This document shows positions 1 to 64,000 of a DNA stretch of 64,000 nucleotides, one piece after another. Location: NCBI RefSeq assembly GCF_014489595.1, contig NZ_CP060790.1:2418001-2482000 (forward strand). The letters are read 5' to 3'. Positions within the stretch are counted from its first letter, which is position 1. Each line of letters starts with the position of its first letter. Both the position numbers and the translations under genes were made by a program. This DNA comes from Paenacidovorax monticola. GTDB lineage: Bacteria; Pseudomonadota; Gammaproteobacteria; Burkholderiales; Burkholderiaceae_C. Under the pieces are notes generated by a model, which worked only from the letters and a program-made list of their open reading frames with translations, was not told the DNA's origin and searched no databases.

Positions 1-1293
1 CGGCGCTACCCCACGGCCAAGCTGGCCAGCAGCCGCGCCGAGATCGACGCCGACCAGAACCGCGCCGCGCTCAGCGTGACCTACGACACGGGCGCCGCCT
101 ACCGCTTCGGCCCGCTGCAGGTGCACGGCAGCGAGCGCTACGACCCCGATGGCGCACGCCGCATCGCGCGGCTGCCCACGGGCGCCGACTATTCCGAGGC
201 CGAGCTGCTCGATGCCCAGCAGCGCCTGGCCAGCAGTGGCTACTACGACGCCGTATTCCTCACGCTCGACACCGAAGGCACCGATCCGCAGGCCGCCCCC
301 GTGGTGGCGCAGGTGCGCGAGTCCAAGCTGCAGAAGATGGTGTTCGGCGTGGGCTTCTCCACCGACAGCGGGCCGCGCCTGACGGCGGACCACATCCACA
401 ACCGCCTGCCCTGGCTGGGCTGGCGCGCCGTGACCAAGCTCTCGCTCGACCGCGACGCGAAGCTGCTCGACACTGAATGGGTGTCGCTGCCCGACGAGAA
501 GGGCTGGCGCCGCTTCGGCGCGGCCCAGGCCAAGCGCGAGGCCACGGGCAGCTACGAAGTCAACAGCGCGCGTCTGCGCGGCGGCGTCAGCCAGACCTCG
601 GGCCACATCGACCGCAACTACTACGTGCAGTACGACGCCGCCAACGCGCAGGGCACGGACGCACCGCCGCCCAGCGGCGCCATCAGCGCCAACTACGGCT
701 GGACGGGCCGCTACTTCAACAACAACACCAACCCCACGCGCGGCTACGGCCTGGGCGTGGAGCTGGGCGTGGGCACCACGCTGCGCGGGCACCGCGACCC
801 GTTCGTGCGCGCGCGCATGCGCTGGCAATCGTTCATTCCCCTGGGCAAGGTGGAGGTGGCCACGGGCCAGTCGCGCAACGCGCGCCTGGCGCTGCGCGCC
901 GAAGGCGGCGCCGTGGTCGCGCGCGACAACGCCCAGGTGCCGGTCACCCAGCTCTTCATCACGGGCGGCGACACCACCGTGCGCGGCTACGGCTACCGCT
1001 CGATCGGTGCACGCACCGACAACGGCACGCTCTACGGCGGCCGCTACATGGCCGTGGCCAGCGCCGAGTGGCAGCGGCCCATCGTCGTGCGCGGCGACGT
1101 GACCAACTGGGAAAGCGCCGTCTTCATCGACGCGGGCGCCGTGACCGACGAACTTCAGCACATCGACCCGCGCGTGGGCATCGGTGCCGGCCTGCGCTGG
1201 CGCAGCCCCGTGGGCCCGCTGCAGGCCGACCTGGCCTGGGGCGCGCAGTCCAGGCGCCTGCGGCTGCACCTGCGGCTGGGCTTCAGTTTCTGA
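1..1293 (+). CDS. tamA: TamA, outer-membrane Omp85-family assembly factor (5' end outside window)
   Basis: The reading frame is open from the first base, so the start and part of the N-terminal POTRA region lie upstream of the window. The visible 430 residues hold the end of a POTRA-like domain and a C-terminal beta-barrel. Seen directly: the Omp85 loop-6 motif VRGYGYRSIG and a terminal phenylalanine (LRLGFSF), both typical of outer-membrane barrels. The gene ends 30 bases before tamB, the usual partner. In the family, TamA in the outer membrane and TamB spanning from the inner membrane form the translocation and assembly module, which helps insert some autotransporters and other barrel proteins. 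A generic BamA/surface-antigen protein is the alternative, but the following tamB makes TamA the better name. Confidence 0.9.
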   Translation, partial: RRYPTAKLASSRAEIDADQNRAALSVTYDTGAAYRFGPLQVHGSERYDPDGARRIARLPTGADYSEAELLDAQQRLASSGYYDAVFLTLDTEGTDPQAAPVVAQVRESKLQKMVFGVGFSTDSGPRLTADHIHNRLPWLGWRAVTKLSLDRDAKLLDTEWVSLPDEKGWRRFGAAQAKREATGSYEVNSARLRGGVSQTSGHIDRNYYVQYDAANAQGTDAPPPSGAISANYGWTGRYFNNNTNPTRGYGLGVELGVGTTLRGHRDPFVRARMRWQSFIPLGKVEVATGQSRNARLALRAEGGAVVARDNAQVPVTQLFITGGDTTVRGYGYRSIGARTDNGTLYGGRYMAVASAEWQRPIVVRGDVTNWESAVFIDAGAVTDELQHIDPRVGIGAGLRWRSPVGPLQADLAWGAQSRRLRLHLRLGFSF

Positions 1294-1323
1294 CGAAGGC
1301 GCCCCAGAGCCGCCTGCCTGCGA

Positions 1324-4300
1324 ATGACAGAAAAGAACACCACCTCCGCCCCCGCACGCCGCCCGGCCGCGCGACGCCTTGTGCGCGTCCTGCTCTGGCT
1401 GGCGGCCGCGCTGCTGGCCCTGGCCTTGCTCGCCTTGGGCGGCGCCTGGTGGTGGGCGGGCAGCAGCACTTCGCTGGCCACGGCGCTGGCGCGTGCTGCA
1501 CGGTACCTGCCCGAGGGCAGAGCCTGGAGAGCCGCGACGTCACGGGCTCGCTGCGCGCGGGCGGCCGCATCGGCTGGCTGCGCTGGAATAGCCCCACGCT
1601 GGCCGTCGAGCTGGAGGATGCGCGCCTGGGCTGGAGCCTGCGCCCCCTGCTGCAGCGCAAGCTACACCTGGGCGAGCTGTCGGCCGTGCGCGTGCAGATC
1701 ACGCCCCAGGGTCCGCCCAGCACCGAGCCCCCCACGCCCCTCGCCGCGCTGGAGCTGCCCATCGCCGTGGAACTGCCGGTGCGCGTGGACCAGCTCGTCT
1801 GGGCCGCCCCCACGCCCGTGGCCGTGCAGAACCTGCAGGGCAGCTACCGCTACGACGGCCGCGAGCACCACCTCGCCATCGACCGGCTCGACTGGGCCCT
1901 GGGACGCTACAGCGCCCAGGCCACGCTGCAGGGCGCCGCGCCCATGGCACTCCGCGCCGCGCTGGACGGCCACCTGCAGACCACGCCCCCGGGCGATGGC
2001 ACGCCGCTCGCCGTGGTGGCGCAGGCCCGCATCGAAGGCACGCTCGCCACGGCCGATGCCCGCCTGCAAGTCCAGGCCCAGCTGCGCCCCGAGGCCGGCG
2101 CGCCCGCCTCCGGCATGCGGGCCGACCTGCAGGCCGCCGTGGCCCCATGGGCCGCCCAGCCGCTGCTACAAGCCGAAGCCCGCCTGGACGGCGTGGACCT
2201 GGCCGCCCTGTGGCCCCAGGCCCCCGCCACCCAACTGGGCGGCCAGCTGCGCGCCGGCCCCGAGGGCAGCGGCTGGGCGCTGGAAGCCCGCCTGGACAAC
2301 CGCCGGCCCGGTCCCTGGGACCAGGCCCTCCTGCCGCTGGCCGGGCTCGATGCGCAGGCACGCTTCGACGGCGGCGTGTGGACCGTGCCCGCCGCCACCG
2401 CGCGCCTGGGCGATGGCAGCGTGGCCCTGCAGGGCCGCTACGAACCCGGCAGCGGCATGCTCGAAGGCCAGGCCACCGTGCGCGGGCTGCGCCCGGGCGA
2501 CGCGCACACCGCGCTCGACCGCGCCCCCGTGAGCGGCCAGCTCAGTGCCCGGCGCCAGGACGAGGCCGTGCGCTTCGCCATCGACCTGCGCGGCAGCGCG
2601 GACACCGCCGCGCCCGGGCGGCGCGGTGCATCGCGTGCGCCCCTGCGCATCGACCGCGTGGCCGCCGAGGGCCGCTGGCAGGGCGACCACTGGCAATTGA
2701 GCCGCGTGCAGGTGCAGGCCCTGCAGGCCCAGGCCGAAGCGCGCCAGCTGGACATCCGCATCGCCGGGCGCTCCGCCCAGGGCGACCTGCAGGTGAGCGT
2801 GCCCGGCGCCACGGCCCGGCTCCAGGGCCGGCTTGCGCCGCGCGCCGGTGAGGGCGACCTGCGGCTGCAAGCGGCCGACCTGCGGCGCACGCGCGAATGG
2901 CTGGACACCCTGCCCGGCCTGGCCGGCCTGCTGCCGGGCATGGGCCTGCAAGGCCAGGCCCAGCTCGGCGCGCGCTGGAGCGGCGGCTGGCAGGCCTTGG
3001 AGCGCCAGTTGCGCATGGCCGGCCTGCTCGCCGGCAAGCCCGACCCTGCAGCCCCCACCGCGTTCGAGCTGCAGGCCCAGCTCGACGCGCCACGCGTGGG
3101 CGTGGCGCTGCCGCCCCGGCCCGGGGCCGGCGCCGGTCCCATCGACGTGCAGCTGCAAGGCCTGCGCGCCACGCTTTCGGGCTCGCTCGCGCAGGCCACG
3201 CTGGCGCTTGATGGGCAGGCACGCACGGGCACGCAGCAGCTCGCCCTGCGTGCCCGCGCGCAGGGCGGCATGCAGACCGCCGGGCCATGGACCCTGCGCC
3301 TGACCGAGCTGCGGGCCCAGGCCCGCGACACCACGCGCCCCGGCCCCTGGACGCTGCAGCTGGCCCAGCCCCTGGCCCTCGCGTTCCGCCAGGGCCCTGC
3401 CGCGGCGGGCCTGGCGCTGGAGGCTTCGGCCGGCCAGGCCACGCTCACCGGCCCCACGCCGGGCCAGGTCACGCTGCGCTGGGAGCCCGCGCAGTGGAGC
3501 CAGGCGCCGAACGGCGCCATGCGCCTGCAGACGCGCGGCGAACTGCGCGGCCTGCCCCTGGCCTGGGTGGATGCACTGGACGCGGGCCCGCCCGCGCTGC
3601 TGGAGCGCCTGGGCGTGGGCAGCAGCCTGGTGTTCGACGGCGACTGGGCGGTGAACGCGGGCGACACGCTGCGCGCCAGCGCCGCCCTGCGCCGCGCCAG
3701 CGGCGACCTGCGTGTGCTGACCGGCGAGCCCGCAGGCAGCACCACGCTACGCAGCAGCGGCCAGGGCACGGGCGCGGGCCGCCCCACGCTGGACATGGCG
3801 CCAGGCACGCCCGCCGGCGTGCGCCAGGCCGAGCTGGCGCTGAACCTGGACGGCGCCGACCTGCGCGCCGCGCTGCGCTGGGACAGCGAGCGCGCGGGCC
3901 GCCTGCAGGCCGAGGCCAGCAGCCGCATCGCGGTGCCCGGCGGGCGCTGGGGCGAGGCCCATTGGCCCGCCGATGCCCCGATCGCCGCCACGGTCAAGGC
4001 GCAGTTGCCCGACCTGGGCGTGTGGTCGGCGCTGGCCCCACCCGGCTGGCGCGTGAAAGGCACGCTGGACGCCAACGTGGCGCTGTCGGGCACGCGCACC
4101 GACCCGCGCTGGCACGGCACGCTGGGCGCCGACCAGATGGCGCTGCGCTCCGTCATCGACGGCGTGGATCTCAAGGAGGGCCGGCTGCGCGCCACGCTCG
4201 ACGGCACGCGGCTCACCGTGACCGAATTCCGCCTGACCGGCGGCGAAGGCAATGCCTCGCGCATCCTGGGCCGGGGCGGCAACCGCACCCATGCGCCCAA

Positions 4301-5375
4301 GGACGGCGGCCAGCTCACCGGCACCGGCACCGTCACCTGGACGCAGCCCGCCGCCGGCGCAGGCGCCGCCTCGGGCATCGCCATGGACTTCCGCGCCGAG
4401 GCCCAGCGCCTGCAGGTGCAGGTGCGCGCGGACCGGCAGGTGAGCGTGTCGGGCCAGTTGCAGGCCCGGCTGGAACAGGGCCAGTTCACGCTGCGCGGCC
4501 GGCTCACCACCGACCGCGCCACCATCATCCTTCCCGACACCAGCGCGCCGCGCCTGGGCTCGGACGTGGTCGTGCGCTCCGCCGCCAAGGACCGCGAGGA
4601 CGCCGCCCGGGCCGAGGCCCAGGGCACCGCCGCGCAGGGCTCCGTGCAGGCCGCGCGCCCGCCCGACATCGCCATCACGCTGAACCTGGGCGACGACTTC
4701 GCGCTGCAGGGCCAGGGCATCACCACGCGCCTCACGGGCGAGCTGGAAATCCGCAGCAACGCCACGGCCGGCGGCGCCCCGCGCGTGACGGGCGAGGTCC
4801 GCACCGTCGAAGGCCGCTACCGTGCCTGGGGCCAGGCGCTCGACGTGGAGAGCGGCCTCGTGCGCTTCAACGGCCCCTTGGACAACCCGGCGCTCGACAT
4901 CCTGGCGATCCGCCCCAACATCAGCGTGCGCGCGGGCGTGCAGGTCACCGGCTCGGCCCACGCGCCGCGCGTGCGCCTGTATGCCGACCCCGACCTGCCC
5001 GACGCCGAGAAACTGTCGTGGGTGGTGCTGGGCCACAGCGCCGCCAGCGGCGGCAGCGAGGCCGCGCTGCTGCAGCAGGCCGCGCTCGCGCTGCTCGGCG
5101 GCCAGGGCAACGGCGGCACGGCCGGCATCGCCAAGCGCCTGGGCGTGGACGAAATCGGCATCAAGGGCCCCAAGCAGGGCGAGGACGCCAACGCCGCCGC
5201 CCTCACCGTGGGCAAGCGCATCTCGTCGGCCCTGTACGTGACCTACGAGCACAGCCTCTCGGGCACGCTGGGCACGCTGTACCTGTTCTACGACCTGTCG
5301 CGCCGCCTCACGCTGCGCGGCCAGACGGGTGTCATCAACGCGGTGGACCTGATCTACACGGTGCGCTACGACTAG
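1324..5375 (+). CDS. tamB: TamB, inner-membrane-anchored translocation/assembly module protein; frameshifted near 1515
   Basis: A large AsmA-like protein of about 1350 residues. An N-terminal membrane anchor lies at about residues 20-45 (LLWLAAALLALALLALGG), a long beta-rich region follows, and the conserved DUF490/TamB domain is at the C-terminus (TVGKRISSALYVTYE and RGQTGVINAVDLIY). Family knowledge: TamB bridges the periplasm, contacts TamA and may also carry lipid between membranes. The ATG at 1324 opens frame 1 and reads to ARYLPEG. The rest of the protein, from QSLESRDVTGSL, is in frame 3. Adding one C at about 1514-1516 (GGCAG to GGCCAG) restores one continuous frame. I take this as a sequence error. 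It is probably co-transcribed with tamA. Confidence 0.9.
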
Positions 5376-5524
5376 GCGGAATCGCACGGCGTGTGTGGTG
5401 CGCCGCAGACACGGCCGCAGATTCCTGCGCTGCCAGTCATGCGGGCTGCGCGCACAGTCATGCCCGCACCGGAAGGCGCGAGCCCCCTTCCTAGCATGGA
5501 ACGGACTCCTTCAAGGCTCCGAAC

Positions 5525-6403
5525 ATGCCCAGCTCCCGCCCACCCCTCCATGCACACCTCCATCGGCGCATTTCCCCACCCCGGGCCTCCCACTGGCGCT
5601 GGGCGGCCGCATGGCTCGCCACCTTCGGCCCGGCCGTCGCACAGGCCGACGTGGTGGTGACGGCCCACTCCCAGTACTTCCGGGACTGGACGTTCTCCGA
5701 AGTCCCGCTGCGCGCCGGCACCATCGCCGCGGCGACCCCTGTGTCGGGCACCCTGGGAAGCCGCACCTTCACCATCGTGGGCACAGCAGGCACCACGCCC
5801 GCGCTGAGCCGCTTCCAGGCAGGTTGGTCCTCCACGTTCCTGGGCTCCACGAACCTCCCCGCCGACATCGGCCTCCCCTCCGCCATCACCACCCTGTGGG
5901 AGGTCTCCAAGGGCGAACTGGTCTACACCTTCTCCGCACCGCTGCCCAGCGGCACGACGCTGTTCAGCCACGACTTCGACAGCGGCGAATCCGTCGAGTA
6001 CCGCTTCTATCGCTGCGACGGCTCGCAGGTGGACGCCAGCGGCTTTGAATTCCTGCGCATCGCCAATCCCGGCGGCACGCCCAGCACCGTGAGCCGCCCC
6101 GCAGCAGGCGCCGCGGACTCGGTCTGGCGCATCGCCGCCAGCGACGCCACCACCGGCGACACCACCTCGGGACTGATCTTCCGCAGCAGCCAGGTGTGCA
6201 GGATCAAGACCTTCAGCAACACACTGGCTGGCGCCGGAACCGTGGACTTCCTCCTGGGCATGCCCCCTCCGCCACGCCCAGGAGCGGCCCAGGCCGTGCC
6301 AGCGTTGGGCGCACCGGCGCTCGCCCTGCTGGGCGCGGGCCTGGCCGGGCTCGCGGGATGGCGCAGGCGGCGGGCCCCACATGCCGCGCCTGCACGCCCC
6401 TGA
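5525..6403 (+). CDS. Exported protein of unknown function with a CTERM-like C-terminal sorting signal
   Basis: I do not recognise the family of the body of this 292-residue protein. An arginine-rich N-terminus and hydrophobic stretch ending AVAQA-D (about residues 27-41) look like a signal peptide. The C-terminus carries VPALGAPALALLGAGLAGLA followed by GWRRRR: a short proline motif, a single membrane helix and an arginine cluster. This is the architecture of PEP-CTERM and IPTL-CTERM sorting signals, which are read by exosortase-like enzymes. The middle is Thr/Ser/Gly-rich and probably beta-structured, with two cysteines (YRCDG and QVCRI) that could pair. An AAGG about 9 bases upstream supports the ATG at 5525. 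No exosortase gene is in the window. Confidence 0.6.
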   Translation: MPSSRPPLHAHLHRRISPPRASHWRWAAAWLATFGPAVAQADVVVTAHSQYFRDWTFSEVPLRAGTIAAATPVSGTLGSRTFTIVGTAGTTPALSRFQAGWSSTFLGSTNLPADIGLPSAITTLWEVSKGELVYTFSAPLPSGTTLFSHDFDSGESVEYRFYRCDGSQVDASGFEFLRIANPGGTPSTVSRPAAGAADSVWRIAASDATTGDTTSGLIFRSSQVCRIKTFSNTLAGAGTVDFLLGMPPPPRPGAAQAVPALGAPALALLGAGLAGLAGWRRRRAPHAAPARP

Positions 6404-6437
6404 GCCCCTTCAGGACGGGAGGGCCCCGGGCAGCACC

Positions 6438-6443
6438 TACAAT
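6438..6443 (+). promoter_or_regulatory. Putative -10 element of the tRNA-Arg gene
   Basis: TACAAT lies 10 bases before the mature tRNA 5' end, the spacing expected for a tRNA promoter. I found no convincing -35 hexamer at the usual distance, so this rests on the -10 match and position alone. Confidence 0.45.
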
Positions 6444-6453
6444 ACCGCGCGTC

Positions 6454-6528
6454 CTCCTCGTAGTTCAATGGATAGAACGAGTGCCTCCTAAGCGCTAGAT
6501 ACAGGTTCGATTCCTGTCGAGGGGACCA
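6454..6528 (+). tRNA. tRNA-Arg, anticodon CCT (reads AGG)
   Basis: A full cloverleaf can be folded. The acceptor stem is CTCCTCG with CGAGGGG, one G-U pair included. The D arm is GTTC/GAAC. The anticodon stem is AGTGC/GCGCT around loop CTCCTAA, giving anticodon CCT. The T arm is ACAGG TTCGATT CCTGT. Discriminator A and an encoded CCA end at 6528. The 75-base length is normal for tRNA-Arg(CCU). This tRNA reads a rare arginine codon and its 3' end is a frequent integration site in bacteria, but no integrase or att-like duplication follows here. Confidence 0.95.
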
Positions 6529-6640
6529 CCCAGTCGCCCGATCCCCCCGGTCTCCGCAGAGGAGGCGCGACCCAGCGGGCCCCCTGCGCCATCCGCAAGA
6601 CGGCCTGCACTGGGTTTGCATCAAGGCTGGGCGTTTTCGC

Positions 6641-6688
6641 CTTGCAGCGCCTACCCCATGGGCGCCAGCAGCTACGTTTTCAATAGCA
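6641..6688 (+). repeat. Dispersed intergenic repeat, copy 1 (GC hairpin plus AT-rich AGCTA...TAGCA palindrome)
   Basis: A GC-rich inverted repeat around CCATGG (GGCGC motifs on both sides) is followed by AGCAGCTACGTTTTCAATAGCA, an imperfect AT-rich palindrome (AGCTA and TAGCA ends). The same two-part design occurs at 24521-24564, 45665-45704 and 49641-49685. It sits between the tRNA and the DUF2946 gene. The layout resembles a repeat I associate with Comamonadaceae genomes. Function unknown. Confidence 0.55.
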
Positions 6689-6713
6689 TCCAGGCCGCCG
6701 CCGCCAGGCGCGG

Positions 6714-6719
6714 CATAAT
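6714..6719 (+). promoter_or_regulatory. Putative -10 element (CATAAT) before the DUF2946 gene
   Basis: CATAAT ends 8 bases before the ATG at 6728. If it is the -10 box, the transcript would have almost no leader. No clear -35 is visible. Confidence 0.3.
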
Positions 6720-6727
6720 CGCGCCCC

Positions 6728-7090
6728 ATGACCGCCCTGCCCCGTTCCCTGTCCGCGCTGCGCCTGTGGGTGCTCGCGTGGTTCGTGGCGTGGGTGGGAG
6801 TGGGCATTGCCTCGCCGCTGGTGAACCCGCAGGCCATGGAGCTGGTCTGCTCCAGCGCCGGCATGGTCAAGCTCTACGTGCAGACCGACGACGGCCCCGT
6901 GGAGCTGGGCGCCTCGGGCATGGACTGCCCCCTGTGCGTGCCCTCGGCCGCCCCGCCGCCCGCCGTGGCGCTCACCGTGCCCGCCGCGCAGCCGCTGGGG
7001 TATGTGCTGCAGTCCATTCCGGCCGCGCGCCTGGCGGCCGCCACGGCCGCGCCGCTGCCCGCGCGCGGGCCGCCGCTCTTCACCCTCTGA
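6728..7090 (+). CDS. DUF2946 family protein, probable exported metal-related small protein
   Basis: A protein of 120 residues. An N-terminal hydrophobic segment (LWVLAWFVAWVGVGIASPLV) forms a signal or anchor. It is followed by ELVCSSAG and the family's signature MDCPLC, the cysteine pair typical of DUF2946 proteins. A Pro/Ala-rich tail follows. Family function is not established. These proteins are repeatedly found beside TonB-dependent receptors and copper or iron genes, and the two genes downstream here (TonB receptor, PepSY protein) fit that. The cysteines could bind a metal such as copper, but that is inference. The start is set by the ATG just after the CATAAT box. Confidence 0.75.
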   Translation: MTALPRSLSALRLWVLAWFVAWVGVGIASPLVNPQAMELVCSSAGMVKLYVQTDDGPVELGASGMDCPLCVPSAAPPPAVALTVPAAQPLGYVLQSIPAARLAAATAAPLPARGPPLFTL

Positions 7091-7203
7091 CCCTGCTTCG
7101 CCCGCCCATGGCGCGCCGCTCGGCGCCCGCCGTGGGCGCCCGGCCCGCCCGCGCGGGCCCGCCATCCGCCACGCGCGGGTGGCCGTCAGAGTGTGTTTTC
7201 GCC

Positions 7204-9419
7204 ATGTCTTTCCTTGCTCCGTCCGCCACGCCCGCGGCACGCGCCGCCGTACCACCGCTGCTTCCGTCCCCCTGTGCCTGGCCCTCTCGGCCGCGCTCGC
7301 CGCCCTGGCCCTGCCGGCCCATGCCCAGGAGTCCACGCTGGCCCCCGTCACGGTGTCGGCCACGGCCGATGCGCCGGCCGGGCCCCTGCTGCTCGACACG
7401 CGCACCGAAACCGCGAGCCGCCTGGGCCTCACGCCGCGCGAGACGCCGGCCTCCGTCACCGTGGTGGACCGTGCCACCATCGAGGCACGCGGCGCGCGCA
7501 CCACGCAGGAGGCGCTGCAGGCAATTCCCGGCATCACGGCGCACGACGCGCCGGGCAACATCGGCGTGAGCTACCGTGGCTTCGGCAGCGGCTCGCTGAA
7601 CCAGTTGTTCAACGGCATCAACGTGCAGTACGCCATCGCCGCGCGCCCCGTGGACAGCTGGATCTACGACCGCGTCGAGGCCATCGGCGGACCGTCGAGC
7701 TTCCTCTACGGCGCGGGCGGCGTGGGCGGCACGATCAACTACATCACCAAGACCGCCGAGCGCCACGATTTCACCGAGGCGCGCGCGCGCCTGGGCAGCC
7801 GGGGCCTCAAGGAGGTGTCGCTGGGCCTCAACCGCCGCATCGCCGGCGAGGCCCGTGGCGCTGGGCCCGCGCACTTCGTGCGCATCGACCTCAACCACCG
7901 CGACGGCGGAGACTGGACCGAGGGCACGCACTCGCAGGCCACGCAGCTCGCGGCCTCGCTGCTGTCCGACCTGGGCGGCGGACTGACCCACCTGCTGGCC
8001 TACGAGGCCCAGCACGAGCGCGTGGACCGCCCCTACTGGGGCACGCCGCTGCTCAACCCCTTCACCACGGGCACGCTCGCGATCGACCCCGGCACGCGGC
8101 GCAAGAACTACAACAGCGCCGACGGCCTGTACGCACAGCGCGTGCAGTGGCTGCGGTCGGTGGCCGAATGGCAGGCCTCGGGCACGCTGCGGCTGCGCAA
8201 CACCTTCTACGCCTACGATGCGCTGCGCGACTACCGCAACGTCGAGACCTACCGCTTCACGCTCGACAACGCACAGGTGGTGCGCTCCTCGGCCTTGCTG
8301 CAGCGGCACGACCAACGCCTCGTGGGCGACCGCGTCGAGGCCCTGGTGCAAGGCACTCTTGCGGGCCGGCGCAGCGACTGGGCTCTGGGCCTGGACGTGA
8401 GCGTGAACCGGCAGACGCGCTTTCCCAACAGCCTCTCCGGCACCGTCAGCACGGTGGACCCGTACCACTACCAGGTCGAAGACTTCTTCAGCATCCCCGG
8501 CATGGCGCCGGGCTTCCATCCCGACAAGGACAACGAGGTGCGCACCGTGGCGCTCACGGTGGAGAACCGCACCGCGCTCGCTCCCGCGCTGCACCTGGTC
8601 TCGGCGCTGCGGCACGAGGCCATCGACCTCGACCTCACCAACCGCCGCGCCGTCACGGCGGCGGCCCCCGCGGGCTTCTCGCGCAGCTACCACCCGACCA
8701 CGGGCCGCCTGGGCCTGGTGTGGGACGTGGCGCCCGGCGCCAACCTCTACGCGCAGTACGCCACGGCCGCCGATCCGCCATCGGGCGTGCTCACCACGGC
8801 CTCTTTCGCCGACGTGCGCACCAACAGCGAACTCACCACGGGCCGCCAGGCCGAACTGGGCGCCAAGCTCGACTTCTGGCAGGGCAAGGGCAACGCCACC
8901 TTCGCGCTCTACGACATCCGCCGCAGGAACATCGCCACGCAGGACCCGTCCAACAGCGCCGTGACGCTGCTCGTGGGCGAACAGTCGGCACGCGGCGCCG
9001 AGATCGCCGTGGGCCTGCGCCCCGCGCCGCGCTGGAGCGTGCAGGCCAATCTGACGCATGTGCGTGCCCGCTACGAGAACTTCGTGCAAGGCGGCGTCTC
9101 GCTTGCGGGCAAGACACCCACCAACACGCCCGCCACCGTGACCAACCTCTGGGTCGGCTACGCGCTCACGCCCACGCTGCAGGCCAGCGCGGGCCTGCGC
9201 CACGTGGGCCGCGTGTACGCCAACGCGGCCAACACCGCGCAGTGGCCCGCCTACACGCTGCTGGACCTGGGCCTGTCCTGGAAGATCACGCCCGGCGCCA
9301 CGCTCACGGGCCGCATCCGCAACGCCACCGACCGCACCTACGCCGCCACCGTGGCCAGCACCCAGGCCTACCTGGGCGCGCCACGCAGCGTGGACGTGGC
9401 GCTGCACGTGGCCTTCTGA
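7204..9419 (+). CDS. TonB-dependent outer-membrane receptor (siderophore/metal type); probable frameshift near 7232
   Basis: Protein of about 738 residues. The signal peptide ends LALPAHAQ, followed by TLAPVTVSATA, a likely TonB-box region. A plug domain comes next (ASVTVVDRATIEARG, QEALQAIPGIT, RVEAIGGPSSFLYGAGG) and then a 22-strand-type barrel ending with Phe (DVALHVAF). Family role: energy-dependent uptake of ferric siderophores or similar ligands. The plug is close to the FpvA/FoxA-like siderophore group, but the ligand cannot be read from sequence. The ATG at 7204 is one frame away from the signal peptide. One more C in the CCC at 7231-7233 would join them (giving ...SATPRGTRRRTTA...). 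The alternative is a GTG at 7191 already in frame. The gene is likely cotranscribed with the PepSY gene 11 bases downstream. Confidence 0.88.
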
Positions 9420-9430
9420 GCGAGCGGGAC

Positions 9431-10978
9431 ATGGCCCACGCCAAGCGCTGGCTCTTCCTGTTGCACCGCTGGCTCGGCGTGCTGCTGTGCGCGTTCTTCG
9501 CGCTGTGGTTCGTCTCGGGTGTGGTGATGATGTACGTGGGCTACCCCAAGCTCACGCCGGCCGAGCGGCTGGCCCACCTGCCCGCGCTGCGCGCCGATGC
9601 CGTGCGGCTGGAGCCTGCGGCCGCGCTGGCCGCCGCAGGCCTGGCGGATGCGCCGCTCGCGCACCTGAGCCTGGCGGCGGCCAGCGGCGGCCGCGCCGTG
9701 TACCTGGCCCAGCCCCAGGCCGCGACGGGCGGGTACGCCGCGCCGCGCCATGGCCGCAAGGCCCCGATGGTGATCGACGCCGCCACGGGGGCGGTGCTGG
9801 CGGGCGTGGACATGGCCCACGCCCTGGCCAGCGCGGCGGCCTGGGCCGGCCCGGGCGTGGCGGTCGCCCACGAGGGCACGCTGGGTGAGGACGCCTTCAC
9901 GCATTCGCGCGCGCTCGACATGCACCGCCCGCTGCACCGCGTGGACCTGGGCGACGTGGCAGGCACCCGGCTCTACATCTCGGGCACCACGGGCGAGGTG
10001 GTGCGCGACGCGCCGCGCGCCGAGCGCGCCTGGAACTACGCGGGTGCCTGGCTCCACTGGCTGTACCCGCTGCGCGGCGGCGTGCTGGACACGTACTGGG
10101 CCGACACCGTGAACACCCTCTCGGTCCTGGGCATCGTCGCCGCGCTCACGGGCACCGTGGTCGGCGTGTGGCGCTGGCGCTTCCGTGGCCGCTACAAGAA
10201 CGGCCAGCGCAGCCCCTACACCGGCCGCATGATGCACTGGCACCATGTGGCAGGGCTGGCGTTCGCGGGCATCACGCTCACGTGGATCTTCAGCGGCCTC
10301 ATGTCCATGAACCCCTGGCGCCTCTTCGACAGCGGCGCCGCGCCATTGCGCACCGAGGCCCTGCAGGGCGGCCCGCTGCGAGCGCAAGGCTGGGCGCCCG
10401 TGCAGGCGCTGCTGCAGGCGGCAGGCCCGGAGGTGCGCGAGCTGCGCTGGAGCCGGGCGGCCGGCCATGACCTGGCGCTGGCCCAGGGCCCGCAGGGAAC
10501 GCCCCAGGTGCTCGATGCCGCGACGGCCGCGCCACGCGCCCTGGAGGGCGCGGAACTGCGGGCCGCCATCGCGCGCCTGCTGCCCGCACCACTGTTGCGC
10601 GTGGAAACGCTCACGGCCTACGACTTCTACTACTACGCACGCGACGCCCACACCATGACCGGCGGCGGCGACAAGCCCCTGCCCGTGCTGCGCGCCGTGT
10701 TCGGCGACGCGCAGGGCAGTTGGGTGCATGTGGACCCGCGCACGGGCGCCGTGCTGGGCCGGCTGGACGGCCACCGCCGCGCGAGCCGCTGGCTGTTCGC
10801 GCTGCTGCACAGCTGGGACTGGCCGCCGCTGCTCGCGCTGCGCCCCGGCTGGGACCTGCTGCTGATCGCCCTGAGCCTGGGCGGCGCGGCGCTGAGCCTC
10901 ACGGGCGTGGTGATCGGCGTGCGGCGGCTCGCGCGCAAGCTGCGCGGCTGGCGGCGCCAGGCTCTGCGTCAGAGCTGA
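9431..10978 (+). CDS. PepSY-associated transmembrane protein (iron-regulated membrane protein family)
   Basis: A 515-residue inner-membrane protein with an N-terminal membrane helix (FLLHRWLGVLLCAFFALWFV), a large periplasmic part with PepSY-like segments (PMVIDAATGAVLAG and WVHVDPRTGAVLGRL), and further helices at about residues 220-245, 275-295 and 475-500. Histidines in the membrane-proximal motifs LHRWLG, MHWHHVAG and LLHSWDW fit the PiuB/PepSY_TM family, proposed to act as reductases or energising partners for siderophore uptake. It follows the TonB-dependent receptor by 11 bases and is probably translated from the same mRNA. It overlaps the convergent cardiolipin synthase gene by 10 bases at the 3' end. 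Confidence 0.85.
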   Translation: MAHAKRWLFLLHRWLGVLLCAFFALWFVSGVVMMYVGYPKLTPAERLAHLPALRADAVRLEPAAALAAAGLADAPLAHLSLAAASGGRAVYLAQPQAATGGYAAPRHGRKAPMVIDAATGAVLAGVDMAHALASAAAWAGPGVAVAHEGTLGEDAFTHSRALDMHRPLHRVDLGDVAGTRLYISGTTGEVVRDAPRAERAWNYAGAWLHWLYPLRGGVLDTYWADTVNTLSVLGIVAALTGTVVGVWRWRFRGRYKNGQRSPYTGRMMHWHHVAGLAFAGITLTWIFSGLMSMNPWRLFDSGAAPLRTEALQGGPLRAQGWAPVQALLQAAGPEVRELRWSRAAGHDLALAQGPQGTPQVLDAATAAPRALEGAELRAAIARLLPAPLLRVETLTAYDFYYYARDAHTMTGGGDKPLPVLRAVFGDAQGSWVHVDPRTGAVLGRLDGHRRASRWLFALLHSWDWPPLLALRPGWDLLLIALSLGGAALSLTGVVIGVRRLARKLRGWRRQALRQS

Positions 10979-12372
10979 AAGCCCACGGAGCGCACCACCC
11001 CCTCGGCGATCTCGCGCGGCCATGAGGGCTGGCGCGCATGGTACGGCCGGGCCTGCGCGGTCTCGCGCTCGCACCAGGCCGCGAGCCAGCGCACCTCGGC
11101 CTCGCCGTAGAAGGCCGTCATGGCCTCGTAGTTCAGGAACAGGCTGCGCGCATCGAGGTTGAGCGAGCCCGAGAGCGCGAAGTCATCGTCGATCAGCACG
11201 GCCTTGGCGTGCAGCATGTGCGGCACCAGCCACACCTGCCCGCCCGCGTAGACGAGCTGGCGCAGCGCGCGCTCGCGGGCCCAGTCGGCCAGGCGGTGGT
11301 TGGAGCGCGCGGGCATGACCAGGCTCACCTGCACGCCGCGCCGGCAGGCCATGCACCAGGCGTCCAGCAGGGCCTCGTCGGGCACGAAGTACGGCGTGAC
11401 GGCGACGATGCGGCGCTGCGCGTGGTAGGCCCCGGCCAGCAGCAGGGCATGTACCGTGTCATCGGCATGGTCGGGGCCGCTGGGCACCCACTGGGCCAGC
11501 GGGCCGTCGGCCGGCCCCACGGGCACTTCCAGCAGTTGCGGCGCCCGCGTGAAGCGAACGCGGCCCGTGGCGGCGCGCCAGTCGGACTTGAACTGGGCCT
11601 GCGCCTGCGCCGCGAGCGCGCCCTCCACGCCGTAGCTCAGGTCCACCCACGCGCTCTGGCGGCCCCGGCCCACGAAATACTCGGCCGCCAGATTGCGCCC
11701 ACCGCTCCACAGCCGCACGCCGTCGGCCACCACCATCTTGCGGTGGTTGCGCAGGTTGGTGCGTCCGCGCATCGGGTTGTGCAGCAGGGGCATGAAGCGG
11801 CGCACCTTCACGCCGCTGGCGACCAGGTCGCGCAGCATGCCGCGCGGGGTTTGCAGGCAGCCCACGGCGTCGATCAGCAGCCGCGTGGCGACGCCGCGCT
11901 GGGCGGCCTGCGCGAGCGCCTGCGCCACGCGCATGCCCACCTCGTCGTGGCCGAACACGAAAGTGGACACGTCCAGGTGCTGGCGCGCCGAGGCGATGGT
12001 GTCCAGCAGAGCCTGCAGCGCCTCGGCCCCATCCTGATGGAAGACGACGCGCCCATTGCGCGCGGCGGGCGCCAGCCCCATGCTGGCCAGCACCTGCGTG
12101 GCCCAGCGCGGGCCGGGGCCGCACGCCAAGGGAGACGCGACGCCCTCTCGGCTCCGGGGCTGGCGCAGCGGGCGCGCGAACTTGCGCGTGCCCACGAGCA
12201 GGAACAGGGGCACGGCCACATAGGGAAAGGCCACGATGCCCAGCACCCACGACAGCGCAGCCGAAGGGTGGCGCCGCTGGTGGCCGATGCGCGTGGCCAT
12301 CACGTAGATGAGCAAGCCCAGCACCACGAGCAGGGTGTGCCCCAGGCCCGAGATGAGCGCCAGCCGCGTCAT
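10969..12372 (-). CDS. cls: Cardiolipin synthase (phospholipase D superfamily)
   Basis: A 467-residue protein. Two N-terminal membrane helices (LLVVLGLLIYV and LGIVAFPYVAVPLFLLVG) precede two PLD catalytic motifs: H210-R-K212-x4-D217 (HRKMVVADG) and H388-A-K390-x4-D395 (HAKAVLIDD). Each is followed by the usual SGG/SGS-N element (WSGGRNLAAEY and LSGSLNLDARS). This pair defines bacterial cardiolipin synthases, which condense two phosphatidylglycerols, or phosphatidylglycerol with another phospholipid, at the inner membrane. The ATG overlaps the kinase stop codon by 4 bases (ATGA), so the two genes are translationally coupled. Length and two helices fit the ClsA-like group. Confidence 0.92.
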   Translation of the reverse strand: MTRLALISGLGHTLLVVLGLLIYVMATRIGHQRRHPSAALSWVLGIVAFPYVAVPLFLLVGTRKFARPLRQPRSREGVASPLACGPGPRWATQVLASMGLAPAARNGRVVFHQDGAEALQALLDTIASARQHLDVSTFVFGHDEVGMRVAQALAQAAQRGVATRLLIDAVGCLQTPRGMLRDLVASGVKVRRFMPLLHNPMRGRTNLRNHRKMVVADGVRLWSGGRNLAAEYFVGRGRQSAWVDLSYGVEGALAAQAQAQFKSDWRAATGRVRFTRAPQLLEVPVGPADGPLAQWVPSGPDHADDTVHALLLAGAYHAQRRIVAVTPYFVPDEALLDAWCMACRRGVQVSLVMPARSNHRLADWARERALRQLVYAGGQVWLVPHMLHAKAVLIDDDFALSGSLNLDARSLFLNYEAMTAFYGEAEVRWLAAWCERETAQARPYHARQPSWPREIAEGVVRSVGFQL

Positions 12373-13750
12373 GGAGCGGCACACTCCGCAGCACCCGGCT
12401 TCGCGGCGGCCAAGGTGAGCGTGACGCGCAGCCCGCCCAGGCGCGGCGAGCGGTCCAGCGCCAGCGTGGCGCCGTGCGCGCGCGCGATGGACTGCACGAT
12501 CGCCAGCCCCAGGCCACTGCCCACGGGCGCTGGTGCGCCCGGGGCCGCAGCGGCGCGGTAGAAGCGATCGAGCACGCGTTCGCGCTCGGCCTCGGGAATG
12601 CCCGGGCCGCTGTCCTCCACGCACAGCACCGCCAGGCCAGGCGCCGATCGCACGGCCAGATCCACGCGGCCGCCCTCGGGGTGTACTTGACGGCGTTGTC
12701 GAGCAGGTTGCGCGCGAGGATGCGCAGCGCCTCGGCGTGCCCCGCAACGGTGGCCCCAGGTCCCTCCTCGGCCTCCAGCATCCCCAGGTCGATGCCCCGC
12801 GCCTGCGCGGCCGGGGCGGCATCGGCCAGGGCCCAGCGGGCCACCTCGGCGAGCGCGACGGGCTGCACGGGCCGGGCGGCCACGCTGGCCTCCTGCCGGG
12901 CCAGCGCCAGCAGTTGCTCCACAAGGCGCGTGGCGCGGTCGATGCCGGCAGTCAGGCGGGCCACGGCCAGGTCGCGCGCCTCGCCATCGGCGGCGCGCCG
13001 CAGGCCCTGCACCTGCAGCTTGAGCGCGGCCAGCGGCGAGCGCAGTTCGTGCGCGGCATCGGCCACGAAATGCTGCTGCGCCTCGAAAGCACCCTGCACG
13101 CGCGCGAACAACAGGTTGAGTTCGCGCACCAGGGGCTGCACTTCATCGGGCAGTTCGGCATCGCTCACGGGCGAGAGATCGTCGGCCTGGCGCCGCGCCA
13201 ACTGGCTGCGCACACGCTCGACAGGCGCCAACAGGCGGCTCACGGCCCACCACACGGCCAGCGCGAGCAGCGGCGCCATCACCGCCAGCGGCACCAGGGA
13301 GCGCAGCGCCAGCGCGCGCGCCATGCCCCGGCGCACCGCCATGTCCTGCGCCACCTGGATGACCTGCGAGCGCGTCTGCAGCGAGAACACGCGGTAGGTA
13401 GCGCCGCGCGCCTGCACGTTGGCGAAGCCCAGCACGGCCAGCTGCGGCAGCGCCGCGCCCACGCTGGATTCGAAGATGCGCAGGCCCTCGTTGGTCCAGA
13501 CCTGCACGATGAATTCGTGGTTCTCGTCCTCGGGCGCCGCGGTGCTGCCCAGCCCCTGGGCGCCCGGCGGCAGGCCCGCGCGCAGCGCGAACGCGGTCTG
13601 CTGCATGTGGTAGTCGAACAGCGTGTCGGCCTCGTCCAGCGCGCTGCGGTAGGCCATCGTGCCCTGCACGGCAGCGGCCAGCGCGATGGCCGCGAGCAGG
13701 AACACCAGCAGCCGCACGCGCAGCGAGGTGGGCTGCCTCATGTCAGCCAT
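12369..13750 (-). CDS. Two-component sensor histidine kinase, QseC-like; frameshift at 12678-12681
   Basis: Corrected length is about 460 residues. A first membrane helix (LLVFLLAAIALAAAVQG) and a second (LVPLAVMAPLLALAVWWAV) enclose a periplasmic sensor region. A HAMP linker follows, then HisKA with phospho-acceptor AAHELRSPLAALK, an N box NLLDNAVKYTP, and G boxes EDSGPGIP and GSGLGLAIV. The frame breaks just after NAVKYTP. The minus strand has CCCC where CCCCC gives the expected P-E-G-G-R-V-D-L, and the ATPase domain continues in the next frame. This looks like a sequence error. It lies 154 bases downstream of the response regulator gene and overlaps cls. ATG 13750 is used, although 13741 is equally possible. 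Confidence 0.9.
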
Positions 13751-13904
13751 CCCATGGCGCTGTGAGTTACCCGCACCGCACGAAACTGGCACGCCCCAGG
13801 CCAGGGCAGCCGAGCAAGGGCCGCCCCGCAGCGAGGGCTGCGTCCCCCTTCCCACGCGCAGCGTGAGAGAAGAGGGAAGACGCGGAGCGTCTCAGGGGGT
13901 TGCT

Positions 13905-14564
13905 TCATGATTTCGGCACCATGTAGCCCACGCCGCGCACGTTGAGCAGCAGCCCGGCGCCGAGCTTCTTGCGCAGGCCGTGGATATAGACCTCCACGGC
14001 GTTGCTGCTGACCTCGTCGCCCCAGCCGTAGAGCTTGTCCTCGAGCTGCTGGCGTGACAGCACCATGCCGGGGCGCGCGAGCAGCGGCTCCAGCACGGCC
14101 CATTCGCGCGCCGACAGCACCACGGGCGCGCCGCCCACCAGCACCTCGCGCGTGGCGGGGTTGATGCTCACGCCCTGGTGCTCGTACACGGGCTCGGCCC
14201 GCCCCGCCGCGCGGCGCAGCAGCGCGCGGATGCGGGCCAGCAGTTCGTCGAGGTCGTAGGGCTTGAGCACGTAGTCGTCGGCGCCGGCATCCAGCCCCTC
14301 GATGCGCTGGGCCACGCCGTCGCGCGCGGTGGCCACGAGCACGGGCGTGCGGTCCTTGCGCGCACGCAGCGCGCGCAGCACGGCCAGGCCGTCGCGGCGC
14401 GGCAGGCCCAGGTCCAGCAGCACCAGGTCGTAGGCCTGGGCGTGCAGCGCGGCATCGGCCATGTCGCCGTCGGTGGCCCAGTCCACGGCATAGTGTTCAC
14501 CGCGCAGCAGATCGCGCACGGTCTCGCCGATCATGGCGTCATCTTCCACAAGCAACAGGCGCAT
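13905..14564 (-). CDS. OmpR/PhoB-family response regulator (QseB/PmrA-like)
   Basis: A 219-residue regulator. The receiver domain has the acidic pair VEDD, phospho-acceptor Asp in DLVLLDLGLP, and conserved Lys in YVLKPYD. A winged-helix DNA-binding domain follows (LSAREWAVLEPLLARPG, SSNAVEVYIHGLRKKLG, VRGVGYMV). It is the cognate partner of the QseC-like kinase encoded just downstream. I chose the internal ATG at 14564 because MRLLLVEDD is the normal start of these proteins and any longer reading adds an unrelated leader. The degP-like gene ends 49 bases upstream on the same strand, so the protease, regulator and kinase may share a transcript. Envelope stress control by this pair is plausible but not shown. 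Confidence 0.92.
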   Translation of the reverse strand: MRLLLVEDDAMIGETVRDLLRGEHYAVDWATDGDMADAALHAQAYDLVLLDLGLPRRDGLAVLRALRARKDRTPVLVATARDGVAQRIEGLDAGADDYVLKPYDLDELLARIRALLRRAAGRAEPVYEHQGVSINPATREVLVGGAPVVLSAREWAVLEPLLARPGMVLSRQQLEDKLYGWGDEVSSNAVEVYIHGLRKKLGAGLLLNVRGVGYMVPKS

Positions 14565-14613
14565 GGCGCAAGCATAGCGGCAGGGGCCGGCACCGTGCGG
14601 CCCCGCCCGCCGT

Positions 14614-16119
14614 TCAACCCAGCGGCACGGGCACGAAGATCCGGTCGCCGTCACGCTGGATCAGCAGCGCCACCGACTTGCCGGCCTTGGCCACGGTCTC
14701 GCGCACCTGGTCGATGCCCTTGGCCGGCGTGCCATTGATGGCCAGCAGCACATCGCCCGGCTGCACCCCGGCCCGCGCGGCCGGCCCCTGCGCGTCCTCG
14801 ATCAGCAGGCCCGCATCGACGCCGGCCTCGCGCCGCTCCTGCGGCTGCAGCGGGCGCAGCGCCAGGCCCAGCCGGCCCTTGCCCACGGCCTGGTCGGCCT
14901 GGGCCGTGCGGGCGGCCTTGTCGCTCGCATCGCCCAGCGTGGCCACGATCTCCTCGGGCTTGCCATGGCGCCACACATGCATGCGCACCTTGGCGCCGGG
15001 CGCGGCCTGCCCCACGAAGGCCGGCAGATCGCCCGAGGCCACGATGGGCTGGCCGTCGATGCTGCGGATCACGTCGCCCGACTTCAGGCCAGCCTTGTCG
15101 GCCGGGCCGCCGGGCTCCACGCCGGCCACCAGGGCGCCTTCGGGCCGATCGAGCTGGAACGAATCGGCAAAGGCCTGGTTCACCTCCTGCACCGACACGC
15201 CCAGGCGAGCATGGCTGGCACGGCCCGTGGCCACGATCTGGTCCTTGACCTTGGCCGCCACCTCGATCGGAATGGCGAACGAAACGCCCTGGTAGCCGCC
15301 CGAGCGGCTGTAGATCTGCGAGTTGATGCCCACCACCTCGCCGCGCGTGTTGAACAGCGGTCCGCCCGAGTTGCCGGGGTTCACGGCCACGTCGGTCTGG
15401 AGGAAGGGCACGAAGCTGTCGTCGGGCAGCGCGCGGCCCTTGGCGCTGACCACGCCGGCCGTCACGCTGTTCTCGAAGCCGAACGGCGAGCCGATGGCCA
15501 GCACCCATTCGCCCACGGCCAGGTTGCGCGTGTTGCCCAGTTGCACGGTGGGCAGGTTCCTGGCGTCGATCTTGAGCACCGCGACATCGGTCTTGGGATC
15601 GGCCCCCAGCACCTTGGCACGGAACTCGCGCCGGTCGGTGAGCTTCACGGTGACCGTGTCCGCGCCCTTGACCACATGGGCGTTGGTCATCACCAGGCCG
15701 TCCGGGCTCACGATGAAGCCCGAGCCCTCGCCGCGCGTGGGCACGCTGCGCTGCGGGCCCTGCATGCCGGGCACCGGCACGCCAAAGCGGCGGAAGAATT
15801 CGTAGAACGGGTCATTGGGGTCCAGGCCCGGCGCGCCGCGCTGCGCCCGCGCGGCCTGGCCATCCTCGTCGTCAGCCAGCGATGTCTTGGTGGTGCCGCT
15901 CACGCTGATGTTGACCACGGCGGGGCCGTTGCGCGCGGTGATCTGGGCGAAGTCCGGCAGGGCCACGGCGGCAGGCGCCGGCGCGGCCACCGCGGCCGGC
16001 TGCGGCGCAGCCGCACGCGCGTTGTGGCCGGCGATGAGCCCCGCCCCCGTCGCGCCCATGGCGCCAGCGGCCACCAGGGCCCAGACGAGACGGCGGGGAG
16101 TGGAGACAAGCGTGTTCAT
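14614..16119 (-). CDS. degP: Periplasmic serine protease DegP/MucD (Do family)
   Basis: A 501-residue protein with a signal peptide (LVWALVAAGAMGATGAG up to about residue 36), a trypsin-like domain with triad His148 (TNAHVV), Asp178 (KTDVAVLKI) and Ser251 (NPGNSGGP), and two PDZ domains. The first PDZ begins near LGVSVQEV, and the second contains GDVLLAINGTPAKGI. This is the Do-type layout. Family role: degrades and chaperones misfolded envelope proteins under heat or oxidative stress. MucD is the common name in pseudomonads. The ATG at 16119 has GGAAAGG 6-7 bases upstream and is preferred over the in-frame TTG 15 bases earlier. The gene precedes a response regulator and kinase on the same strand. 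Confidence 0.93.
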   Translation of the reverse strand: MNTLVSTPRRLVWALVAAGAMGATGAGLIAGHNARAAAPQPAAVAAPAPAAVALPDFAQITARNGPAVVNISVSGTTKTSLADDEDGQAARAQRGAPGLDPNDPFYEFFRRFGVPVPGMQGPQRSVPTRGEGSGFIVSPDGLVMTNAHVVKGADTVTVKLTDRREFRAKVLGADPKTDVAVLKIDARNLPTVQLGNTRNLAVGEWVLAIGSPFGFENSVTAGVVSAKGRALPDDSFVPFLQTDVAVNPGNSGGPLFNTRGEVVGINSQIYSRSGGYQGVSFAIPIEVAAKVKDQIVATGRASHARLGVSVQEVNQAFADSFQLDRPEGALVAGVEPGGPADKAGLKSGDVIRSIDGQPIVASGDLPAFVGQAAPGAKVRMHVWRHGKPEEIVATLGDASDKAARTAQADQAVGKGRLGLALRPLQPQERREAGVDAGLLIEDAQGPAARAGVQPGDVLLAINGTPAKGIDQVRETVAKAGKSVALLIQRDGDRIFVPVPLG

Positions 16120-16245
16120 GGTGTGCCTTTCCAAGGGGGTTGCTCTGATGGAAAGGCAGTGTCGGCAGGAACACTTAGACGAGACTTAGGATCGGCTTCC
16201 CGCCGGTTCCCGTGGCCGCACAGGCAGCAACGGCAGCATGCGACT

Positions 16246-17256
16246 CTATGGTTGCTCCACCTTGATACCGCTCTGCTCGACCGCCGCGCGCAGGTCGCGC
16301 TCCTGCGATGCCACGTACTGGGTGAACTGCGATGAACTCATCGGGGCAGCGAGCTCCACGCCCAGCTCCGCGTAGCGGCGCGCAATCTCCGGCTGCTTGA
16401 GCGCGGCGGCGATGGCGCCGTGGAGTTTCTGGACAACGCCCAGAGGCGTCCCCTTGGGGGCGAACACACCGGTCCACAGGTGAAAGTCGATGGACTGCAG
16501 CGCGGGAGTCTCCGCAAAGGCAGGAATCGCCTTGTTGCCAATATCCCTCTTGCGGCTCACGACTCCATAGGCCTTGACCTTGCCCTCCCGAATGAGGGGC
16601 AGCACGCCGGGCAGTCCCACGATAGCCAGGTCGATATGCCCACCGACGAGATCCGTCGTGATCTGGGACGCGCTCTTGTAGGGAATGAACGGAATATCCA
16701 CCCCTGCAGCAAGCTTGGCCGTTTCCATGGCCAGATGCTGCAGCGATCCTGTGCCCGATGTGGCGTAGCGCAGTTTGCCGGGTTGGGCGCGAGCCAGATC
16801 CAGGAGTGCCTGAAGGCTGTCCGCCGCGAGGTCCTGTCGCCCGATCAGGACGATGCCGCTGGTTCCCAGCTTGGCTACGGCCTCAAGATCAGTGGCCTTG
16901 TAACGGGCCGATGGATTGGTCGTGGGTGCCAGCGCCACCTCGGAGGTGATACCCACGAGCAGCGTATAGCCGTCCGCCGGCGCGGACAGCACGCGCTTGA
17001 AGCCCAGCGTACCGCCAGCGCCCGCAACGTTCTCCACGACCACGGATTGCCCGAGCCCCTTGGCCATTTCGTTGGCGAGCAGGCGTGCCATCACATCGAG
17101 CGAGCCCCCGGCCCCATAGGGAACGATGAGCCTCACAGGCCTGGCGGGATAGCCTTCGGTCTGCGCGGCGGCCATGAATGGCAGGGCCGCCAAGGTGACC
17201 GCAACCACGGCGGCGCGTGCGACCCGGCGAAGGAAAGCGCAGAGGTTGGTCGTCAT
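16246..17256 (-). CDS. Bug/TctC-family tripartite tricarboxylate transporter substrate-binding protein
   Basis: A 336-residue periplasmic receptor. The signal peptide ends LPFMAAAQT, followed by the family hallmarks YPARPVRLIVPYGAGGSLD, VVVENVAGAGG and a TSGTGS loop. Bug proteins bind small carboxylates with two lobes that close on the ligand. In Burkholderiales most Bug genes are orphans without TctA/TctB membrane partners, and none is present here either. The gene lies 26 bases after an alpha/beta hydrolase gene on the same strand, with a divergent LysR gene beyond. This suggests a small regulated unit in which the hydrolase releases or processes the compound that Bug senses. The ATG at 17256 is followed directly by the signal peptide. 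Confidence 0.9.
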   Translation of the reverse strand: MTTNLCAFLRRVARAAVVAVTLAALPFMAAAQTEGYPARPVRLIVPYGAGGSLDVMARLLANEMAKGLGQSVVVENVAGAGGTLGFKRVLSAPADGYTLLVGITSEVALAPTTNPSARYKATDLEAVAKLGTSGIVLIGRQDLAADSLQALLDLARAQPGKLRYATSGTGSLQHLAMETAKLAAGVDIPFIPYKSASQITTDLVGGHIDLAIVGLPGVLPLIREGKVKAYGVVSRKRDIGNKAIPAFAETPALQSIDFHLWTGVFAPKGTPLGVVQKLHGAIAAALKQPEIARRYAELGVELAAPMSSSQFTQYVASQERDLRAAVEQSGIKVEQP

Positions 17257-17282
17257 TGGGAGTGTCTCCTGTCGTTGAAAAT

Positions 17283-18161
17283 TCAGCAGCCCAGCGCGTG
17301 CAGCCACGCGATGACGCGGTGGAAAACCGCGTCGTTGTTGCGGTCGAGCATCACGAAATGGGAATTCCCATGGATACCTGCGCGCGGCAGATCAAGCACG
17401 TCGATGCGGCTTCCGGCAAAGCGGGCCGCCGCGGCATAGCCATCCGCCAGACCGCGGTAGCCGGACCACGCGAGGTGACTGGTATCGAAGAAGTCGCCCC
17501 AGATGAACAAATGGGGAGGCAGGCGCTGCCGGGTGCGCGTGGGCATGCCGCCGGGTTCGATGGCGACGACGGCGCGAACCATATCGGGGTAGCGCTGGGC
17601 GATGGCGGCGGCATAGCCCGCCCCCTGGCTGTGCGCGACGATGACGCAAGGTCCAGTGCGCTCGACGAGGGCTCCATAGGCGTCCAGGGCCATCCCGTCG
17701 TGCCCCGCCCAGCGCGGCACCCACTGCTTGGCGAAATTGTCAAAGCACTCCACCGGAAACTGCTGCCCGTCAAAGGCGATGCGCTGTCCGGGATCGCTCG
17801 CATAGCCGCCCACCGGGCCGATGCGGAACATCTCCCATGCCTCGTTCTTGGTGCGGAAGAACGGCGCCTCGGCATACAGTTGCGGGTACATGGCCCACGA
17901 TGAGCGGCCGCGCTCGACGGCGTCGGACACCAGCGTGTCATAGCCTGCGCTCAGAAAGCGCCACAGCCAGCCCTCGCCACCGCAAGGCGAGCTCTCCCAG
18001 TGGCTGCCGGTCATTCCCCCGCCATGCCAGAGCAGGACCGGCAGGGCGACACGGGGCCGGGCCAGGCGGAATGCCTGCACGTACATCTGGCCCAGGACGT
18101 AGTCCCCGTTCGGATCCACACGGCGCGGCGCGCCGCCCTGGACCATGCTGCGCTCGCTCAC
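17283..18161 (-). CDS. Alpha/beta-hydrolase (esterase-like), substrate unknown
   Basis: About 292 residues from the GTG at 18161. Seen: oxyanion-hole type motif LLWHGGGMTG, nucleophile elbow AHSQGAGYAA (Ser in G/A-x-S-x-G) and a C-terminal catalytic histidine in GIHGNSHF. The aspartate is probably in RIDVLDLP or a nearby loop. The N-terminal GPVGGY-like region and the QMYVQAF segment resemble a group of uncharacterised esterases often found with Bug receptors. The start is uncertain: GTG 18161 has AAGGG 8 bases upstream, an ATG at 18146 is also possible, and the long reading from 18260 would run into the LysR promoter. No signal peptide is seen, so it is probably cytoplasmic. Confidence 0.8.
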   Translation of the reverse strand: MSERSMVQGGAPRRVDPNGDYVLGQMYVQAFRLARPRVALPVLLWHGGGMTGSHWESSPCGGEGWLWRFLSAGYDTLVSDAVERGRSSWAMYPQLYAEAPFFRTKNEAWEMFRIGPVGGYASDPGQRIAFDGQQFPVECFDNFAKQWVPRWAGHDGMALDAYGALVERTGPCVIVAHSQGAGYAAAIAQRYPDMVRAVVAIEPGGMPTRTRQRLPPHLFIWGDFFDTSHLAWSGYRGLADGYAAAARFAGSRIDVLDLPRAGIHGNSHFVMLDRNNDAVFHRVIAWLHALGC

Positions 18162-18290
18162 CGGAAGACCCTTGAGGGTACGGCAATGCCCTCCCACATG
18201 AAAGCTGTGGACAGAACGCAGGGCAACGGACTCAGCCGCCGGTGGTGCAGTGCAGGGCATGGGCAGATGCTGGCACCATGGAATCCGTTC

Positions 18291-18296
18291 TACAAT
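18291..18296 (+). promoter_or_regulatory. Putative -10 element for the LysR gene
   Basis: TACAAT lies 24 bases before the GTG at 18321, in the 159-base divergent region between the hydrolase and LysR genes. The bases after it (TCGCAACGTTTTCATTGATT) are AT-richer than the surroundings. I cannot define a LysR operator by eye. Confidence 0.35.
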
Positions 18297-18320
18297 CGCA
18301 ACGTTTTCATTGATTATTGC

Positions 18321-19229
18321 GTGGAAAGAACGAATTACGAGTTGGACGATCTGCGCGCCCTGCGCGCGCTTGAACAGTTCGGCAGTTTCAACAAGGCGGC
18401 CGATGCGCTATGCATCACCCCCTCCGCCCTGAGCCGCCGCATCGCGAAGCTGGAGGCCGCCGTGGGCGGCTTGCTGGTGGAGAGGACGACACGGCGCATG
18501 GCCTTCACAGCCCTGGGTTCCATGCTGCTGCGGCGCGCCGACCCGCTGCTCGAATCGCTGGATGGGTGCATGGCCGACACTGTGCAGATCGCGCATGGCA
18601 AGGCGGGCCGGATCACGCTGGGCTGCCTGGCCTCCGTGGCCTATGCCCAGTACCCGGCGGCGCTGCGCGCATTCCGAGAAAAATTTCCCGACGTGCAGGT
18701 ATCCCTGCGGGACGACAATGGCGCCCGCGTGCGCGCCATGGTGCTGGAGCGCGAGGTGGATTTCGGTGTCACGACCCTGTGGGAGCCCTGCAACGACCTG
18801 ATCACGCACGCAGTGGCCGACGATTCCTACGTGGTCACCGTTCCACCGGATCACCCTCTCGCGGCACGCCGCAGCGTGCGATGGAGCGAACTGGCAGCAT
18901 GCCGCCTGCTCGGCTTCAAGCAGGGCAGCGCCACACGGCAGCAGGTCGATGCGGCCCTGGCCGCCGAGGGGCTCCAACTGAACTGGTGCGACGAGGTCGA
19001 CCAGCTGTCGTCCATGATGGCGCTGCTCGCCACGGGCCGCTTCATCAGCGTTCTGCCCGGGCTGCTGGCGCCAGCGTTCCCCGCACTCGCCAGCATCCGA
19101 CTCGCGCAGCCGCGGATGGGCCGGCGGATCTACCTCATGCGGCGCCGCGACAGATCCCTTTCGCTGCCAGCCTCCGCGCTGTGGGACGCCATGGGCATGG
19201 CTGTGCGGTGCGCGGTCGAGAAGAAGTAA
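18321..19229 (+). CDS. LysR-type transcriptional regulator
   Basis: A 302-residue protein. An N-terminal winged helix-turn-helix (FGSFNKAADALCITPSALSR, then RIAKLE) is followed by a two-lobed effector domain starting near GRITLGCLASVAY and ending with the GRFISVLPG and MRRRDRSLSL segments. Length and order are standard for the family. The GTG at 18321 starts the protein about 11 residues before the first DNA-binding helix, as in most LysR proteins. Longer in-frame readings would extend across the divergent promoter. It is transcribed away from the hydrolase-Bug genes, so control of those genes in response to a small ligand is the natural inference. Confidence 0.9.
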   Translation: MERTNYELDDLRALRALEQFGSFNKAADALCITPSALSRRIAKLEAAVGGLLVERTTRRMAFTALGSMLLRRADPLLESLDGCMADTVQIAHGKAGRITLGCLASVAYAQYPAALRAFREKFPDVQVSLRDDNGARVRAMVLEREVDFGVTTLWEPCNDLITHAVADDSYVVTVPPDHPLAARRSVRWSELAACRLLGFKQGSATRQQVDAALAAEGLQLNWCDEVDQLSSMMALLATGRFISVLPGLLAPAFPALASIRLAQPRMGRRIYLMRRRDRSLSLPASALWDAMGMAVRCAVEKK

Positions 19230-19263
19230 GGCAGGCACGCCCCAATGGGCGGGCCACAGGCGA

Positions 19264-19617
19264 TCAGCCCAGCAGTTCCAGCACCGTCTCCGGCGGCCGG
19301 CACAGCCGCGCACCGCGCGGCGTGACGACGATGGGCCGGTTCAGCAGCACCGGATGGCGCACCACGGTGTCGATGAGATCAGCGTCGCTCCATTGGGCGT
19401 CAGCCAGGCCCAGTTCCTGGTACGCGGCCTCCTTGGTGCGCAGCAGGTCGCGCACGGGCAGGCCCACGGCGGCCACCAGGGCCGCGAGCTGGGCATGGTC
19501 CAGCGGCTGCGCGATGTAGTCCACGATGGTCGGCTCGATGCCGTGCTCGCGCAGCAGGGCCAGTGCGCCGCGCGAATTGCTGCAGCGCGCGTTGTGGTAG
19601 ATGGTGATGTCGCTCAT
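19264..19617 (-). CDS. arsC: ArsC-family (glutaredoxin-dependent) arsenate reductase-like protein
   Basis: A 117-residue thioredoxin-fold protein. The catalytic Cys12 is in YHNARCSNSRGAL. Three arginines occupy the positions that bind arsenate in plasmid R773 ArsC: one in LLRTKEAAY, one in LNRPIVVT and one in LCRPPE. Family role: reduces arsenate to arsenite using glutathione and glutaredoxin. No arsR, arsB or acr3 is nearby, so it may have a different or only housekeeping role (chromosomal ArsC/YffB-like proteins are common). It starts 31 bases after the roadblock-like gene, and may be the last member of that three-gene unit. Confidence 0.85.
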   Translation of the reverse strand: MSDITIYHNARCSNSRGALALLREHGIEPTIVDYIAQPLDHAQLAALVAAVGLPVRDLLRTKEAAYQELGLADAQWSDADLIDTVVRHPVLLNRPIVVTPRGARLCRPPETVLELLG

Positions 19618-19648
19618 GCGCGCAGTGTACGCAGGGGCCCGCCGCGGG

Positions 19649-20053
19649 CTACAGCGCGGCTTCGATCAGCGGCATGGCCATGCGCGCCTTGGTCAGCGCC
19701 ATGCCCAGGTTGGCCGTACGGCGGCACACGAACACGGCCACGTACTCGGGGTGGGTCTTGCCGCGCAGGAACACGTGGATCAGGTTGTCACTGTTGATGA
19801 TGATTTCCTGGAAGTAGTGATGGCCGTCGTCCTGCAGGCCGCGCGACTTCTTGAACAGGCGCTCGATCATCGACACGTTGGGGCCGTTGAACAGGTCGGC
19901 CGTGGCGGCGGCCACGAGGTCGATGACCTCGCGCGGGTGCGAATCCACGGTCTTGATGGACAGCAGCATGCCCGATGCGGCATCCACATAGCCCGCGGCC
20001 ACGCATTCGGGGACCGTCGATGCGGCCTGGTTGAGTACGGCGTCCAAACTCAT
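19649..20053 (-). CDS. Small roadblock/LC7-like protein of unknown function
   Basis: A 134-residue soluble protein without signal or membrane segment. The order of elements (N-terminal helix, GYVDAASGMLLSIKT hairpin, long helix DLVAAATADLFNG, then EIIINSDNLIHVFLRG and YVAVFVCRRTANLGMAL strands) is what one expects for a roadblock/LC7 fold. These small proteins often bind and modulate NTPases. The family assignment is by pattern, not by a decisive motif. It lies 32 bases after the ABC-ATPase/phosphatase fusion and before arsC on the same strand, so it may be a partner of the fusion protein. Confidence 0.6.
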   Translation of the reverse strand: MSLDAVLNQAASTVPECVAAGYVDAASGMLLSIKTVDSHPREVIDLVAAATADLFNGPNVSMIERLFKKSRGLQDDGHHYFQEIIINSDNLIHVFLRGKTHPEYVAVFVCRRTANLGMALTKARMAMPLIEAAL

Positions 20054-20085
20054 AGTTCTTCTCTTTCTGGCTTCCTGGGGTGGGG

Positions 20086-21420
20086 TCAAACAATCTTCAG
20101 GAGGATCGCGTCCTCGTAGCGCTGCAGGAATGCTTCCTGCTCGGCGCTCTGCACATAGTCGGGATCGATGAGGCGCACGCGGCGCAGCGCCTCGGTGGCC
20201 GTGAGGCCCTCGCGCACCAGCCAGGCCGCGAGCACCGTGCCCGTGCGCCCCAGGCCCGCGAGGCAATGCACGGCCAGCACCTCGCCCTTGCGCAGCAGCA
20301 GTTCCATGCGCAGCAGCAACATCTGGATCTGCGCCACGGTGGGCGGCTCGCGGTCGCGCACGGGCAAGTGCAGGTTGGCCAGGCCGTGTCGGCCGAGCGC
20401 ATCCTGCGGTAGGTCGCGCTCGGTCAGCGTGATGAGGGTGGTGACGCCGCACTGGCGCAGCGCGGCCAGGTCGTGGTCGATGCCGTTCACAGCACCCGGC
20501 AGCGGCGTGCCCGCGATGCGGCCCGGCTCCAGCCAGGCGAAGCCGCGCGGGCCACGGCTCGCGGGTACGGCGGCGCCTGCGCCAGCAGGGGCCTGCGCAA
20601 GCGCGGCCAGCGCCGCATCGGGCAACGGCGGCGGCACGGGGGCATCGTCGGCCAGCGTGGCGGGATCGGCGTCGGGCGCGGGCAGCGCGCAGCTGCCCGT
20701 GCGGACGAACTGCTGGCCCGCGGCCGACTGCGGTGCGACGAGGAAGTCCTCCATGCCGCCAGCCTCCTGGATGCGCCCTCCAGCCAGCAACAGCATGTGC
20801 CGCGCGGCCATGCGCGCATGCTTCTGGCTGTGCACCACGAGCAGCACGGCCGAGCGCTGCGCGATGCGGCGCAGCAGGTCGAGCAGCAGGTAGGCGTCGT
20901 AGTCGTTCAGGCCGGCCGTGGGCTCGTCCACCAGGAGCAGCGCGGGCTCGGCCGCCGCCTCGCGCAGGATGGCCACGGCGCGCTGCTGCACGGTGGTGAG
21001 TTCCAGGGTAGGCCGCTCCAGCAGAGGCGCCAGCTCGGGAAAGCCCATGGCCGCCACGTGCTCGGCGCACCAGGCACGCAGCGCGCCAGGCGCCAGCCCC
21101 AGGCGCGGCCGCGCGTGCTCGACCAGCGCGTCGCCGGTGGAGGCCATCATGAGCCGTGCGTTCTGCTGCACCAGGCGCGGGCGGTGCGCGCCCGCCAGCG
21201 GCTGCCCGAGGTACTCCACCTGGCCCCAGGCACGGAAGCGCGGATTGGCGTCGTGCAGGCCTGCCAGCATGCGCAGCAGCGTGGATTTGCCGCCCCCCGC
21301 AGGGCCGAGCAGCGCCGTCACGGCGCCGGCCTTCACCGCGAAATCGAGCGAGGCGAGGACGACCTTCTCCCCAAAGGCGGCGCCCAGGCCCTCGGCCCGC
21401 AGGCAATGCAGCAGCTCCAT
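20086..21420 (-). CDS. ABC-type ATPase fused to a C-terminal dual-specificity/tyrosine phosphatase domain
   Basis: A 444-residue protein with an unusual domain pairing. Residues 1 to about 225 form an ABC ATPase: Walker A G39-PAGGGKST47, Q-loop region RLVQQNARLM, Walker B LLLVDEPTAGL and switch histidine VVHSQKH. The general look is closest to PstB-like phosphate ATPases. The ABC signature (normally LSGGQ) is altered to LTTVQ. An Ala/Pro-rich linker at about residues 230-290 follows. The remainder is a phosphatase: the P-loop is H385-C386-LAGLG-R392-TG, and a likely general acid is Asp356 in PVRDREPP. No permease is adjacent. The next two genes, a roadblock-like protein and ArsC, follow closely. 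The function is unknown. Coupling of ATP-driven conformational change to protein or phosphoester dephosphorylation is inference. Confidence 0.85.
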   Translation of the reverse strand: MELLHCLRAEGLGAAFGEKVVLASLDFAVKAGAVTALLGPAGGGKSTLLRMLAGLHDANPRFRAWGQVEYLGQPLAGAHRPRLVQQNARLMMASTGDALVEHARPRLGLAPGALRAWCAEHVAAMGFPELAPLLERPTLELTTVQQRAVAILREAAAEPALLLVDEPTAGLNDYDAYLLLDLLRRIAQRSAVLLVVHSQKHARMAARHMLLLAGGRIQEAGGMEDFLVAPQSAAGQQFVRTGSCALPAPDADPATLADDAPVPPPLPDAALAALAQAPAGAGAAVPASRGPRGFAWLEPGRIAGTPLPGAVNGIDHDLAALRQCGVTTLITLTERDLPQDALGRHGLANLHLPVRDREPPTVAQIQMLLLRMELLLRKGEVLAVHCLAGLGRTGTVLAAWLVREGLTATEALRRVRLIDPDYVQSAEQEAFLQRYEDAILLKIV

Positions 21421-21673
21421 CCGCTATCTCCCTTGTGTGTTCTTTGGCCATCCGGCAAGGGATCGCGCGCGTTCAGACAGGAGCAGCCGCCATCGATCGT
21501 CACACTCCAGTAATAAGTTTATGCAATGCGTCCATTGGTGGTTACACCAAGCACGATTGCGCACGGAGTTGACTCAGGTAATGAGCGGATTCAGCGCAGC
21601 GTCAGCATGACGCGCTATATACATGTGAGCAGAACGCGAATGCCTCACCCCAGCGGGCAGGGCCGGTGTGCAA
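21421..21673. other. Longest gene-free stretch, upstream of the ABC-phosphatase fusion
   Basis: The 253 bases between the fusion gene start and the fbpB stop are clearly AT-richer than the window average around 21510-21640 (for example AATAAGTTTATGCAATGC and CTATATACATGTGAG). It must hold the promoter of the minus-strand fusion gene. I see no open reading frame with gene-like composition and no clear terminator. No single promoter pair stood out enough to mark. Confidence 0.5.
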
Positions 21674-23313
21674 TCAGCGCTGGCCGGCGCGCAGCGTGCG
21701 GCTGAGCAGCACCACCGGCACCAGGCCCACCGCCACCAGGGCCAGCGAGGGCAGCGCGGCCTCGCCCAGGCGCTCGTCGCGCGCGAGCTGGTAGGCCACC
21801 ACGGCCAGGGTATCGCTGTTGAAGGGGCGCAGCACCATGGTGGCGGGCAACTCCTTCATCACATCCACGAAGACCAGCAGCGCCGCCGCGGCCGTGGAGC
21901 GCCGCAGCAGCGGCCAGTGCACGCGCGCCATCAGGCCCGCGCCACTCGCGCCCAGCATGCGCGCCGAGTCGTCGAGGCTGGCGGGGATGCGCGCATAGCC
22001 GCTCTGCACCGACTGCAGCGCCACAGCGCAAAAGCGCACCAGGTAGGCCCACACAATGCCCGTGGCCGTGGCCGTGACGAGCGCACCCACGCTCAGCGTG
22101 GGCGCCGCCGCCTGCAGCCAGCCGACGGGCAGCAGCAGGCCCACGACGATCACCGCGCCCGGCACGGCATAGCCCACGCTGGCCAGTTGCACCACGCCAC
22201 GCGTGAAGGCATCGGCCCGGCGCCGCACGGCGAAGGCCAGCGCCAGCGCAATGGCCACGGCCAGCAGCGAGGTGATGGCCCCCAGGCGGACGCTGTTGCC
22301 CGCCCAGTCCAGAAAGCGCTCCCAGGGCAGCACCGACCAGTCGGCCGCCAGGGGACGCAGCATGAAGGCCACGGGCGCGAAGAAGCCCATCAGCACGGGC
22401 AGCAGGCACAGGCACCACGCGGCGGCGCAGCGCCAGCCCGCCAGGCGCTGCGGCTGCGCCTCGGCGGAGCCCGCACGGCCCGCACTGGTGCCGGCGAAGC
22501 GCATGCGCTGCTGCGCGCGCTGCTCCAGCTTGAGCAGCAGCAGCACCAGGGCCAGCAGGATGGTGGCAAGCTGGGCCGCGGCCAGCCGGTTGTCCATGGA
22601 CAGCCAGGCCTTGTAGATGCCGGTGGTGAAGGTCTGGATGCCGAAGTAGCTCACCACGCCGAAGTCGGCCAGCGTCTCCATGAGCACCAGGGCCACGCCC
22701 GCCGCCACGGCGGGCCGCGCCAGCGGCAGCGCCACGGTGCGCACGCGGCGCGCCAGCGGCGCACCCATGAGGCGCGCGGCCTCCATGAGGTGGGCGGCGC
22801 GCTCGCCCAGCGCCGTGCGCGCCAGCAGGTACACGTAGGGGTAGAGCGAGAAGATGAACACCCACACGGCACCGCCCAGGCTGCGCACCTCGGGCAGCAG
22901 CCGGCCCTCCAGCCCGAAGGTGGCGCGCAGCCACACCTGCAGCGGTCCGCTGAACTGCAGGAAGTCGGTATAGGCGTAGGCCGTCACATAGGCCGGCATG
23001 GCCAGGGGCAGCAACAGCAGCCATTCCATGGTGCGCCGGCCAGGAAAGTCGAACAGCGTCACCGCCGCGGCCGTGGCCATGCCCACGGCCGCGGCGCCCA
23101 GTGCGACGAACAGCCCCAGCCACAGCGTGGTCCACAGGTAGCCGGGCAGCACGGTAGAGGCCATCTCGCGCAGGATGGCGCCCGCCTGCGCACCGCCCTG
23201 CCCCAGGGCAGCCACGACGCGAGCACGGCCAGCACCGGCAGCGACAGCGCGCCGGCAAGCAGGATCAGGGGAAGGGCACGGACGGCGATGGATGGGCGGC
23301 GCAAGGCGGGCAA
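21674..23313 (-). CDS. fbpB: Ferric-iron ABC transporter permease (FbpB-like); frameshift at 23206-23208
   Basis: About 546 residues when corrected, with roughly twelve membrane helices in two halves, as in FbpB/SfuB permeases. Each half has an EAA-type loop: EAARLMGAPLARRV in the first, and DDSARMLGASGAGLM in the second. The N-terminal helix (ALPLILLAGALSLPVLAVL) is in another frame from the rest. Adding one base at the GGG of 23206-23208 (plus strand) gives ...SWLPLGQGGAQAGAILREM and restores one frame. The start is uncertain: no ATG lies in the right place, and TTG 23313 is used. It diverges from the ATPase gene across a Fur-like palindrome. No periplasmic binding protein gene is visible, so it must be encoded elsewhere. 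Confidence 0.85.
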
Positions 23314-23387
23314 TCGATTGGACGGGAGGAAGCACACCGGCCCCGCCCTGCCATGACGCAGGCTGGAAATACAGGCGCCCAGAAATG

Positions 23388-23410
23388 CAAATGCGAATTC
23401 TAAGCATTTG
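23388..23410. promoter_or_regulatory. Fur-like palindromic operator between fbpB and fbpC
   Basis: A perfect 7-base inverted repeat, CAAATGC and GCATTTG, flanks GAATTCTAA. The whole region AAATGCAAATGCGAATTC is AT-rich in a GC-rich setting and resembles betaproteobacterial Fur boxes (repeats of the NAT(A/T)AT/GCGAAT type). It lies between two divergent iron-transport genes, where a shared iron-responsive operator would be expected. Recognition is by eye. Confidence 0.5.
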
Positions 23411-23418
23411 GACCACCC

Positions 23419-23424
23419 TACAAT
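23419..23424 (+). promoter_or_regulatory. Putative -10 element (TACAAT) of fbpC
   Basis: TACAAT ends 7 bases before the ATG at 23432. If used, the transcript would be almost leaderless. It lies directly beside the Fur-like palindrome, so a repressor bound there would block it. Confidence 0.35.
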
Positions 23425-23431
23425 CCAGGGC

Positions 23432-24495
<1,064 letters not shown>

Positions 24496-24520
24496 CGGGT
24501 CTTCGCGCCTCAGCGGCCCC

Positions 24521-24564
24521 TGGCGCTTGCGGGATCAGCGCAAACAGCTACTAAATACATAGCA
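24521..24564 (+). repeat. Dispersed intergenic repeat, copy 2
   Basis: TGGCGCTTGC and CAGCGCAAAC arms flank GGGAT, followed by CAGCTACTAAATACATAGCA, the AT-rich imperfect palindrome shared with the copies at 6641, 45665 and 49641. It lies just downstream of fbpC and before the shared terminator. Confidence 0.6.
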
Positions 24565-24567
24565 AAC

Positions 24568-24593
24568 AAAAAAACCGGCATGCGCCGGCTTTT
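24568..24593. terminator. Bidirectional rho-independent terminator between fbpC and the Yip1 gene
   Basis: Stem CCGGC-ATGC-GCCGG is flanked by seven A on the left and CTTTT on the right. Read on the minus strand it is a GC stem followed by seven T, a strong terminator for the Yip1 gene. On the plus strand it has a shorter T tract and may serve fbpC. Confidence 0.75.
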
Positions 24594-24624
24594 GCGGGAA
24601 GGGTCTCCGGACACTCCGCCGGGC

Positions 24625-25853
24625 TCAGGACTTGCCCTTGCGCTGCAGGTTCTCCAGCGTGCCCAGGTCGATCTTCTCCAGGAAGCCGCGCACATCCTTG
24701 ATCGCGATCTGGTCGGCCTCGACGCTCACCACAAGGCCGTTCTTGAGGATGGCCTTGACCTCGGCGTGGCTGCCGTCCTTTTCGTACTCCTCCTGCAGGG
24801 TGCGGCCGCCGGCTTGCCAGGTCTTCTCGACGCGGCCGCCGGTTTCCTTTTCGCCCTGCACCATGCCCGCGATCTGCGCGAGCCCGCTCAGGCCGCCCAG
24901 GTCGGTGATCTCCACACGCACCTGCTTGTCGCCGCTGCCGTACTCGGCCCGCGCCTGGCTCGTGGGCAGGCCCATGGCGGCACCATCCTGCACCTCCACG
25001 CTCGTGCGCGCCAGGCCCGCGAGCTGCTCGGGCAGCGCGGCCTTGAGCGACTGCACGGCCACGGCGCCCTGGGCGCCTCCGCCGAGGGCGCCCGCCGCGG
25101 CCGCCACCACGTTGCCCGTGGCAGCCGCCACGGCGTTCGGGTCCTGGCTCTTCTGCGCCTGCTCCAGCTGGCGCGCGGCCTCTTCCATCTTCTTGCCCGC
25201 CGCCTCCAGGCCAGCCGTATCGACGGACACCTTGCCACCCGGCGTGGTCACCGACACGCCACTGCCCATGCCCCCATCATCGCGCCATGGGGCATGAACA
25301 GCGAGCCCACGGCACCGATCACGACCGCCATCACGATGCCGGCCACGAGGATCACCACCGTGTAGACCAGCGATTTCTCGGGCGGGTTCTTCATGAGCAC
25401 GGGCAGGCCCGTGTAGATCAGGTAGATGGAGTACAGCGCCGCCAGCAGCCCCAACATGGACAGCGAAGGCAGCAGGCTGAAGACGCCGCCCAGCAGGGCC
25501 GCCGTGCTCGCATAGACCACGAGCTTGAGGGCCTGGATCTGGCTCTTCATGCCGCCGAAGGTGGGCGCGAGCGCATCGACGATGAGCGCGAGCACGAACA
25601 CGCCCACAAGACTCAGCACGTACGACACCACCATGTTGGCCAGCCCGGCGAGCAGCGGCACGCGCACCGTCACGCCGAAGCCGCTGAAGCCGATCAGCGA
25701 CATGCCGATGAAGCCGCACACGGCCGGAATGGCCGCAAGCAGCATCAGGTAGCCCGTGAAGAGGCCCGCAGTGCTCGCGGTTTCGGCCTCGATGTCCGCC
25801 CAGGTTTCCTTGGGCTTGAGCAGAATGCCCTTGGCACGCTCGATCAATTGCAT
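24625..25853 (-). CDS. Yip1-family membrane protein with a long soluble C-terminal extension; frameshift at 25271-25275
   Basis: About 409 residues when corrected. The first 190 or so are a Yip1-family domain with about five membrane helices, starting QLIERAKGILLKPKETWADI, the typical N-terminus of bacterial Yip1 proteins. The frame then breaks at MFPHGAMMG-like sequence. Five C at 25271-25275 (plus strand) should be six, giving A-M-M-G-G-M-G-S-G-V-S-V-T. The second half is hydrophilic: a predicted helical Ala/Glu-rich part (GKKMEEAARQLEQAQKSQD), a small Gly/Ala stretch, and a beta-rich end (VRVEITDLGG and GRTLQEEYEKDGS). Yip1 function in bacteria is unknown. The C-terminal half has no recognised domain. 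Confidence 0.75.
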
Positions 25854-26020
25854 GGTGTCCCTCTCTCTTGGTCGCGGCGCGGGGCTATTCCCACACCGAA
25901 ACCCCGGACATTAATGCAAACCCCGGCTTTTTGCGACCGGTAAAGGCGAATTGCCGGCCAATGCGTTGAATATGTCCGCTTTTCCCCACCCATCGGGAGG
26001 AGGACGGGCACTGAATGGCC

Positions 26021-26761
26021 TCAGCGCTGGCGCAGCGCATCCACCGTGGCGTGCAGGTGCTCGCTCCAGGCGCGGCGGTCGCGGCCCTGGGCATGCTCCG
26101 GCGTGCCGAAGTTCACCACGGCAGTGATGGGAGGCGCCGCGAGCGTGCGCCAGATCGACCCCACCAGGGTCTCGTCGCCGACATAGCTCGGCGCGTGGCT
26201 CGTGGCGCCCGTGCGGCGGTCCACGAAGCGCAGGCCCACGGGCTGCACGGGCACGTCGGCCGACAGCGCCGCCTGCAGCAGGTTGGCATGAAAGGGCAGC
26301 AGCGTGCGGCCGTCGCCCGTGGTGCCCTCGGGAAACACGGCCAGCACCTCGCCCGCCTGCAGCGCCTCGTGCATGCGGTGCACCACGCGCAACGCATCGC
26401 GGCGCGAGCTGCGCTCGATGTAGAGCGTGCCCGCCGCCGTGGCCAGCGCGCCCACGATGGGCCAGGCCTTCACGTCGGACTTGGAGATGAAGCGGCAGTA
26501 GCGTGCCGCATGCATCACGGGGATGTCGAGCCAGGAGAGGTGGTTGGCCACGAGCAGCACAGGCCCCTGCACGGGCGGTGTGCCGTGCACCTCGAGCGCG
26601 ATGCCTGCCCGCGCGAGCAGCCCCAGGGCCCAGGCCTGCACGCGGGCCTGCTGCTGATCGGGCGACAGGCGCGGAAAGCGCCAGGCCACGACCCCCATGC
26701 CGTGGAGCACGTGGCCCAGCATGGCGGCCAGGCGCCAGCAGGCGCGCACGGAGCGCAGCAT
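26021..26761 (-). CDS. plsC: 1-acyl-sn-glycerol-3-phosphate acyltransferase (PlsC family)
   Basis: A 246-residue protein with an N-terminal hydrophobic segment and the two acyltransferase motifs: N73-H74-LSWL-D79 (catalytic His and Asp) and FPEGTT with Glu145 (substrate-binding). Family role: acylates lysophosphatidic acid to phosphatidic acid at the inner membrane. It follows pyrC' by 16 bases on the same strand and is probably the last gene of the pyrimidine operon. In Burkholderiales several PlsC paralogues exist, and some act on other lipids (for example ornithine lipids), so the exact acceptor is not certain. Confidence 0.88.
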   Translation of the reverse strand: MLRSVRACWRLAAMLGHVLHGMGVVAWRFPRLSPDQQQARVQAWALGLLARAGIALEVHGTPPVQGPVLLVANHLSWLDIPVMHAARYCRFISKSDVKAWPIVGALATAAGTLYIERSSRRDALRVVHRMHEALQAGEVLAVFPEGTTGDGRTLLPFHANLLQAALSADVPVQPVGLRFVDRRTGATSHAPSYVGDETLVGSIWRTLAAPPITAVVNFGTPEHAQGRDRRAWSEHLHATVDALRQR

Positions 26762-26777
26762 CCGCAGGCCGCCCGGC

Positions 26778-28073
26778 TCAGCCGCGCTCGAAGGCCACCT
26801 GGCCGCCCACCAGCGTGGCGCGCACGCGGGCGGGCAGCTCGTAGCCTGAGAACGGCGTGTGCTTGCCCTGGCTGGCCAGCGCCTCGGCCCGCACGGTCCA
26901 GGCGGCCTGGGGATCGACGATGCAGAGATCGCCCACGCCGCCCTCGACGAGCTGGCCCACGCTGGCCTGCAGCGTGCCCAGGGCGCCGCCCAGCACGCGC
27001 GCGGGCTCGCTGGTCACCACGGCCAGCGCGCGAGCGAGCGGCACACCGCTGTCGTGCGACCACTTGACCGCCAGGCTCAGCAGCAGCTCCAGCCCCGTGG
27101 CGCCGGGTTCGGCCTCGGCGAACGGCAGGGTCTTGGCGTCCTCGTCCACGGGGGTGTGGTCGGACACCAGCGCATCGACGGTGCCATCGGCCAGCGCAGC
27201 CGAAAGCGCATCGCGGTCGCGCTGCTGGCGCAGCGGCGGCGACAGGCGCGCGCGGCTGTCGAAGAAGCCGATGTCGGCATCGGTGAGGAGCAGCGAGTTG
27301 ATGCTCACGTCGCAGCTCACCTGCAGGCCCTCTGCCTTGGCGCGGCGCACGAGCTCCACGCCTGCGGCGCTCGACAGGCGGCACAGGTGCACGCGCGCGT
27401 TCGTGGTCTTGAGCAGCTCGAAGATGGTGTGCAGCGCAATGGTCTCGGCGGCCACGGGTACGCCCGACAGGCCCAGGCGCGTGGCCAGCGGCCCGCTGGC
27501 CGCCACCCCCTTGCCCAGGTGCAGTTCCTGCGGGCGCAGCCACACGGTGTAGCCAAAGGTGGCCGCGTACTGCAGCGCGCGCTGCAGCACCTGCGTGCTC
27601 GCGAGCGCCACATCGGCCTGGCCGAAGCCCACGCAGCCCGACTCGGTGAGTTCGGCCATCTCCGTGAGCACTTCGCCGGCCAGGCCGCGCGTGAGCGCGC
27701 CCAGCGGGAACAGGCGCGACTGGTGCAGCTTTTCAGCCCGGAACTTGAGCATCTCCACGAGGCCGGGCTCGTCGAGCACGGGGTCGGTATCGGGCGGGCA
27801 GACCAGGCTGGTCACGCCGCCGGCCACGGCCGCCGCCATTTCGGATTCGAGCATGCCTTCGTGCTCATGGCCGGGCTCGCGCAGGCGGGCAGCCAGGTCC
27901 ACCAGGCCCGGCAGCACCAGGCAACCCGAGGCGTCGATGACGCGGTTGGGCGCGAAGTCCTTGGCCACCCGGTCGATGGCGATGATGCGGCCGGCAGCCA
28001 GCGCCACGTCGCACTGCCGGTCAAAGCCGCTCGCCGGGTCGATCACGCGGCCGTTCTGGATCAGGATCTTCAT
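26778..28073 (-). CDS. pyrC': Non-catalytic dihydroorotase homologue (PyrC'/PyrX type)
   Basis: A 431-residue amidohydrolase-fold protein. Active class I dihydroorotases have a metal site D-x-H-x-H-x-R-E-P-G near residue 60. Here the segment reads D59-L-A61-A-R63-L-R-E-P-G, so both zinc-binding histidines are replaced. The surrounding family sequence is intact ([29 protein letters not shown]). This matches the inactive PyrC' of Pseudomonas, which supports assembly of aspartate transcarbamoylase rather than making dihydroorotate. Its ATG overlaps the pyrB stop by 4 bases (ATGA), consistent with co-translation for a stoichiometric complex. A separate active dihydroorotase must exist elsewhere. 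Confidence 0.88.
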
Positions 28074-29032
28074 GCTTCGTTCCCTGCGACGATGGACATC
28101 ACCGCCATGCGCACCGCGATACCGAACGTGACCTGCGGCAGGATCACGCTCTGCTTGCCGTCCACCACGGCGGAGTCGATCTCGACGCCGCGGTTGATGG
28201 GGCCCGGGTGCATGACGATGGCGTCGGGCTTGGCCAGCTGCAGCTTCTCGGGCGTGAGGCCGAAGCTCTTGAAATACTCCTGGCTCGAGGGCAGCAGCGC
28301 GCCGCTCATGCGCTCGTTCTGCAGGCGCAGCATGATGACCACGTCGGCGCCCTTGATGCCCTCTTCGAGCGTGTGGCACACGCGCACGCCCATCTGCGCC
28401 ATGTCGCCCGGCACCAGCGTGCGCGGGCCCACGGCACGCACCTCGGCCGCGCCCAGCGTGGTGAGGGCGTGGATGTCCGAGCGCGCCACGCGCGAGTGCA
28501 GCACGTCGCCCACGATGGCCACGGTGAGGTTGCTGAAGTCCTTCTTGTAGTGGCGGATGGTGTACATGTCGAGCAGCCCCTGCGTGGGGTGCGCATGCCT
28601 GCCGTCGCCCGCGTTGATCACATGCACATGGGGCGCCACGTGCTGCGCGATCAAGTAGGGCGCGCCCGACTCGCTGTGGCGCACCACGAACAGGTCGGCC
28701 GCCATGGCCGAGAGGTTGGCGATGGTGTCCAGCAGCGACTCGCCCTTGCTCGCCGAGCTGCGCGCGATGTCGAGGTTGATCACGTCGGCCGAGAGGCGCT
28801 TGGCCGCGATCTCGAAGGTGGTGCGCGTGCGCGTGCTGTTCTCGAAGAACAGGTTGAACACGCTCTTGCCGCGCAGCAGCGGCACCTTCTTGACCTCGCG
28901 GTCGTTCACCGAGACGAAGTTGGCCGCGGTGTCGAGGATCTGCGTGAGGATGTCACGCGGCAGGCCCTCGGTGGAGAGCAGGTGGATCAGCTCGCCGTTC
29001 TTGTTGAGCTGGGGGTTGCGCTTGTACAGCAC
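28070..29032 (-). CDS. pyrB: Aspartate carbamoyltransferase catalytic subunit
   Basis: A 320-residue enzyme with the carbamoyl-phosphate motif [13 protein letters not shown], the [11 protein letters not shown] loop, [11 protein letters not shown], and the aspartate-binding [11 protein letters not shown] and [11 protein letters not shown]. It makes carbamoyl-aspartate, the first committed step of pyrimidine synthesis, in the cytoplasm. The start is GTG at 29032, only 2 bases after the pyrR stop, with GGAGGC inside the end of pyrR as ribosome site. Followed by overlapping pyrC', its likely structural partner. Confidence 0.96.
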
Positions 29033-29034
29033 GG

Positions 29035-29562
29035 TCAGGCCTCCATGGCTTTGACTTGGAACTGGAAGGCGCCGCTGTCGCTGCGCGCGAGCGCCAGCGA
29101 CTGGCTCGCGGGCAGCGCCACGCGGGCAGCGGCGAAATCGGCCTGCACGGGCAGCTCGCGCCCACCCCGGTCCACGAGCACGGCCAGGCGCACCTGGGCC
29201 GGGCGGCCGTAGTCGAAGAGTTCATTGAGCACGGCGCGGATGGTGCGGCCCGTGTAGAGCACGTCGTCGAGCACGAGCACGTCGGCACCGTTCACGTCGA
29301 AGGGCAGCACGGTCTGTGCGCTGGCGGCCAGGCCGCGCTGCGCGAAGTCGTCGCGGTGCATGGCCGAGGACAGCACGCCGGGGCTGCCCTCCAGGCCCAG
29401 ATCCTTCTGCAGGCGCTCGGCCAGCCAGGCGCCGCCCGAGGCGATGCCGGCCAGGCGCGTGCCAGGCCCCATCAGGGAGCGCACGCCGCGCAGCAGTTCA
29501 CGGTACAGGGCCTCGGCGTCCAGCACCAGGCTGCCGGCCGGACCCACGGGGTGGGTACTCAT
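29035..29562 (-). CDS. pyrR: PyrR, pyrimidine operon regulator / uracil phosphoribosyltransferase family
   Basis: A 175-residue phosphoribosyltransferase-fold protein with the PRPP-binding motif [16 protein letters not shown]. In Bacillus, PyrR binds the pyr leader mRNA and has weak uracil phosphoribosyltransferase activity. In proteobacteria its regulatory mode is less clear. It lies between ruvX (4-base ATGA overlap at its start) and pyrB (2-base gap). I see no attenuator between pyrR and pyrB, so mRNA attenuation at that point is not supported here. Confidence 0.9.
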
Positions 29563-29978
29563 GGAAGACTCCTCAAAAACTGTTCCAGGATGATGCAGGC
29601 CGATGCCGCATCGGCGTCGCGCGCGCCGCCCGCGAGCGCCTCGGTGGTGCTGTAGCGCTCGTCCACCTCGTACACCGGCAGGCCGAAGCGGCCACGCAGC
29701 TGGCGGCCGAACTTCTGGGCGCGTGCCGTGTTCTCATGGGCCGCGCCGTCGGGGTGGTAGGGCACGCCGATGACCAGGGCGTCGGGCTGCCATTCGCGGA
29801 TGCGCTCGGCCACCAGGGCAAAGCGTGCATCGCCCTCCGCGCGGATCGTCTCCTGCGGGTTGGCCGTGCGCAGCAGGCGCGAGCCCACGGCCACGCCCGT
29901 GCGCTTGAGCCCGAAATCGAAAGCAAGAAAGGTCTGGAAATGCGCAGGAACGGCGATGGGCGCAGGCTGCCCGCTCAT
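29559..29978 (-). CDS. ruvX: Putative pre-16S rRNA nuclease / Holliday junction resolvase-like RuvX (YqgF)
   Basis: A 139-residue RNase H-fold protein. Motifs: FLAFDFGLKRTGVAVG (metal-binding Asp), DALVIGVPYHPDG, VYEVDERYST (acidic) and DAASACIILEQFL (last Asp). Family knowledge: essential YqgF proteins finish the 5' end of 16S rRNA, and the older name reflects resemblance to RuvC. It overlaps yqgE and pyrR by 4 bases on each side, so this is a tightly coupled operon. Confidence 0.93.
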   Translation of the reverse strand: MSGQPAPIAVPAHFQTFLAFDFGLKRTGVAVGSRLLRTANPQETIRAEGDARFALVAERIREWQPDALVIGVPYHPDGAAHENTARAQKFGRQLRGRFGLPVYEVDERYSTTEALAGGARDADAASACIILEQFLRSLP

Positions 29979-30574
29979 GCGTGGCCAGCCTCGGGCGAGA
30001 GCATCCAGGCCTGCAGCCCCAGCAGCGCGAGCGCGCGGTCGTAGCGCTCGCCCACGGGCGTGTCGAAGATCACGGCCTGGTCGGCCCCCACGGTGAGCCA
30101 GCTGTTCTCGGCCAACTCCGATTCGAGCTGCCCTTCACCCCAGGCCGCGTAGCCCAGCGTGACGAGCACGCGGCGCGGGCCTGCGCCGGTGGAAAGGGCT
30201 TCGAGCACGTCCTTGGACGTGGTCATCTCCAGCCCTCCGGGGATCGTCATGGTGGAGGCATAGGCGGACTCGTCGGAGTCCGTGGCCCCCACCACCATGG
30301 GGTCGTGCAGGACAAAGCCGCGCTCCGTCTGCACCGGACCGCCCTGGTAGACGGGATCGTCGCTGAGGTCCTCGCGGCGCAGCGACAGGTCGACCTTGTC
30401 GAACAGCTTCTTCAGGCTGAGGTCGGAGGGCTTGTTGATGATGAGCCCCAGCGCGCCACGCTCGCTGTGCTCGCACAGGTACACCACGCTGCGCGCGAAT
30501 GACTCGTCTTCGAGACCGGGCATGGCGATCAGGAAGTGATTCGTCAGGTTGATGGGCGCAGAATCGGCGGACAT
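29975..30574 (-). CDS. yqgE: YqgE/AlgH family protein (UPF0301)
   Basis: A 199-residue cytoplasmic protein with the family's NHFLIAMPGLEDESFARSVVYLCEHS-type N-terminus (positions about 11-36), GALGLIINKPSDL, VYQGGPV and LGYAAWGEGQLE. Its biochemical role is not settled. In Pseudomonas the homologue AlgH was linked to alginate regulation. The yqgE-ruvX pairing is widely conserved. First gene of the operon yqgE-ruvX-pyrR-pyrB-pyrC'-plsC, divergent from the photolyase gene with only 22 bases between start codons. Confidence 0.93.
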   Translation of the reverse strand: MSADSAPINLTNHFLIAMPGLEDESFARSVVYLCEHSERGALGLIINKPSDLSLKKLFDKVDLSLRREDLSDDPVYQGGPVQTERGFVLHDPMVVGATDSDESAYASTMTIPGGLEMTTSKDVLEALSTGAGPRRVLVTLGYAAWGEGQLESELAENSWLTVGADQAVIFDTPVGERYDRALALLGLQAWMLSPEAGHA

Positions 30575-30596
30575 ACCGCAATTTTAACGGCGATCC

Positions 30597-32066
30597 ATGG
30601 AGCCATCCGTTCCCGTGGGGCTGGTCTGGTTCCGGCGCGACCTGCGCGCCAGCGACCATGCCGCCCTGTACCACGCCCTGCGCGAATGCGCGCAGGTGCA
30701 CTGCGTCTTCGTGTTCGACACGGAGATCCTGACGAACCTGCCCCGCGCCGACATGCGCGTGGAGTTCATCCGCGAGTCGCTCGTGCAGCTCGACGAGGCC
30801 CTGCGCGCGCTTGCGGGCTGCGCCGAGGCCGGCCTGATCGTGCGCCACGGCCTGGCGAGCGACGAGGTGCCACGCCTGGCCGAAGCCCTGGGTGCCCAGG
30901 CCGTCTACGCCAACCACGACGACGAACCCCAGGCCCTGGCACGCGATGCGCGCGTGCGCACGGCGCTGGCCGGAGCGGGCCGCAGGCTGCACACCTTCAA
31001 GGACCATGTGGTGTTCGAGCGCAGCGAAGTGCTGACACAGTCCGGCGCGCCCTACAGCGTGTTCACGCCCTACAAGGCCGCCTGGCTGCGCAAGCTGGAG
31101 CCGTTTTACCTGACCGCCTACCCCACCGAGCGCCACGCGCACCGCCTGGCCCGCCGGCCGCCCGGCGAACGGCGCCCGGTTCCCGCGCTCGATGCCCTGG
31201 GGTTCCTCCCCACGCGGCTTTCCAGCCTGCGCATGCCGCCGGGCCTGCATGGCGCGCAGCAGTTGCTCGACGAGTTCCTCACACGCATCGACCAGTACCA
31301 CACGGCCCGCGACTACCCGGCAGTGAAGGGCCCCAGCTACCTGAGCGCCCACCTGCGCTTCGGCACGCTGTCGCCGCGCCTCGCGGCGGGGCTGGCGCAG
31401 CAACTGAGCCTGGCGGGCCAGCCCGGGGCCGCCACCTGGCTCAGCGAGCTGGTCTGGCGCGACTTCTACGTCCAGATCCTCGCGCACCACCCGCATGTGG
31501 CCACGCGCAGCTTCAAGCCCGCCTACGATGCGATCTCGTGGGAGTCCGGCCCCCGCGCCGAAGCACTGTTCCTGGCCTGGTGCGAGGGCCGCACCGGCTA
31601 CCCTCTGGTCGACGCGGCCATGGCCCAGCTCAACCAGACGGGCTACATGCACAACCGCCTGCGCATGGTCACGGCCAGTTTTCTGGTGAAGGACCTGGGC
31701 ATCGACTGGCGCTGGGGCGAACGCTACTTCGCCGAGAAACTCACCGACTACGATCTGGCCGCCAACAACGGCGGCTGGCAATGGGCCAGCTCCAGCGGCT
31801 GCGATGCCCAACCCTACTTCCGCATCTTCAATCCGGTCACCCAGAGCGAGAAGTTCGACCCTGAGGGGCGCTTCATCCGCCGCTACCTGCCGGCGCTCGC
31901 GGCACTGCCAGGGCCCGCCGTGCATGCGCCCTGGCGGGCCCGGCCGCTGGATCTGGCCGAGGCAGGCATTACCCTGGGCCGGGACTATCCACTCCCCCTC
32001 GTGGACCACGACGCAGCCCGGCAGCGCACGCTGGAGCGCTATGCCGTGGTGCGCGCCCCAGGCTAG
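30597..32066 (+). CDS. phrB: Deoxyribodipyrimidine photolyase (class I CPD photolyase/cryptochrome family)
   Basis: A 489-residue protein. The N-terminal antenna-binding Rossmann domain starts LVWFRRDLRASDHAAL. The C-terminal FAD domain has WLSELVWRDFY, GRTGYPLVDAAMAQL, GYMHNRLRMV, the tryptophan-rich NNGGWQWASSSG and RIFNPVTQSEKFDP. These are the conserved flavin and lesion-binding elements of bacterial photolyases that split cyclobutane pyrimidine dimers with light. Length matches the E. coli enzyme (472). Starts 22 bases from the divergent yqgE and overlaps the convergent pilU end by 4 bases. Confidence 0.95.
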   Translation: MEPSVPVGLVWFRRDLRASDHAALYHALRECAQVHCVFVFDTEILTNLPRADMRVEFIRESLVQLDEALRALAGCAEAGLIVRHGLASDEVPRLAEALGAQAVYANHDDEPQALARDARVRTALAGAGRRLHTFKDHVVFERSEVLTQSGAPYSVFTPYKAAWLRKLEPFYLTAYPTERHAHRLARRPPGERRPVPALDALGFLPTRLSSLRMPPGLHGAQQLLDEFLTRIDQYHTARDYPAVKGPSYLSAHLRFGTLSPRLAAGLAQQLSLAGQPGAATWLSELVWRDFYVQILAHHPHVATRSFKPAYDAISWESGPRAEALFLAWCEGRTGYPLVDAAMAQLNQTGYMHNRLRMVTASFLVKDLGIDWRWGERYFAEKLTDYDLAANNGGWQWASSSGCDAQPYFRIFNPVTQSEKFDPEGRFIRRYLPALAALPGPAVHAPWRARPLDLAEAGITLGRDYPLPLVDHDAARQRTLERYAVVRAPG

Positions 32067-33196
32067 CCCGCATCGCCCCCCTCCTCCGCGCTCGCGCCAT
32101 GGCGGGCATTCGCCGTCAGGCGCATGCGCAGCGTGAGGTCGGTTCGGCTGTCGGCATGGGCAATGGCCTCGGCCGCGCTGATCGCCCCCGACTCCTGCAG
32201 GGCATACAGCGATTGATCGAAGCTGCCCATGCCGGGCTCGCCGCCGCGCCGGATCGCGGTCCGCAACTCGTCCACCTGCCCCTTCTGGATGAGGTCGGCC
32301 ACGTAGGGGGTCTGCAGCATCACCTCGGTGGCCGGCACCAGCAAGCCGCGCACACCCACCACCAGCCGCAGCGCCACGACGGCCCGCAGGTTCAACGACA
32401 GGTCCATGAGCAGTTGCTGGCGCGCGGTCTCCGGAAAGAAATTGAGGATGCGCTGGATCGCCTGGCTGGCGTTGGCGGCGTGCAGCGTGGACAGGCACAG
32501 ATGCCCCGACTCGGCGTAGTGCATGGCGTGCTGCATGGTCACGCGGTCGCGGATCTCGCCGATCAGGATGACGTTGGGCGCTTCGCGCATGGCGTGGCGC
32601 AGGGCATCGTCGTAGGACAGCGTGTCGAACCCCACCTCGCGCTGCGTCACCAGCGAGCGCTTGTGTACGTGCAGGTACTCGATCGGGTCTTCGATGGTCA
32701 GGATATGGCCTGCCGCCGTCTGGTTGCGGTGGTCCAGCATGGAGGCGATGGTGGTCGTCTTGCCGGAGCCTGCGGCCCCCACCGCGAGCACCAGCCCGTT
32801 CTGCAGCATGGCCAGTTGCCGCAGCACCGGGGGCAGCCCCAGCGCGTCCAGGGAGGCCACCGCCGACGGCACATGCCGGGCCACCAGCCCGACCTGGCCC
32901 CGGTGCACCATGAGGTTCATGCGAAAACGCCCCACGCCCGGCGCATCGAACGCAAGATCGCATTCCTTCTGCGCCTCGAACTGTGCCACCTGGACGGGCT
33001 GCAGCACGGAGTAGGCCAGTTCGCGCACCTGCTGCGCCGCGAGAGGCGCCTGAGTGATCGGAACGAAGGCGCCCTGGCGCTTGATGGTGGGTGGCGCTCC
33101 GGCCAGCAGGAACAGGTCGGATGCGCCTTCGCGCACCATCACGGCCAGGCAGGACAGCAGGCGATCGTCGCCGGCAGGTGTTGCTGAAGAGTCCAT
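32063..33196 (-). CDS. pilU: PilT/PilU-type twitching motility ATPase (probably PilU)
   Basis: A 377-residue hexameric-ATPase-family protein. The Walker A at residues 140-148 is GAAGSGKTT, with Ala-Ala where PilT/PilU usually have Pro-Thr/Ser. The Asp box (TIEDPIEYLH), Walker B (VILIGEIRDRVTM) and His box (CLSTLHAANASQAIQR) are intact. Length fits PilU (about 380) better than PilT (about 345). Role: accessory retraction ATPase of type IV pili at the inner membrane. A GGAGGAGG ribosome site precedes the ATG. It lies 78 bases after chpA on the same strand, closing the pil-chp cluster. Confidence 0.88.
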   Translation of the reverse strand: MDSSATPAGDDRLLSCLAVMVREGASDLFLLAGAPPTIKRQGAFVPITQAPLAAQQVRELAYSVLQPVQVAQFEAQKECDLAFDAPGVGRFRMNLMVHRGQVGLVARHVPSAVASLDALGLPPVLRQLAMLQNGLVLAVGAAGSGKTTTIASMLDHRNQTAAGHILTIEDPIEYLHVHKRSLVTQREVGFDTLSYDDALRHAMREAPNVILIGEIRDRVTMQHAMHYAESGHLCLSTLHAANASQAIQRILNFFPETARQQLLMDLSLNLRAVVALRLVVGVRGLLVPATEVMLQTPYVADLIQKGQVDELRTAIRRGGEPGMGSFDQSLYALQESGAISAAEAIAHADSRTDLTLRMRLTANARHGASAEEGGDAG

Positions 33197-33274
33197 GTCA
33201 GCCTCCTCCGTCGCGCCCCCAAAAGGGCGCCCAACCCCACCCGCGCGCCCGGCACGGTGGCCGGGCCCGGGTGC

Positions 33275-36200
33275 TTAAGCGTCGGCCATCGCCGCGGCCT
33301 TGGCCGCGTAGTGCTGAACCAGGCTCAGCAGCTCTTCGTCCGAGTAGGGCTTGCCCAGGTAGTGGTTCACGCCCAGCTCCAGCGCATGCTCGCGGTGCTT
33401 TTCGGCGATCCGAGAGGTGATCATGATGATAGGCAGATCGTGCAGGGCTGCGTCGCCCCGGATGTTGCGCGCCAGGTCGAAGCCGTCCATGCGCGGCATC
33501 TCGATGTCGGACAGCACCACCGTCGGACGCTCTTCCTGCAGCCGCTCCAGGGCCTGCAGCCCATCGGCGGCCAATGCCACGCGGTAGCCTTCGCGCTGCA
33601 GCAAACGCTGCGTCACGCGGCGCACCGTGATGGAATCGTCCACCACCAGCACCAGCGGCACCTGGCTGGCAGCCGACAGACCCGGCGTGGGCGCCTGGGC
33701 CGCAGACGATGCCTCGGGCGTGGAGTCCAGTGCCACGGGCAGGCGGCTACCCTGCGCGCGGATCTGGTCGCCGTACACCGTGGCCAGGGCCACCGGGTTG
33801 TAGACCAGCACCACGGCGCCCGATGCCAGCACCGACATGCCCGCCAGACCCGGCAGGCGCGAGAGCTGCGGCCCCAGGTTCTTCACCACGACTTCCTGGT
33901 TGCCCAGCACTTCGTCCACGTGCATGGCCATGCGCTGCGAGGCGCTGCGGAAGATCACCACGGGCCGCGTCTTGCCGGCGGCTTCGACGCTGCGCGGCGA
34001 GGCCTGCAGCAGCGAGCCGGACCAGAAGAAGGGCAGCAACTCGGTGCCGTCATGGAACTGGCCCGTGCGGTACGCCTCTTCCAGCTCGGAGGCCGTGGTG
34101 CGGCGCACGATCTCGACCAGGTTGGCGGGCACGCCCACCGACAGGTCGCCAGCCCGCAGCATCACCACCTGGGTCACGGCGGTGGTCAGGGGGAGCACCA
34201 TGCGGAACGAGGTGCCCTGACCCGCCTCGGTGGTGGTTTCGATCCGCCCCCCGAGCGCGTTCACCTCGGAGCGCACCACGTCCATGCCGATGCCCCGGCC
34301 CGCCAGGCCGGTCACCTCGGTGGCGGTAGAGAAGCCGGGCATGAAGACCAGCTGGGCGGCCTCAGCGTTGCCGATCTCGGCATCCGCCGCGATCAACCCC
34401 TGGGCCACGGCCTTGGCGCGAATGCGCTCCAGGTTCAGACCGGCGCCGTCGTCGCGGAACTCCACCGAAACGTCGTTGCCTTCGTGGCGCAGGGCCACGG
34501 TGATGGTGCCGATCGCGGGCTTGCCGTGGGCCTGGCGTTCCTCGGGCGTCTCGATGCCGTGGGCCACACAGTTGCGCAGCAGGTGTTCGAAGGCCGGCGT
34601 CATGCGGTCGAGCACGCCGCGGTCCATTTCGATCGTGCCGCCGGAGATGTCGAGCTTGATCTGCTTGCCCGTCTCCTTGGAGGACTGGCGCACCACGGCA
34701 TAGAGACGTTCTGCAATGCCCTCGAACTCCACCATGCGCGTGCGCAGCAGGTCGCGCTGCAGCTCGCGGGCCTGGCGGCCCTGCGCGATGAGGTCGTCCT
34801 CGGCGCCTTCCATCGCGCGCTGCAGGTTGCGCTGCACCGTGGCCACGTCGTTCACCGACTCGGCCATCATGCGCGTGAGCTCCTGCACCCGCGTGAAACG
34901 GTCGAATTCGAGCGGATCGAAGCCCGCGGCGGAATCCTTGGACAGCGCCAGGCGCGACTGCATCTGCGTTTCGGCCTGCACCTCGATATCGCGCAGCTGC
35001 TGGCGCAGGCGGTCCAGGTTGCCCGACAGGTCGAGCAACGAGCCCTTGACCTGCGTCATGCGTGCATCGAGGCGCGAGCGCGCGATCATCACCTCGCCAG
35101 CCTGGTTGACCAGGCGGTCCAGCAATTGCGCGCGCACCCGCACCGACTGGTTGGCCGCCGTGCGCAGTGGCACCAGCTGCGAAGCCGCCGGCAGGCGCAC
35201 CGCGGGCTGGGCCAGGGGTGCCGCCACGCTGGCGGGCGCGGCGGGCTCGCCGTCGGCCGACGGCGCCTGCGCAGCGGGCGCGATGGGCACCACGACGGGC
35301 TCCGCAGCCCCTTGGGCACCAATCGTGCGCAGGGCGTCGAAACTGGCCTGCAAGCCGTCGAAGCTGGCGAGCAGCGGCTCGATCTTGTCGGAGGTCAGGT
35401 CGTCCGTTCCGGTCTGCTCGACGGCCGACTCCAGGCGGTGCGCCATCTCGCCCAGGCGCATGGCGCCGGCCAGCCGCGAACTGCCCTTGAGCGTGTGCAG
35501 GGCGCGCAGCACCTCGCTGCGCGCGCCCAGGTTCTCGGGCCGCGCAGCCCACTGCCGCAGGGCACCGCCCAGCGAGGGCAGCAGTTCGATGGCCTCTTCC
35601 TCGAAGATCGGGAACAGGTCCGGGTCGATGACGTCGAAGGCGTCGATGTCATCGTCGATATCGCTGCCCAGCGCTACCGCATGGGCAATGGCATCATCCA
35701 CACGCTGATCCGTGTCATGCACCAACGAGAGCGCCGGGGCCACGGGCCCGCGCGGCACTGCGGGCGCGGTAACGGCGTCTTCGCCTGGGGCCGCATCGGC
35801 GGACATGCCGTCCAGCGCCTCTTCGTCTTCGCTCTCCAGCGGCGTCAGGCCGCTGCTGACTTCCGTCTGCAGGATCTGGCGCAGTTCGTCGAGGATCTGC
35901 GGATTCGGCTCCTTCAGGAAGCCTGCCGCGAACTGGTGCAACAGCCGGCGCACGTCGTCCGCCGCCGCCATGAAGGTCTGCGCCTGCGACGCAAGGCCGC
36001 GCGGCTGCAGCTGCACATGCTGCAGCGCGTGCTCCAGCGTGCGCGCCATTTCGGACAGCGCCTCGAAGCCCACGGTCGCCGAACTGCCTGCCAGCGAGTG
36101 CGCCAGCGCCACTGCCGTGTCGGGCAGCGGCTCATGGAGTTCCAACGACCATTCCTGCAGCGACGTCACCAGACGGCGCGACCATTCGTCGGCCTCATTC

Positions 36201-39200
36201 AGGTACACGTTGTACAGCGGGATGCCGATACGCAGCGTTTCGATGACCTTGACGGCCTCGTCGGACGGCACATCCACCAGCGGCTCGGCCACCGCCGGCT
36301 CGGGCTCTGCGACCGGGAGTTCTTCGGCGGGCGCCGCAGCTTCTGCCTCTGGCTCGGCCTCGGCCAGCACGGGTTCGGGCTCCGGCTCGACCCACTCCGG
36401 CGCCGGAGCAGGCTCCTCTTCTGCCACAGGAGCCACAGGCTCTGCCTGCACGGCCTCTTCCAGCACGAACTCGTCGGGCCAGTCCAGTTCGGAAGGCTGC
36501 GGCACTTCGGCCGCAGGAGCAGCGGCCTCGGCCACCGGTGCAACTTCAGCCGCGAGGTCGGGTTCGGGCGTCCAGTCCATCGCCGTCGCGTCCAGTTCGG
36601 CAGGCGGCGACGCCTCGGCCGCTTCAGCTTCCGGCACGGATACCGCCAAGGCCTCGGAGAACACCGAGAAGTCGATGTCCTCTTCCACTTCGGGCAGCAC
36701 GATGTCGATGGCGGGCGCCGGCTCGGGCAGATGCTCGGACACCTCGGTCACGGCAAAGTCGAGCTCGGGCACCAGCGGAGGCGCGGCATCGTCCTCGGGG
36801 AACGACAGCGGCGGAATCTCGGGCGGGCTGGAGGCCAGATCGTCGGCCAGCAGGGCTTCGAGCGCGGGCGCCTCGTCGGGCACGGGCGGCAGGGGTTCGG
36901 GCGCGGCCTCGGCCGGGACCTCGGCCTCCGCCATGGCAGGCTGCAGTGCTGGCGAAGCCACAGGCTCGCTTCCCGGCAGGACCAGGGGCACACGCTCGCC
37001 CTGCAGGCGCATCGCATCAGCGGCCGTGCGGAATGGCGCGGGCTGCCAGTCGCTGGCATCGCCCTGCGCAATGGCGTCCGACCACTGGCTGAAACCACGC
37101 AGCGCCTCGCCCGCCAGCGCAAGCATCGCCGGCGGCATGGGCTTCTGCTCGGCCAGCCATGCGTTGAGCATCTGCTCCATGGCCCAGCCGGCTTCGCCGA
37201 AGTCGTTGAGCCCGACCATACGGGAGCTGCCCTTCAGCGTGTGGAAGGCACGGCGCAGCGTGGTCTGCTCGCTCAGGTCGCCCGGCTCCTTGCCCAGCAT
37301 GTCGATGGCGGCCAGTCCATTGACCACCACTTCGCGCGCCTCTTCCAGGAAGATGTCGAGCAACTCGTCCTCGGCTTCTTCCTCGGACGCGGGCAGCGGA
37401 CTGGGGGCGGGGGCCGGCTCGGCCACGGCCTCGGGGGCGGGCTCCGGCACGGCGGCGGGGGCCTCGTCGAAGGACAGGTCCGTCAGCAGCGCCTGCAGCT
37501 CGGGCGCGGGGGCGGGCTCCAGCGGCGGCGGAGCAACCGGCGTGGCGGGCGCAACGGCAGCGGCGGGCGCATGCCGCGGCACGGTGTCGGGCAGCGGCAC
37601 GGGCGCACGCTCTTCCAGCTTGGAGGGAATCTCCTCAACGCTGTCGGAGGCCCGCGAGCGGGTGCGCCCCATCAGGATGCGCAGTTCTCCCAGCTCCTCG
37701 TCGTACACGAACAGCTTGCGGGCCATGGCGCGCTGGTAGCTGAGCATGTCGATCAGGAAGCCCAGGGCCCCAGGCTGTTGCCAAGTTTCTCGAATGCGGG
37801 CTGGCGCTCCGGCTCGGGAATTTCGTTGATCAGCAGGCGCTCCACCGTGTCGCGCATGCGCATGACGGCCAGGGACGCCTGGTCCAGGCCCAGCACCGAC
37901 AGCACGCCGCGCATCTGCGCCAGGTGGCCCGGCACGGGTGCGAGGACGGACACATCGGCGGGATTGCGGAAGAACTGGTCGAGCGACTTTTCCGCCTCGG
38001 CCAGCGTGGCACGCAGTTCATCCACCACGCTGCCCATGGTCTGGTGGTCGCTGACGCGGCGGTACAGCTCCTCCATCCAGGGTTCCAGCGGCGAGGGCTC
38101 GGCCCCCCCAGCACCTGGTCGAGCCGTTCGGCCAGACGGCCGGCCCGCTCGACCATGCTGTCGTCGGCCGAGTCCAGTTCCTCGAACGTGGCCTGCAGGT
38201 ACAGCACCGAGGTGGCCACTTCCATGGCCAGCGCCGCGGAGGGCGGCTCGCCCGAGCGGGTCGTGGACTCCAGCGCCCGCGTCAGGGCCTGCGCGAGCTG
38301 GTCGCTGCCGGGGTGCAGCTTGGTCAGCGAGTCGCAGACCAGGCTGAACTGGTCTGCGGCCGGCTTGAGCTTGTTGCGGTCGCCGCCCGCGAGCGCCGAC
38401 CAGGTCTCGGTGGCAGCGGCGATGCGCTTGCGCGCCTGGGCCAGCAGGGCGGGATCGAACCGGCCAAAGCGCGCGGTTTCGTAGTCCACGGGCCGGAAGC
38501 GCCCCAGGTTGAAGGTGTCGCGCACGGCGCGCAGCGTCGCGGTGTTCGCGTCGTTCCCCGGCGCCGGCTGGGCCTGGGCGCAGAAGAACAGCAGATCCTG
38601 CACAAGGCGGTCCGACAGCGACTCGTCGCCCTTGGCCAGGGCCGCGTACTGCAGCAACACCCGCGAAGCGACCCGCTTGACGTAGACATCCGACGGCAGC
38701 AGGCGCTGGGCCATGGCTTCGAAGAAGCCCGCCGCAATCTTCCAGAAGGCGCGGACCGGGCGCTGCGTCTGGGCGGCGACGAAGCCCAGGCAGGTGTCGC
38801 GCATCTCGGCGGCGGCCACGGGGTCCGCCGACTTGACGATGCGCAGCACTGCGCTGTCCAGGCGGGCCCGCGCTTCGGCCCCATAGGGCAGCGCGGGCGC
38901 ATCTACCGCGAACTCGGGCTCGCGGAAGCGCCGCTCGGCGGGCCACAGGTCGGCCGGATGCACACGCTCCGCGCCGGCCAGCGCCTGCGCATCGCGGTAC
39001 TGCGGGAACAGGGCCACGGGCGACACCGGCTTGCCGGCGAGCACGCTCTCCAGGTATTCGATCAGGGCAAAGCTGGCGCGCTCGATGACCGCCGCCGCGT
39101 CGTCGCTGCACAGTTCGGGGCGCTGCACGAACTTCTGCACGGCCGACTCCATGGCGCGCAGCATGAGTGCCGGCGGGCCCATGCCCACCATCTCGAGCGC

Positions 39201-39431
39201 ACCGCATGCCTGGTGCAGTTGCTGGCGCGCGATGCGCAAGGGGCCGGCGTCGAGAGCGGCCAGATCCGATTCGCGGGCCAGCTCGGCATCGCGCACGAAA
39301 CGGCGCATGGCCTTGGCGGCGCCGTCCAGCGATTTGCGCAACTCATCAAGCACCCACGCCAGGGGTCCCAGGTCCTGCTCACCCTGGGACCATTCCGTGG
39401 CGGCTGCGTTTGCTGCATCAATAGATGACAT
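33275..39431 (-). CDS. chpA: ChpA/PilL hybrid chemotaxis histidine kinase; two frameshifts (38103-38109, 37768-37771)
   Basis: A giant hybrid kinase of about 2050 residues when corrected, the signalling core of the type IV pilus chemosensory system. The N-terminal helical region holds a first Hpt-like domain. Further Hpt domains have FHTLKGSSRMVGL, AHSLAGSSATVGF and LHTLKGSSRLAGAM, separated by long acidic Ala/Pro/Glu linkers. The kinase core has VNQAGEVMIARSRLD, N-box LLRNCVAHGIETPEER and GRGIGMDVVRSEVN. A CheW-like domain and a C-terminal receiver follow (LVVDDSITVRRV, Asp in VVLSDIEMPRMDG). The first break is seven G that should be eight (giving L-G-G-A-E-P-S-P). The second is four G that should be five (giving N-S-L-G-A-L-G-F-L-I-D). 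Both are homopolymer losses in otherwise continuous family sequence. Confidence 0.93.
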
Positions 39432-39498
39432 GGATTCGTCCCCAGCTGCCTACATTCTCTTGCTTCGGCTGGCCAGTTGGTTGATGGGCGCGCCCGCG

Positions 39499-41781
39499 TC
39501 AGGCGATCTTGAAACGGGCCACCGATTGGCGCAGTTCCTCGGCCATGTGCGACAGCTCGCGCACCTGCTGGGCCGTCGTACGGGTACCCTCACCGGTCTG
39601 CTCGGTCACCGCGAAAATGTGCTGGATGTTGTCCGCCACCTCGTTCGCCAGCTCGGCTTCGCGCGAGGTGGAGGAAGAGATCTGCTCAATCAGTTCGGCG
39701 AGGCGGCGCGACACGCGGTCGATCTCGGACAGCGCGGTACCGGCACTGTCGGACAGGCGGGCCCCTTCCACCACACCCTGCGTGGAGCGTTCCATGGCGG
39801 CCACGGCATCCTGTGTATCGGTCTGAATCGCCTTCACGAGCGCCGAAATCTGGCGCGTGGCGTCGGCCGAGCGTTCAGCGAGGCGCTGCACTTCTTCCGC
39901 CACCACCGAGAAGCCGCGGCCGGCTTCACCGGCCGATGCGGCCTGGATGGCGGCGTTCAGGGCCAGAACGTTGGTCTGTTCGGTAATGTCGGAAATCAGT
40001 TCCGTGATTTCACCGATCTCCTGCGACGATTCACCCAGACGCTTGATTCGCTTGGAGGTGTCCTGGATCTGGTCGCGGATGGAGTTCATGCCGCCGATGG
40101 CGTTCTGCACGGCCTTCAGACCCGAGTCGGCAGCCTGCAGCGACTGGCGCGCCACCGTGGCGGATTCCTGGGCCTGCGTGGACACCTCGTTGATTCGGGT
40201 CGCCATGTCGAGCACCGAGCGGCCCGTTTCACGGATCTCGCGCAGTTGCTCGGTCGAGGCGGCGAGCAGTTCCGTCGAGGTGCTGTCCACCTGGGCCGTC
40301 GTCTGCGCCACGCGGGTCGCCGTGTTCTGCACGCTGCCCACGAGCTGGCGCAGCTCTTCCACCGTGTAGTTCACCGAGTCGGCGATGGCGCCCGTGATGT
40401 CCTCGGTCACGGTGGCTTCCTGCGTCAGATCGCCTTCGGCGACGGACTGCAGTTCGTTCATGAGGCGCAGAATGGCCGCCTGGTTGGCGTCGTTCACGCG
40501 CTTGGCTTCCTGCTCCTGGCGCTTGGCGTCGCGCTGCTGCAATTCAGCGGCCGCCTGGCGCGTACGGCTGTCCATCAGCTGCACGCGCGAGATGCCCACG
40601 CCGCACAGCAGCACGAACAGGCCGGCAAGCGCCAGCGCCGCGAACTGCCCGGCACCCAGGCCCGTCTGAGCCGACAGCTTGGTCTGCAGGCCTTCGAGCT
40701 GGCGGCGCAGCGGCTCGCTGTCGGCAATGATGGCGGACTGCGCCTCGCGGGCCGACACCAGTCCTTGCAGGTTGCCCAGGATGGCGCTGGCCTGCGTGCG
40801 GGTCTGTTCGTACAGCTTGATCAGGGCCTCGAGCTGCTCGCGCGTCTGCCCATCCTTCGTGGCCGACAGGCGCAGCTCGGGGCTGCCGTCCAGGATGCCC
40901 TGGGCGATTTCCTTGAAGGAGTTCAAGTCCTTGCCGAGCAGGAACACGGCCTCGGGGCTCACGCCCTCGGTGGTCTGGAATTCGTTGGCGGACTTGCCGA
41001 TGCGCTGCGTCAGCATCACGAGCTGGCCCGCGGCCGAGATCTCGGCCGCAGGGGCGTTCTGCTGCAGCTTGAGCGAGGACACGGTCTCCGCGATTTCCAG
41101 CAGGTCGGACGACTGGCGGTTGATGGTGCGCAGAGCGTCTCCCACCTGGGTCAGGATCTTCTGCTGGCCCATCACCACGCTGGCGTTGCGCTCGGCGCGC
41201 TCCATCAGCTGGTTGATGGCATCGAGCTCGGGCTTGAAGGGTTCGCCCAGGGCCTGCACGCCCATGTCGCTGTCGCCGGCATTGAGCGCGCGCACGTTGC
41301 GCGCCAGCACCCCGGAGCTTTCCACCACGTCGGGGAAGGCCTGCGGACTGCCCACCAGGGCCTGCGACACCGATTTGGCAAGGCGCTGCGACTGCATCAG
41401 GGACTGGCCCGTGGCGGCCAGCTGCTGGGCAGAGCGGTCGGCCTGCTGCAGCACCCAGCCGGCAATCAGTGCCAACACCACCACGCCCACGGCCAGCAGC
41501 GCCAGCAGGCGGCGCTGGTGGGTGGCGGCCGGTGCGCGCCCCAGCAGGGGCAGGGCCACCATGTCTTCGTCCGACCCGGCCACCTCGGCGTACTGCGACA
41601 CGCCCGGGTCGCCCTGGACGCTGTTCATCGCATCGGTCTGGTAGGAGTCGCGCAGCGGCGAGCTCTCATCCAGCGCCGATGCCGCCTGCGGGCTGTGCAC
41701 ACCATCGGCAGACCCCACGTCCTCGCCTGGCTCCGCAGTCTTACGGTTGAACAGTTTTCCAAATTGATTGACGAAGGACAT
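39499..41781 (-). CDS. pilJ: PilJ, methyl-accepting chemotaxis protein of the type IV pilus system
   Basis: A 760-residue transducer with two membrane helices ([20 protein letters not shown] near residue 100 and [19 protein letters not shown] near residue 385). Between them lie two PilJ sensor modules, recognisable by repeated [12 protein letters not shown] and [18 protein letters not shown] segments. A HAMP region and a signalling domain with hairpin tip [16 protein letters not shown] follow. The long N-terminal cytoplasmic part before the first helix is typical of betaproteobacterial PilJ. It feeds ChpA kinase activity in response to surface contact or pilin state. Encoded between pilI and chpA. 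Confidence 0.93.
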
Positions 41782-41804
41782 GGCTCTGCCTTACAGGGAA
41801 AAAC

Positions 41805-42331
41805 TCAAGCACTGATGCTCAGGAATGCGGGATGCTGCGAGAGGGTCTGCAAATTCAACTCTTGCCACCGGGTGCCCTGGGCGTCCAGGTAGGTGGTGCC
41901 GAAGAAGGGAGGCGCATCCTCGGCGGGCGGCTCGGAGGCCACGAAGGCATCCGTGCCGCGCAGTCCCGCCAGGCGGTCGACCAGCAGGGCCGCGTTCACC
42001 TCGAGCCCGGCATTGAGCGCCAGCAGGCTGGACTCGCTCAGGGCCTGCTCCGTGCGCGTGCTGCCCACGCCCAGCAGGCCGGCAAGGTCCACGACCCCGA
42101 CCAGGGTGCCGCGCAGGTTGGCCACCCCAGGAACCAGGCCTGGGTGTAGGGCACGGATTGCACGCCGGTCCACGAAAAGATTTCGCCCGATTGCCCCAGG
42201 GGCATCAGGTAGTTCTGGCCGGCGGACTCGACCGCCAGCCAGGAGGAAACGGATACGCCTTCCCCACGCGCCGCCTGCAGGCGGCCGGCAAGACGCGTTT
42301 GAAGTTCTCTGAGGGCTTCGCGATTGGCCAT
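41805..42331 (-). CDS. pilI: PilI, CheW-like adaptor; frameshift at 42125-42128
   Basis: Corrected length is 175 residues. CheW-like elements: VSSWLAVESAGQNYLMPLGQ, GVQSVPYTQAWFLG, then ANLRGTLVGVVDLAGLLG and the ALLVDRLAGLR strand. The reading frame changes at WFLG|VANLRG. Four G on the minus strand should be five to give F-L-G-V-A-N-L-R. Role: couples PilJ to the ChpA kinase. Lies between pilH and pilJ, as in other Pil-Chp clusters. Confidence 0.9.
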
Positions 42332-42347
42332 GGACGACGCAGGCGCC

Positions 42348-42713
42348 TCAGTTCAGCGCGTCGATCTTGGCCTGCAGTTCGGAGGGATCCACCGGCTTCG
42401 TGATGTAGCCACGCGCGCCCTGGCGCATGCCCCAGACCCGGTCGGTCTCCTGATTCTTGCTCGTGCACATGATGATGGGCACGTCAGCGTACTGCGGGTC
42501 GCGCGTGATCGCCCGGGTGAGTTGGAAGCCGTTCTGGCCAGGCATGACCACGTCCATGAGGATCAGGTCGGGCTTTTCCTCGGCTAGGCGACGGAAGGCT
42601 TCATCCGCATTCTCGGCGGTACGCACCTGCATGCCTTTCTTCTGCAGCAAGTCGGTCAGAAACATCAACTCGGTCTTCGAGTCGTCGACGACCAGTACCT
42701 TCTGAATGGGCAT
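42348..42713 (-). CDS. pilH: PilH, single-domain response regulator
   Basis: A 121-residue CheY-like receiver: VLVVDDSKTEL with the acidic pair, phospho-acceptor Asp in LILMDVVMPGQNG, a Thr/Ser switch in IIMCTSKNQ and Lys in YITKPVD. In Pseudomonas PilH acts on pilus retraction and cAMP control downstream of ChpA. Its start overlaps the pilG stop by one base (TAATG). Confidence 0.93.
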   Translation of the reverse strand: MPIQKVLVVDDSKTELMFLTDLLQKKGMQVRTAENADEAFRRLAEEKPDLILMDVVMPGQNGFQLTRAITRDPQYADVPIIMCTSKNQETDRVWGMRQGARGYITKPVDPSELQAKIDALN

Positions 42714-43111
42714 TACATCGCTCCTTGTTGGGAATTGCCAAACTGCTGCACGGCCTGCAGCAGCTGGTCTTTGGTAAACGGTTTGGTGAGATATTCCTGG
42801 CAGCCCACCATGCGGCCGCGCGCCTTGTCGAAGACGCCGTCCTTGGACGACAGCATGACCACGGGCGTGTCGGCGAAGCGCGCATTGCGCTTGATGATGG
42901 CGCAGGTCTGGTAGCCATCGAGCTTGGGCATGAGGATGTCGCAGAAAATCAGCTGGGGCTGGTAATCGTTGACCTTGGCCAGGGCATCGAAGCCATCGTC
43001 GGCCAACAGGACTTCATGCCCGCCCTGCTTGAGAAAGATTTCCGCGCTGCGCCGGATGGTATTGCTGTCATCCACCACGAGCACCTTGAAGGATGCGCCG
43101 GTCGTAGTCAA
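42713..43111 (-). CDS. pilG: PilG, single-domain response regulator
   Basis: A 132-residue CheY-like receiver: VLVVDDSNTIRRSAEIFL, Asp in LIFCDILMPKLDG, VVMLSSKDGVFDK and YLTKPFTKDQLL. PilG promotes pilus extension downstream of ChpA in the model system. The start is a TTG at 43111 with AGGAG 9 bases upstream. First of the pilGHIJ-chpA-pilU series, and preceded by the rubredoxin gene 50 bases upstream on the same strand. Confidence 0.93.
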   Translation of the reverse strand: MTTTGASFKVLVVDDSNTIRRSAEIFLKQGGHEVLLADDGFDALAKVNDYQPQLIFCDILMPKLDGYQTCAIIKRNARFADTPVVMLSSKDGVFDKARGRMVGCQEYLTKPFTKDQLLQAVQQFGNSQQGAM

Positions 43112-43161
43112 TTCTTACTGCTCCTGATGGGAAAAACAAACAACGCAGGCGACATCCGCGT

Positions 43162-43335
43162 TCAAATCTGAACCATCTCGAAATCTTCCTTGCGCGCACC
43201 GCACTCGGGACAGGTCCAATTCATGGGAACCTGATCCCATGGGGTATTGGGTGCTATGCCGTGCTCTGGAGAACCTTGAGCCTCGTCATATATCCAACCA
43301 CAGATCAAGCACATCCAAGTTTTTGAGTCCGTCAC
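43162..43335 (-). CDS. rubA: Rubredoxin
   Basis: A 57-residue protein translated from a GTG at 43335: it begins VTDSKTWMCLICGWIYDE, continues with the hydrophobic core residues TPWDQVP, and has the second metal pair WTCPECGARK. The two CxxCG motifs (Cys9/Cys12 and Cys42/Cys45) bind a single iron. Rubredoxins pass electrons to partners such as alkane hydroxylases, or reduce oxygen-stress enzymes. In this group the gene commonly precedes pilG without a known link to pili. It is noticeably less GC-rich than the neighbouring genes. Divergent from thiD, 94 bases apart. Confidence 0.93.
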   Translation of the reverse strand: MTDSKTWMCLICGWIYDEAQGSPEHGIAPNTPWDQVPMNWTCPECGARKEDFEMVQI

Positions 43336-43429
43336 AGCTTAATGGGCCTTCACATAGAATGCAACGATTGTATCTAGTCATAACCCTGGGCAGCGGCTTT
43401 GGCGCCACCCTTTTCGCCCGCACCGGTCC

Positions 43430-44382
43430 ATGACATCCAACCTCCCGCCCCCCTCCTCCGATACCGGTCTTCCGGACGATGCGCCCGATGATGCCAGCCC
43501 CGTCTGCGTGCTGATCTTCAACGCCTGCGACCCCAGCGGCGCGGGCGGCCTGACGGGCGACATTACCACCATCGCCTCGGTGGGCGGCCACCCCATCGCC
43601 GTGGTCACCGGCGCCTATGCGCGCGACACGGCCGAGGTGTTCGACCACTTCAGCTTCGACGACGAGGCCGTGTCCGAGCAGGCGCGCACCGTGCTGGAGG
43701 ATCTGCCCGTGCAGGCCATCAAGGTGGGCTTCGTCGGCAGCCCCGAAAACCTCAGCGCCATCGCCGAGATCGCGGCCGACTACGCCGACGTGCCGGTGGT
43801 CAGCTACATGCCCAACCTGTCGTGGTGGCGCGACGACCTGATCGACCAGTACCACGACGCCTTCCAGGAGCTGCTGCTGCCGCAGACTTCCGTGTTGGTA
43901 GGAAACCACAGCACGCTGTGGCGCTGGCTGCTGCCCGACTGGGGCAGCGACCGCCGCCCCTCGGCGCGCGACCTGGCCATGGCCGCCGCCGAGTACGGCG
44001 TGCCCTATGTGCTCGTGACCGGCATTCCCGCGCCGGACCAGTTCGTCGAGAACGTGCTGGCCTCGCCCCAGGCGGTGCTGGGCAGCGGCAAATTCGAACT
44101 GTTCGAGGCCACGTTCGCGGGCGCGGGCGACACCCTCTCGGCCGCGCTGGCCGCGCTCGTGGCCTGCGGCAACGACCTGGGCGAGGCAACGAGCGAGGCC
44201 CTCACCTACCTCGACCGCTGCCTGGACAGCGGCTTCCGCCCCGGCATGGGCCACATCCTGCCCGACCGCATGTTCTGGGCCCAGCCCGACGACGAAGACG
44301 ACGACGCGGCCGAGCCCCCCCTTTCCGAAGATGCATCGCCCCTGGAGGGCTTTGTGATGCCCCCCATGACACCAAGCACTGA
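43430..44382 (+). CDS. thiD: Hydroxymethylpyrimidine/phosphomethylpyrimidine kinase-like protein (ThiD family); frameshift at 44360-44365
   Basis: About 317 residues. A ribokinase-like kinase with [18 protein letters not shown] near the N-terminus, GFVGSPENL in the middle and the anion-hole/catalytic [19 protein letters not shown] near the end. ThiD phosphorylates the pyrimidine moiety in thiamine synthesis. The middle of the protein departs from E. coli ThiD, so substrate is inferred. As printed, the frame runs straight into hemL. One more C in the CCCCCC at 44360-44365 gives the natural end M-P-P-H-D-T-K-H-stop at 44382. The gene then overlaps hemL by 17 bases. Confidence 0.85.
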
Positions 44383-45675
44383 CCTCAACATCCCCCTGTT
44401 CGAACGCGCCAAGGCGCTCATTCCCGGCGGCGTGAACTCGCCCGTGCGGGCCTTCAAGGCCGTGGGCGGCACGCCGCGCTTCGTCAAGCGCGCGCAGGGG
44501 GCCTACTTCTGGGACGCCAACGACCAGCGTTTCATCGACTACATCGGCTCCTGGGGCCCATGATCCTGGGCCACGGCCACCCGGCCGTGCTGGAGGCCGT
44601 GCAGAAGGCCGCGCTTGAGGGCTTCAGCTTCGGCGCACCGACCGAGCGCGAAGTCGAGCTGGCCGAGGAGATCCTGCGCTTCGTGCCTTCGATGGAGATG
44701 ATCCGCCTGGTCAGCTCGGGCACCGAGGCCGGCATGAGCGCCATCCGCCTTGCGCGCGGCGCCACCGGCCGCAGCAAGATCATTAAGTTCAACGGCTGCT
44801 ACCACGGCCATGCCGACGCGCTGCTGGTGAAGGCCGGCTCGGGCCTGGCCACCTTCGGCAACGCCACGAGCGCGGGCGTGCCGCCCGAGGTGGTGCAACA
44901 CACGCTGGTGCTCGAATACAACGACATCGCCCAGCTCGAGGAAGCCTTTGCGCTGCACGGCAAGGACATCGCAGGCCTGATGATCGAGCCCATCGCGGGC
45001 AACATGAACTTCGTGCGCGCGAGCGTGCCCTTCATGCAGCGCTGCCGCGAGCTGTGCACGCAGCACGGCGCGCTGCTCGTGATGGACGAGGTGATGACGG
45101 GCTTCCGCGTGGCCCTGGGCAGCGCGCAGAGCGTGTACGCCCGCAGCATCCCCGGCTTCAAGCCCGACATCACGGTGCTCGGCAAGGTCATCGGCGGCGG
45201 CATGCCGCTGGCGGCCTTCGGCGGCCCGCGCGCCATCATGGAACACCTCGCGCCGCTGGGCGCCGTGTACCAGGCCGGCACGCTCTCTGGCAACCCCGTG
45301 GCCACGGCCTGCGGCCTGGCCACGCTGCGCGAGATCGCCAAGCCCGGCTTCTACGATGCGTTGGCGGCCAAGACCCGCTCGCTCGTCGACGGCCTGGCCG
45401 GCGCGGCACGCGCCGAGGGCGTGGATTTCAGCGCCGACAGCGAGGGCGGCATGTTCGGCTTCTTCCTGCTGCCCCAGCTGCCGCAGAGCTACCCCCAGGT
45501 CATGAAGACCGACAGTGCACGCTTCAACGCACTGTTCCACGGCCTGCTCGACCGCGGCGTGTACATCGCGCCCGCGCTGTACGAGGCCGGCTTCGTGAGC
45601 GCCGCGCACAGCGCCGAGGACATCGCGGCCACGGTCGCCGCGGCACGCGAAGTCTTCCGGTCGCTAGCAAAGTAA
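44366..45675 (+). CDS. hemL: Glutamate-1-semialdehyde 2,1-aminomutase; frameshift at 44557-44559
   Basis: Corrected length is 436 residues. Family sequence: [35 protein letters not shown], the CYHGHAD loop, [13 protein letters not shown] and the PLP-lysine in [18 protein letters not shown]. It is the PLP enzyme that makes 5-aminolevulinate for haem. The frame breaks after YIGSWGP. CCC at 44557-44559 should be CCCC, giving S-W-G-P-M-I-L-G-H. The start ATG 44366 lies inside the end of thiD, so translation is probably coupled. The last codons (SLAK) and the stop lie inside repeat copy 3. Confidence 0.93.
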
Positions 45676-45704
45676 TAGCTGCCTGCGCCTGACAGGCCAG
45701 CGCA
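45665..45704 (-). repeat. Dispersed intergenic repeat, copy 3 (overlaps the hemL stop codon)
   Basis: Read on the minus strand: GCGCTGGCC-TGT-CAGGCGCAGG arms followed by CAGCTATTACTTTGCTAG, the same hairpin plus AT-rich palindrome as the other three copies. Its far end includes the TAA stop of hemL at 45673-45675, so the element is fused to the gene's 3' end. Confidence 0.55.
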
Positions 45705-45725
45705 ACAGCCCGCTTCCACACCGAA

Positions 45726-45745
45726 CACCCGCCCGTGCGCGGGTG
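45726..45745. terminator. GC hairpin between hemL and the phosphatase gene, possible terminator
   Basis: A perfect 7-base stem CACCCGC/GCGGGTG has a 6-base loop, followed by CCTTCAC without a T tract. It lies 50 bases after hemL and 66 bases before the next start codon. Could be a weak or Rho-assisted terminator. Confidence 0.35.
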
Positions 45746-45811
45746 CCTTCACAGGCCTGTCATGGGCAAGCGCCACGCTTGTGCGATTTGACCGCACAGG
45801 AGAAGCGCCCC

Positions 45812-47560
45812 ATGAACCACCACCCCCTCGCCCGCCCGCTGCACAACCTCCTGCGGGACGCCGCCCCCCAGGCCAATGACCAGGGCCGCCGCCGCTTCGT
45901 GCGCCAGCTCGCCTGGGGCGCCGGCGCCGTGGCCGCCCTGCCGCTCGCGGCCTGCGGTGGCGGCGACGATGCCCCCGAAGTGCGCTTTGCCCATGGCGTG
46001 GCCAGCGGCGACCCGCTCGCCGACCGCGTGATCCTGTGGACCCGCGTGACGCCGCCCGCGGGCCACCAAACCGACATCCCCGTGCAATGGGAGGTGGCCA
46101 GCGACGCCGCGTTCGCCACCATCGTGGCGCGCGGCGATGCCAGCGCCGCAGCGGCCAGGGACTTCACCGTGAAGGTGGACGCCACGGGCCTCCAACCCGC
46201 CACGGCCTACCACTTCCGCTTCCGCGCCTACGGCACGGTCTCGCCCACGGCGCGCACACGCACGCTGCCCACGGGCTCGGTGGCGCAGGTCAAACTGGCG
46301 GTGTTCTCGTGCGCCAACTACCCGGCGGGCTACTTCAACGTCTACGCCGACGCCGCGCGCCGCAACGACCTCGACGCCACCGTGCACCTGGGCGACTACA
46401 TCTACGAATACGCGCAGGGCGGCTACGCCTCGGCCAATGCGGCGGCGCTGGGCCGCCTGTCGCAGCCCGCGACGGAGATTCTGAGCCTGACCGACTACCG
46501 CCAGCGCCACGCCCAGTACAAGAGCGACCCCGACCTGCAGGCCCTGCACGCGGCCGCGCCCATGATCGCCGTGTGGGACGACCACGAGATCGCGAACGAC
46601 ACCTGGGCGGGCGGCGCCGAGAACCACCAGGCCAACGAGGGCAGCTTTGCCACGCGCAAGGCTGCCGCCATGCAGGCCTACCATGAGTGGATGCCCACGC
46701 GCACGGCGAAGCCCGACCAGATCTACCGCAGCTTCGCGTTCGGCAACCTCGTGGCGCTGCACATGCTCGACACGCGCGTGATCGGGCGCGACGAGCAGCT
46801 CGACTATGCGGCCTTCTTCAAGGCCGGCGGCTTCGACGCGGCGGGCTTCACGGCCGCCGTGGGCAACCCCGCACGCCAGCTCATGGGCACGGCCCAGACG
46901 CAATGGCTGCAGCAACAGATGGCGGGCTCCGGCGCCACGTGGCAGATGCTGGGCCAGCAGGTGCTCATGGGCCGCATGAACATTCCTGCGCCCATCCTCA
47001 TCGAGACCCTGCAGCCCGGCGCGGGCATGACGGTGTCGCAGTACGCGGCGCTCGTGGCCAAGGCACGGACCGCGCCCGCCACGCTCACGACCGCAGAGAA
47101 GGCCATCCTCGCGCAGCCGTCGATCCCCTACAACCTCGACGCCTGGGACGGCTACCAGGCCGCACGCGAGACGGTGCTGGGCATGTCGCGCCAGCTCGGC
47201 AAGAACCTCGTGGTGCTCGCGGGCGACACGCACAACGCGTGGGCCAGCGAGCTGCAGGACATGAACGGCAACGCCGTGGGCGTGGAGTTCGCGACCTCGT
47301 CGGTGACCTCGCCCGGCTTCGAGGAGTACCTGCCCAAGGAGAACCCGGCCCAGCTCGCAGGCGCGCTGCAGCAGCTCATCCAGCCGCTCAAGTACTGCGA
47401 CACCTCGCGCAGGGGCTACATGGTGGTGACGGCCACGGCCAGCGAGTGCCGCGCGGACTGGGTGTACGTGAACACGATCACGAGCCGCCAGTTCACGGCC
47501 AGCACCGCGGCCTCGCTCAGCGTGCGTGCCGGCGCGCCGGGGAAGCTGGCCAAGGCCTGA
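45812..47560 (+). CDS. phoD: PhoD-like alkaline phosphatase/phosphodiesterase with Tat and lipoprotein-like signal
   Basis: A 582-residue exported metallophosphatase. The N-terminus has a twin-arginine motif (GRRRFVRQLAWG), a hydrophobic stretch and LPLAACGG, which also looks like a lipobox. A fibronectin-like PhoD N-terminal domain follows (FAHGVASGDPLADRVILWTR). The catalytic part has AVFSCANYPAGYFN, HLGDYIYEY, AVWDDHEIANDTW and VVLAGDTHNAW, the metal ligands of the PhoD family that use iron and calcium. Role: releases phosphate from phosphomono- and diesters outside the cytoplasm. The ATG at 45812 with GGAGAAG upstream is chosen over an in-frame start 69 bases earlier. Convergent with the cytochrome gene. 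Confidence 0.92.
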   Translation: MNHHPLARPLHNLLRDAAPQANDQGRRRFVRQLAWGAGAVAALPLAACGGGDDAPEVRFAHGVASGDPLADRVILWTRVTPPAGHQTDIPVQWEVASDAAFATIVARGDASAAAARDFTVKVDATGLQPATAYHFRFRAYGTVSPTARTRTLPTGSVAQVKLAVFSCANYPAGYFNVYADAARRNDLDATVHLGDYIYEYAQGGYASANAAALGRLSQPATEILSLTDYRQRHAQYKSDPDLQALHAAAPMIAVWDDHEIANDTWAGGAENHQANEGSFATRKAAAMQAYHEWMPTRTAKPDQIYRSFAFGNLVALHMLDTRVIGRDEQLDYAAFFKAGGFDAAGFTAAVGNPARQLMGTAQTQWLQQQMAGSGATWQMLGQQVLMGRMNIPAPILIETLQPGAGMTVSQYAALVAKARTAPATLTTAEKAILAQPSIPYNLDAWDGYQAARETVLGMSRQLGKNLVVLAGDTHNAWASELQDMNGNAVGVEFATSSVTSPGFEEYLPKENPAQLAGALQQLIQPLKYCDTSRRGYMVVTATASECRADWVYVNTITSRQFTASTAASLSVRAGAPGKLAKA

Positions 47561-47567
47561 GAGCAGT

Positions 47568-48002
47568 TCAGGGCCCCTCGCCCGCGGGTGGCGCGGGCGG
47601 CAGGGCCAGCAGCCACCGAGCCATCTGCAGCGACTGCGCCTCGGTGATCTGCGGGTGGCGCGGCATCAGCGCACGCCCCCATTCGCCCGCGCCGCCATCG
47701 CGGATCTTGCGGGCCAGGTATGCGGCCGCGTCGGCCCGCTCGCGGTAGCGCCCGGCGATCTGGCGGAACGATGGCCCCACGTAGCGGCGCTCCATGCCGT
47801 GGCAGCGCATGCAGTCCGATCCCTCGACCAGCACGCGGCCTTCGGCCGGCTCGGCACGGGCCTGCGGCGCGGCCGTGGTGCCCGGTTGCAGGATGCGCCA
47901 GCCCACGTGGAGCAGTCCCAGCACCACCAGCGCCATGAAGAGCACCAGCGCCCCGCCGATCCAGCGGGGCCGTGGCGGCGCAGCGTCGTCGCCCAGAGGC
48001 AC
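47568..48002 (-). CDS. Membrane-anchored small c-type cytochrome
   Basis: A 144-residue protein with one N-terminal membrane helix (GGALVLFMALVVLGLLHVGW) followed by a class I cytochrome c domain: haem-binding C64-MR-C67-H68 and a probable axial Met in RALMPRHPQIT. Starts at a GTG only 4 bases after the purH stop, so it is read from the purH transcript. Periplasmic electron carrier. The partner oxidase is not evident. Confidence 0.88.
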   Translation of the reverse strand: MPLGDDAAPPRPRWIGGALVLFMALVVLGLLHVGWRILQPGTTAAPQARAEPAEGRVLVEGSDCMRCHGMERRYVGPSFRQIAGRYRERADAAAYLARKIRDGGAGEWGRALMPRHPQITEAQSLQMARWLLALPPAPPAGEGP

Positions 48003-48006
48003 GCGC

Positions 48007-49605
48007 TCAGTGGCGGAAGTGGCGCACGCCCGTGAAGACCATGGCCACGCCGCGCTCGTTGGCGGCGTCGATCACCTCCTGGTCGCGCATGGAGCCACCG
48101 GGCTGGGCGACGCAGGTCGCGCCCGCATCCACCACCACGTCCAGGCCGTCGCGGAACGGGAAGAAGGCGTCGCTGGCCACCACGGTGTTCTGCAGGGAGA
48201 GGCCCGCGGCCTGGGCCTTGATGCTCGCGATGCGCGCGGAGTCGAGGCGGCTCATCTGGCCCGCCCCCACCCCCATGGTCATGCCGCCCTTGCAGAACAC
48301 GATGGCGTTGCTCTTGACGTACTTGGCGACCTTCCACGCGAACAGCAGATCCTGCATCTCTTCCTGCGTGGGCTGCTTGACGGTGACCACCTTCACGTCG
48401 GGCAGCTGCAGCTCGTGGTTGTCGGCGGTCTGCAGCAGCAGGCCCGAACCCACGCGCTTGGCGTCCATGGCGTTGCGGCCCTGCTCCCAGGCCGTGGCGC
48501 CGCCCGGGGGCAGCGCGATCTTCATGAGGCGCACATTGGCCTTGGCCTTGAACACCTCCAGCGCCTCGGGCGTGAAGTCGGGGGCCATCAGCACTTCGAC
48601 GAACTGCTTGCTCACCTGCTGGGCCGCCGCGCCGTCCAGCGGACGGTTGAAGGCGATGATGCCGCCGAAGGCGCTCGTAGGGTCGGTCTGGAAGGCCTTG
48701 CCATAGGCTTCCAGCGCGCTCGCGCCCACGGCCACGCCGCAGGGGTTGGCGTGCTTGACGATCACGCAGGCCGGCAGCTTGAAGCTCTTGACGCATTCCC
48801 AGGCCGCATCGGCGTCGGCGATGTTGTTGTACGACAGCTCCTTGCCCTGCAGTTGCACGCCCGTGGCCAGCGAGCCCGGCGCGGGGTAGAGGTCGCGGTA
48901 CCAGGCGGCCTGCTGGTGGCTGTTCTCGCCGTAGCGCAGGTCCTGCACCTTGATGAAGTGGCCGTTGCTCTGGCCCGGGAAGGGGTTGCGCGCGGGCACG
49001 TAGCTTTCGGCCAGCTTCTCGGGCTCGAAGGTCACGGAGGACAGGTAGTCGCTGATCGCGCCGTCGTACTGCGCGATGCGGTTGAACGCGGCCACCGACA
49101 GCGCGAAGCGCAGCTTGTCGGAGAGCTTGCCGCCCGCCTTCAGCTCGTCCAGCACGGCCGCGTACTGGTCGGCCGACGTGACCACACCCACGTCCTTCCA
49201 GTTTTTGGCGGCGCTGCGCACCATGGCGGGGCCGCCGATGTCGATGTTCTCGATCGCGTCGGCCAGCGTGCAGCCAGCCTTGGCCACCGTGGCCTCAAAG
49301 GGGTAGAGGTTCACCACGAGCAGGTCGATGGTGTCGATGCCGTGCTCCTTCAAGGCCGCCATGTGCGCAGGCACGTCGCGGCGCGCGAGCAGGCCGCCGT
49401 GCACCTTGGGGTGCAGCGTCTTCACGCGGCCGTCGAGCATCTCGGGGAACTGCGTGACCTCGGCCACTTCGGTGACGGGCAGGCCCTCCTTGGCCAGCAG
49501 CTGGGCAGTGCCGCCGGTGGAGAGCAGCCGGATGCCCAGCGCGTGCAGCGCGCGGGCGAATTCTACGATGCCGGTCTTGTCGGAGACGGAGAGGAGTGCG
49601 TTCAT
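48007..49605 (-). CDS. purH: Bifunctional AICAR formyltransferase/IMP cyclohydrolase
   Basis: A 532-residue enzyme for the last two steps of IMP synthesis. The N-terminal cyclohydrolase domain has [44 protein letters not shown] and [11 protein letters not shown]. The C-terminal formyltransferase domain has [41 protein letters not shown] and [11 protein letters not shown]. The frame is intact. It lies downstream of dusB-fis, with repeat copy 4 in the gap between fis and purH. Confidence 0.97.
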
Positions 49606-49640
49606 GGCGGTGGAGTGGTAGTTTTGGATCGGATGGGGCT

Positions 49641-49685
49641 TCGGCGCCCACGGGGAAAGCGCCAGAAGCTATTAAAGGTGTAGCA
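49641..49685 (+). repeat. Dispersed intergenic repeat, copy 4 (between fis and purH)
   Basis: TCGGCGCCCACGG and GAAAGCGCCAG form the GC-rich part, followed by AAGCTATTAAAGGTGTAGCA, the AT-rich imperfect palindrome shared with copies at 6641, 24521 and 45665. It fills the 86-base gap between two genes on the minus strand and ends 7 bases before the fis stop. Confidence 0.55.
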
Positions 49686-49691
49686 CCCCGT

Positions 49692-49925
49692 TCAGAGCAG
49701 CTTGTGCTCGACGAGTTTCTTGCGCAGCGTGTTGCGGTTCAGCCCCAGCCATTCGGCCGCACGGGACTGGTTGTTGTCGGCGTGGCTCATCACCACTTCG
49801 AGCAGTGGTTTCTCGACCACGCGCACCAGCATGTCGTACATGCCGTCGGGGGTCTCGCCGCCCAGATCGCGAAAGTAGCCCTGCAGGCTCTCGCGCACGC
49901 ATTCCTCGATGTGTTTCTTGCTCAT
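49692..49925 (-). CDS. fis: Fis-family DNA-binding protein
   Basis: A 77-residue protein, shorter at the N-terminus than E. coli Fis (98), as usual in Betaproteobacteria. The C-terminal helix-turn-helix is SRAAEWLGLNRNTLRKKL, and the dimer helices lie before it (MYDMLVRVVEKPLLEVVM). Fis bends DNA and acts as a nucleoid and transcription factor. Its ATG overlaps the dusB stop by 4 bases. The dusB-fis operon is the classic arrangement. Confidence 0.95.
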   Translation of the reverse strand: MSKKHIEECVRESLQGYFRDLGGETPDGMYDMLVRVVEKPLLEVVMSHADNNQSRAAEWLGLNRNTLRKKLVEHKLL

Positions 49926-50983
49926 GCGCACATTCCCTCTTGTTCTTCGTTCGGGTCCGCCTCCGCGTCCAGCGCGGCGGCCGGCAGCCGTTCCATGCGC
50001 CGCTCCAGGTCGGCGAAATAGTCGGCCACGGCCTGCCACTGCGCGGAGCAGTCCTCGATGGTGTTGATGTGTTGTCGAAAGGCTTCCCCGCCCGGCAGCG
50101 CACGCACGTACCACGCGATGTGCTTGCGCGCGCTGCGCACGCCCGTCGCCTCGCCGTACAGGCCGTAGTGGTCCTGCAGGTGATCGAGCAGCAGGCGCCG
50201 CACCTCGGCCACCAGCGGCGGCGCCAGGTGCTCGCCCGTGGCGAGGTAGTGGCCGATCTCGCGGAAGATCCACGGACGGCCCTGCGCCGCGCGCCCGACC
50301 ATGAGTGCATCGGCCCCCGTGGCGGCTAGCACCGCGCGCGCCTTCTCGGGCGAGGTGATGTCGCCGTTGGCCACCACGGGCACGCGCACGGCAGCCTTCA
50401 CGGCCGCGATGGTGTCGTACTCGGCGTGGCCCTTGTACCCCTGCTCGCGCGTGCGGCCATGCACCGTGAGCATCTGGATGCCCACGCCCTCGAACGCGCG
50501 CGCGAGCTGCACGGCGTTCTTGTGCTGCTGGCACCAGCCCGTGCGCATCTTGAGCGTGACGGGCACGTTGCGCGGCGCGCAGGCGGCCACCACGGCCTCG
50601 GCGATCTCCACGGCCAGCGCCTCGTTCTGCATGAGGGCGGAGCCCGCCCACTTGTTGCAGACCTTCTTGGCGGGGCAGCCCATGTTGATGTCGATGATCT
50701 CGGCACCGCGGTCCACGTTGTAGAGCGCGGCCTCGGCCATCATCTCGGCGTCCGTGCCCGCGATCTGCACAGCGATGGGCCCGGGCTCGCCCTCATGGTT
50801 GGCCCGGCGCGAGGTCTTGAGGCTGTTCCACAGGTCCTTGCGCGAGGTCACCATCTCGCTCACCGCATACCCGGCCCCCAGCGCCTTGCACAGCTGGCGG
50901 AACGGCCGGTCCGTCACGCCCGCCATGGGGGCGACGAACAGGCGGTTCGCCAAGGGGATGTGGCCGATGTGCAGGGCGGACAT
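49922..50983 (-). CDS. dusB: tRNA-dihydrouridine synthase B
   Basis: A 353-residue flavoenzyme with a TIM barrel: LFVAPMAGVTDRPFRQLC at the start, DINMGCPAKKVCNKWAGSAL with the catalytic cysteine, VTLKMRTGW, TVHGRTREQGYKG and VVANGDITSPEKA (FMN phosphate binding). The C-terminal helical domain binds tRNA. Reduces uridines in the tRNA D loop. Followed by overlapping fis. Confidence 0.96.
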   Translation of the reverse strand: MSALHIGHIPLANRLFVAPMAGVTDRPFRQLCKALGAGYAVSEMVTSRKDLWNSLKTSRRANHEGEPGPIAVQIAGTDAEMMAEAALYNVDRGAEIIDINMGCPAKKVCNKWAGSALMQNEALAVEIAEAVVAACAPRNVPVTLKMRTGWCQQHKNAVQLARAFEGVGIQMLTVHGRTREQGYKGHAEYDTIAAVKAAVRVPVVANGDITSPEKARAVLAATGADALMVGRAAQGRPWIFREIGHYLATGEHLAPPLVAEVRRLLLDHLQDHYGLYGEATGVRSARKHIAWYVRALPGGEAFRQHINTIEDCSAQWQAVADYFADLERRMERLPAAALDAEADPNEEQEGMCA

Positions 50984-51023
50984 GGAGAGAGTGTGAAGGC
51001 AGCGGGCGCCGAAGGGAGGCGGG

Positions 51024-51029
51024 ATTGTA
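51024..51029 (-). promoter_or_regulatory. Putative -10 element of the dusB-fis operon
   Basis: On the minus strand TACAAT lies about 40 bases before the dusB ATG, inside an AT-rich patch (CTGAAATTTTGAGCAGG). A TTGCTG is 14 bases upstream, closer than the ideal -35 spacing. Confidence 0.4.
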
Positions 51030-51094
51030 CCTGCTCAAAATTTCAGCAACCGAAATGACATTCCAGGCACCATGGCGACCCGCGCGGCGGCGGT

Positions 51095-51946
51095 TCAGCG
51101 GGTGCCGCGGCGCTCGCGCGCCATGTGGCCCAGGTAGGTGATCAGGTCGTCCAGAGCGGCATCGCTCAACTGCTCCGTGCCGAAGGCCGGCATGGTCTGC
51201 GCGGGCCAGTGGCGCACGCTCGCGGGGCTGCGGACAAGCCGGCGCAGCGCCTGGGGCTGCAGGTAGTCCACGGGGTTCATGGGGCGGTTCAGGTCCGGCC
51301 CCATGGTCGCGCCGCCCCCGCCGTTCATCGTGTGGCAGACCATGCACTGCGTGATGAACACGGCCTGGCCGCGCCGCGCCGGGGCGCCCGCGGGCACGCG
51401 CCCGGACACCGCGATCTGCGGCCAGCGGCGCTCGGGCGCCTCGCGCACGGCCAGGCGCGCCACCGCATAGGGCCATTGCTCGCTGCTCACCCCCGTGGCC
51501 ACGGGCCACACGACGTAGAACGGCCCCGCGCTCTGCGCCTTGCCGGGCAGCGCCGGCCAAGGCGCGTCCGCTGCCTCGATCGCCAGCCAGGGCTGGGCCT
51601 GGCCCGCTCCCTGCTGCAGCGCCAGCGCCCCCGGCAGCTGCGCCACGAAGCCATCGGTGGCGGCCACCTCCAGCGTATCGGCCGCCGTGAGGCCCAGTTC
51701 GCGCAGCACCACGATCAGCGGCACGGCGCGGTAGCGCATCGCACGGTGGTAGGAAACGTCCTGCGGCACCTCGATGTCGCGCGCCTGCGCATGGGCGGCG
51801 AGTGCCGCGCCATCGAGCTGCTGGCGCCCGCGCGGCCCCTCCAGCTCCAGCATGGCGGCCTGGGCGCCGGCCAGCGCCCAGGCGCACGCCAGCGCGGCGA
51901 AGGCGCGCCGGGCGCCGAACAAACGGAAGAAAAACGGGCTGGACAT
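51095..51946 (-). CDS. Exported fusion of a molybdopterin-oxidoreductase-like domain and a c-type cytochrome
   Basis: A 283-residue protein. The signal peptide ends ALAGAQA. Residues 32-175 resemble the small non-catalytic fold seen in sulfite-oxidase-like proteins (LELEGPRGRQQL, RYRAVPLIVVLRELGL, LEVAATDGFVAQLPG). I see no conserved cofactor-binding cysteine in it. The C-terminal cytochrome domain has C201-MV-C204-H205 with probable axial Met in AQTMPAFGTE. It lies 42 bases after the DdpX-like gene on the same strand. Periplasmic electron transfer is likely, but partner and substrate are unknown. Confidence 0.8.
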   Translation of the reverse strand: MSSPFFFRLFGARRAFAALACAWALAGAQAAMLELEGPRGRQQLDGAALAAHAQARDIEVPQDVSYHRAMRYRAVPLIVVLRELGLTAADTLEVAATDGFVAQLPGALALQQGAGQAQPWLAIEAADAPWPALPGKAQSAGPFYVVWPVATGVSSEQWPYAVARLAVREAPERRWPQIAVSGRVPAGAPARRGQAVFITQCMVCHTMNGGGGATMGPDLNRPMNPVDYLQPQALRRLVRSPASVRHWPAQTMPAFGTEQLSDAALDDLITYLGHMARERRGTR

Positions 51947-51988
51947 GGTGGGGACTCCGTGGGGGTCAGGAAACCGCCGTGCGCCGGA

Positions 51989-52789
51989 TCAGCGCACGGG
52001 CAGGTCGAAATAGCGGTCGGGATAGGGCTCTCCCTGCAGCGTGTAGTGCCACCAGTCCTCGGGCAGGTTGCGCCAGCCATGGCGCTCCATGAGCGCGCGC
52101 AGCCAGTGGCGGTTGTGGCGCACGTCGGGCGACAGATTGGTGTAGTCGGTGTGCGAGCGCTCGTCGAACAGATCGAACGGCGTGCCCATGTCCACCTCGT
52201 CGCCGTCGGCCAGCGGGCCCTGCAGCACATGGCTTGCGCGCCGGCCGTCGGCCACCACCAGCGTCAGGTCCACGGTGCTGCCCCGGCTGTGGCCCGAGCG
52301 CTCGGCGATGTAGCCGCGCTGGAACAGCTCGTCCTTGGGCACGCGCGGATAGTAGGCCCTCTTGGTTTTCTGGTCGGCCGGGTCACGCGCCCAGCGCACG
52401 AAATCGTCCACGGCCGCCTGGGGGCGGTAGCAGTCGAACACCTTGAGGCGCAGGCCCTGCGGCGCGATCTCGTCCTGCGCGGCGCGCAGCGCCTGCGCGG
52501 CGGGCCGGCTCAGCCAGCAGTTCGGCGCGGCATAGCCCGCCACCGGGCGGCCCAGGAAATTGCGCGCGCCGTGGTAGCGCATGTCTTGCTGGATGGAAGG
52601 CGCCACCGATGCCAGCGGCACCAGATCGGGCGCAGACGGGGCCGATGGCACGGCCCCGGGCGCCGGACCGGGCGCGGCCTGCGGCGGCGCGCCACGCTGG
52701 GCACAGCCCGCCAGCACCATGGCCATGGCCGCGAGCCACACGGCGGCGCGCCCTCCGGCCCCGCTCCAGAACGAAGATCCTCCCTGCAT
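51989..52789 (-). CDS. ddpX: D-alanyl-D-alanine dipeptidase, lipoprotein (DdpX/VanX family, peptidase M15D)
   Basis: A 266-residue lipoprotein. The signal ends VLAGC (lipobox), then a Pro/Ala linker. The peptidase domain shows MRYHGARNFLGRPVAGY, LKVFDCYRPQAAVDDF, zinc ligands in SGHSRGSTVDLTL (His and Asp) and a third His in DWWHYTL, with the catalytic Glu position just before (LPEDWW). The family cleaves D-Ala-D-Ala dipeptides released during peptidoglycan turnover. It is a VanX relative, but no van genes are nearby, so resistance is not implied. The ATG at 52789 has GAGAGGGG upstream. Confidence 0.9.
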   Translation of the reverse strand: MQGGSSFWSGAGGRAAVWLAAMAMVLAGCAQRGAPPQAAPGPAPGAVPSAPSAPDLVPLASVAPSIQQDMRYHGARNFLGRPVAGYAAPNCWLSRPAAQALRAAQDEIAPQGLRLKVFDCYRPQAAVDDFVRWARDPADQKTKRAYYPRVPKDELFQRGYIAERSGHSRGSTVDLTLVVADGRRASHVLQGPLADGDEVDMGTPFDLFDERSHTDYTNLSPDVRHNRHWLRALMERHGWRNLPEDWWHYTLQGEPYPDRYFDLPVR

Positions 52790-52885
52790 CCGAGCCCCTC
52801 TCTCCTTGAGCCTTATGCGAAAGCGCTGACGATACAAGAGGCACCCCGTCCGGCACAAGGGCCGCACGGCCCGGCCTACACTCCC

Positions 52886-53374
52886 ATGCCTATGGAAATC
52901 TGGATGCACCAGTTGCTGCAGTGGCTGGCCCTGCCGCAGTTCGGCCTGACCACGGTCTTCGTGGTGTCGCTTGTCTCGGCCACGCTGCTCCCGCTGGGCT
53001 CGGAGCCAGCCGTGTTCGGCCTCATCAAGCTCAACCCCGAACTGTTCTGGCCCGCCATCCTCGTGGCCACGGCGGGCAACACGCTGGGCGGCGCCATCAG
53101 CTGGTGGATGGGCCTGGGCACCCACAAGGTGGTGGACCGCGCCGCCGGCCACCCGACGGAGGTGCGAGCCCTCGCGTGGCTACGACGCTTCGGCCCCCGC
53201 GCCTGCCTGCTGAGCTGGCTGCCCGTGGTGGGCGACCCGCTGTGCGCCGTGGCGGGCTGGCTCAAGCTGCCGTTCTGGCCCTGCCTCGCCTACATGGCTG
53301 TGGGCAAGTTCCTGCGCTATCTGGTGATGACCAGCGTGCTGCTGTATCTGATGCCGGGACATATCGTGCACTGA
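52886..53374 (+). CDS. YqaA/DedA-type (VTT domain) inner-membrane protein
   Basis: A 162-residue membrane protein with about four helices. The family segments LPLGSEPAVFGLIKLNP, AGNTLGGAISWWMGLG and RFGPRACLLSWLPVVGDPL (the reentrant glycine/proline element) mark the YqaA branch of the DedA/VTT superfamily. DedA proteins act as lipid or undecaprenyl-phosphate flippases, while YqaA itself is uncharacterised. A TACACT at 52877-52882 just before the ATG may be its -10 box. Divergent from the DdpX-like gene (96 bases). Confidence 0.88.
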   Translation: MPMEIWMHQLLQWLALPQFGLTTVFVVSLVSATLLPLGSEPAVFGLIKLNPELFWPAILVATAGNTLGGAISWWMGLGTHKVVDRAAGHPTEVRALAWLRRFGPRACLLSWLPVVGDPLCAVAGWLKLPFWPCLAYMAVGKFLRYLVMTSVLLYLMPGHIVH

Positions 53375-53419
53375 GCCTGCCGTGAGCCCGCAGGGCGCGC
53401 GCAGCCGCCACGGCCCGCC

Positions 53420-54385
53420 TCAGGCGGGATAGCCCAGTTCGCAGAGCAGCTCACGCGCACATGCGTTGAACTCATCGATCTCATCGGCCGACAGCACGTG
53501 GCGCCAGGCTTCCAGTTGGCCGGGGTCTGGCGCCTGGGTGGTCCTGGCCTGCTGGGCCCGGCGCCTTTGCTCGGAGACGATGACCGTGCCGTCGGCCGCC
53601 ACCCGGCCCTTGTGTTCGGCAAGCCTCTGCGGGCTTCGAAGGTGGTAGTCCAGCATGGACGGGTGGAACCCGAGCTGGATGAAATCGCAGACCCTGCGCA
53701 GCTCGGCCTCGGTGTCGACAATGAGCTTTTCGTAGCGCACCTCCAGGTAGTGGCGGCACTGCGCACCATGGTGCCTCGTCGTGGCGACGTTGGTGCACCA
53801 GTGCCGCGCCTGCAGGGTCATGGACCGGCCCGGGGAAAACCACTGCTCCCGCAGCGAGGCCGCACAGCCCCGCCCGTCACGGATGATGTGGATGAAGTGC
53901 GCCTCCGGCAGCAACTGCTGGAGCCGGGGCAAGTGCAGGCCATACAGCGGGGTCTTGTCGCCCCAGCGCGCCTTCTGGAATCTCGCGGCATACATCCGGT
54001 AGAACAGGCGAAAACCGTCCTCGGGCGTGAAGGGCGCGAGCGCGCCGAGCGCATGCGCGAATGCGGCCTTGTCGATGCCGAAATCCTGCCAGCCGGACGC
54101 TCCCGGCGGGAAGTCCGTGACCGCGTCGCAAAACCACGCGCTCTGCTCCGCGGCCGTCCCCAATCCGTCCAGTCCGTCCAAAGGCATGGCCAGGAACCCC
54201 GTTTCCGGCGGAATGGCCAGCGCTGGATGGGCGTCCAGCATCAGGCGCAGGAGGGTGGTTCCAGAGCGGGGCGAGCCGACGATGAACGGCATCGGCGCCC
54301 AAGGCGCAGAAGGTGCGGAACGTGCGGGAGATGCCGCACGAGAGACTCCCGCCACGATGCGCTGCCAGTAGTGTTTGATCCCCAT
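53420..54385 (-). CDS. Sulfotransferase family protein
   Basis: A 321-residue protein with the 5'-phosphosulfate loop at residues 37-44 (GSPRSGTT, then LLRLMLDAHP), the 3'-phosphate motif HIIRDGRGCAAS and the structural segment ARWGDKTPLYGLHL. Such enzymes move sulfate from PAPS to sugars, lipids or peptides. It is divergent from a glycosyltransferase gene (69 bases between starts), which makes a sulfated glycan the likeliest product, but the acceptor is unknown. The reading frame is intact, unlike most genes of the neighbouring cluster. Confidence 0.85.
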   Translation of the reverse strand: MGIKHYWQRIVAGVSRAASPARSAPSAPWAPMPFIVGSPRSGTTLLRLMLDAHPALAIPPETGFLAMPLDGLDGLGTAAEQSAWFCDAVTDFPPGASGWQDFGIDKAAFAHALGALAPFTPEDGFRLFYRMYAARFQKARWGDKTPLYGLHLPRLQQLLPEAHFIHIIRDGRGCAASLREQWFSPGRSMTLQARHWCTNVATTRHHGAQCRHYLEVRYEKLIVDTEAELRRVCDFIQLGFHPSMLDYHLRSPQRLAEHKGRVAADGTVIVSEQRRRAQQARTTQAPDPGQLEAWRHVLSADEIDEFNACARELLCELGYPA

Positions 54386-54454
54386 CGCTTATCATCGCCG
54401 CTGCAGACGACGGCTGCAGCCACGTTTCCAGTATCCAAGAGTTCAAGGGCCCCA

Positions 54455-55707
54455 GTGCAAATCCTTGTTGCCGTGTGCAGCATGCAATACCGCAGTGGGG
54501 CGGAGCTTTTTGTCCGCGATCTGGCACTGGCATTGCACCAGCGTGGGCACTCCATCGTGGTGTATGCCCCATCCTGGGCGACTTGGCCGAGGAGTTGCGC
54601 TCCCGCTGCATTGCCTGTGTCGGCGACCTGGCCCAGGTGGCGGAACCTCCCGACCTCATCATCGGCAATACGCGGGACGACACCGTGGCCTGCCTGGCGC
54701 ATTTCCTCGGCGTACCGGCCATTTTCATCTGCCACGATCGCACCGCACAACATGGCAGGCCGCCGCGGTTTGCCCGCATCCAGAAACACGTGGCCGTGGA
54801 CGAGAACTGCGCACAGCGCCTGTATCTGGAAAACGGCATCGAGCGGTCCTCGGTCGACATCGTCTCCAACGGCGTGGATCTGGAGCGTTTCCGCCCCGCC
54901 CCCCTTGCCCGCCAGGCCTCAGCGCGCCGCGATCTTCAGCAACTACGCCACGGAAGGCGAAGACACCGCTGCCATCCGGGCTGCCTGCGCGGCCTCCGGC
55001 ATCTCCCTGGAGGTGATCGGAAAAGGCGTTGGCCAGCAGGCGGCTTCCCCGGAAAAGGTGCTGGCGCAATTCGATCTGGTGTTCGCCAAGGCCCGCTGCG
55101 CGATGGAGGCGATGGCGGTAGGCTGCGCGGTCGTGCTGCTGAACGAAGGCATGGGTCTGGCAGGCCTGGTCACGCCGGACAAGGTGCAGGAGTGGCACCA
55201 CTGGAATTTCGGGCGCCGGCTGATGCACGAGCCCATTCGGGCGGAAACCATCGCCCGGGAGATACAGCGCTACAGCGCCGAGGATGTGCAGGCGGTGAGC
55301 GACTACGTACGCACCCACGTCTCCCTGGAGGCCACGGTGGACGCCATGGAGCGCCTGGCCCAGCAGGTGGTCGATGCCTGGGCCTCGGCCCCCCGCCCCG
55401 CCCCGAGCAGGAGATTCTGGAATTCGCCAGGCACACGGCGGACAACCTGATGCCGTTTGGTGTGGCGCCCGTCGCAGCACAGACAGGCATATTGCTTGCA
55501 AGGCTTGAAAGCCTGGAAAAATCGGGGGCCGTGGAGACAACACGCCCCGCGCTGCCCGCGCCAGACCTCGCCCAGCCCGCCCGGGAGCTCTCGGCCGCCC
55601 GTGCGCAGGTTGCCGATCTGGAGCGGCAGGTCGAGGCCTTGCGCGGCAGCTGGTCCTGGCGCCTGACGGCGCCGCTGCGCTGGCTTGGGACGCACAGAAG
55701 CACCTGA
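54455..55707 (+). CDS. Glycosyltransferase (GT-B, family 4-like); three frameshifts (54567-54570, 54899-54904, 55401-55404)
   Basis: Corrected length is about 417 residues. GT-B features: N-terminal VQILVAVCSMQYRSGAELFV, LIIGNTRDDTVACLAHFLGV, acceptor-side VDIVSNGVDLERFRP, and a C-terminal nucleotide-sugar domain with FAKARCAMEAMAVGCAVVL and a Glu-rich finish. A C-terminal coiled-coil-like tail follows (LSAARAQVADLERQVEALRG). The start is GTG 54455 with AAGGG upstream. Breaks: CCCC that should be CCCCC (Y-A-P-I-L-G-D-L), CCCCCC that should be CCCCC (R-P-A-P-L-P-A-R-P), and CCCC that should be CCCCC (P-A-P-E-Q-E-I-L). It is the most damaged gene in the window. Donor and acceptor unknown. Confidence 0.82.
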
Positions 55708-55716
55708 CACACCATC

Positions 55717-56486
55717 ATGAAGCCCTTCTTCTGGTCGCCCATCCCGGGCATGAGTTGCGCGTTGTTGAATGGGTCCGGCGGGTGAAGCCCCACGTCGTGG
55801 TCCTGACCCATGGCGATGGGTCCATCCACCAGCCGCGCCTGAGCGATAGCGAGCACCTGCTGTCCGAGATGGGCGTCCGCATACGCACCGACTGGCTGGC
55901 TCCGGTCTCCGACGCCACGGTGTACCAGGCCTTGCTCGGCACCGGCCCGTCGCCCTTTGCGTCCTGGCTGGCGAGCCTCACACAAGCTGCCATGGACGCG
56001 GGCATCGAGATGCTGGTGGCCGATGAAGCCGAGGGCTACAACCCCACCCACGACCTCTGCCGCGCGCTGGCAAACGGCGTGGCGCACCAGCTGCAACAGG
56101 CGGGAAGGCCGGTGCAGAACCTGGAGATTCCGCTGATCGGGCATCCGTGCGACCCCGAGCGCCAGGGCGCGGCCGAGGTGGAGGTCCGCCTGTCGGGCCC
56201 GGAGCTTGACCACAAGCTCTCCATGATGGAGGCCTATGCGCGGCGCTGCAGCCCCGTGCTGGAGCAGGAGCTGCAGACCATGCTGGACAGCTTCGGGCGC
56301 CAGGCCTTCGCCACGGAGTGCCTGTACACCGCAAGCCGTACGCCCTACGAAAACGGCGAGCTTCCCGAGGTGATGCCGAGCTTCGAGCGCATTGGCGAAG
56401 AGCGCCGGCAGGCCGGCATCTACCAGCACGTCATCCGCGCCGACCACCTGAGGCAGCTGGTGCAGTCCTTTACCCCCCCGCGCTGA
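55717..56486 (+). CDS. Conserved hypothetical protein with PIG-L-like N-terminus; frameshift near 55720-55723
   Basis: About 256 residues when corrected. As printed the ATG at 55717 reads into a short dead end. Adding one base at about 55720-55723 (for example AAGCC to AAGGCC) gives M-K-A-L-L-L-V-A-H-P-G-H-E-L-R-V-V-E-W. The AHPGHE segment resembles the AHPDDE zinc motif of PIG-L deacetylases, followed by THGDGS and an E-A-E-G-Y-N-P-T-H-D segment, but two catalytic positions differ. So it may bind metal weakly or act on another substrate. It follows the glycosyltransferase by 9 bases and precedes the dehydrogenase by 7, so it belongs to the glycan cluster. N-deacetylase activity is only a guess. 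Confidence 0.6.
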
Positions 56487-56493
56487 GGCCGCC

Positions 56494-57354
56494 ATGCCCC
56501 CCATGGAGCCCCGCATCCGCATCGCCGTGATCGGCTATGGCCGCTTCGGCCGGGTGCACGCCCTGCGGGCCCGCGCCCATCCGGCGTTCGACGTGCAGTG
56601 TGTGGTAGACCCCTGCCCCGTGGCCCGCGAGGCTGCTCAGGCCGATGGGTTCAGGGCCGTGGCCTCCCTGGACGCGCTGCCGCCGAACCTGGACGCCGCA
56701 TCAATCGTCACCCCCGCAGAAACACATGCCGAGGTCGCCATCGCCTTGATGCGGCAGGGCATCGACGTGCTGGTGGAAAAGCCCATGGCCACCTCCGAAG
56801 CGGAGATCGGCACCATGCTGGACACCGCGCAGGCAACGCGCTGCAAGCTGTTCACGGGGCACATCGAGCGCTTCAACCAAGCGCTGGCCACGGTGCCCTG
56901 GGACAGGGCGCCCGCCAGCATCGTCTTTTCCCGCCAGTCACGGCTGCCCGGCTCCAGCCATTCGGTGGTGCTGGACCTGATGGTCCACGACCTGGACTTG
57001 GCCGCCCACCTGCTGCGCTGCCACGCCCCGGACGCATTCCAGATCCTGGCCGTGCAGGAGCATGAGGCAGGGGTCTTTGCGCAGGCGGCAATGGGCACGG
57101 CGGTGGTGGATTTTCATGTCCAGCACGGCGCGGACTCCTCCTGCGCCACGCTCAGCTGGCAGTTGGCGGAAGAGGCGGCCGCCACCTGCCAGCTGCCGCT
57201 CTCGCACCGCCCGGGGCCGGAGCAGCCGGACGCCCTCACGCGCCAGTACACGGCCTTCCACCATGTGCTCACCGGGCAGGCGTCGGATCTGGCCAGCGCC
57301 ATCGAAGGCGCCACGGCAGTGCGCCGCGCGCTGGCCATCGCGGCAAGACTATGA
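56494..57354 (+). CDS. Gfo/Idh/MocA-family NAD(P)-dependent sugar dehydrogenase
   Basis: A 286-residue oxidoreductase. The N-terminal Rossmann motif is AVIGYGRFGRVHALRA, then SIVTPAETHAEVAIAL and the active-site LVEKPMAT segment (Lys of the EKP motif). The C-terminal alpha/beta domain contains HDLDLAAHLL. Length is slightly short for the family (usually 310-350). Next to a DegT-type aminotransferase it recalls the WbpB/WbpE and WlbA/WlbC pairs that oxidise and then aminate a nucleotide sugar at C3. The ATG at 56494 is used. Its stop overlaps the next start by 4 bases (ATGA). Confidence 0.85.
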   Translation: MPPMEPRIRIAVIGYGRFGRVHALRARAHPAFDVQCVVDPCPVAREAAQADGFRAVASLDALPPNLDAASIVTPAETHAEVAIALMRQGIDVLVEKPMATSEAEIGTMLDTAQATRCKLFTGHIERFNQALATVPWDRAPASIVFSRQSRLPGSSHSVVLDLMVHDLDLAAHLLRCHAPDAFQILAVQEHEAGVFAQAAMGTAVVDFHVQHGADSSCATLSWQLAEEAAATCQLPLSHRPGPEQPDALTRQYTAFHHVLTGQASDLASAIEGATAVRRALAIAARL

Positions 57355-58467
57355 CCGTGCCCTTCTTCCGCAGCCCCTGGCAGGACCCCGCCAGCGCCGC
57401 ACTCCTGGCGGGCGCTTTGCGCGCATCCTGCAGAGCGGCCACTACATCCTGGGGGCGAATGCCCGCGACTTCGAGCAGGCCCTGGCCCACCGGCTGCAGC
57501 GCCCCAAAGGCGTGGTGGCCCTGAACTCGGGCACGGATGCCCTGGTGCTGGCGCTGCGCCTGCTGGACCTGCAGCCCGGCGACGAGGTCATCCTGCCGTC
57601 CTACACCTTCATCGCCTGTTTCGAGGCGGTGGTGCGCGCGGGCGCCGTGCCAGTGCTGTGCGACTCACAGGCCGACGACTTCCTCGCCAGCGAGACCGAG
57701 GTCAGCGCCTGCATCGGCCCCCGCACGCGCGCCGTCATGGCGGTTCCCCTGTTCGGCGATGCCAGTGTGATCCCATCCATTGCAGAGGACTGCCGCCACC
57801 GGGGCATTCCACTGATCGAGGACGTCGCGCAGGCCCTGGGAGCCCGCGCGCGGCTGCAAGGCCAGGGCTGGCGCGCAGCGGGCACACTGGGTGATGTGGC
57901 AACGTTCAGCTTCTATCCCACCAAGACCCTGGGTGCCCCGGGCGACGCGGGGGGCTGAGCAGCCCTCACGCCACCTTCATCGAGCGGGCCATGTCCCTGC
58001 GCAACCACGGACTGCACCAGGGGTCACACGCAGAAGCGGGCTACAACAGCCGCATGGGCGAATTCCAGGCGGCAGCGCTGGTCCATGGCCTGGGCCGGCT
58101 CGACGACTGGCTGGACCAGCGCAGGCACATTGCACAACGTTATCTGGCGGGCCTGGCGGGCCTTCCCGGCATTGCGCTGCCCCGGAACAGCGACGGGCAT
58201 GCCTGGAACTATTTCGTGCTGCGCAGTACGCAACGCGACAGGCTGCGCGCTGCCCTGGCGCAGGAGGGCGTCGACACGCGGATCTACTACAGCCAACCCA
58301 TCCACCAGCAACCGGTCTACCTGCGGCACTTCCCGGCGCTGGATCTGCCCAATGCCCAGGCCCATGCCCGGCAGGCGCTGGCGCTGCCCATCTTCGCGGG
58401 CATGAGCAACACGGAGGTCGAGCAGGTCATCCACGCCGTGGCACGCGCGGCCCGCCACGTGCGGTGA
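57351..58467 (+). CDS. DegT/DnrJ/EryC1/StrS PLP-dependent sugar aminotransferase; frameshifts near 57414 and at 57949-57954
   Basis: Corrected length is about 372 residues. Family elements: ILQSGHYILGANARDFEQAL, LNSGTDALVLAL, EVILPSYTFIA, IEDVAQALGA and the PLP-lysine in FSFYPTKTLGAPGDAG, then YNSRMGEFQAAAL and RIYYSQPIHQQPVY. The ATG overlaps the dehydrogenase stop by 4 bases. First break: GGCGC should be GGCCGC (L-A-G-R-F-A-R). Second: six G that should be seven (D-A-G-G-L-S-S-P-H). With the upstream dehydrogenase it probably makes an amino sugar for a surface glycan. No dedicated acetyltransferase is visible. Confidence 0.88.
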
Positions 58468-58546
58468 GCAACGCCCCAGGGCCGGGCGGCCCGCCCATCG
58501 AGCAGGTCAAAGGCGCCCCGGCCAGGCGCTGCGCCGCCGCCCCTGG

Positions 58547-59430
58547 TCAGGTCCGGACGGCCTCGGCCCTGCGCACCGTCCACCAGCCTTCCAGGGTGTA
58601 GACACACAGCGCCGCCCAGATCAGCACGAAACCCACCAGGCGCGCGGACTCGAAGGCTTCGTGGAATACCCACACGCCCAGCGCGAACTGCAGGCTGGGC
58701 GAGATGTACTGCAGGATGCCCAGGGTGGACATGGGGATGCGGCGCGCACCCGCGGCAAACAGCAGCAGAGGCACGGCGGTAAGCGGACCCGCCAGCAGTA
58801 GCCACCCCAGGGTGACCGCGGGCCCCTGCACCAGGGCCCCCTGGCCCTGCCATGCCCAGTAGCCCAACACCGCGGCGGCCAGCGGCGCCAGCATCATCGT
58901 CTCCAGCGCCAGCCCCTCCAGCGCCCCGAGCACGGCCACCTTGCGCAGCAGTCCGTAGAAGCCAAAACTCAGCGCCAGCACCAGGGCGATCCACGGCAGG
59001 CGCCCGGCCTGTACAGTGAGCCACAGGACACCGGCGGCGGCCACGGCCACCGCCATCCACTGCCCCGCACGGGGCCGCTCGCGCAGGAACACGAAACCCA
59101 GCGCCACGTTCACCAGCGGCAGGATGAAGTAGCCCAGGCTCGCGTCCACCACATGCTGGTTCTGCACCGCCCACACGTAGGTGAGCCAGTTGCCCGACAG
59201 CAGCAGCGCCGACAGCACGAACGCCCCCAGCACCCGCGGCTGGCGCAGCACGGGCCCCATCCACGCCCATTGCCGGCGCACCAGCAGCGCCGCCAGCACG
59301 AACACCAGCGACCACCAGGTGCGGTGCATCACCACCTCCAGCGAGGGGACGTCGGCCACCTGCCTGAAGTACAGGGGAACAGGCCCCAGGCGGTGTAGGC
59401 GAGCGCGGCGTAGAGAATTCCAGGATGCAT
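58547..59430 (-). CDS. rarD: RarD-type EamA family permease; frameshift at 59374-59377
   Basis: Corrected length is 294 residues with ten membrane helices in two EamA halves. The N-terminus MHPGILYAALAYTAWGLFP is in a different frame from PLYFRQVADVPSLEVVMHR. GGGG on the plus strand at 59374-59377 should be GGGGG, which gives W-G-L-F-P-L-Y-F-R-Q. RarD-specific segments: HRTWWSLVF, NWLTYVWAVQNQHV, EASLGYFILPLVN-like DASLGYFILPL, and QYISPSLQFALGV. RarD is linked to chloramphenicol sensitivity in Pseudomonas. Its substrate is unknown. Start ATG 59430. Confidence 0.92.
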
Positions 59431-59590
59431 GGCGTGGATCGGTGGGTGGAGGGTCTCGCAGGATCAAAAGCAGAAACAGGCGCAGCCATGGCCGCAACGC
59501 GGCCAAAAAAATCCCTGCAGCGCCAGGCGAGGCGGTGCAGGGACTGTCGGCCGGGGATGGCCGCCCGGGCGTGGGCGGCCTGCAGCGGCA

Positions 59591-60685
59591 TCAGACGTTG
59601 AACAGGAAGTTCATCACGTCGCCATCCTTGACGACATATTCCTTGCCTTCGGCGCGCATCTTGCCCGCATCCTTGGCGCCCTGCTCGCCCTTGTACTGGA
59701 TGAAGTCGTCGAACGCGATGGTCTGCGCACGGATGAAGCCGCGCTCGAAGTCGCCGTGGATCACGCCGGCGGCCTGGGGCGCGGTGTCGCCCACGTGGAT
59801 GGTCCAGGCGCGCACTTCCTTCACGCCAGCGGTGAAGTAGGTCTGCAGACCCAGCAGGCTGAAGCCCGCACGGATCAGGCGGTTCAGGCCGGGCTCGCTC
59901 TGGCCCATCTCGGCCAGGAACATGTCGCGGTCCTCATCGCCCATCTCGGCCATCTCGGATTCGATCTTGGCGCAGATGGCCACCACGGGCGCGTTCTGCG
60001 CGGCGGCGTATTCCTTCAGGCGGTCAAGCAGCGGGTTGTTCTCGAAGCCGTCCTCGCTCACGTTGCCCACGAACATGGCGGGCTTGGCGGTGATGAGGCA
60101 GAACTGCTTGAGCAGTGGCGCGTCCTCCTTGGAAACGGGCACGGTGCGCGCGGGCTTGCCTTCGTTGAGCGCAGCCTGGATGGGCGTGAGCAGCGAGACC
60201 AGCTTGGCCGCTTCCTTGTCGTTGCCGCTCTTGGCGGCCTTGCTGTAGCGGTTGAGCGCCTTTTCCACGGTGCCCAAGTCGGCCAGGCACAGCTCGGTCT
60301 GGATGACCTCGATGTCGGCGATGGGGTCCACGCGGCCCGCCACGTGGATCACGTTCGGGTCCTCGAAGCAGCGCACCACGTTCACGATGGCGTCGGTCTC
60401 GCGGATATGGGCCAGGAACTGGTTGCCCAGGCCTTCGCCCTTGGAGGCGCCGGCCACCAGGCCCGCGATGTCCACGAACTCGACGATGGCGGGCACGATG
60501 CGCTCGGGGCTGATGATGCCGGCCAGCTGCTGCAGGCGCGGATCGGGCACCTCCACCACACCCGTGTTGGGCTCGATGGTGCAGAAGGGATAGTTCTCGG
60601 CGGCAATGCCGGCCTTGGTCAGCGCGTTGAAGAGGGTGGACTTGCCCACGTTGGGCAGACCCACGATGCCGCATTTCAGGCTCAT
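59591..60685 (-). CDS. ychF: Redox-regulated ATPase YchF (Obg family)
   Basis: A 364-residue P-loop protein: [34 protein letters not shown], the NVGNVSEDG- and [17 protein letters not shown] segments, and a C-terminal TGS domain ([28 protein letters not shown]). YchF prefers ATP over GTP and associates with ribosomes. The intact frame and exact length match the family. The gene follows the MOSC gene by 52 bases on the same strand. Confidence 0.97.
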
Positions 60686-60737
60686 GGCAGGGCTTTCAGA
60701 TGGTCGGAAGACAAACCCGCCATTTTACGGGAGGGAC

Positions 60738-61610
60738 TCATTCGAAGCGCAGGTCGGCCGCGATGGGCTGGCCCACGCGCAGCACGCGGCCCGCGCCTTC
60801 GCGCACGATGGCATTCATGCCGAAGGTGATGGCGCCGTCCAGGCGCTTGTCCTGACGGTAGGTGCGCAGCATGTCGCCCACGGCGGGGTGGCTCTCGGCC
60901 GTGGCGGGGTCGATGTCGGGGATGGGGCAGCGCGAGCACGGCTTGACGGGCTGCAACTGCACCGTGTGCCCTTCGCCAGCGGCGATGTGCAGCATGTCGA
61001 TGCGGTCCTCGTCGTGCGCCTCCACGCCCGCGATCACCACGTTGGGGCGGAAGCGCTCCATGCCCACGACCGAACCGCCCGCCGCCAGCAGGCGTTCGTT
61101 GAGCCCGTCGATCGAGGCTTCGCTCGCGAAGAGCACGGGATAGCCGTCGGCGAACTGGTTGGGCGCCTCGATGCCGCCCGTCCATTTCAGGCTGGAGAGA
61201 CGCCGGTGGTCGGGGTCGAAGCGCACCAGCCGGCACGGCCGGCCCAGGAAGTCGGTGAACCACTGCGCGGCCACGCCGCCCATGTCCCAGGCGGGCACGG
61301 TGTCGTCCCACACGCGCACGGTGGCCGCCTCCTCGACGGCATCGAGCGCCAGGTGTAGCGCGAGCATGCCGGGCGCGCGCAGCACCAGCTCGAAGGTCTT
61401 GAGCTGGGGGCGCACCAGCGCCATGCGCGGCAGTTCGCGCTGGGTGAGGAACACGCCCTGGTCATCGACCACCATCCAGGCGCGGTCGAGGTCGAGGCCG
61501 GTCTCGGTGAGCAACGCCTCCTGCACCTCGATGCCGGCGCAGGACTTGATGGGATAGACGAACAGCCGAGCGATGTGGCCGTTCAGATCGTGGTCGGAGG
61601 AAAAGGACAC
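60738..61610 (-). CDS. MOSC domain protein (YcbX/mARC-like), putative molybdenum-cofactor reductase
   Basis: A 290-residue protein. An N-terminal MOSC beta-barrel domain (IARLFVYPIKSCAGIEVQEA, GLDLDRAWMVVD) precedes the MOSC domain with PNQFADGYPVLFASEAS, MERFRPNVVIAG and VKPCSRCPIPDIDP. The conserved cysteine in that last motif ligates molybdenum in YcbX and mARC, which reduce N-hydroxylated compounds such as hydroxylaminopurine. No ferredoxin-like C-terminal domain is present, so an external electron donor would be needed. GTG 61610 has GGGAG 9 bases upstream. Confidence 0.88.
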   Translation of the reverse strand: MSFSSDHDLNGHIARLFVYPIKSCAGIEVQEALLTETGLDLDRAWMVVDDQGVFLTQRELPRMALVRPQLKTFELVLRAPGMLALHLALDAVEEAATVRVWDDTVPAWDMGGVAAQWFTDFLGRPCRLVRFDPDHRRLSSLKWTGGIEAPNQFADGYPVLFASEASIDGLNERLLAAGGSVVGMERFRPNVVIAGVEAHDEDRIDMLHIAAGEGHTVQLQPVKPCSRCPIPDIDPATAESHPAVGDMLRTYRQDKRLDGAITFGMNAIVREGAGRVLRVGQPIAADLRFE

Positions 61611-61681
61611 GCCGGAATGCTCCCAGGAAAGTGCAGAGCCGGCATTGTCGCCTTGCGCCGGCAGGCCCGGGTAGCGCCTCC

Positions 61682-61687
61682 TACAAT
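61682..61687 (+). promoter_or_regulatory. Putative -10 element (TACAAT) of the UbiH-like gene
   Basis: TACAAT ends 7 bases before the ATG at 61695 in the context CCTACAATCCCCGCCATG, very like the fbpC start region. No -35 at standard spacing. Confidence 0.35.
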
Positions 61688-61694
61688 CCCCGCC

Positions 61695-62844
61695 ATGGCG
61701 CAATCCTTTGACGTTTGTATCCGTGGGGCCGGCATCGTGGGCCGCACGCTTGCCCTGCTTCTGGCCCGCGACCGCCTGCGCGTGGCGCTGGTCGGCCCTG
61801 CCGAGCCTGCGGCCGCCGACGGCCGCGAGGACGTGCGCGCCTATGCGCTCAACGCGGCCTCGCGCGGGCTGCTCGAATCGCTGCGCGCCTGGCCCGACGC
61901 GCGCCACGCCACGCCCGTGGCCCGCATGGAAGTGCGCAGCGACCCGGACGGCTGCGTGCATTTCGATGCCGCCGCCCAGCAGGTGGAGGCGCTCGCCTGG
62001 ATCGTGGACGTGCCCGCGCTCGAAACCCGCCTGGCCGAGGCCGTGCGCTACCAGCCCCAGGTGGAGATGGTGAGCAGCCCCGTGCCCGCCGCGCTCACCG
62101 CCGTGTGCGAGGGGCGCGCCAGCCGCACGCGCGATGAATTCGGCGTGGAGTTCTCGGTCACGCCCTACGCCCAGCACGCCATCGCCGCGCGGCTGCACTG
62201 CGAGCATCCGCACGGCCAGGTGGCGCGCCAGTGGTTCCTGCAGGACAGCATCCTGGCCTTCTTGCCACTGGGGGCGCCGAAGGGAACTCCGTGGCCATTG
62301 TCTGGTCAGTCCCCCAGGAACAGGCCCCCAGTTGCTGGCCCTGGAGCCCGAAGACTTCGCGCAACGCGTGCAGCAGGCCAGCCAGGGTGCCCTGGGGCAC
62401 CTGGAACTCGCGAGCAAGCGGGCCTCCTGGCCTCTTCAGCAGGCCCAGGCCGCCCACTGGAGCGGCAGCTTCGGGCCCGAAGGGGCGCGCGGCACGCCCG
62501 CCTCGGGCAGCTGGGTCCTGGCCGGCGACGCGGCGCACAACGTGCACCCGCTGGCCGGACAGGGCCTGAACCTGGGACTGGCCGATGTGCAGGCCCTGGC
62601 CCGCATCCTGCAGGAGCGCGACTACTGGCGCAGCATCGCCGACCTCCGGCTGCTGCGCCGCTATGAGCGCGAGCGCAAGGCAGCGCTGCTGCCCATGGGC
62701 CTGGCCATGGACGGGCTGCAGCAGCTGTTCGCGCGCCGCGAGGCGCCGCTGCAGGCGCTGCGCAACTGGGGCCTCAAGGGCTTCGAGCGCAGCGGCCCGC
62801 TGAAGGAATGGATGGCCCGCCAGGCCATGGGAATGACGCATTGA
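61695..62844 (+). CDS. UbiH/UbiF-family FAD-dependent hydroxylase; two frameshifts (near 62279 and 62325-62329)
   Basis: Corrected length is 383 residues. An N-terminal FAD-binding fold (IRGAGIVGRTLALLLA), a DG-type middle and the C-terminal flavin motif GDAAHNVHPLAGQGLNLGLAD, which is diagnostic for ubiquinone-ring monooxygenases. First break: CGAAGG should be CGGAAGG (G-A-P-E-G-N-S-V-A). Second: five C that should be six (Q-A-P-Q-L-L-A-L). Role: ring hydroxylation in ubiquinone synthesis. Which carbon (UbiH, UbiI, UbiF or UbiM) cannot be decided from sequence by eye. Followed by dsbC 37 bases downstream. In this family the UbiH-dsbC neighbourhood is common. Confidence 0.88.
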
Positions 62845-62881
62845 AGAAACCGCGCTCCGCGCATTGAACGAGAAGAACGCC

Positions 62882-63610
62882 ATGAAACTGATCCCCTCCC
62901 TGCTGGCCGCCGCCATGCTGGCACTGGGCCTCGGAGCCCACGCGCAGGACGTTGCCCTGCGCAAGACCCTGGCCGAGCGCATTCCGCAGCTCGACAAGAT
63001 CGAGGAAGTGCGCCCCACGCCCATGCCCGGCCTGTACGAGGTGCGTGTCGGCACCGACCTGTTCTACACCGACGCCAAGGGCAACTACCTGATCCAGGGC
63101 GAACTGATCGACACCAAGGCCCGGCGCAACCTGACCGAGGATCGCATCAACAAGCTGACGGCCATCGACTTCGAGGCGCTGCCGTTCAAGGACGCCTTCA
63201 CCATCGTGCGCGGCGACGGCTCGCGCAAGCTGGCCGTGTTCGAAGACCCCAACTGCGGCTACTGCAAGCGCTTCGAGCGCGACATGCAGAACGTGAACAA
63301 CGTCACCGTCTACCTGTTCCTCTACCCCATCCTGAGCCCCGACTCGGCCGAGAAGTCGCGCAACATCTGGTGCGCCAAGGACCGTGCAGCCGCGTGGCAC
63401 GACCAGATGCTGCGCGACAAGATCCCGCCGAGCGCAAGCTGCGACACGACGGCGCTGCAGCGCAACCTGGCGCTGGGCCGCAAGCACAAGATCACCGGCA
63501 CCCCCACGCTCATCTTCGCCAACGGCGCGCGCGTGCCCGGTGCCATCGGCTCGCAGGACGTGGAAAAGCGCCTGGCCGAAGCCGCCGGCAGCACCCCCAG
63601 CACCAACTGA
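62882..63610 (+). CDS. dsbC: Periplasmic disulfide isomerase DsbC
   Basis: A 242-residue protein. The signal peptide ends LGAHAQ. An N-terminal dimerisation domain (IPQLDKIEEVRPTPMPGLYE) precedes a thioredoxin-fold catalytic domain with C125-GY-C128 in EDPNCGYCKRFE, a second cysteine pair in NIWCAKD and SASCDTT, and the cis-Pro in ITGTPTLIFANG. Rearranges wrong disulfides in the periplasm and is kept reduced by DsbD. The ATG at 62882 is preferred over a TTG 18 bases earlier because the signal peptide begins there. Confidence 0.95.
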   Translation: MKLIPSLLAAAMLALGLGAHAQDVALRKTLAERIPQLDKIEEVRPTPMPGLYEVRVGTDLFYTDAKGNYLIQGELIDTKARRNLTEDRINKLTAIDFEALPFKDAFTIVRGDGSRKLAVFEDPNCGYCKRFERDMQNVNNVTVYLFLYPILSPDSAEKSRNIWCAKDRAAAWHDQMLRDKIPPSASCDTTALQRNLALGRKHKITGTPTLIFANGARVPGAIGSQDVEKRLAEAAGSTPSTN

Positions 63611-63619
63611 CCCCTCCGG

Positions 63620-63650
63620 CCGCGCGGGTGCCGGCCGGCACCCCGCGCGG
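63620..63650. terminator. Long GC palindrome directly downstream of dsbC
   Basis: Two 15-base arms (CCGCGCGGGTGCCGG and CCGGCACCCCGCGCGG) form a nearly perfect hairpin with one extra C on the right, starting 10 bases after the dsbC stop. No T tract follows, so it may act as a Rho-assisted terminator or mRNA 3' barrier. The extra C could itself be a sequence error. Confidence 0.45.
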
Positions 63651-63708
63651 ACTCCTCTCGCCCGGGCCGCGCCGCGTCCGGCATGCGCCCTTCACCCACG
63701 CCGCCGCC

Positions 63709-64000
63709 ATGCCCACTGCCCGCCGCGCCACCGAGCCCGCCCCGTCCACTACCGGGTGGAGCCCGCCGACCTCCACGCCCACCTCTTCCAGGTCACGCTC
63801 ACCATCGCGCAACCCGCTGCGGGGCAGGAACTCTCGCTGCCCGCGTGGATTCCGGGCAGCTACCTGGTGCGCGAGTTCGCCAAGAACCTGCAGCGCCTCG
63901 CCGCCCGCCAGGGCCGCCAGGCGGTGGCGCTGACCAAGATCGCCAAGGACCGCTGGCGCGCGAAGTGCCAGAGCGGCAAGCCGCTGGTGCTGAGCTACGA
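63709..64000 (+). CDS. Peptidase M61 family (glycyl aminopeptidase-like), 5' part; frameshift at 63740-63743
   Basis: Only the first 97 or so residues are in the window. The ATG at 63709 reads MPTARRATEPAP. CCCC at 63740-63743 should be CCCCC, which joins it to V-H-Y-R-V-E-P-A-D-L-H-A-H-L-F-Q. The N-terminal domain follows: SLPAWIPGSYLVREFAKNLQ, the highly conserved start of bacterial M61 proteins (with a C-terminal PDZ domain expected beyond the window). The catalytic HExxH lies outside. No signal peptide, so probably cytoplasmic. Confidence 0.75.

Follow-up and report, generated by a model that had tools for sequence, protein, structure and literature searches.

Roadblock proteins regulate Ras-like GTPases in settings that range from bacterial motility to the eukaryotic Ragulator. 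Of the bacterial systems, Group 3 MglA is described in the available portions of the 2014 survey by Wuichet and Sogaard-Andersen (PMC4316618) as almost exclusive to beta/gammaproteobacteria and as encoded in operons together with one or two MglB and a REC-like/winged-helix protein; in the same portions, a DAR G5 motif is assigned to MglA Groups 2 and 3, and a function of the Group 3 systems is put forward as a suggestion. In Myxococcus, MglA promotes type IV pilus formation, according to the accessible part of PMC7519303. A 64,000-nucleotide stretch of the Paenacidovorax monticola genome (contig NZ_CP060790.1; hereafter the window) contains a pair of genes that may form a two-gene module, namely a roadblock-partnered, ATP-binding phosphatase switch that perhaps controls the type IV pilus or surface motility, and the probability of this reading is estimated at approximately 0.55. 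Like the MglA/MglB polarity switch of Myxococcus xanthus, as described in the available parts of PMC7519303 and PMC9481161, the locus combines a roadblock-fold regulator with a link to type IV pili, whereas the NTPase adjoining the regulator is an ABC ATPase-phosphatase and not a Ras-like GTPase. It also resembles the actinobacterial conservons (Cvn), in which a roadblock protein and an NTPase share a conserved operon, but no CvnA-type histidine kinase was recognised as a regular neighbour here and the enzyme output is a different one (compared with the available part of PMC13343842). No published account of the pairing was found among the matches listed from open-licence literature. The features of the gene pair are as follows.

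20086-21420, minus strand: fusion of an ABC ATPase and a dual-specificity-type phosphatase (P0001), ATG start, 444 aa
20692-21420, minus strand: ABC domain of the fusion, residues 1-243
21280-21306, minus strand: Walker A of the fusion
20986-21000, minus strand: degenerate signature LTTVQ of the fusion
20089-20550, minus strand: phosphatase domain of the fusion, residues 291-444
20353-20355, minus strand: D356 of the phosphatase domain
20239-20268, minus strand: HCLAGLGRTG of the phosphatase domain
19649-20053, minus strand: P2 (P0002), partner with a predicted roadblock/LC7 fold, 134 aa

The first-pass annotation had described P0001 as an ABC-type ATPase fused to a Cys-based phosphatase, and both the coordinates, strand, and frame of the gene and the two domain assignments held up. 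The frame contains no internal stop, and Pfam matches above cut-off were obtained for ABC_tran (residues 23-169, E 3.4e-15) and, in the C-terminal half, for PTP-SAK (residues 291-412, E 4.6e-20), Tc-R-P (residues 303-405, E 9.2e-22, the top Pfam match), and DSPc (E 3.3e-9), the latter three together spanning residues 291-436. The motifs that it had listed, GPAGGGKST with K45, LLLVDEPTAGL, H197, and LTTVQ in place of LSGGQ on the ATPase side and PVRDREPP with D356 and HCLAGLGRTG with C386 and R392 on the phosphatase side, were all found. Sequence-profile comparison with solved dual-specificity phosphatases matched the C-terminal half to 25xa (E 2.7e-40) and DUSP23 (2img, E 1.2e-30). The fusion shares the CX5R motif and the Asp with these DUSP23-type enzymes; in contrast to 2img and 25xa, whose chains have 151 and 162 residues, its phosphatase is joined to an ABC domain, through an Ala/Pro-rich linker. 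The AlphaFold model built from a 47-row alignment has a mean pLDDT of 93.0 and a pTM of 0.66, so that the mutual placement of the two domains is uncertain, and in a Foldseek search with this model the 50 rows listed were ABC-type ATPase entries with E. coli PstB on top. Among the best 120 of 1734 public matches, homologous fusions show 56-79% identity across the aligned part, and some homologues are named "ATP-binding cassette domain-containing protein" or "phosphatase domain-containing putative toxin". Because a second copy of the fusion is present in the window's genome and both halves occur in one ORF at 71 of 79 loci with a P2 relative, the join is genuine; an assembly error or chance ORF, the former having been raised with the first description of the gene, is ruled out by this second copy and by the fusions in many species.

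P2 begins 32 bp past the stop codon of the fusion. It gave nothing above cut-off against Pfam and NCBIfam, and Robl_LC7 of Pfam matched neither P2 nor the P2 relatives scanned; the comparison of its profile with a roadblock alignment was weak (hhalign probability 27), and the roadblock fold was obtained by structure prediction. P2 is therefore termed a roadblock-fold protein rather than a Pfam-defined family member, and it is predicted to be an MglB-like protein of the roadblock/LC7 fold.

The fusion and P2 nearly always occur together, and their pairing is nearly obligatory. A scan with the P2 alignment over one genome per species (84,980 genomes) yielded 108 relatives, detected via two short peptide patterns, the best of which were returned as 79 loci that represent the closest relatives and not a random sample. 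The named genera and families among these loci, all from the Beta- and Gammaproteobacteria, number 27 and 14, with 16 loci lacking a genus and seven lacking a family name. In the 71 loci where one ORF contains both halves, the fusion always lies on the same strand as P2, at a distance of less than 120 bp in 69, and precedes P2 in 58 and follows it in 13; at two of the loci, L034 and L099, a different frame encodes the N-terminal part of the fusion. Of the remaining eight loci, six contain pieces of the fusion (L029, L056, L057, L073, L100, and L104), the contig of L078 extends less than 100 bases ahead of P2, and at L090 P2 occurs without the fusion. L100 (6238-7660) encodes a roadblock-family protein in addition to P2 and the phosphatase half, and no ABC half is detectable there. 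In 60 relative genomes that had not been chosen by linkage, P2 was found in three and the fusion in those same three. A search of 274 genomes of the class, in which scoring covered the top few candidates that a first look gave for each genome, showed the P2 profile at E 1e-10 in 18 genomes, five of them below 1e-60, and the fusion profile at 1e-40 in 17, of which twelve match over the ABC half only; the five genomes with P2 below 1e-60 are the same five that have a full-length fusion below 1e-150. The tree distances of P2 and the fusion are correlated over 71 pairs (r 0.83, with 0.18 as the best of 999 permutations; the four loci that have two P2 genes were left out), which indicates joint inheritance, although the species tree is also contained in this correlation.

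Variations of the arrangement were also observed. The window's genome contains two fusion/P2 pairs, the second in reversed order, and a PAS-HAMP-MCP receptor gene (L021, 10601-12247) lies near the genome's second pair; the cluster of such PAS-MCP neighbours is found at five of the 79 loci. Two P2 copies accompany one fusion at four loci, in tandem at L095, L099, and L102 and on either side of the fusion at L037, and these doubled copies could possibly form roadblock heterodimers. L110 (1705-2562) contains two tandem P2-like genes with no MglA beside them, preceded by a possible PP2C-type phosphatase ORF, a label given from reading and not from a search.

A part of these loci resembles the Group 3 MglA/MglB systems. 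When every ORF of at least 60 aa was searched by profile, an MglA-like GTPase was detected at 21 of the 79 P2 loci; the same 21 loci contain the gene c4, and a Robl_LC7-type roadblock gene is present at those 21 and at L100. Whereas this gene set is like that of Group 3, an ABC-phosphatase fusion is not mentioned in the available portions of PMC4316618. The assignment of c4 to the REC-like/winged-helix protein is by context and by sub-threshold REC similarity. The GTPase gene ends at most 78 bp ahead of the fusion or overlaps it at 18 of the 19 MglA loci with a fusion ORF, the exception being L099, where the fusion is broken. In the fusion tree, the fusions of the MglA loci form a single clade on one side of a branch with a support of 100. 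The fullest operons, such as L088 and L095, have the order c4, GTPase, fusion, P2, roadblock gene, and ferredoxin/reductase gene; the one roadblock gene scanned, that of L088, matched Robl_LC7 at 5e-15, and the last gene of L095 encodes Fer2, FAD/NAD-binding, and globin domains. The GTPase alignment retains the GKT P-loop, PGQ, and a D-A/G-R motif. Within the class sample, two of the five genomes with a fusion (G183 and G256, loci L112 and L113) also have the MglA operon.

In the class sample as a whole, the MglA-like profile matched 46 of the 274 genomes at 1e-10. Weak matches to the P2 profile were found in 13 further genomes, all of which have an MglA-like GTPase, located less than 0.8 kb from the weak P2-like gene in ten; the order at L108 and L109 is MglA, roadblock, and P2-like gene, and Robl_LC7 was confirmed for the roadblock gene of L109. 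This company and this order make the second small protein of the Group 3 systems the probable ancestor of P2. In contrast to those systems, the window's genome gave no match to an MglA-like GTPase up to E 1 and none to Robl_LC7 above cut-off, the single sub-threshold match having 22 bits, and c4, MglA, and a Robl_LC7-type gene had no match within the window; the MglB-like protein of a Group 3 system is represented by P2, and the fusion and P2 stand alone. By gene content, this would be a roadblock-NTPase module in which the ABC-phosphatase stands beside a GTPase in one clade and without a GTPase in that of the window. The P2 tree, with weak rooting, a long outgroup branch, and few columns, does not separate loss of MglA from gain.

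Based on these arrangements, a mechanism may be proposed for the two-gene module. The ABC domain would act as a nucleotide-loaded switch, with P2, rather than another canonical ABC domain, as its partner; some species would add a Group-3-like MglA GTPase as a further partner. The nucleotide or roadblock state would expose or restrain the phosphatase, which could then dephosphorylate a Ser/Thr/Tyr-phosphorylated target in the control of the type IV pilus or surface motility. Against the module stand the fusionless P2 at L090 and the phosphatase half at L100, for which no ABC half is detectable; moreover, gene neighbourhood is no proof of binding, and the trees share a species history. Since the 21 MglA loci also carry a further roadblock gene, of the Pfam type, P2 may serve MglA there and not the ABC domain.

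The suggested output rests on the type IV pilus genes of the window and on their occurrence elsewhere. The relevant features are as follows.

32063-43111, minus strand: type IV pilus locus, approximately 10.6 kb upstream of the fusion
32063-33196, minus strand: PilT/PilU-family ATPase (394 bits, cut-off 319)
33275-37747, minus strand: ChpA-like CheA
39499-41781, minus strand: PilJ-type receptor
41805-42173, minus strand: CheW/PilI-like protein
42348-42713 and 42713-43111, minus strand: two single-domain response regulators

This cluster of the Pil-Chp type also includes a 533-aa ORF (37830-39431) that has no Pfam match at 1e-4. The pilus locus is a possible output of the module. The window's genome has four PilT-family genes above cut-off, at three places, and by post hoc arithmetic a random point would lie as near to such a gene approximately 1.5% of the time. 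Elsewhere, 14 of the 79 P2 loci have pilT and pilU nearby and six more have chpA (five Comamonas and one Diaphorobacter), both being counts without a genome-wide random control. The pilTU loci are from Stenotrophomonas and Frateuria, with the fusion ahead of P2, and, with P2 ahead of the fusion, from Hydrogenophaga, Rhodoferax, and two MAGs lacking a genus; they fall in separate clades, and two changes on the fusion tree are needed for the linkage. All 20 loci are among the 58 without MglA. Motility is only the favoured guess for the output, because neither pilTU nor chpA was found in the flanks covered at 59 of the 79 loci, including all 21 with MglA, and because the loci near pilTU or chpA also adjoin the housekeeping genes yqgE, ruvX, and pyrC.

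It is rather unlikely, although it deserves weight, that the roadblock-partnered phosphatase module has a non-motility output such as redox- or oxygen-dependent gene regulation. Such an output would account for the ferredoxin/FAD-NAD reductase genes of neighbour cluster 3 at 19 of the 79 loci, a count that, like that of cluster 20, is perhaps too low because the ORFs were chosen by length. It would also fit the bacterial globin domain in L095, the sole member of cluster 3 scanned, the globin gene that stands by itself at L112, flanked by P2 and the roadblock gene, the likeness by context of c4 to the REC-like/winged-helix protein of Group 3 systems in the available portions of PMC4316618, and the PAS-MCP gene beside the second copy and at the other loci of its cluster. 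However, the window contains neither c4, MglA, and a Robl_LC7-type gene nor, beside the pair, a visible ferredoxin-globin gene, and the nearness of pilTU or chpA to 20 of the 58 MglA-free loci, in separate clades for pilTU, argues against it as well.

The pattern of kept and lost motifs was analysed in 47 hand-picked sequences with both halves, which thus describe intact fusions only and have 36-80% identity to the fusion of the window. In ABC proteins, the Walker A/B, Q-loop, and H-loop residues bind and hydrolyse ATP inside one domain, while the signature and the D-loop work across the dimer. K45 of Walker A, D165 and E166 of Walker B, and H385, C386, R392, and D356 of the phosphatase (HCX5R and the general-acid Asp) are present in all 47 sequences, Q86 of the Q-loop and H197 of the H-loop in 46 each, and an aromatic residue at position 16 in 44. 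In the signature, Ser is found in six of the 47 sequences, Gly143 in none, and Gly144 in four, and the combination Ser-Gly-Gly of LSGGQ in none, whereas Q146 (41/47) and R147 (45/47) are retained; the D-loop Asp172 is kept in eight. The fusion thus shares the ABC fold and the intradomain motifs with PstB and the ABC importer ATPases and differs from them in its signature, its mostly missing D-loop Asp, and its C-terminal phosphatase. This combination suggests that the domain binds ATP but forms no canonical ABC dimer, and the earlier suggestion of an ATP-gated phosphatase is plausible on this sequence evidence. A catalytically dead ABC domain that serves as a scaffold, with the phosphatase alone at work, is improbable: the degenerate signature and D-loop would agree with it, but the conserved Walker, Q-loop, and H-loop residues would be needless in a pure scaffold. 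A bolder version of the preferred switch, in which the ABC ATPase replaces the Ras-like GTPase, having a roadblock partner, no canonical dimer, and a fused phosphatase, and provides MglA-free motility control in lineages like that of the window, is a tentative possibility.

The first-pass annotation had considered ordinary transport unlikely, in part for want of a permease. That premise was wrong, as a permease gene lies next to the fusion, beside a divergent ATPase gene.

21674-23452, minus strand: BPD_transp_1 permease gene, directly upstream of the fusion on the same strand
23408-24495, plus strand: divergent gene for the permease's own ABC ATPase, with LSGGQ, in two overlapping frames

The N-terminal part of the divergent gene (23408-24058) contains ABC_tran and the C-terminal part (23719-24495) LSGGQ and TOBE_2, and the split reflects either a broken gene or a sequencing error. 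The conclusion on transport nevertheless stands, through the degenerate signature and D-loop, which a canonical ATPase dimer uses, and the permease's own LSGGQ-bearing ATPase gene; for these reasons a transporter ATPase was rejected as the main reading. It is very unlikely that the ABC half is an ordinary ATPase for the adjacent permease with the phosphatase as a regulatory tail, even though PstB is the top Foldseek row and a homologous permease occurs at nine of the 79 loci, within 0.6 kb upstream of the fusion in seven, since no such permease was found within the flanks covered at the other 70. As the permease's own ATPase gene is split in two frames, a takeover by the ABC half of the fusion is possible in the window. 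A special link to phosphate regulation, also proposed earlier, was not supported: PstB (NCBIfam TIGR00972) is the best-scoring ABC family for the fusion, with 92.1 bits against a cut-off of 343.2, so that a PstB-like phosphate regulator was rejected as the main reading, and the neighbour clusters read showed no conspicuous phosphate genes. Finally, a polymorphic-toxin-type phosphatase, suggested by the Tc-R-P match and by the "putative toxin" names of some public records, is highly improbable and was rejected as the main reading in view of the ABC domain at the N-terminus without an export domain among the Pfam matches of the fusion, the pair kept with correlated trees across 14 named families, and the predicted roadblock fold of P2.

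If the roadblock-partnered, ATP-binding phosphatase switch is the correct reading, roadblock control would extend to another class of NTPases, and nucleotide switching would be tied directly to dephosphorylation. The fusion would then be a candidate effector for Group 3 MglA systems, and a testable idea is provided for the proteins currently annotated as "ATP-binding cassette domain-containing protein" or "putative toxin".
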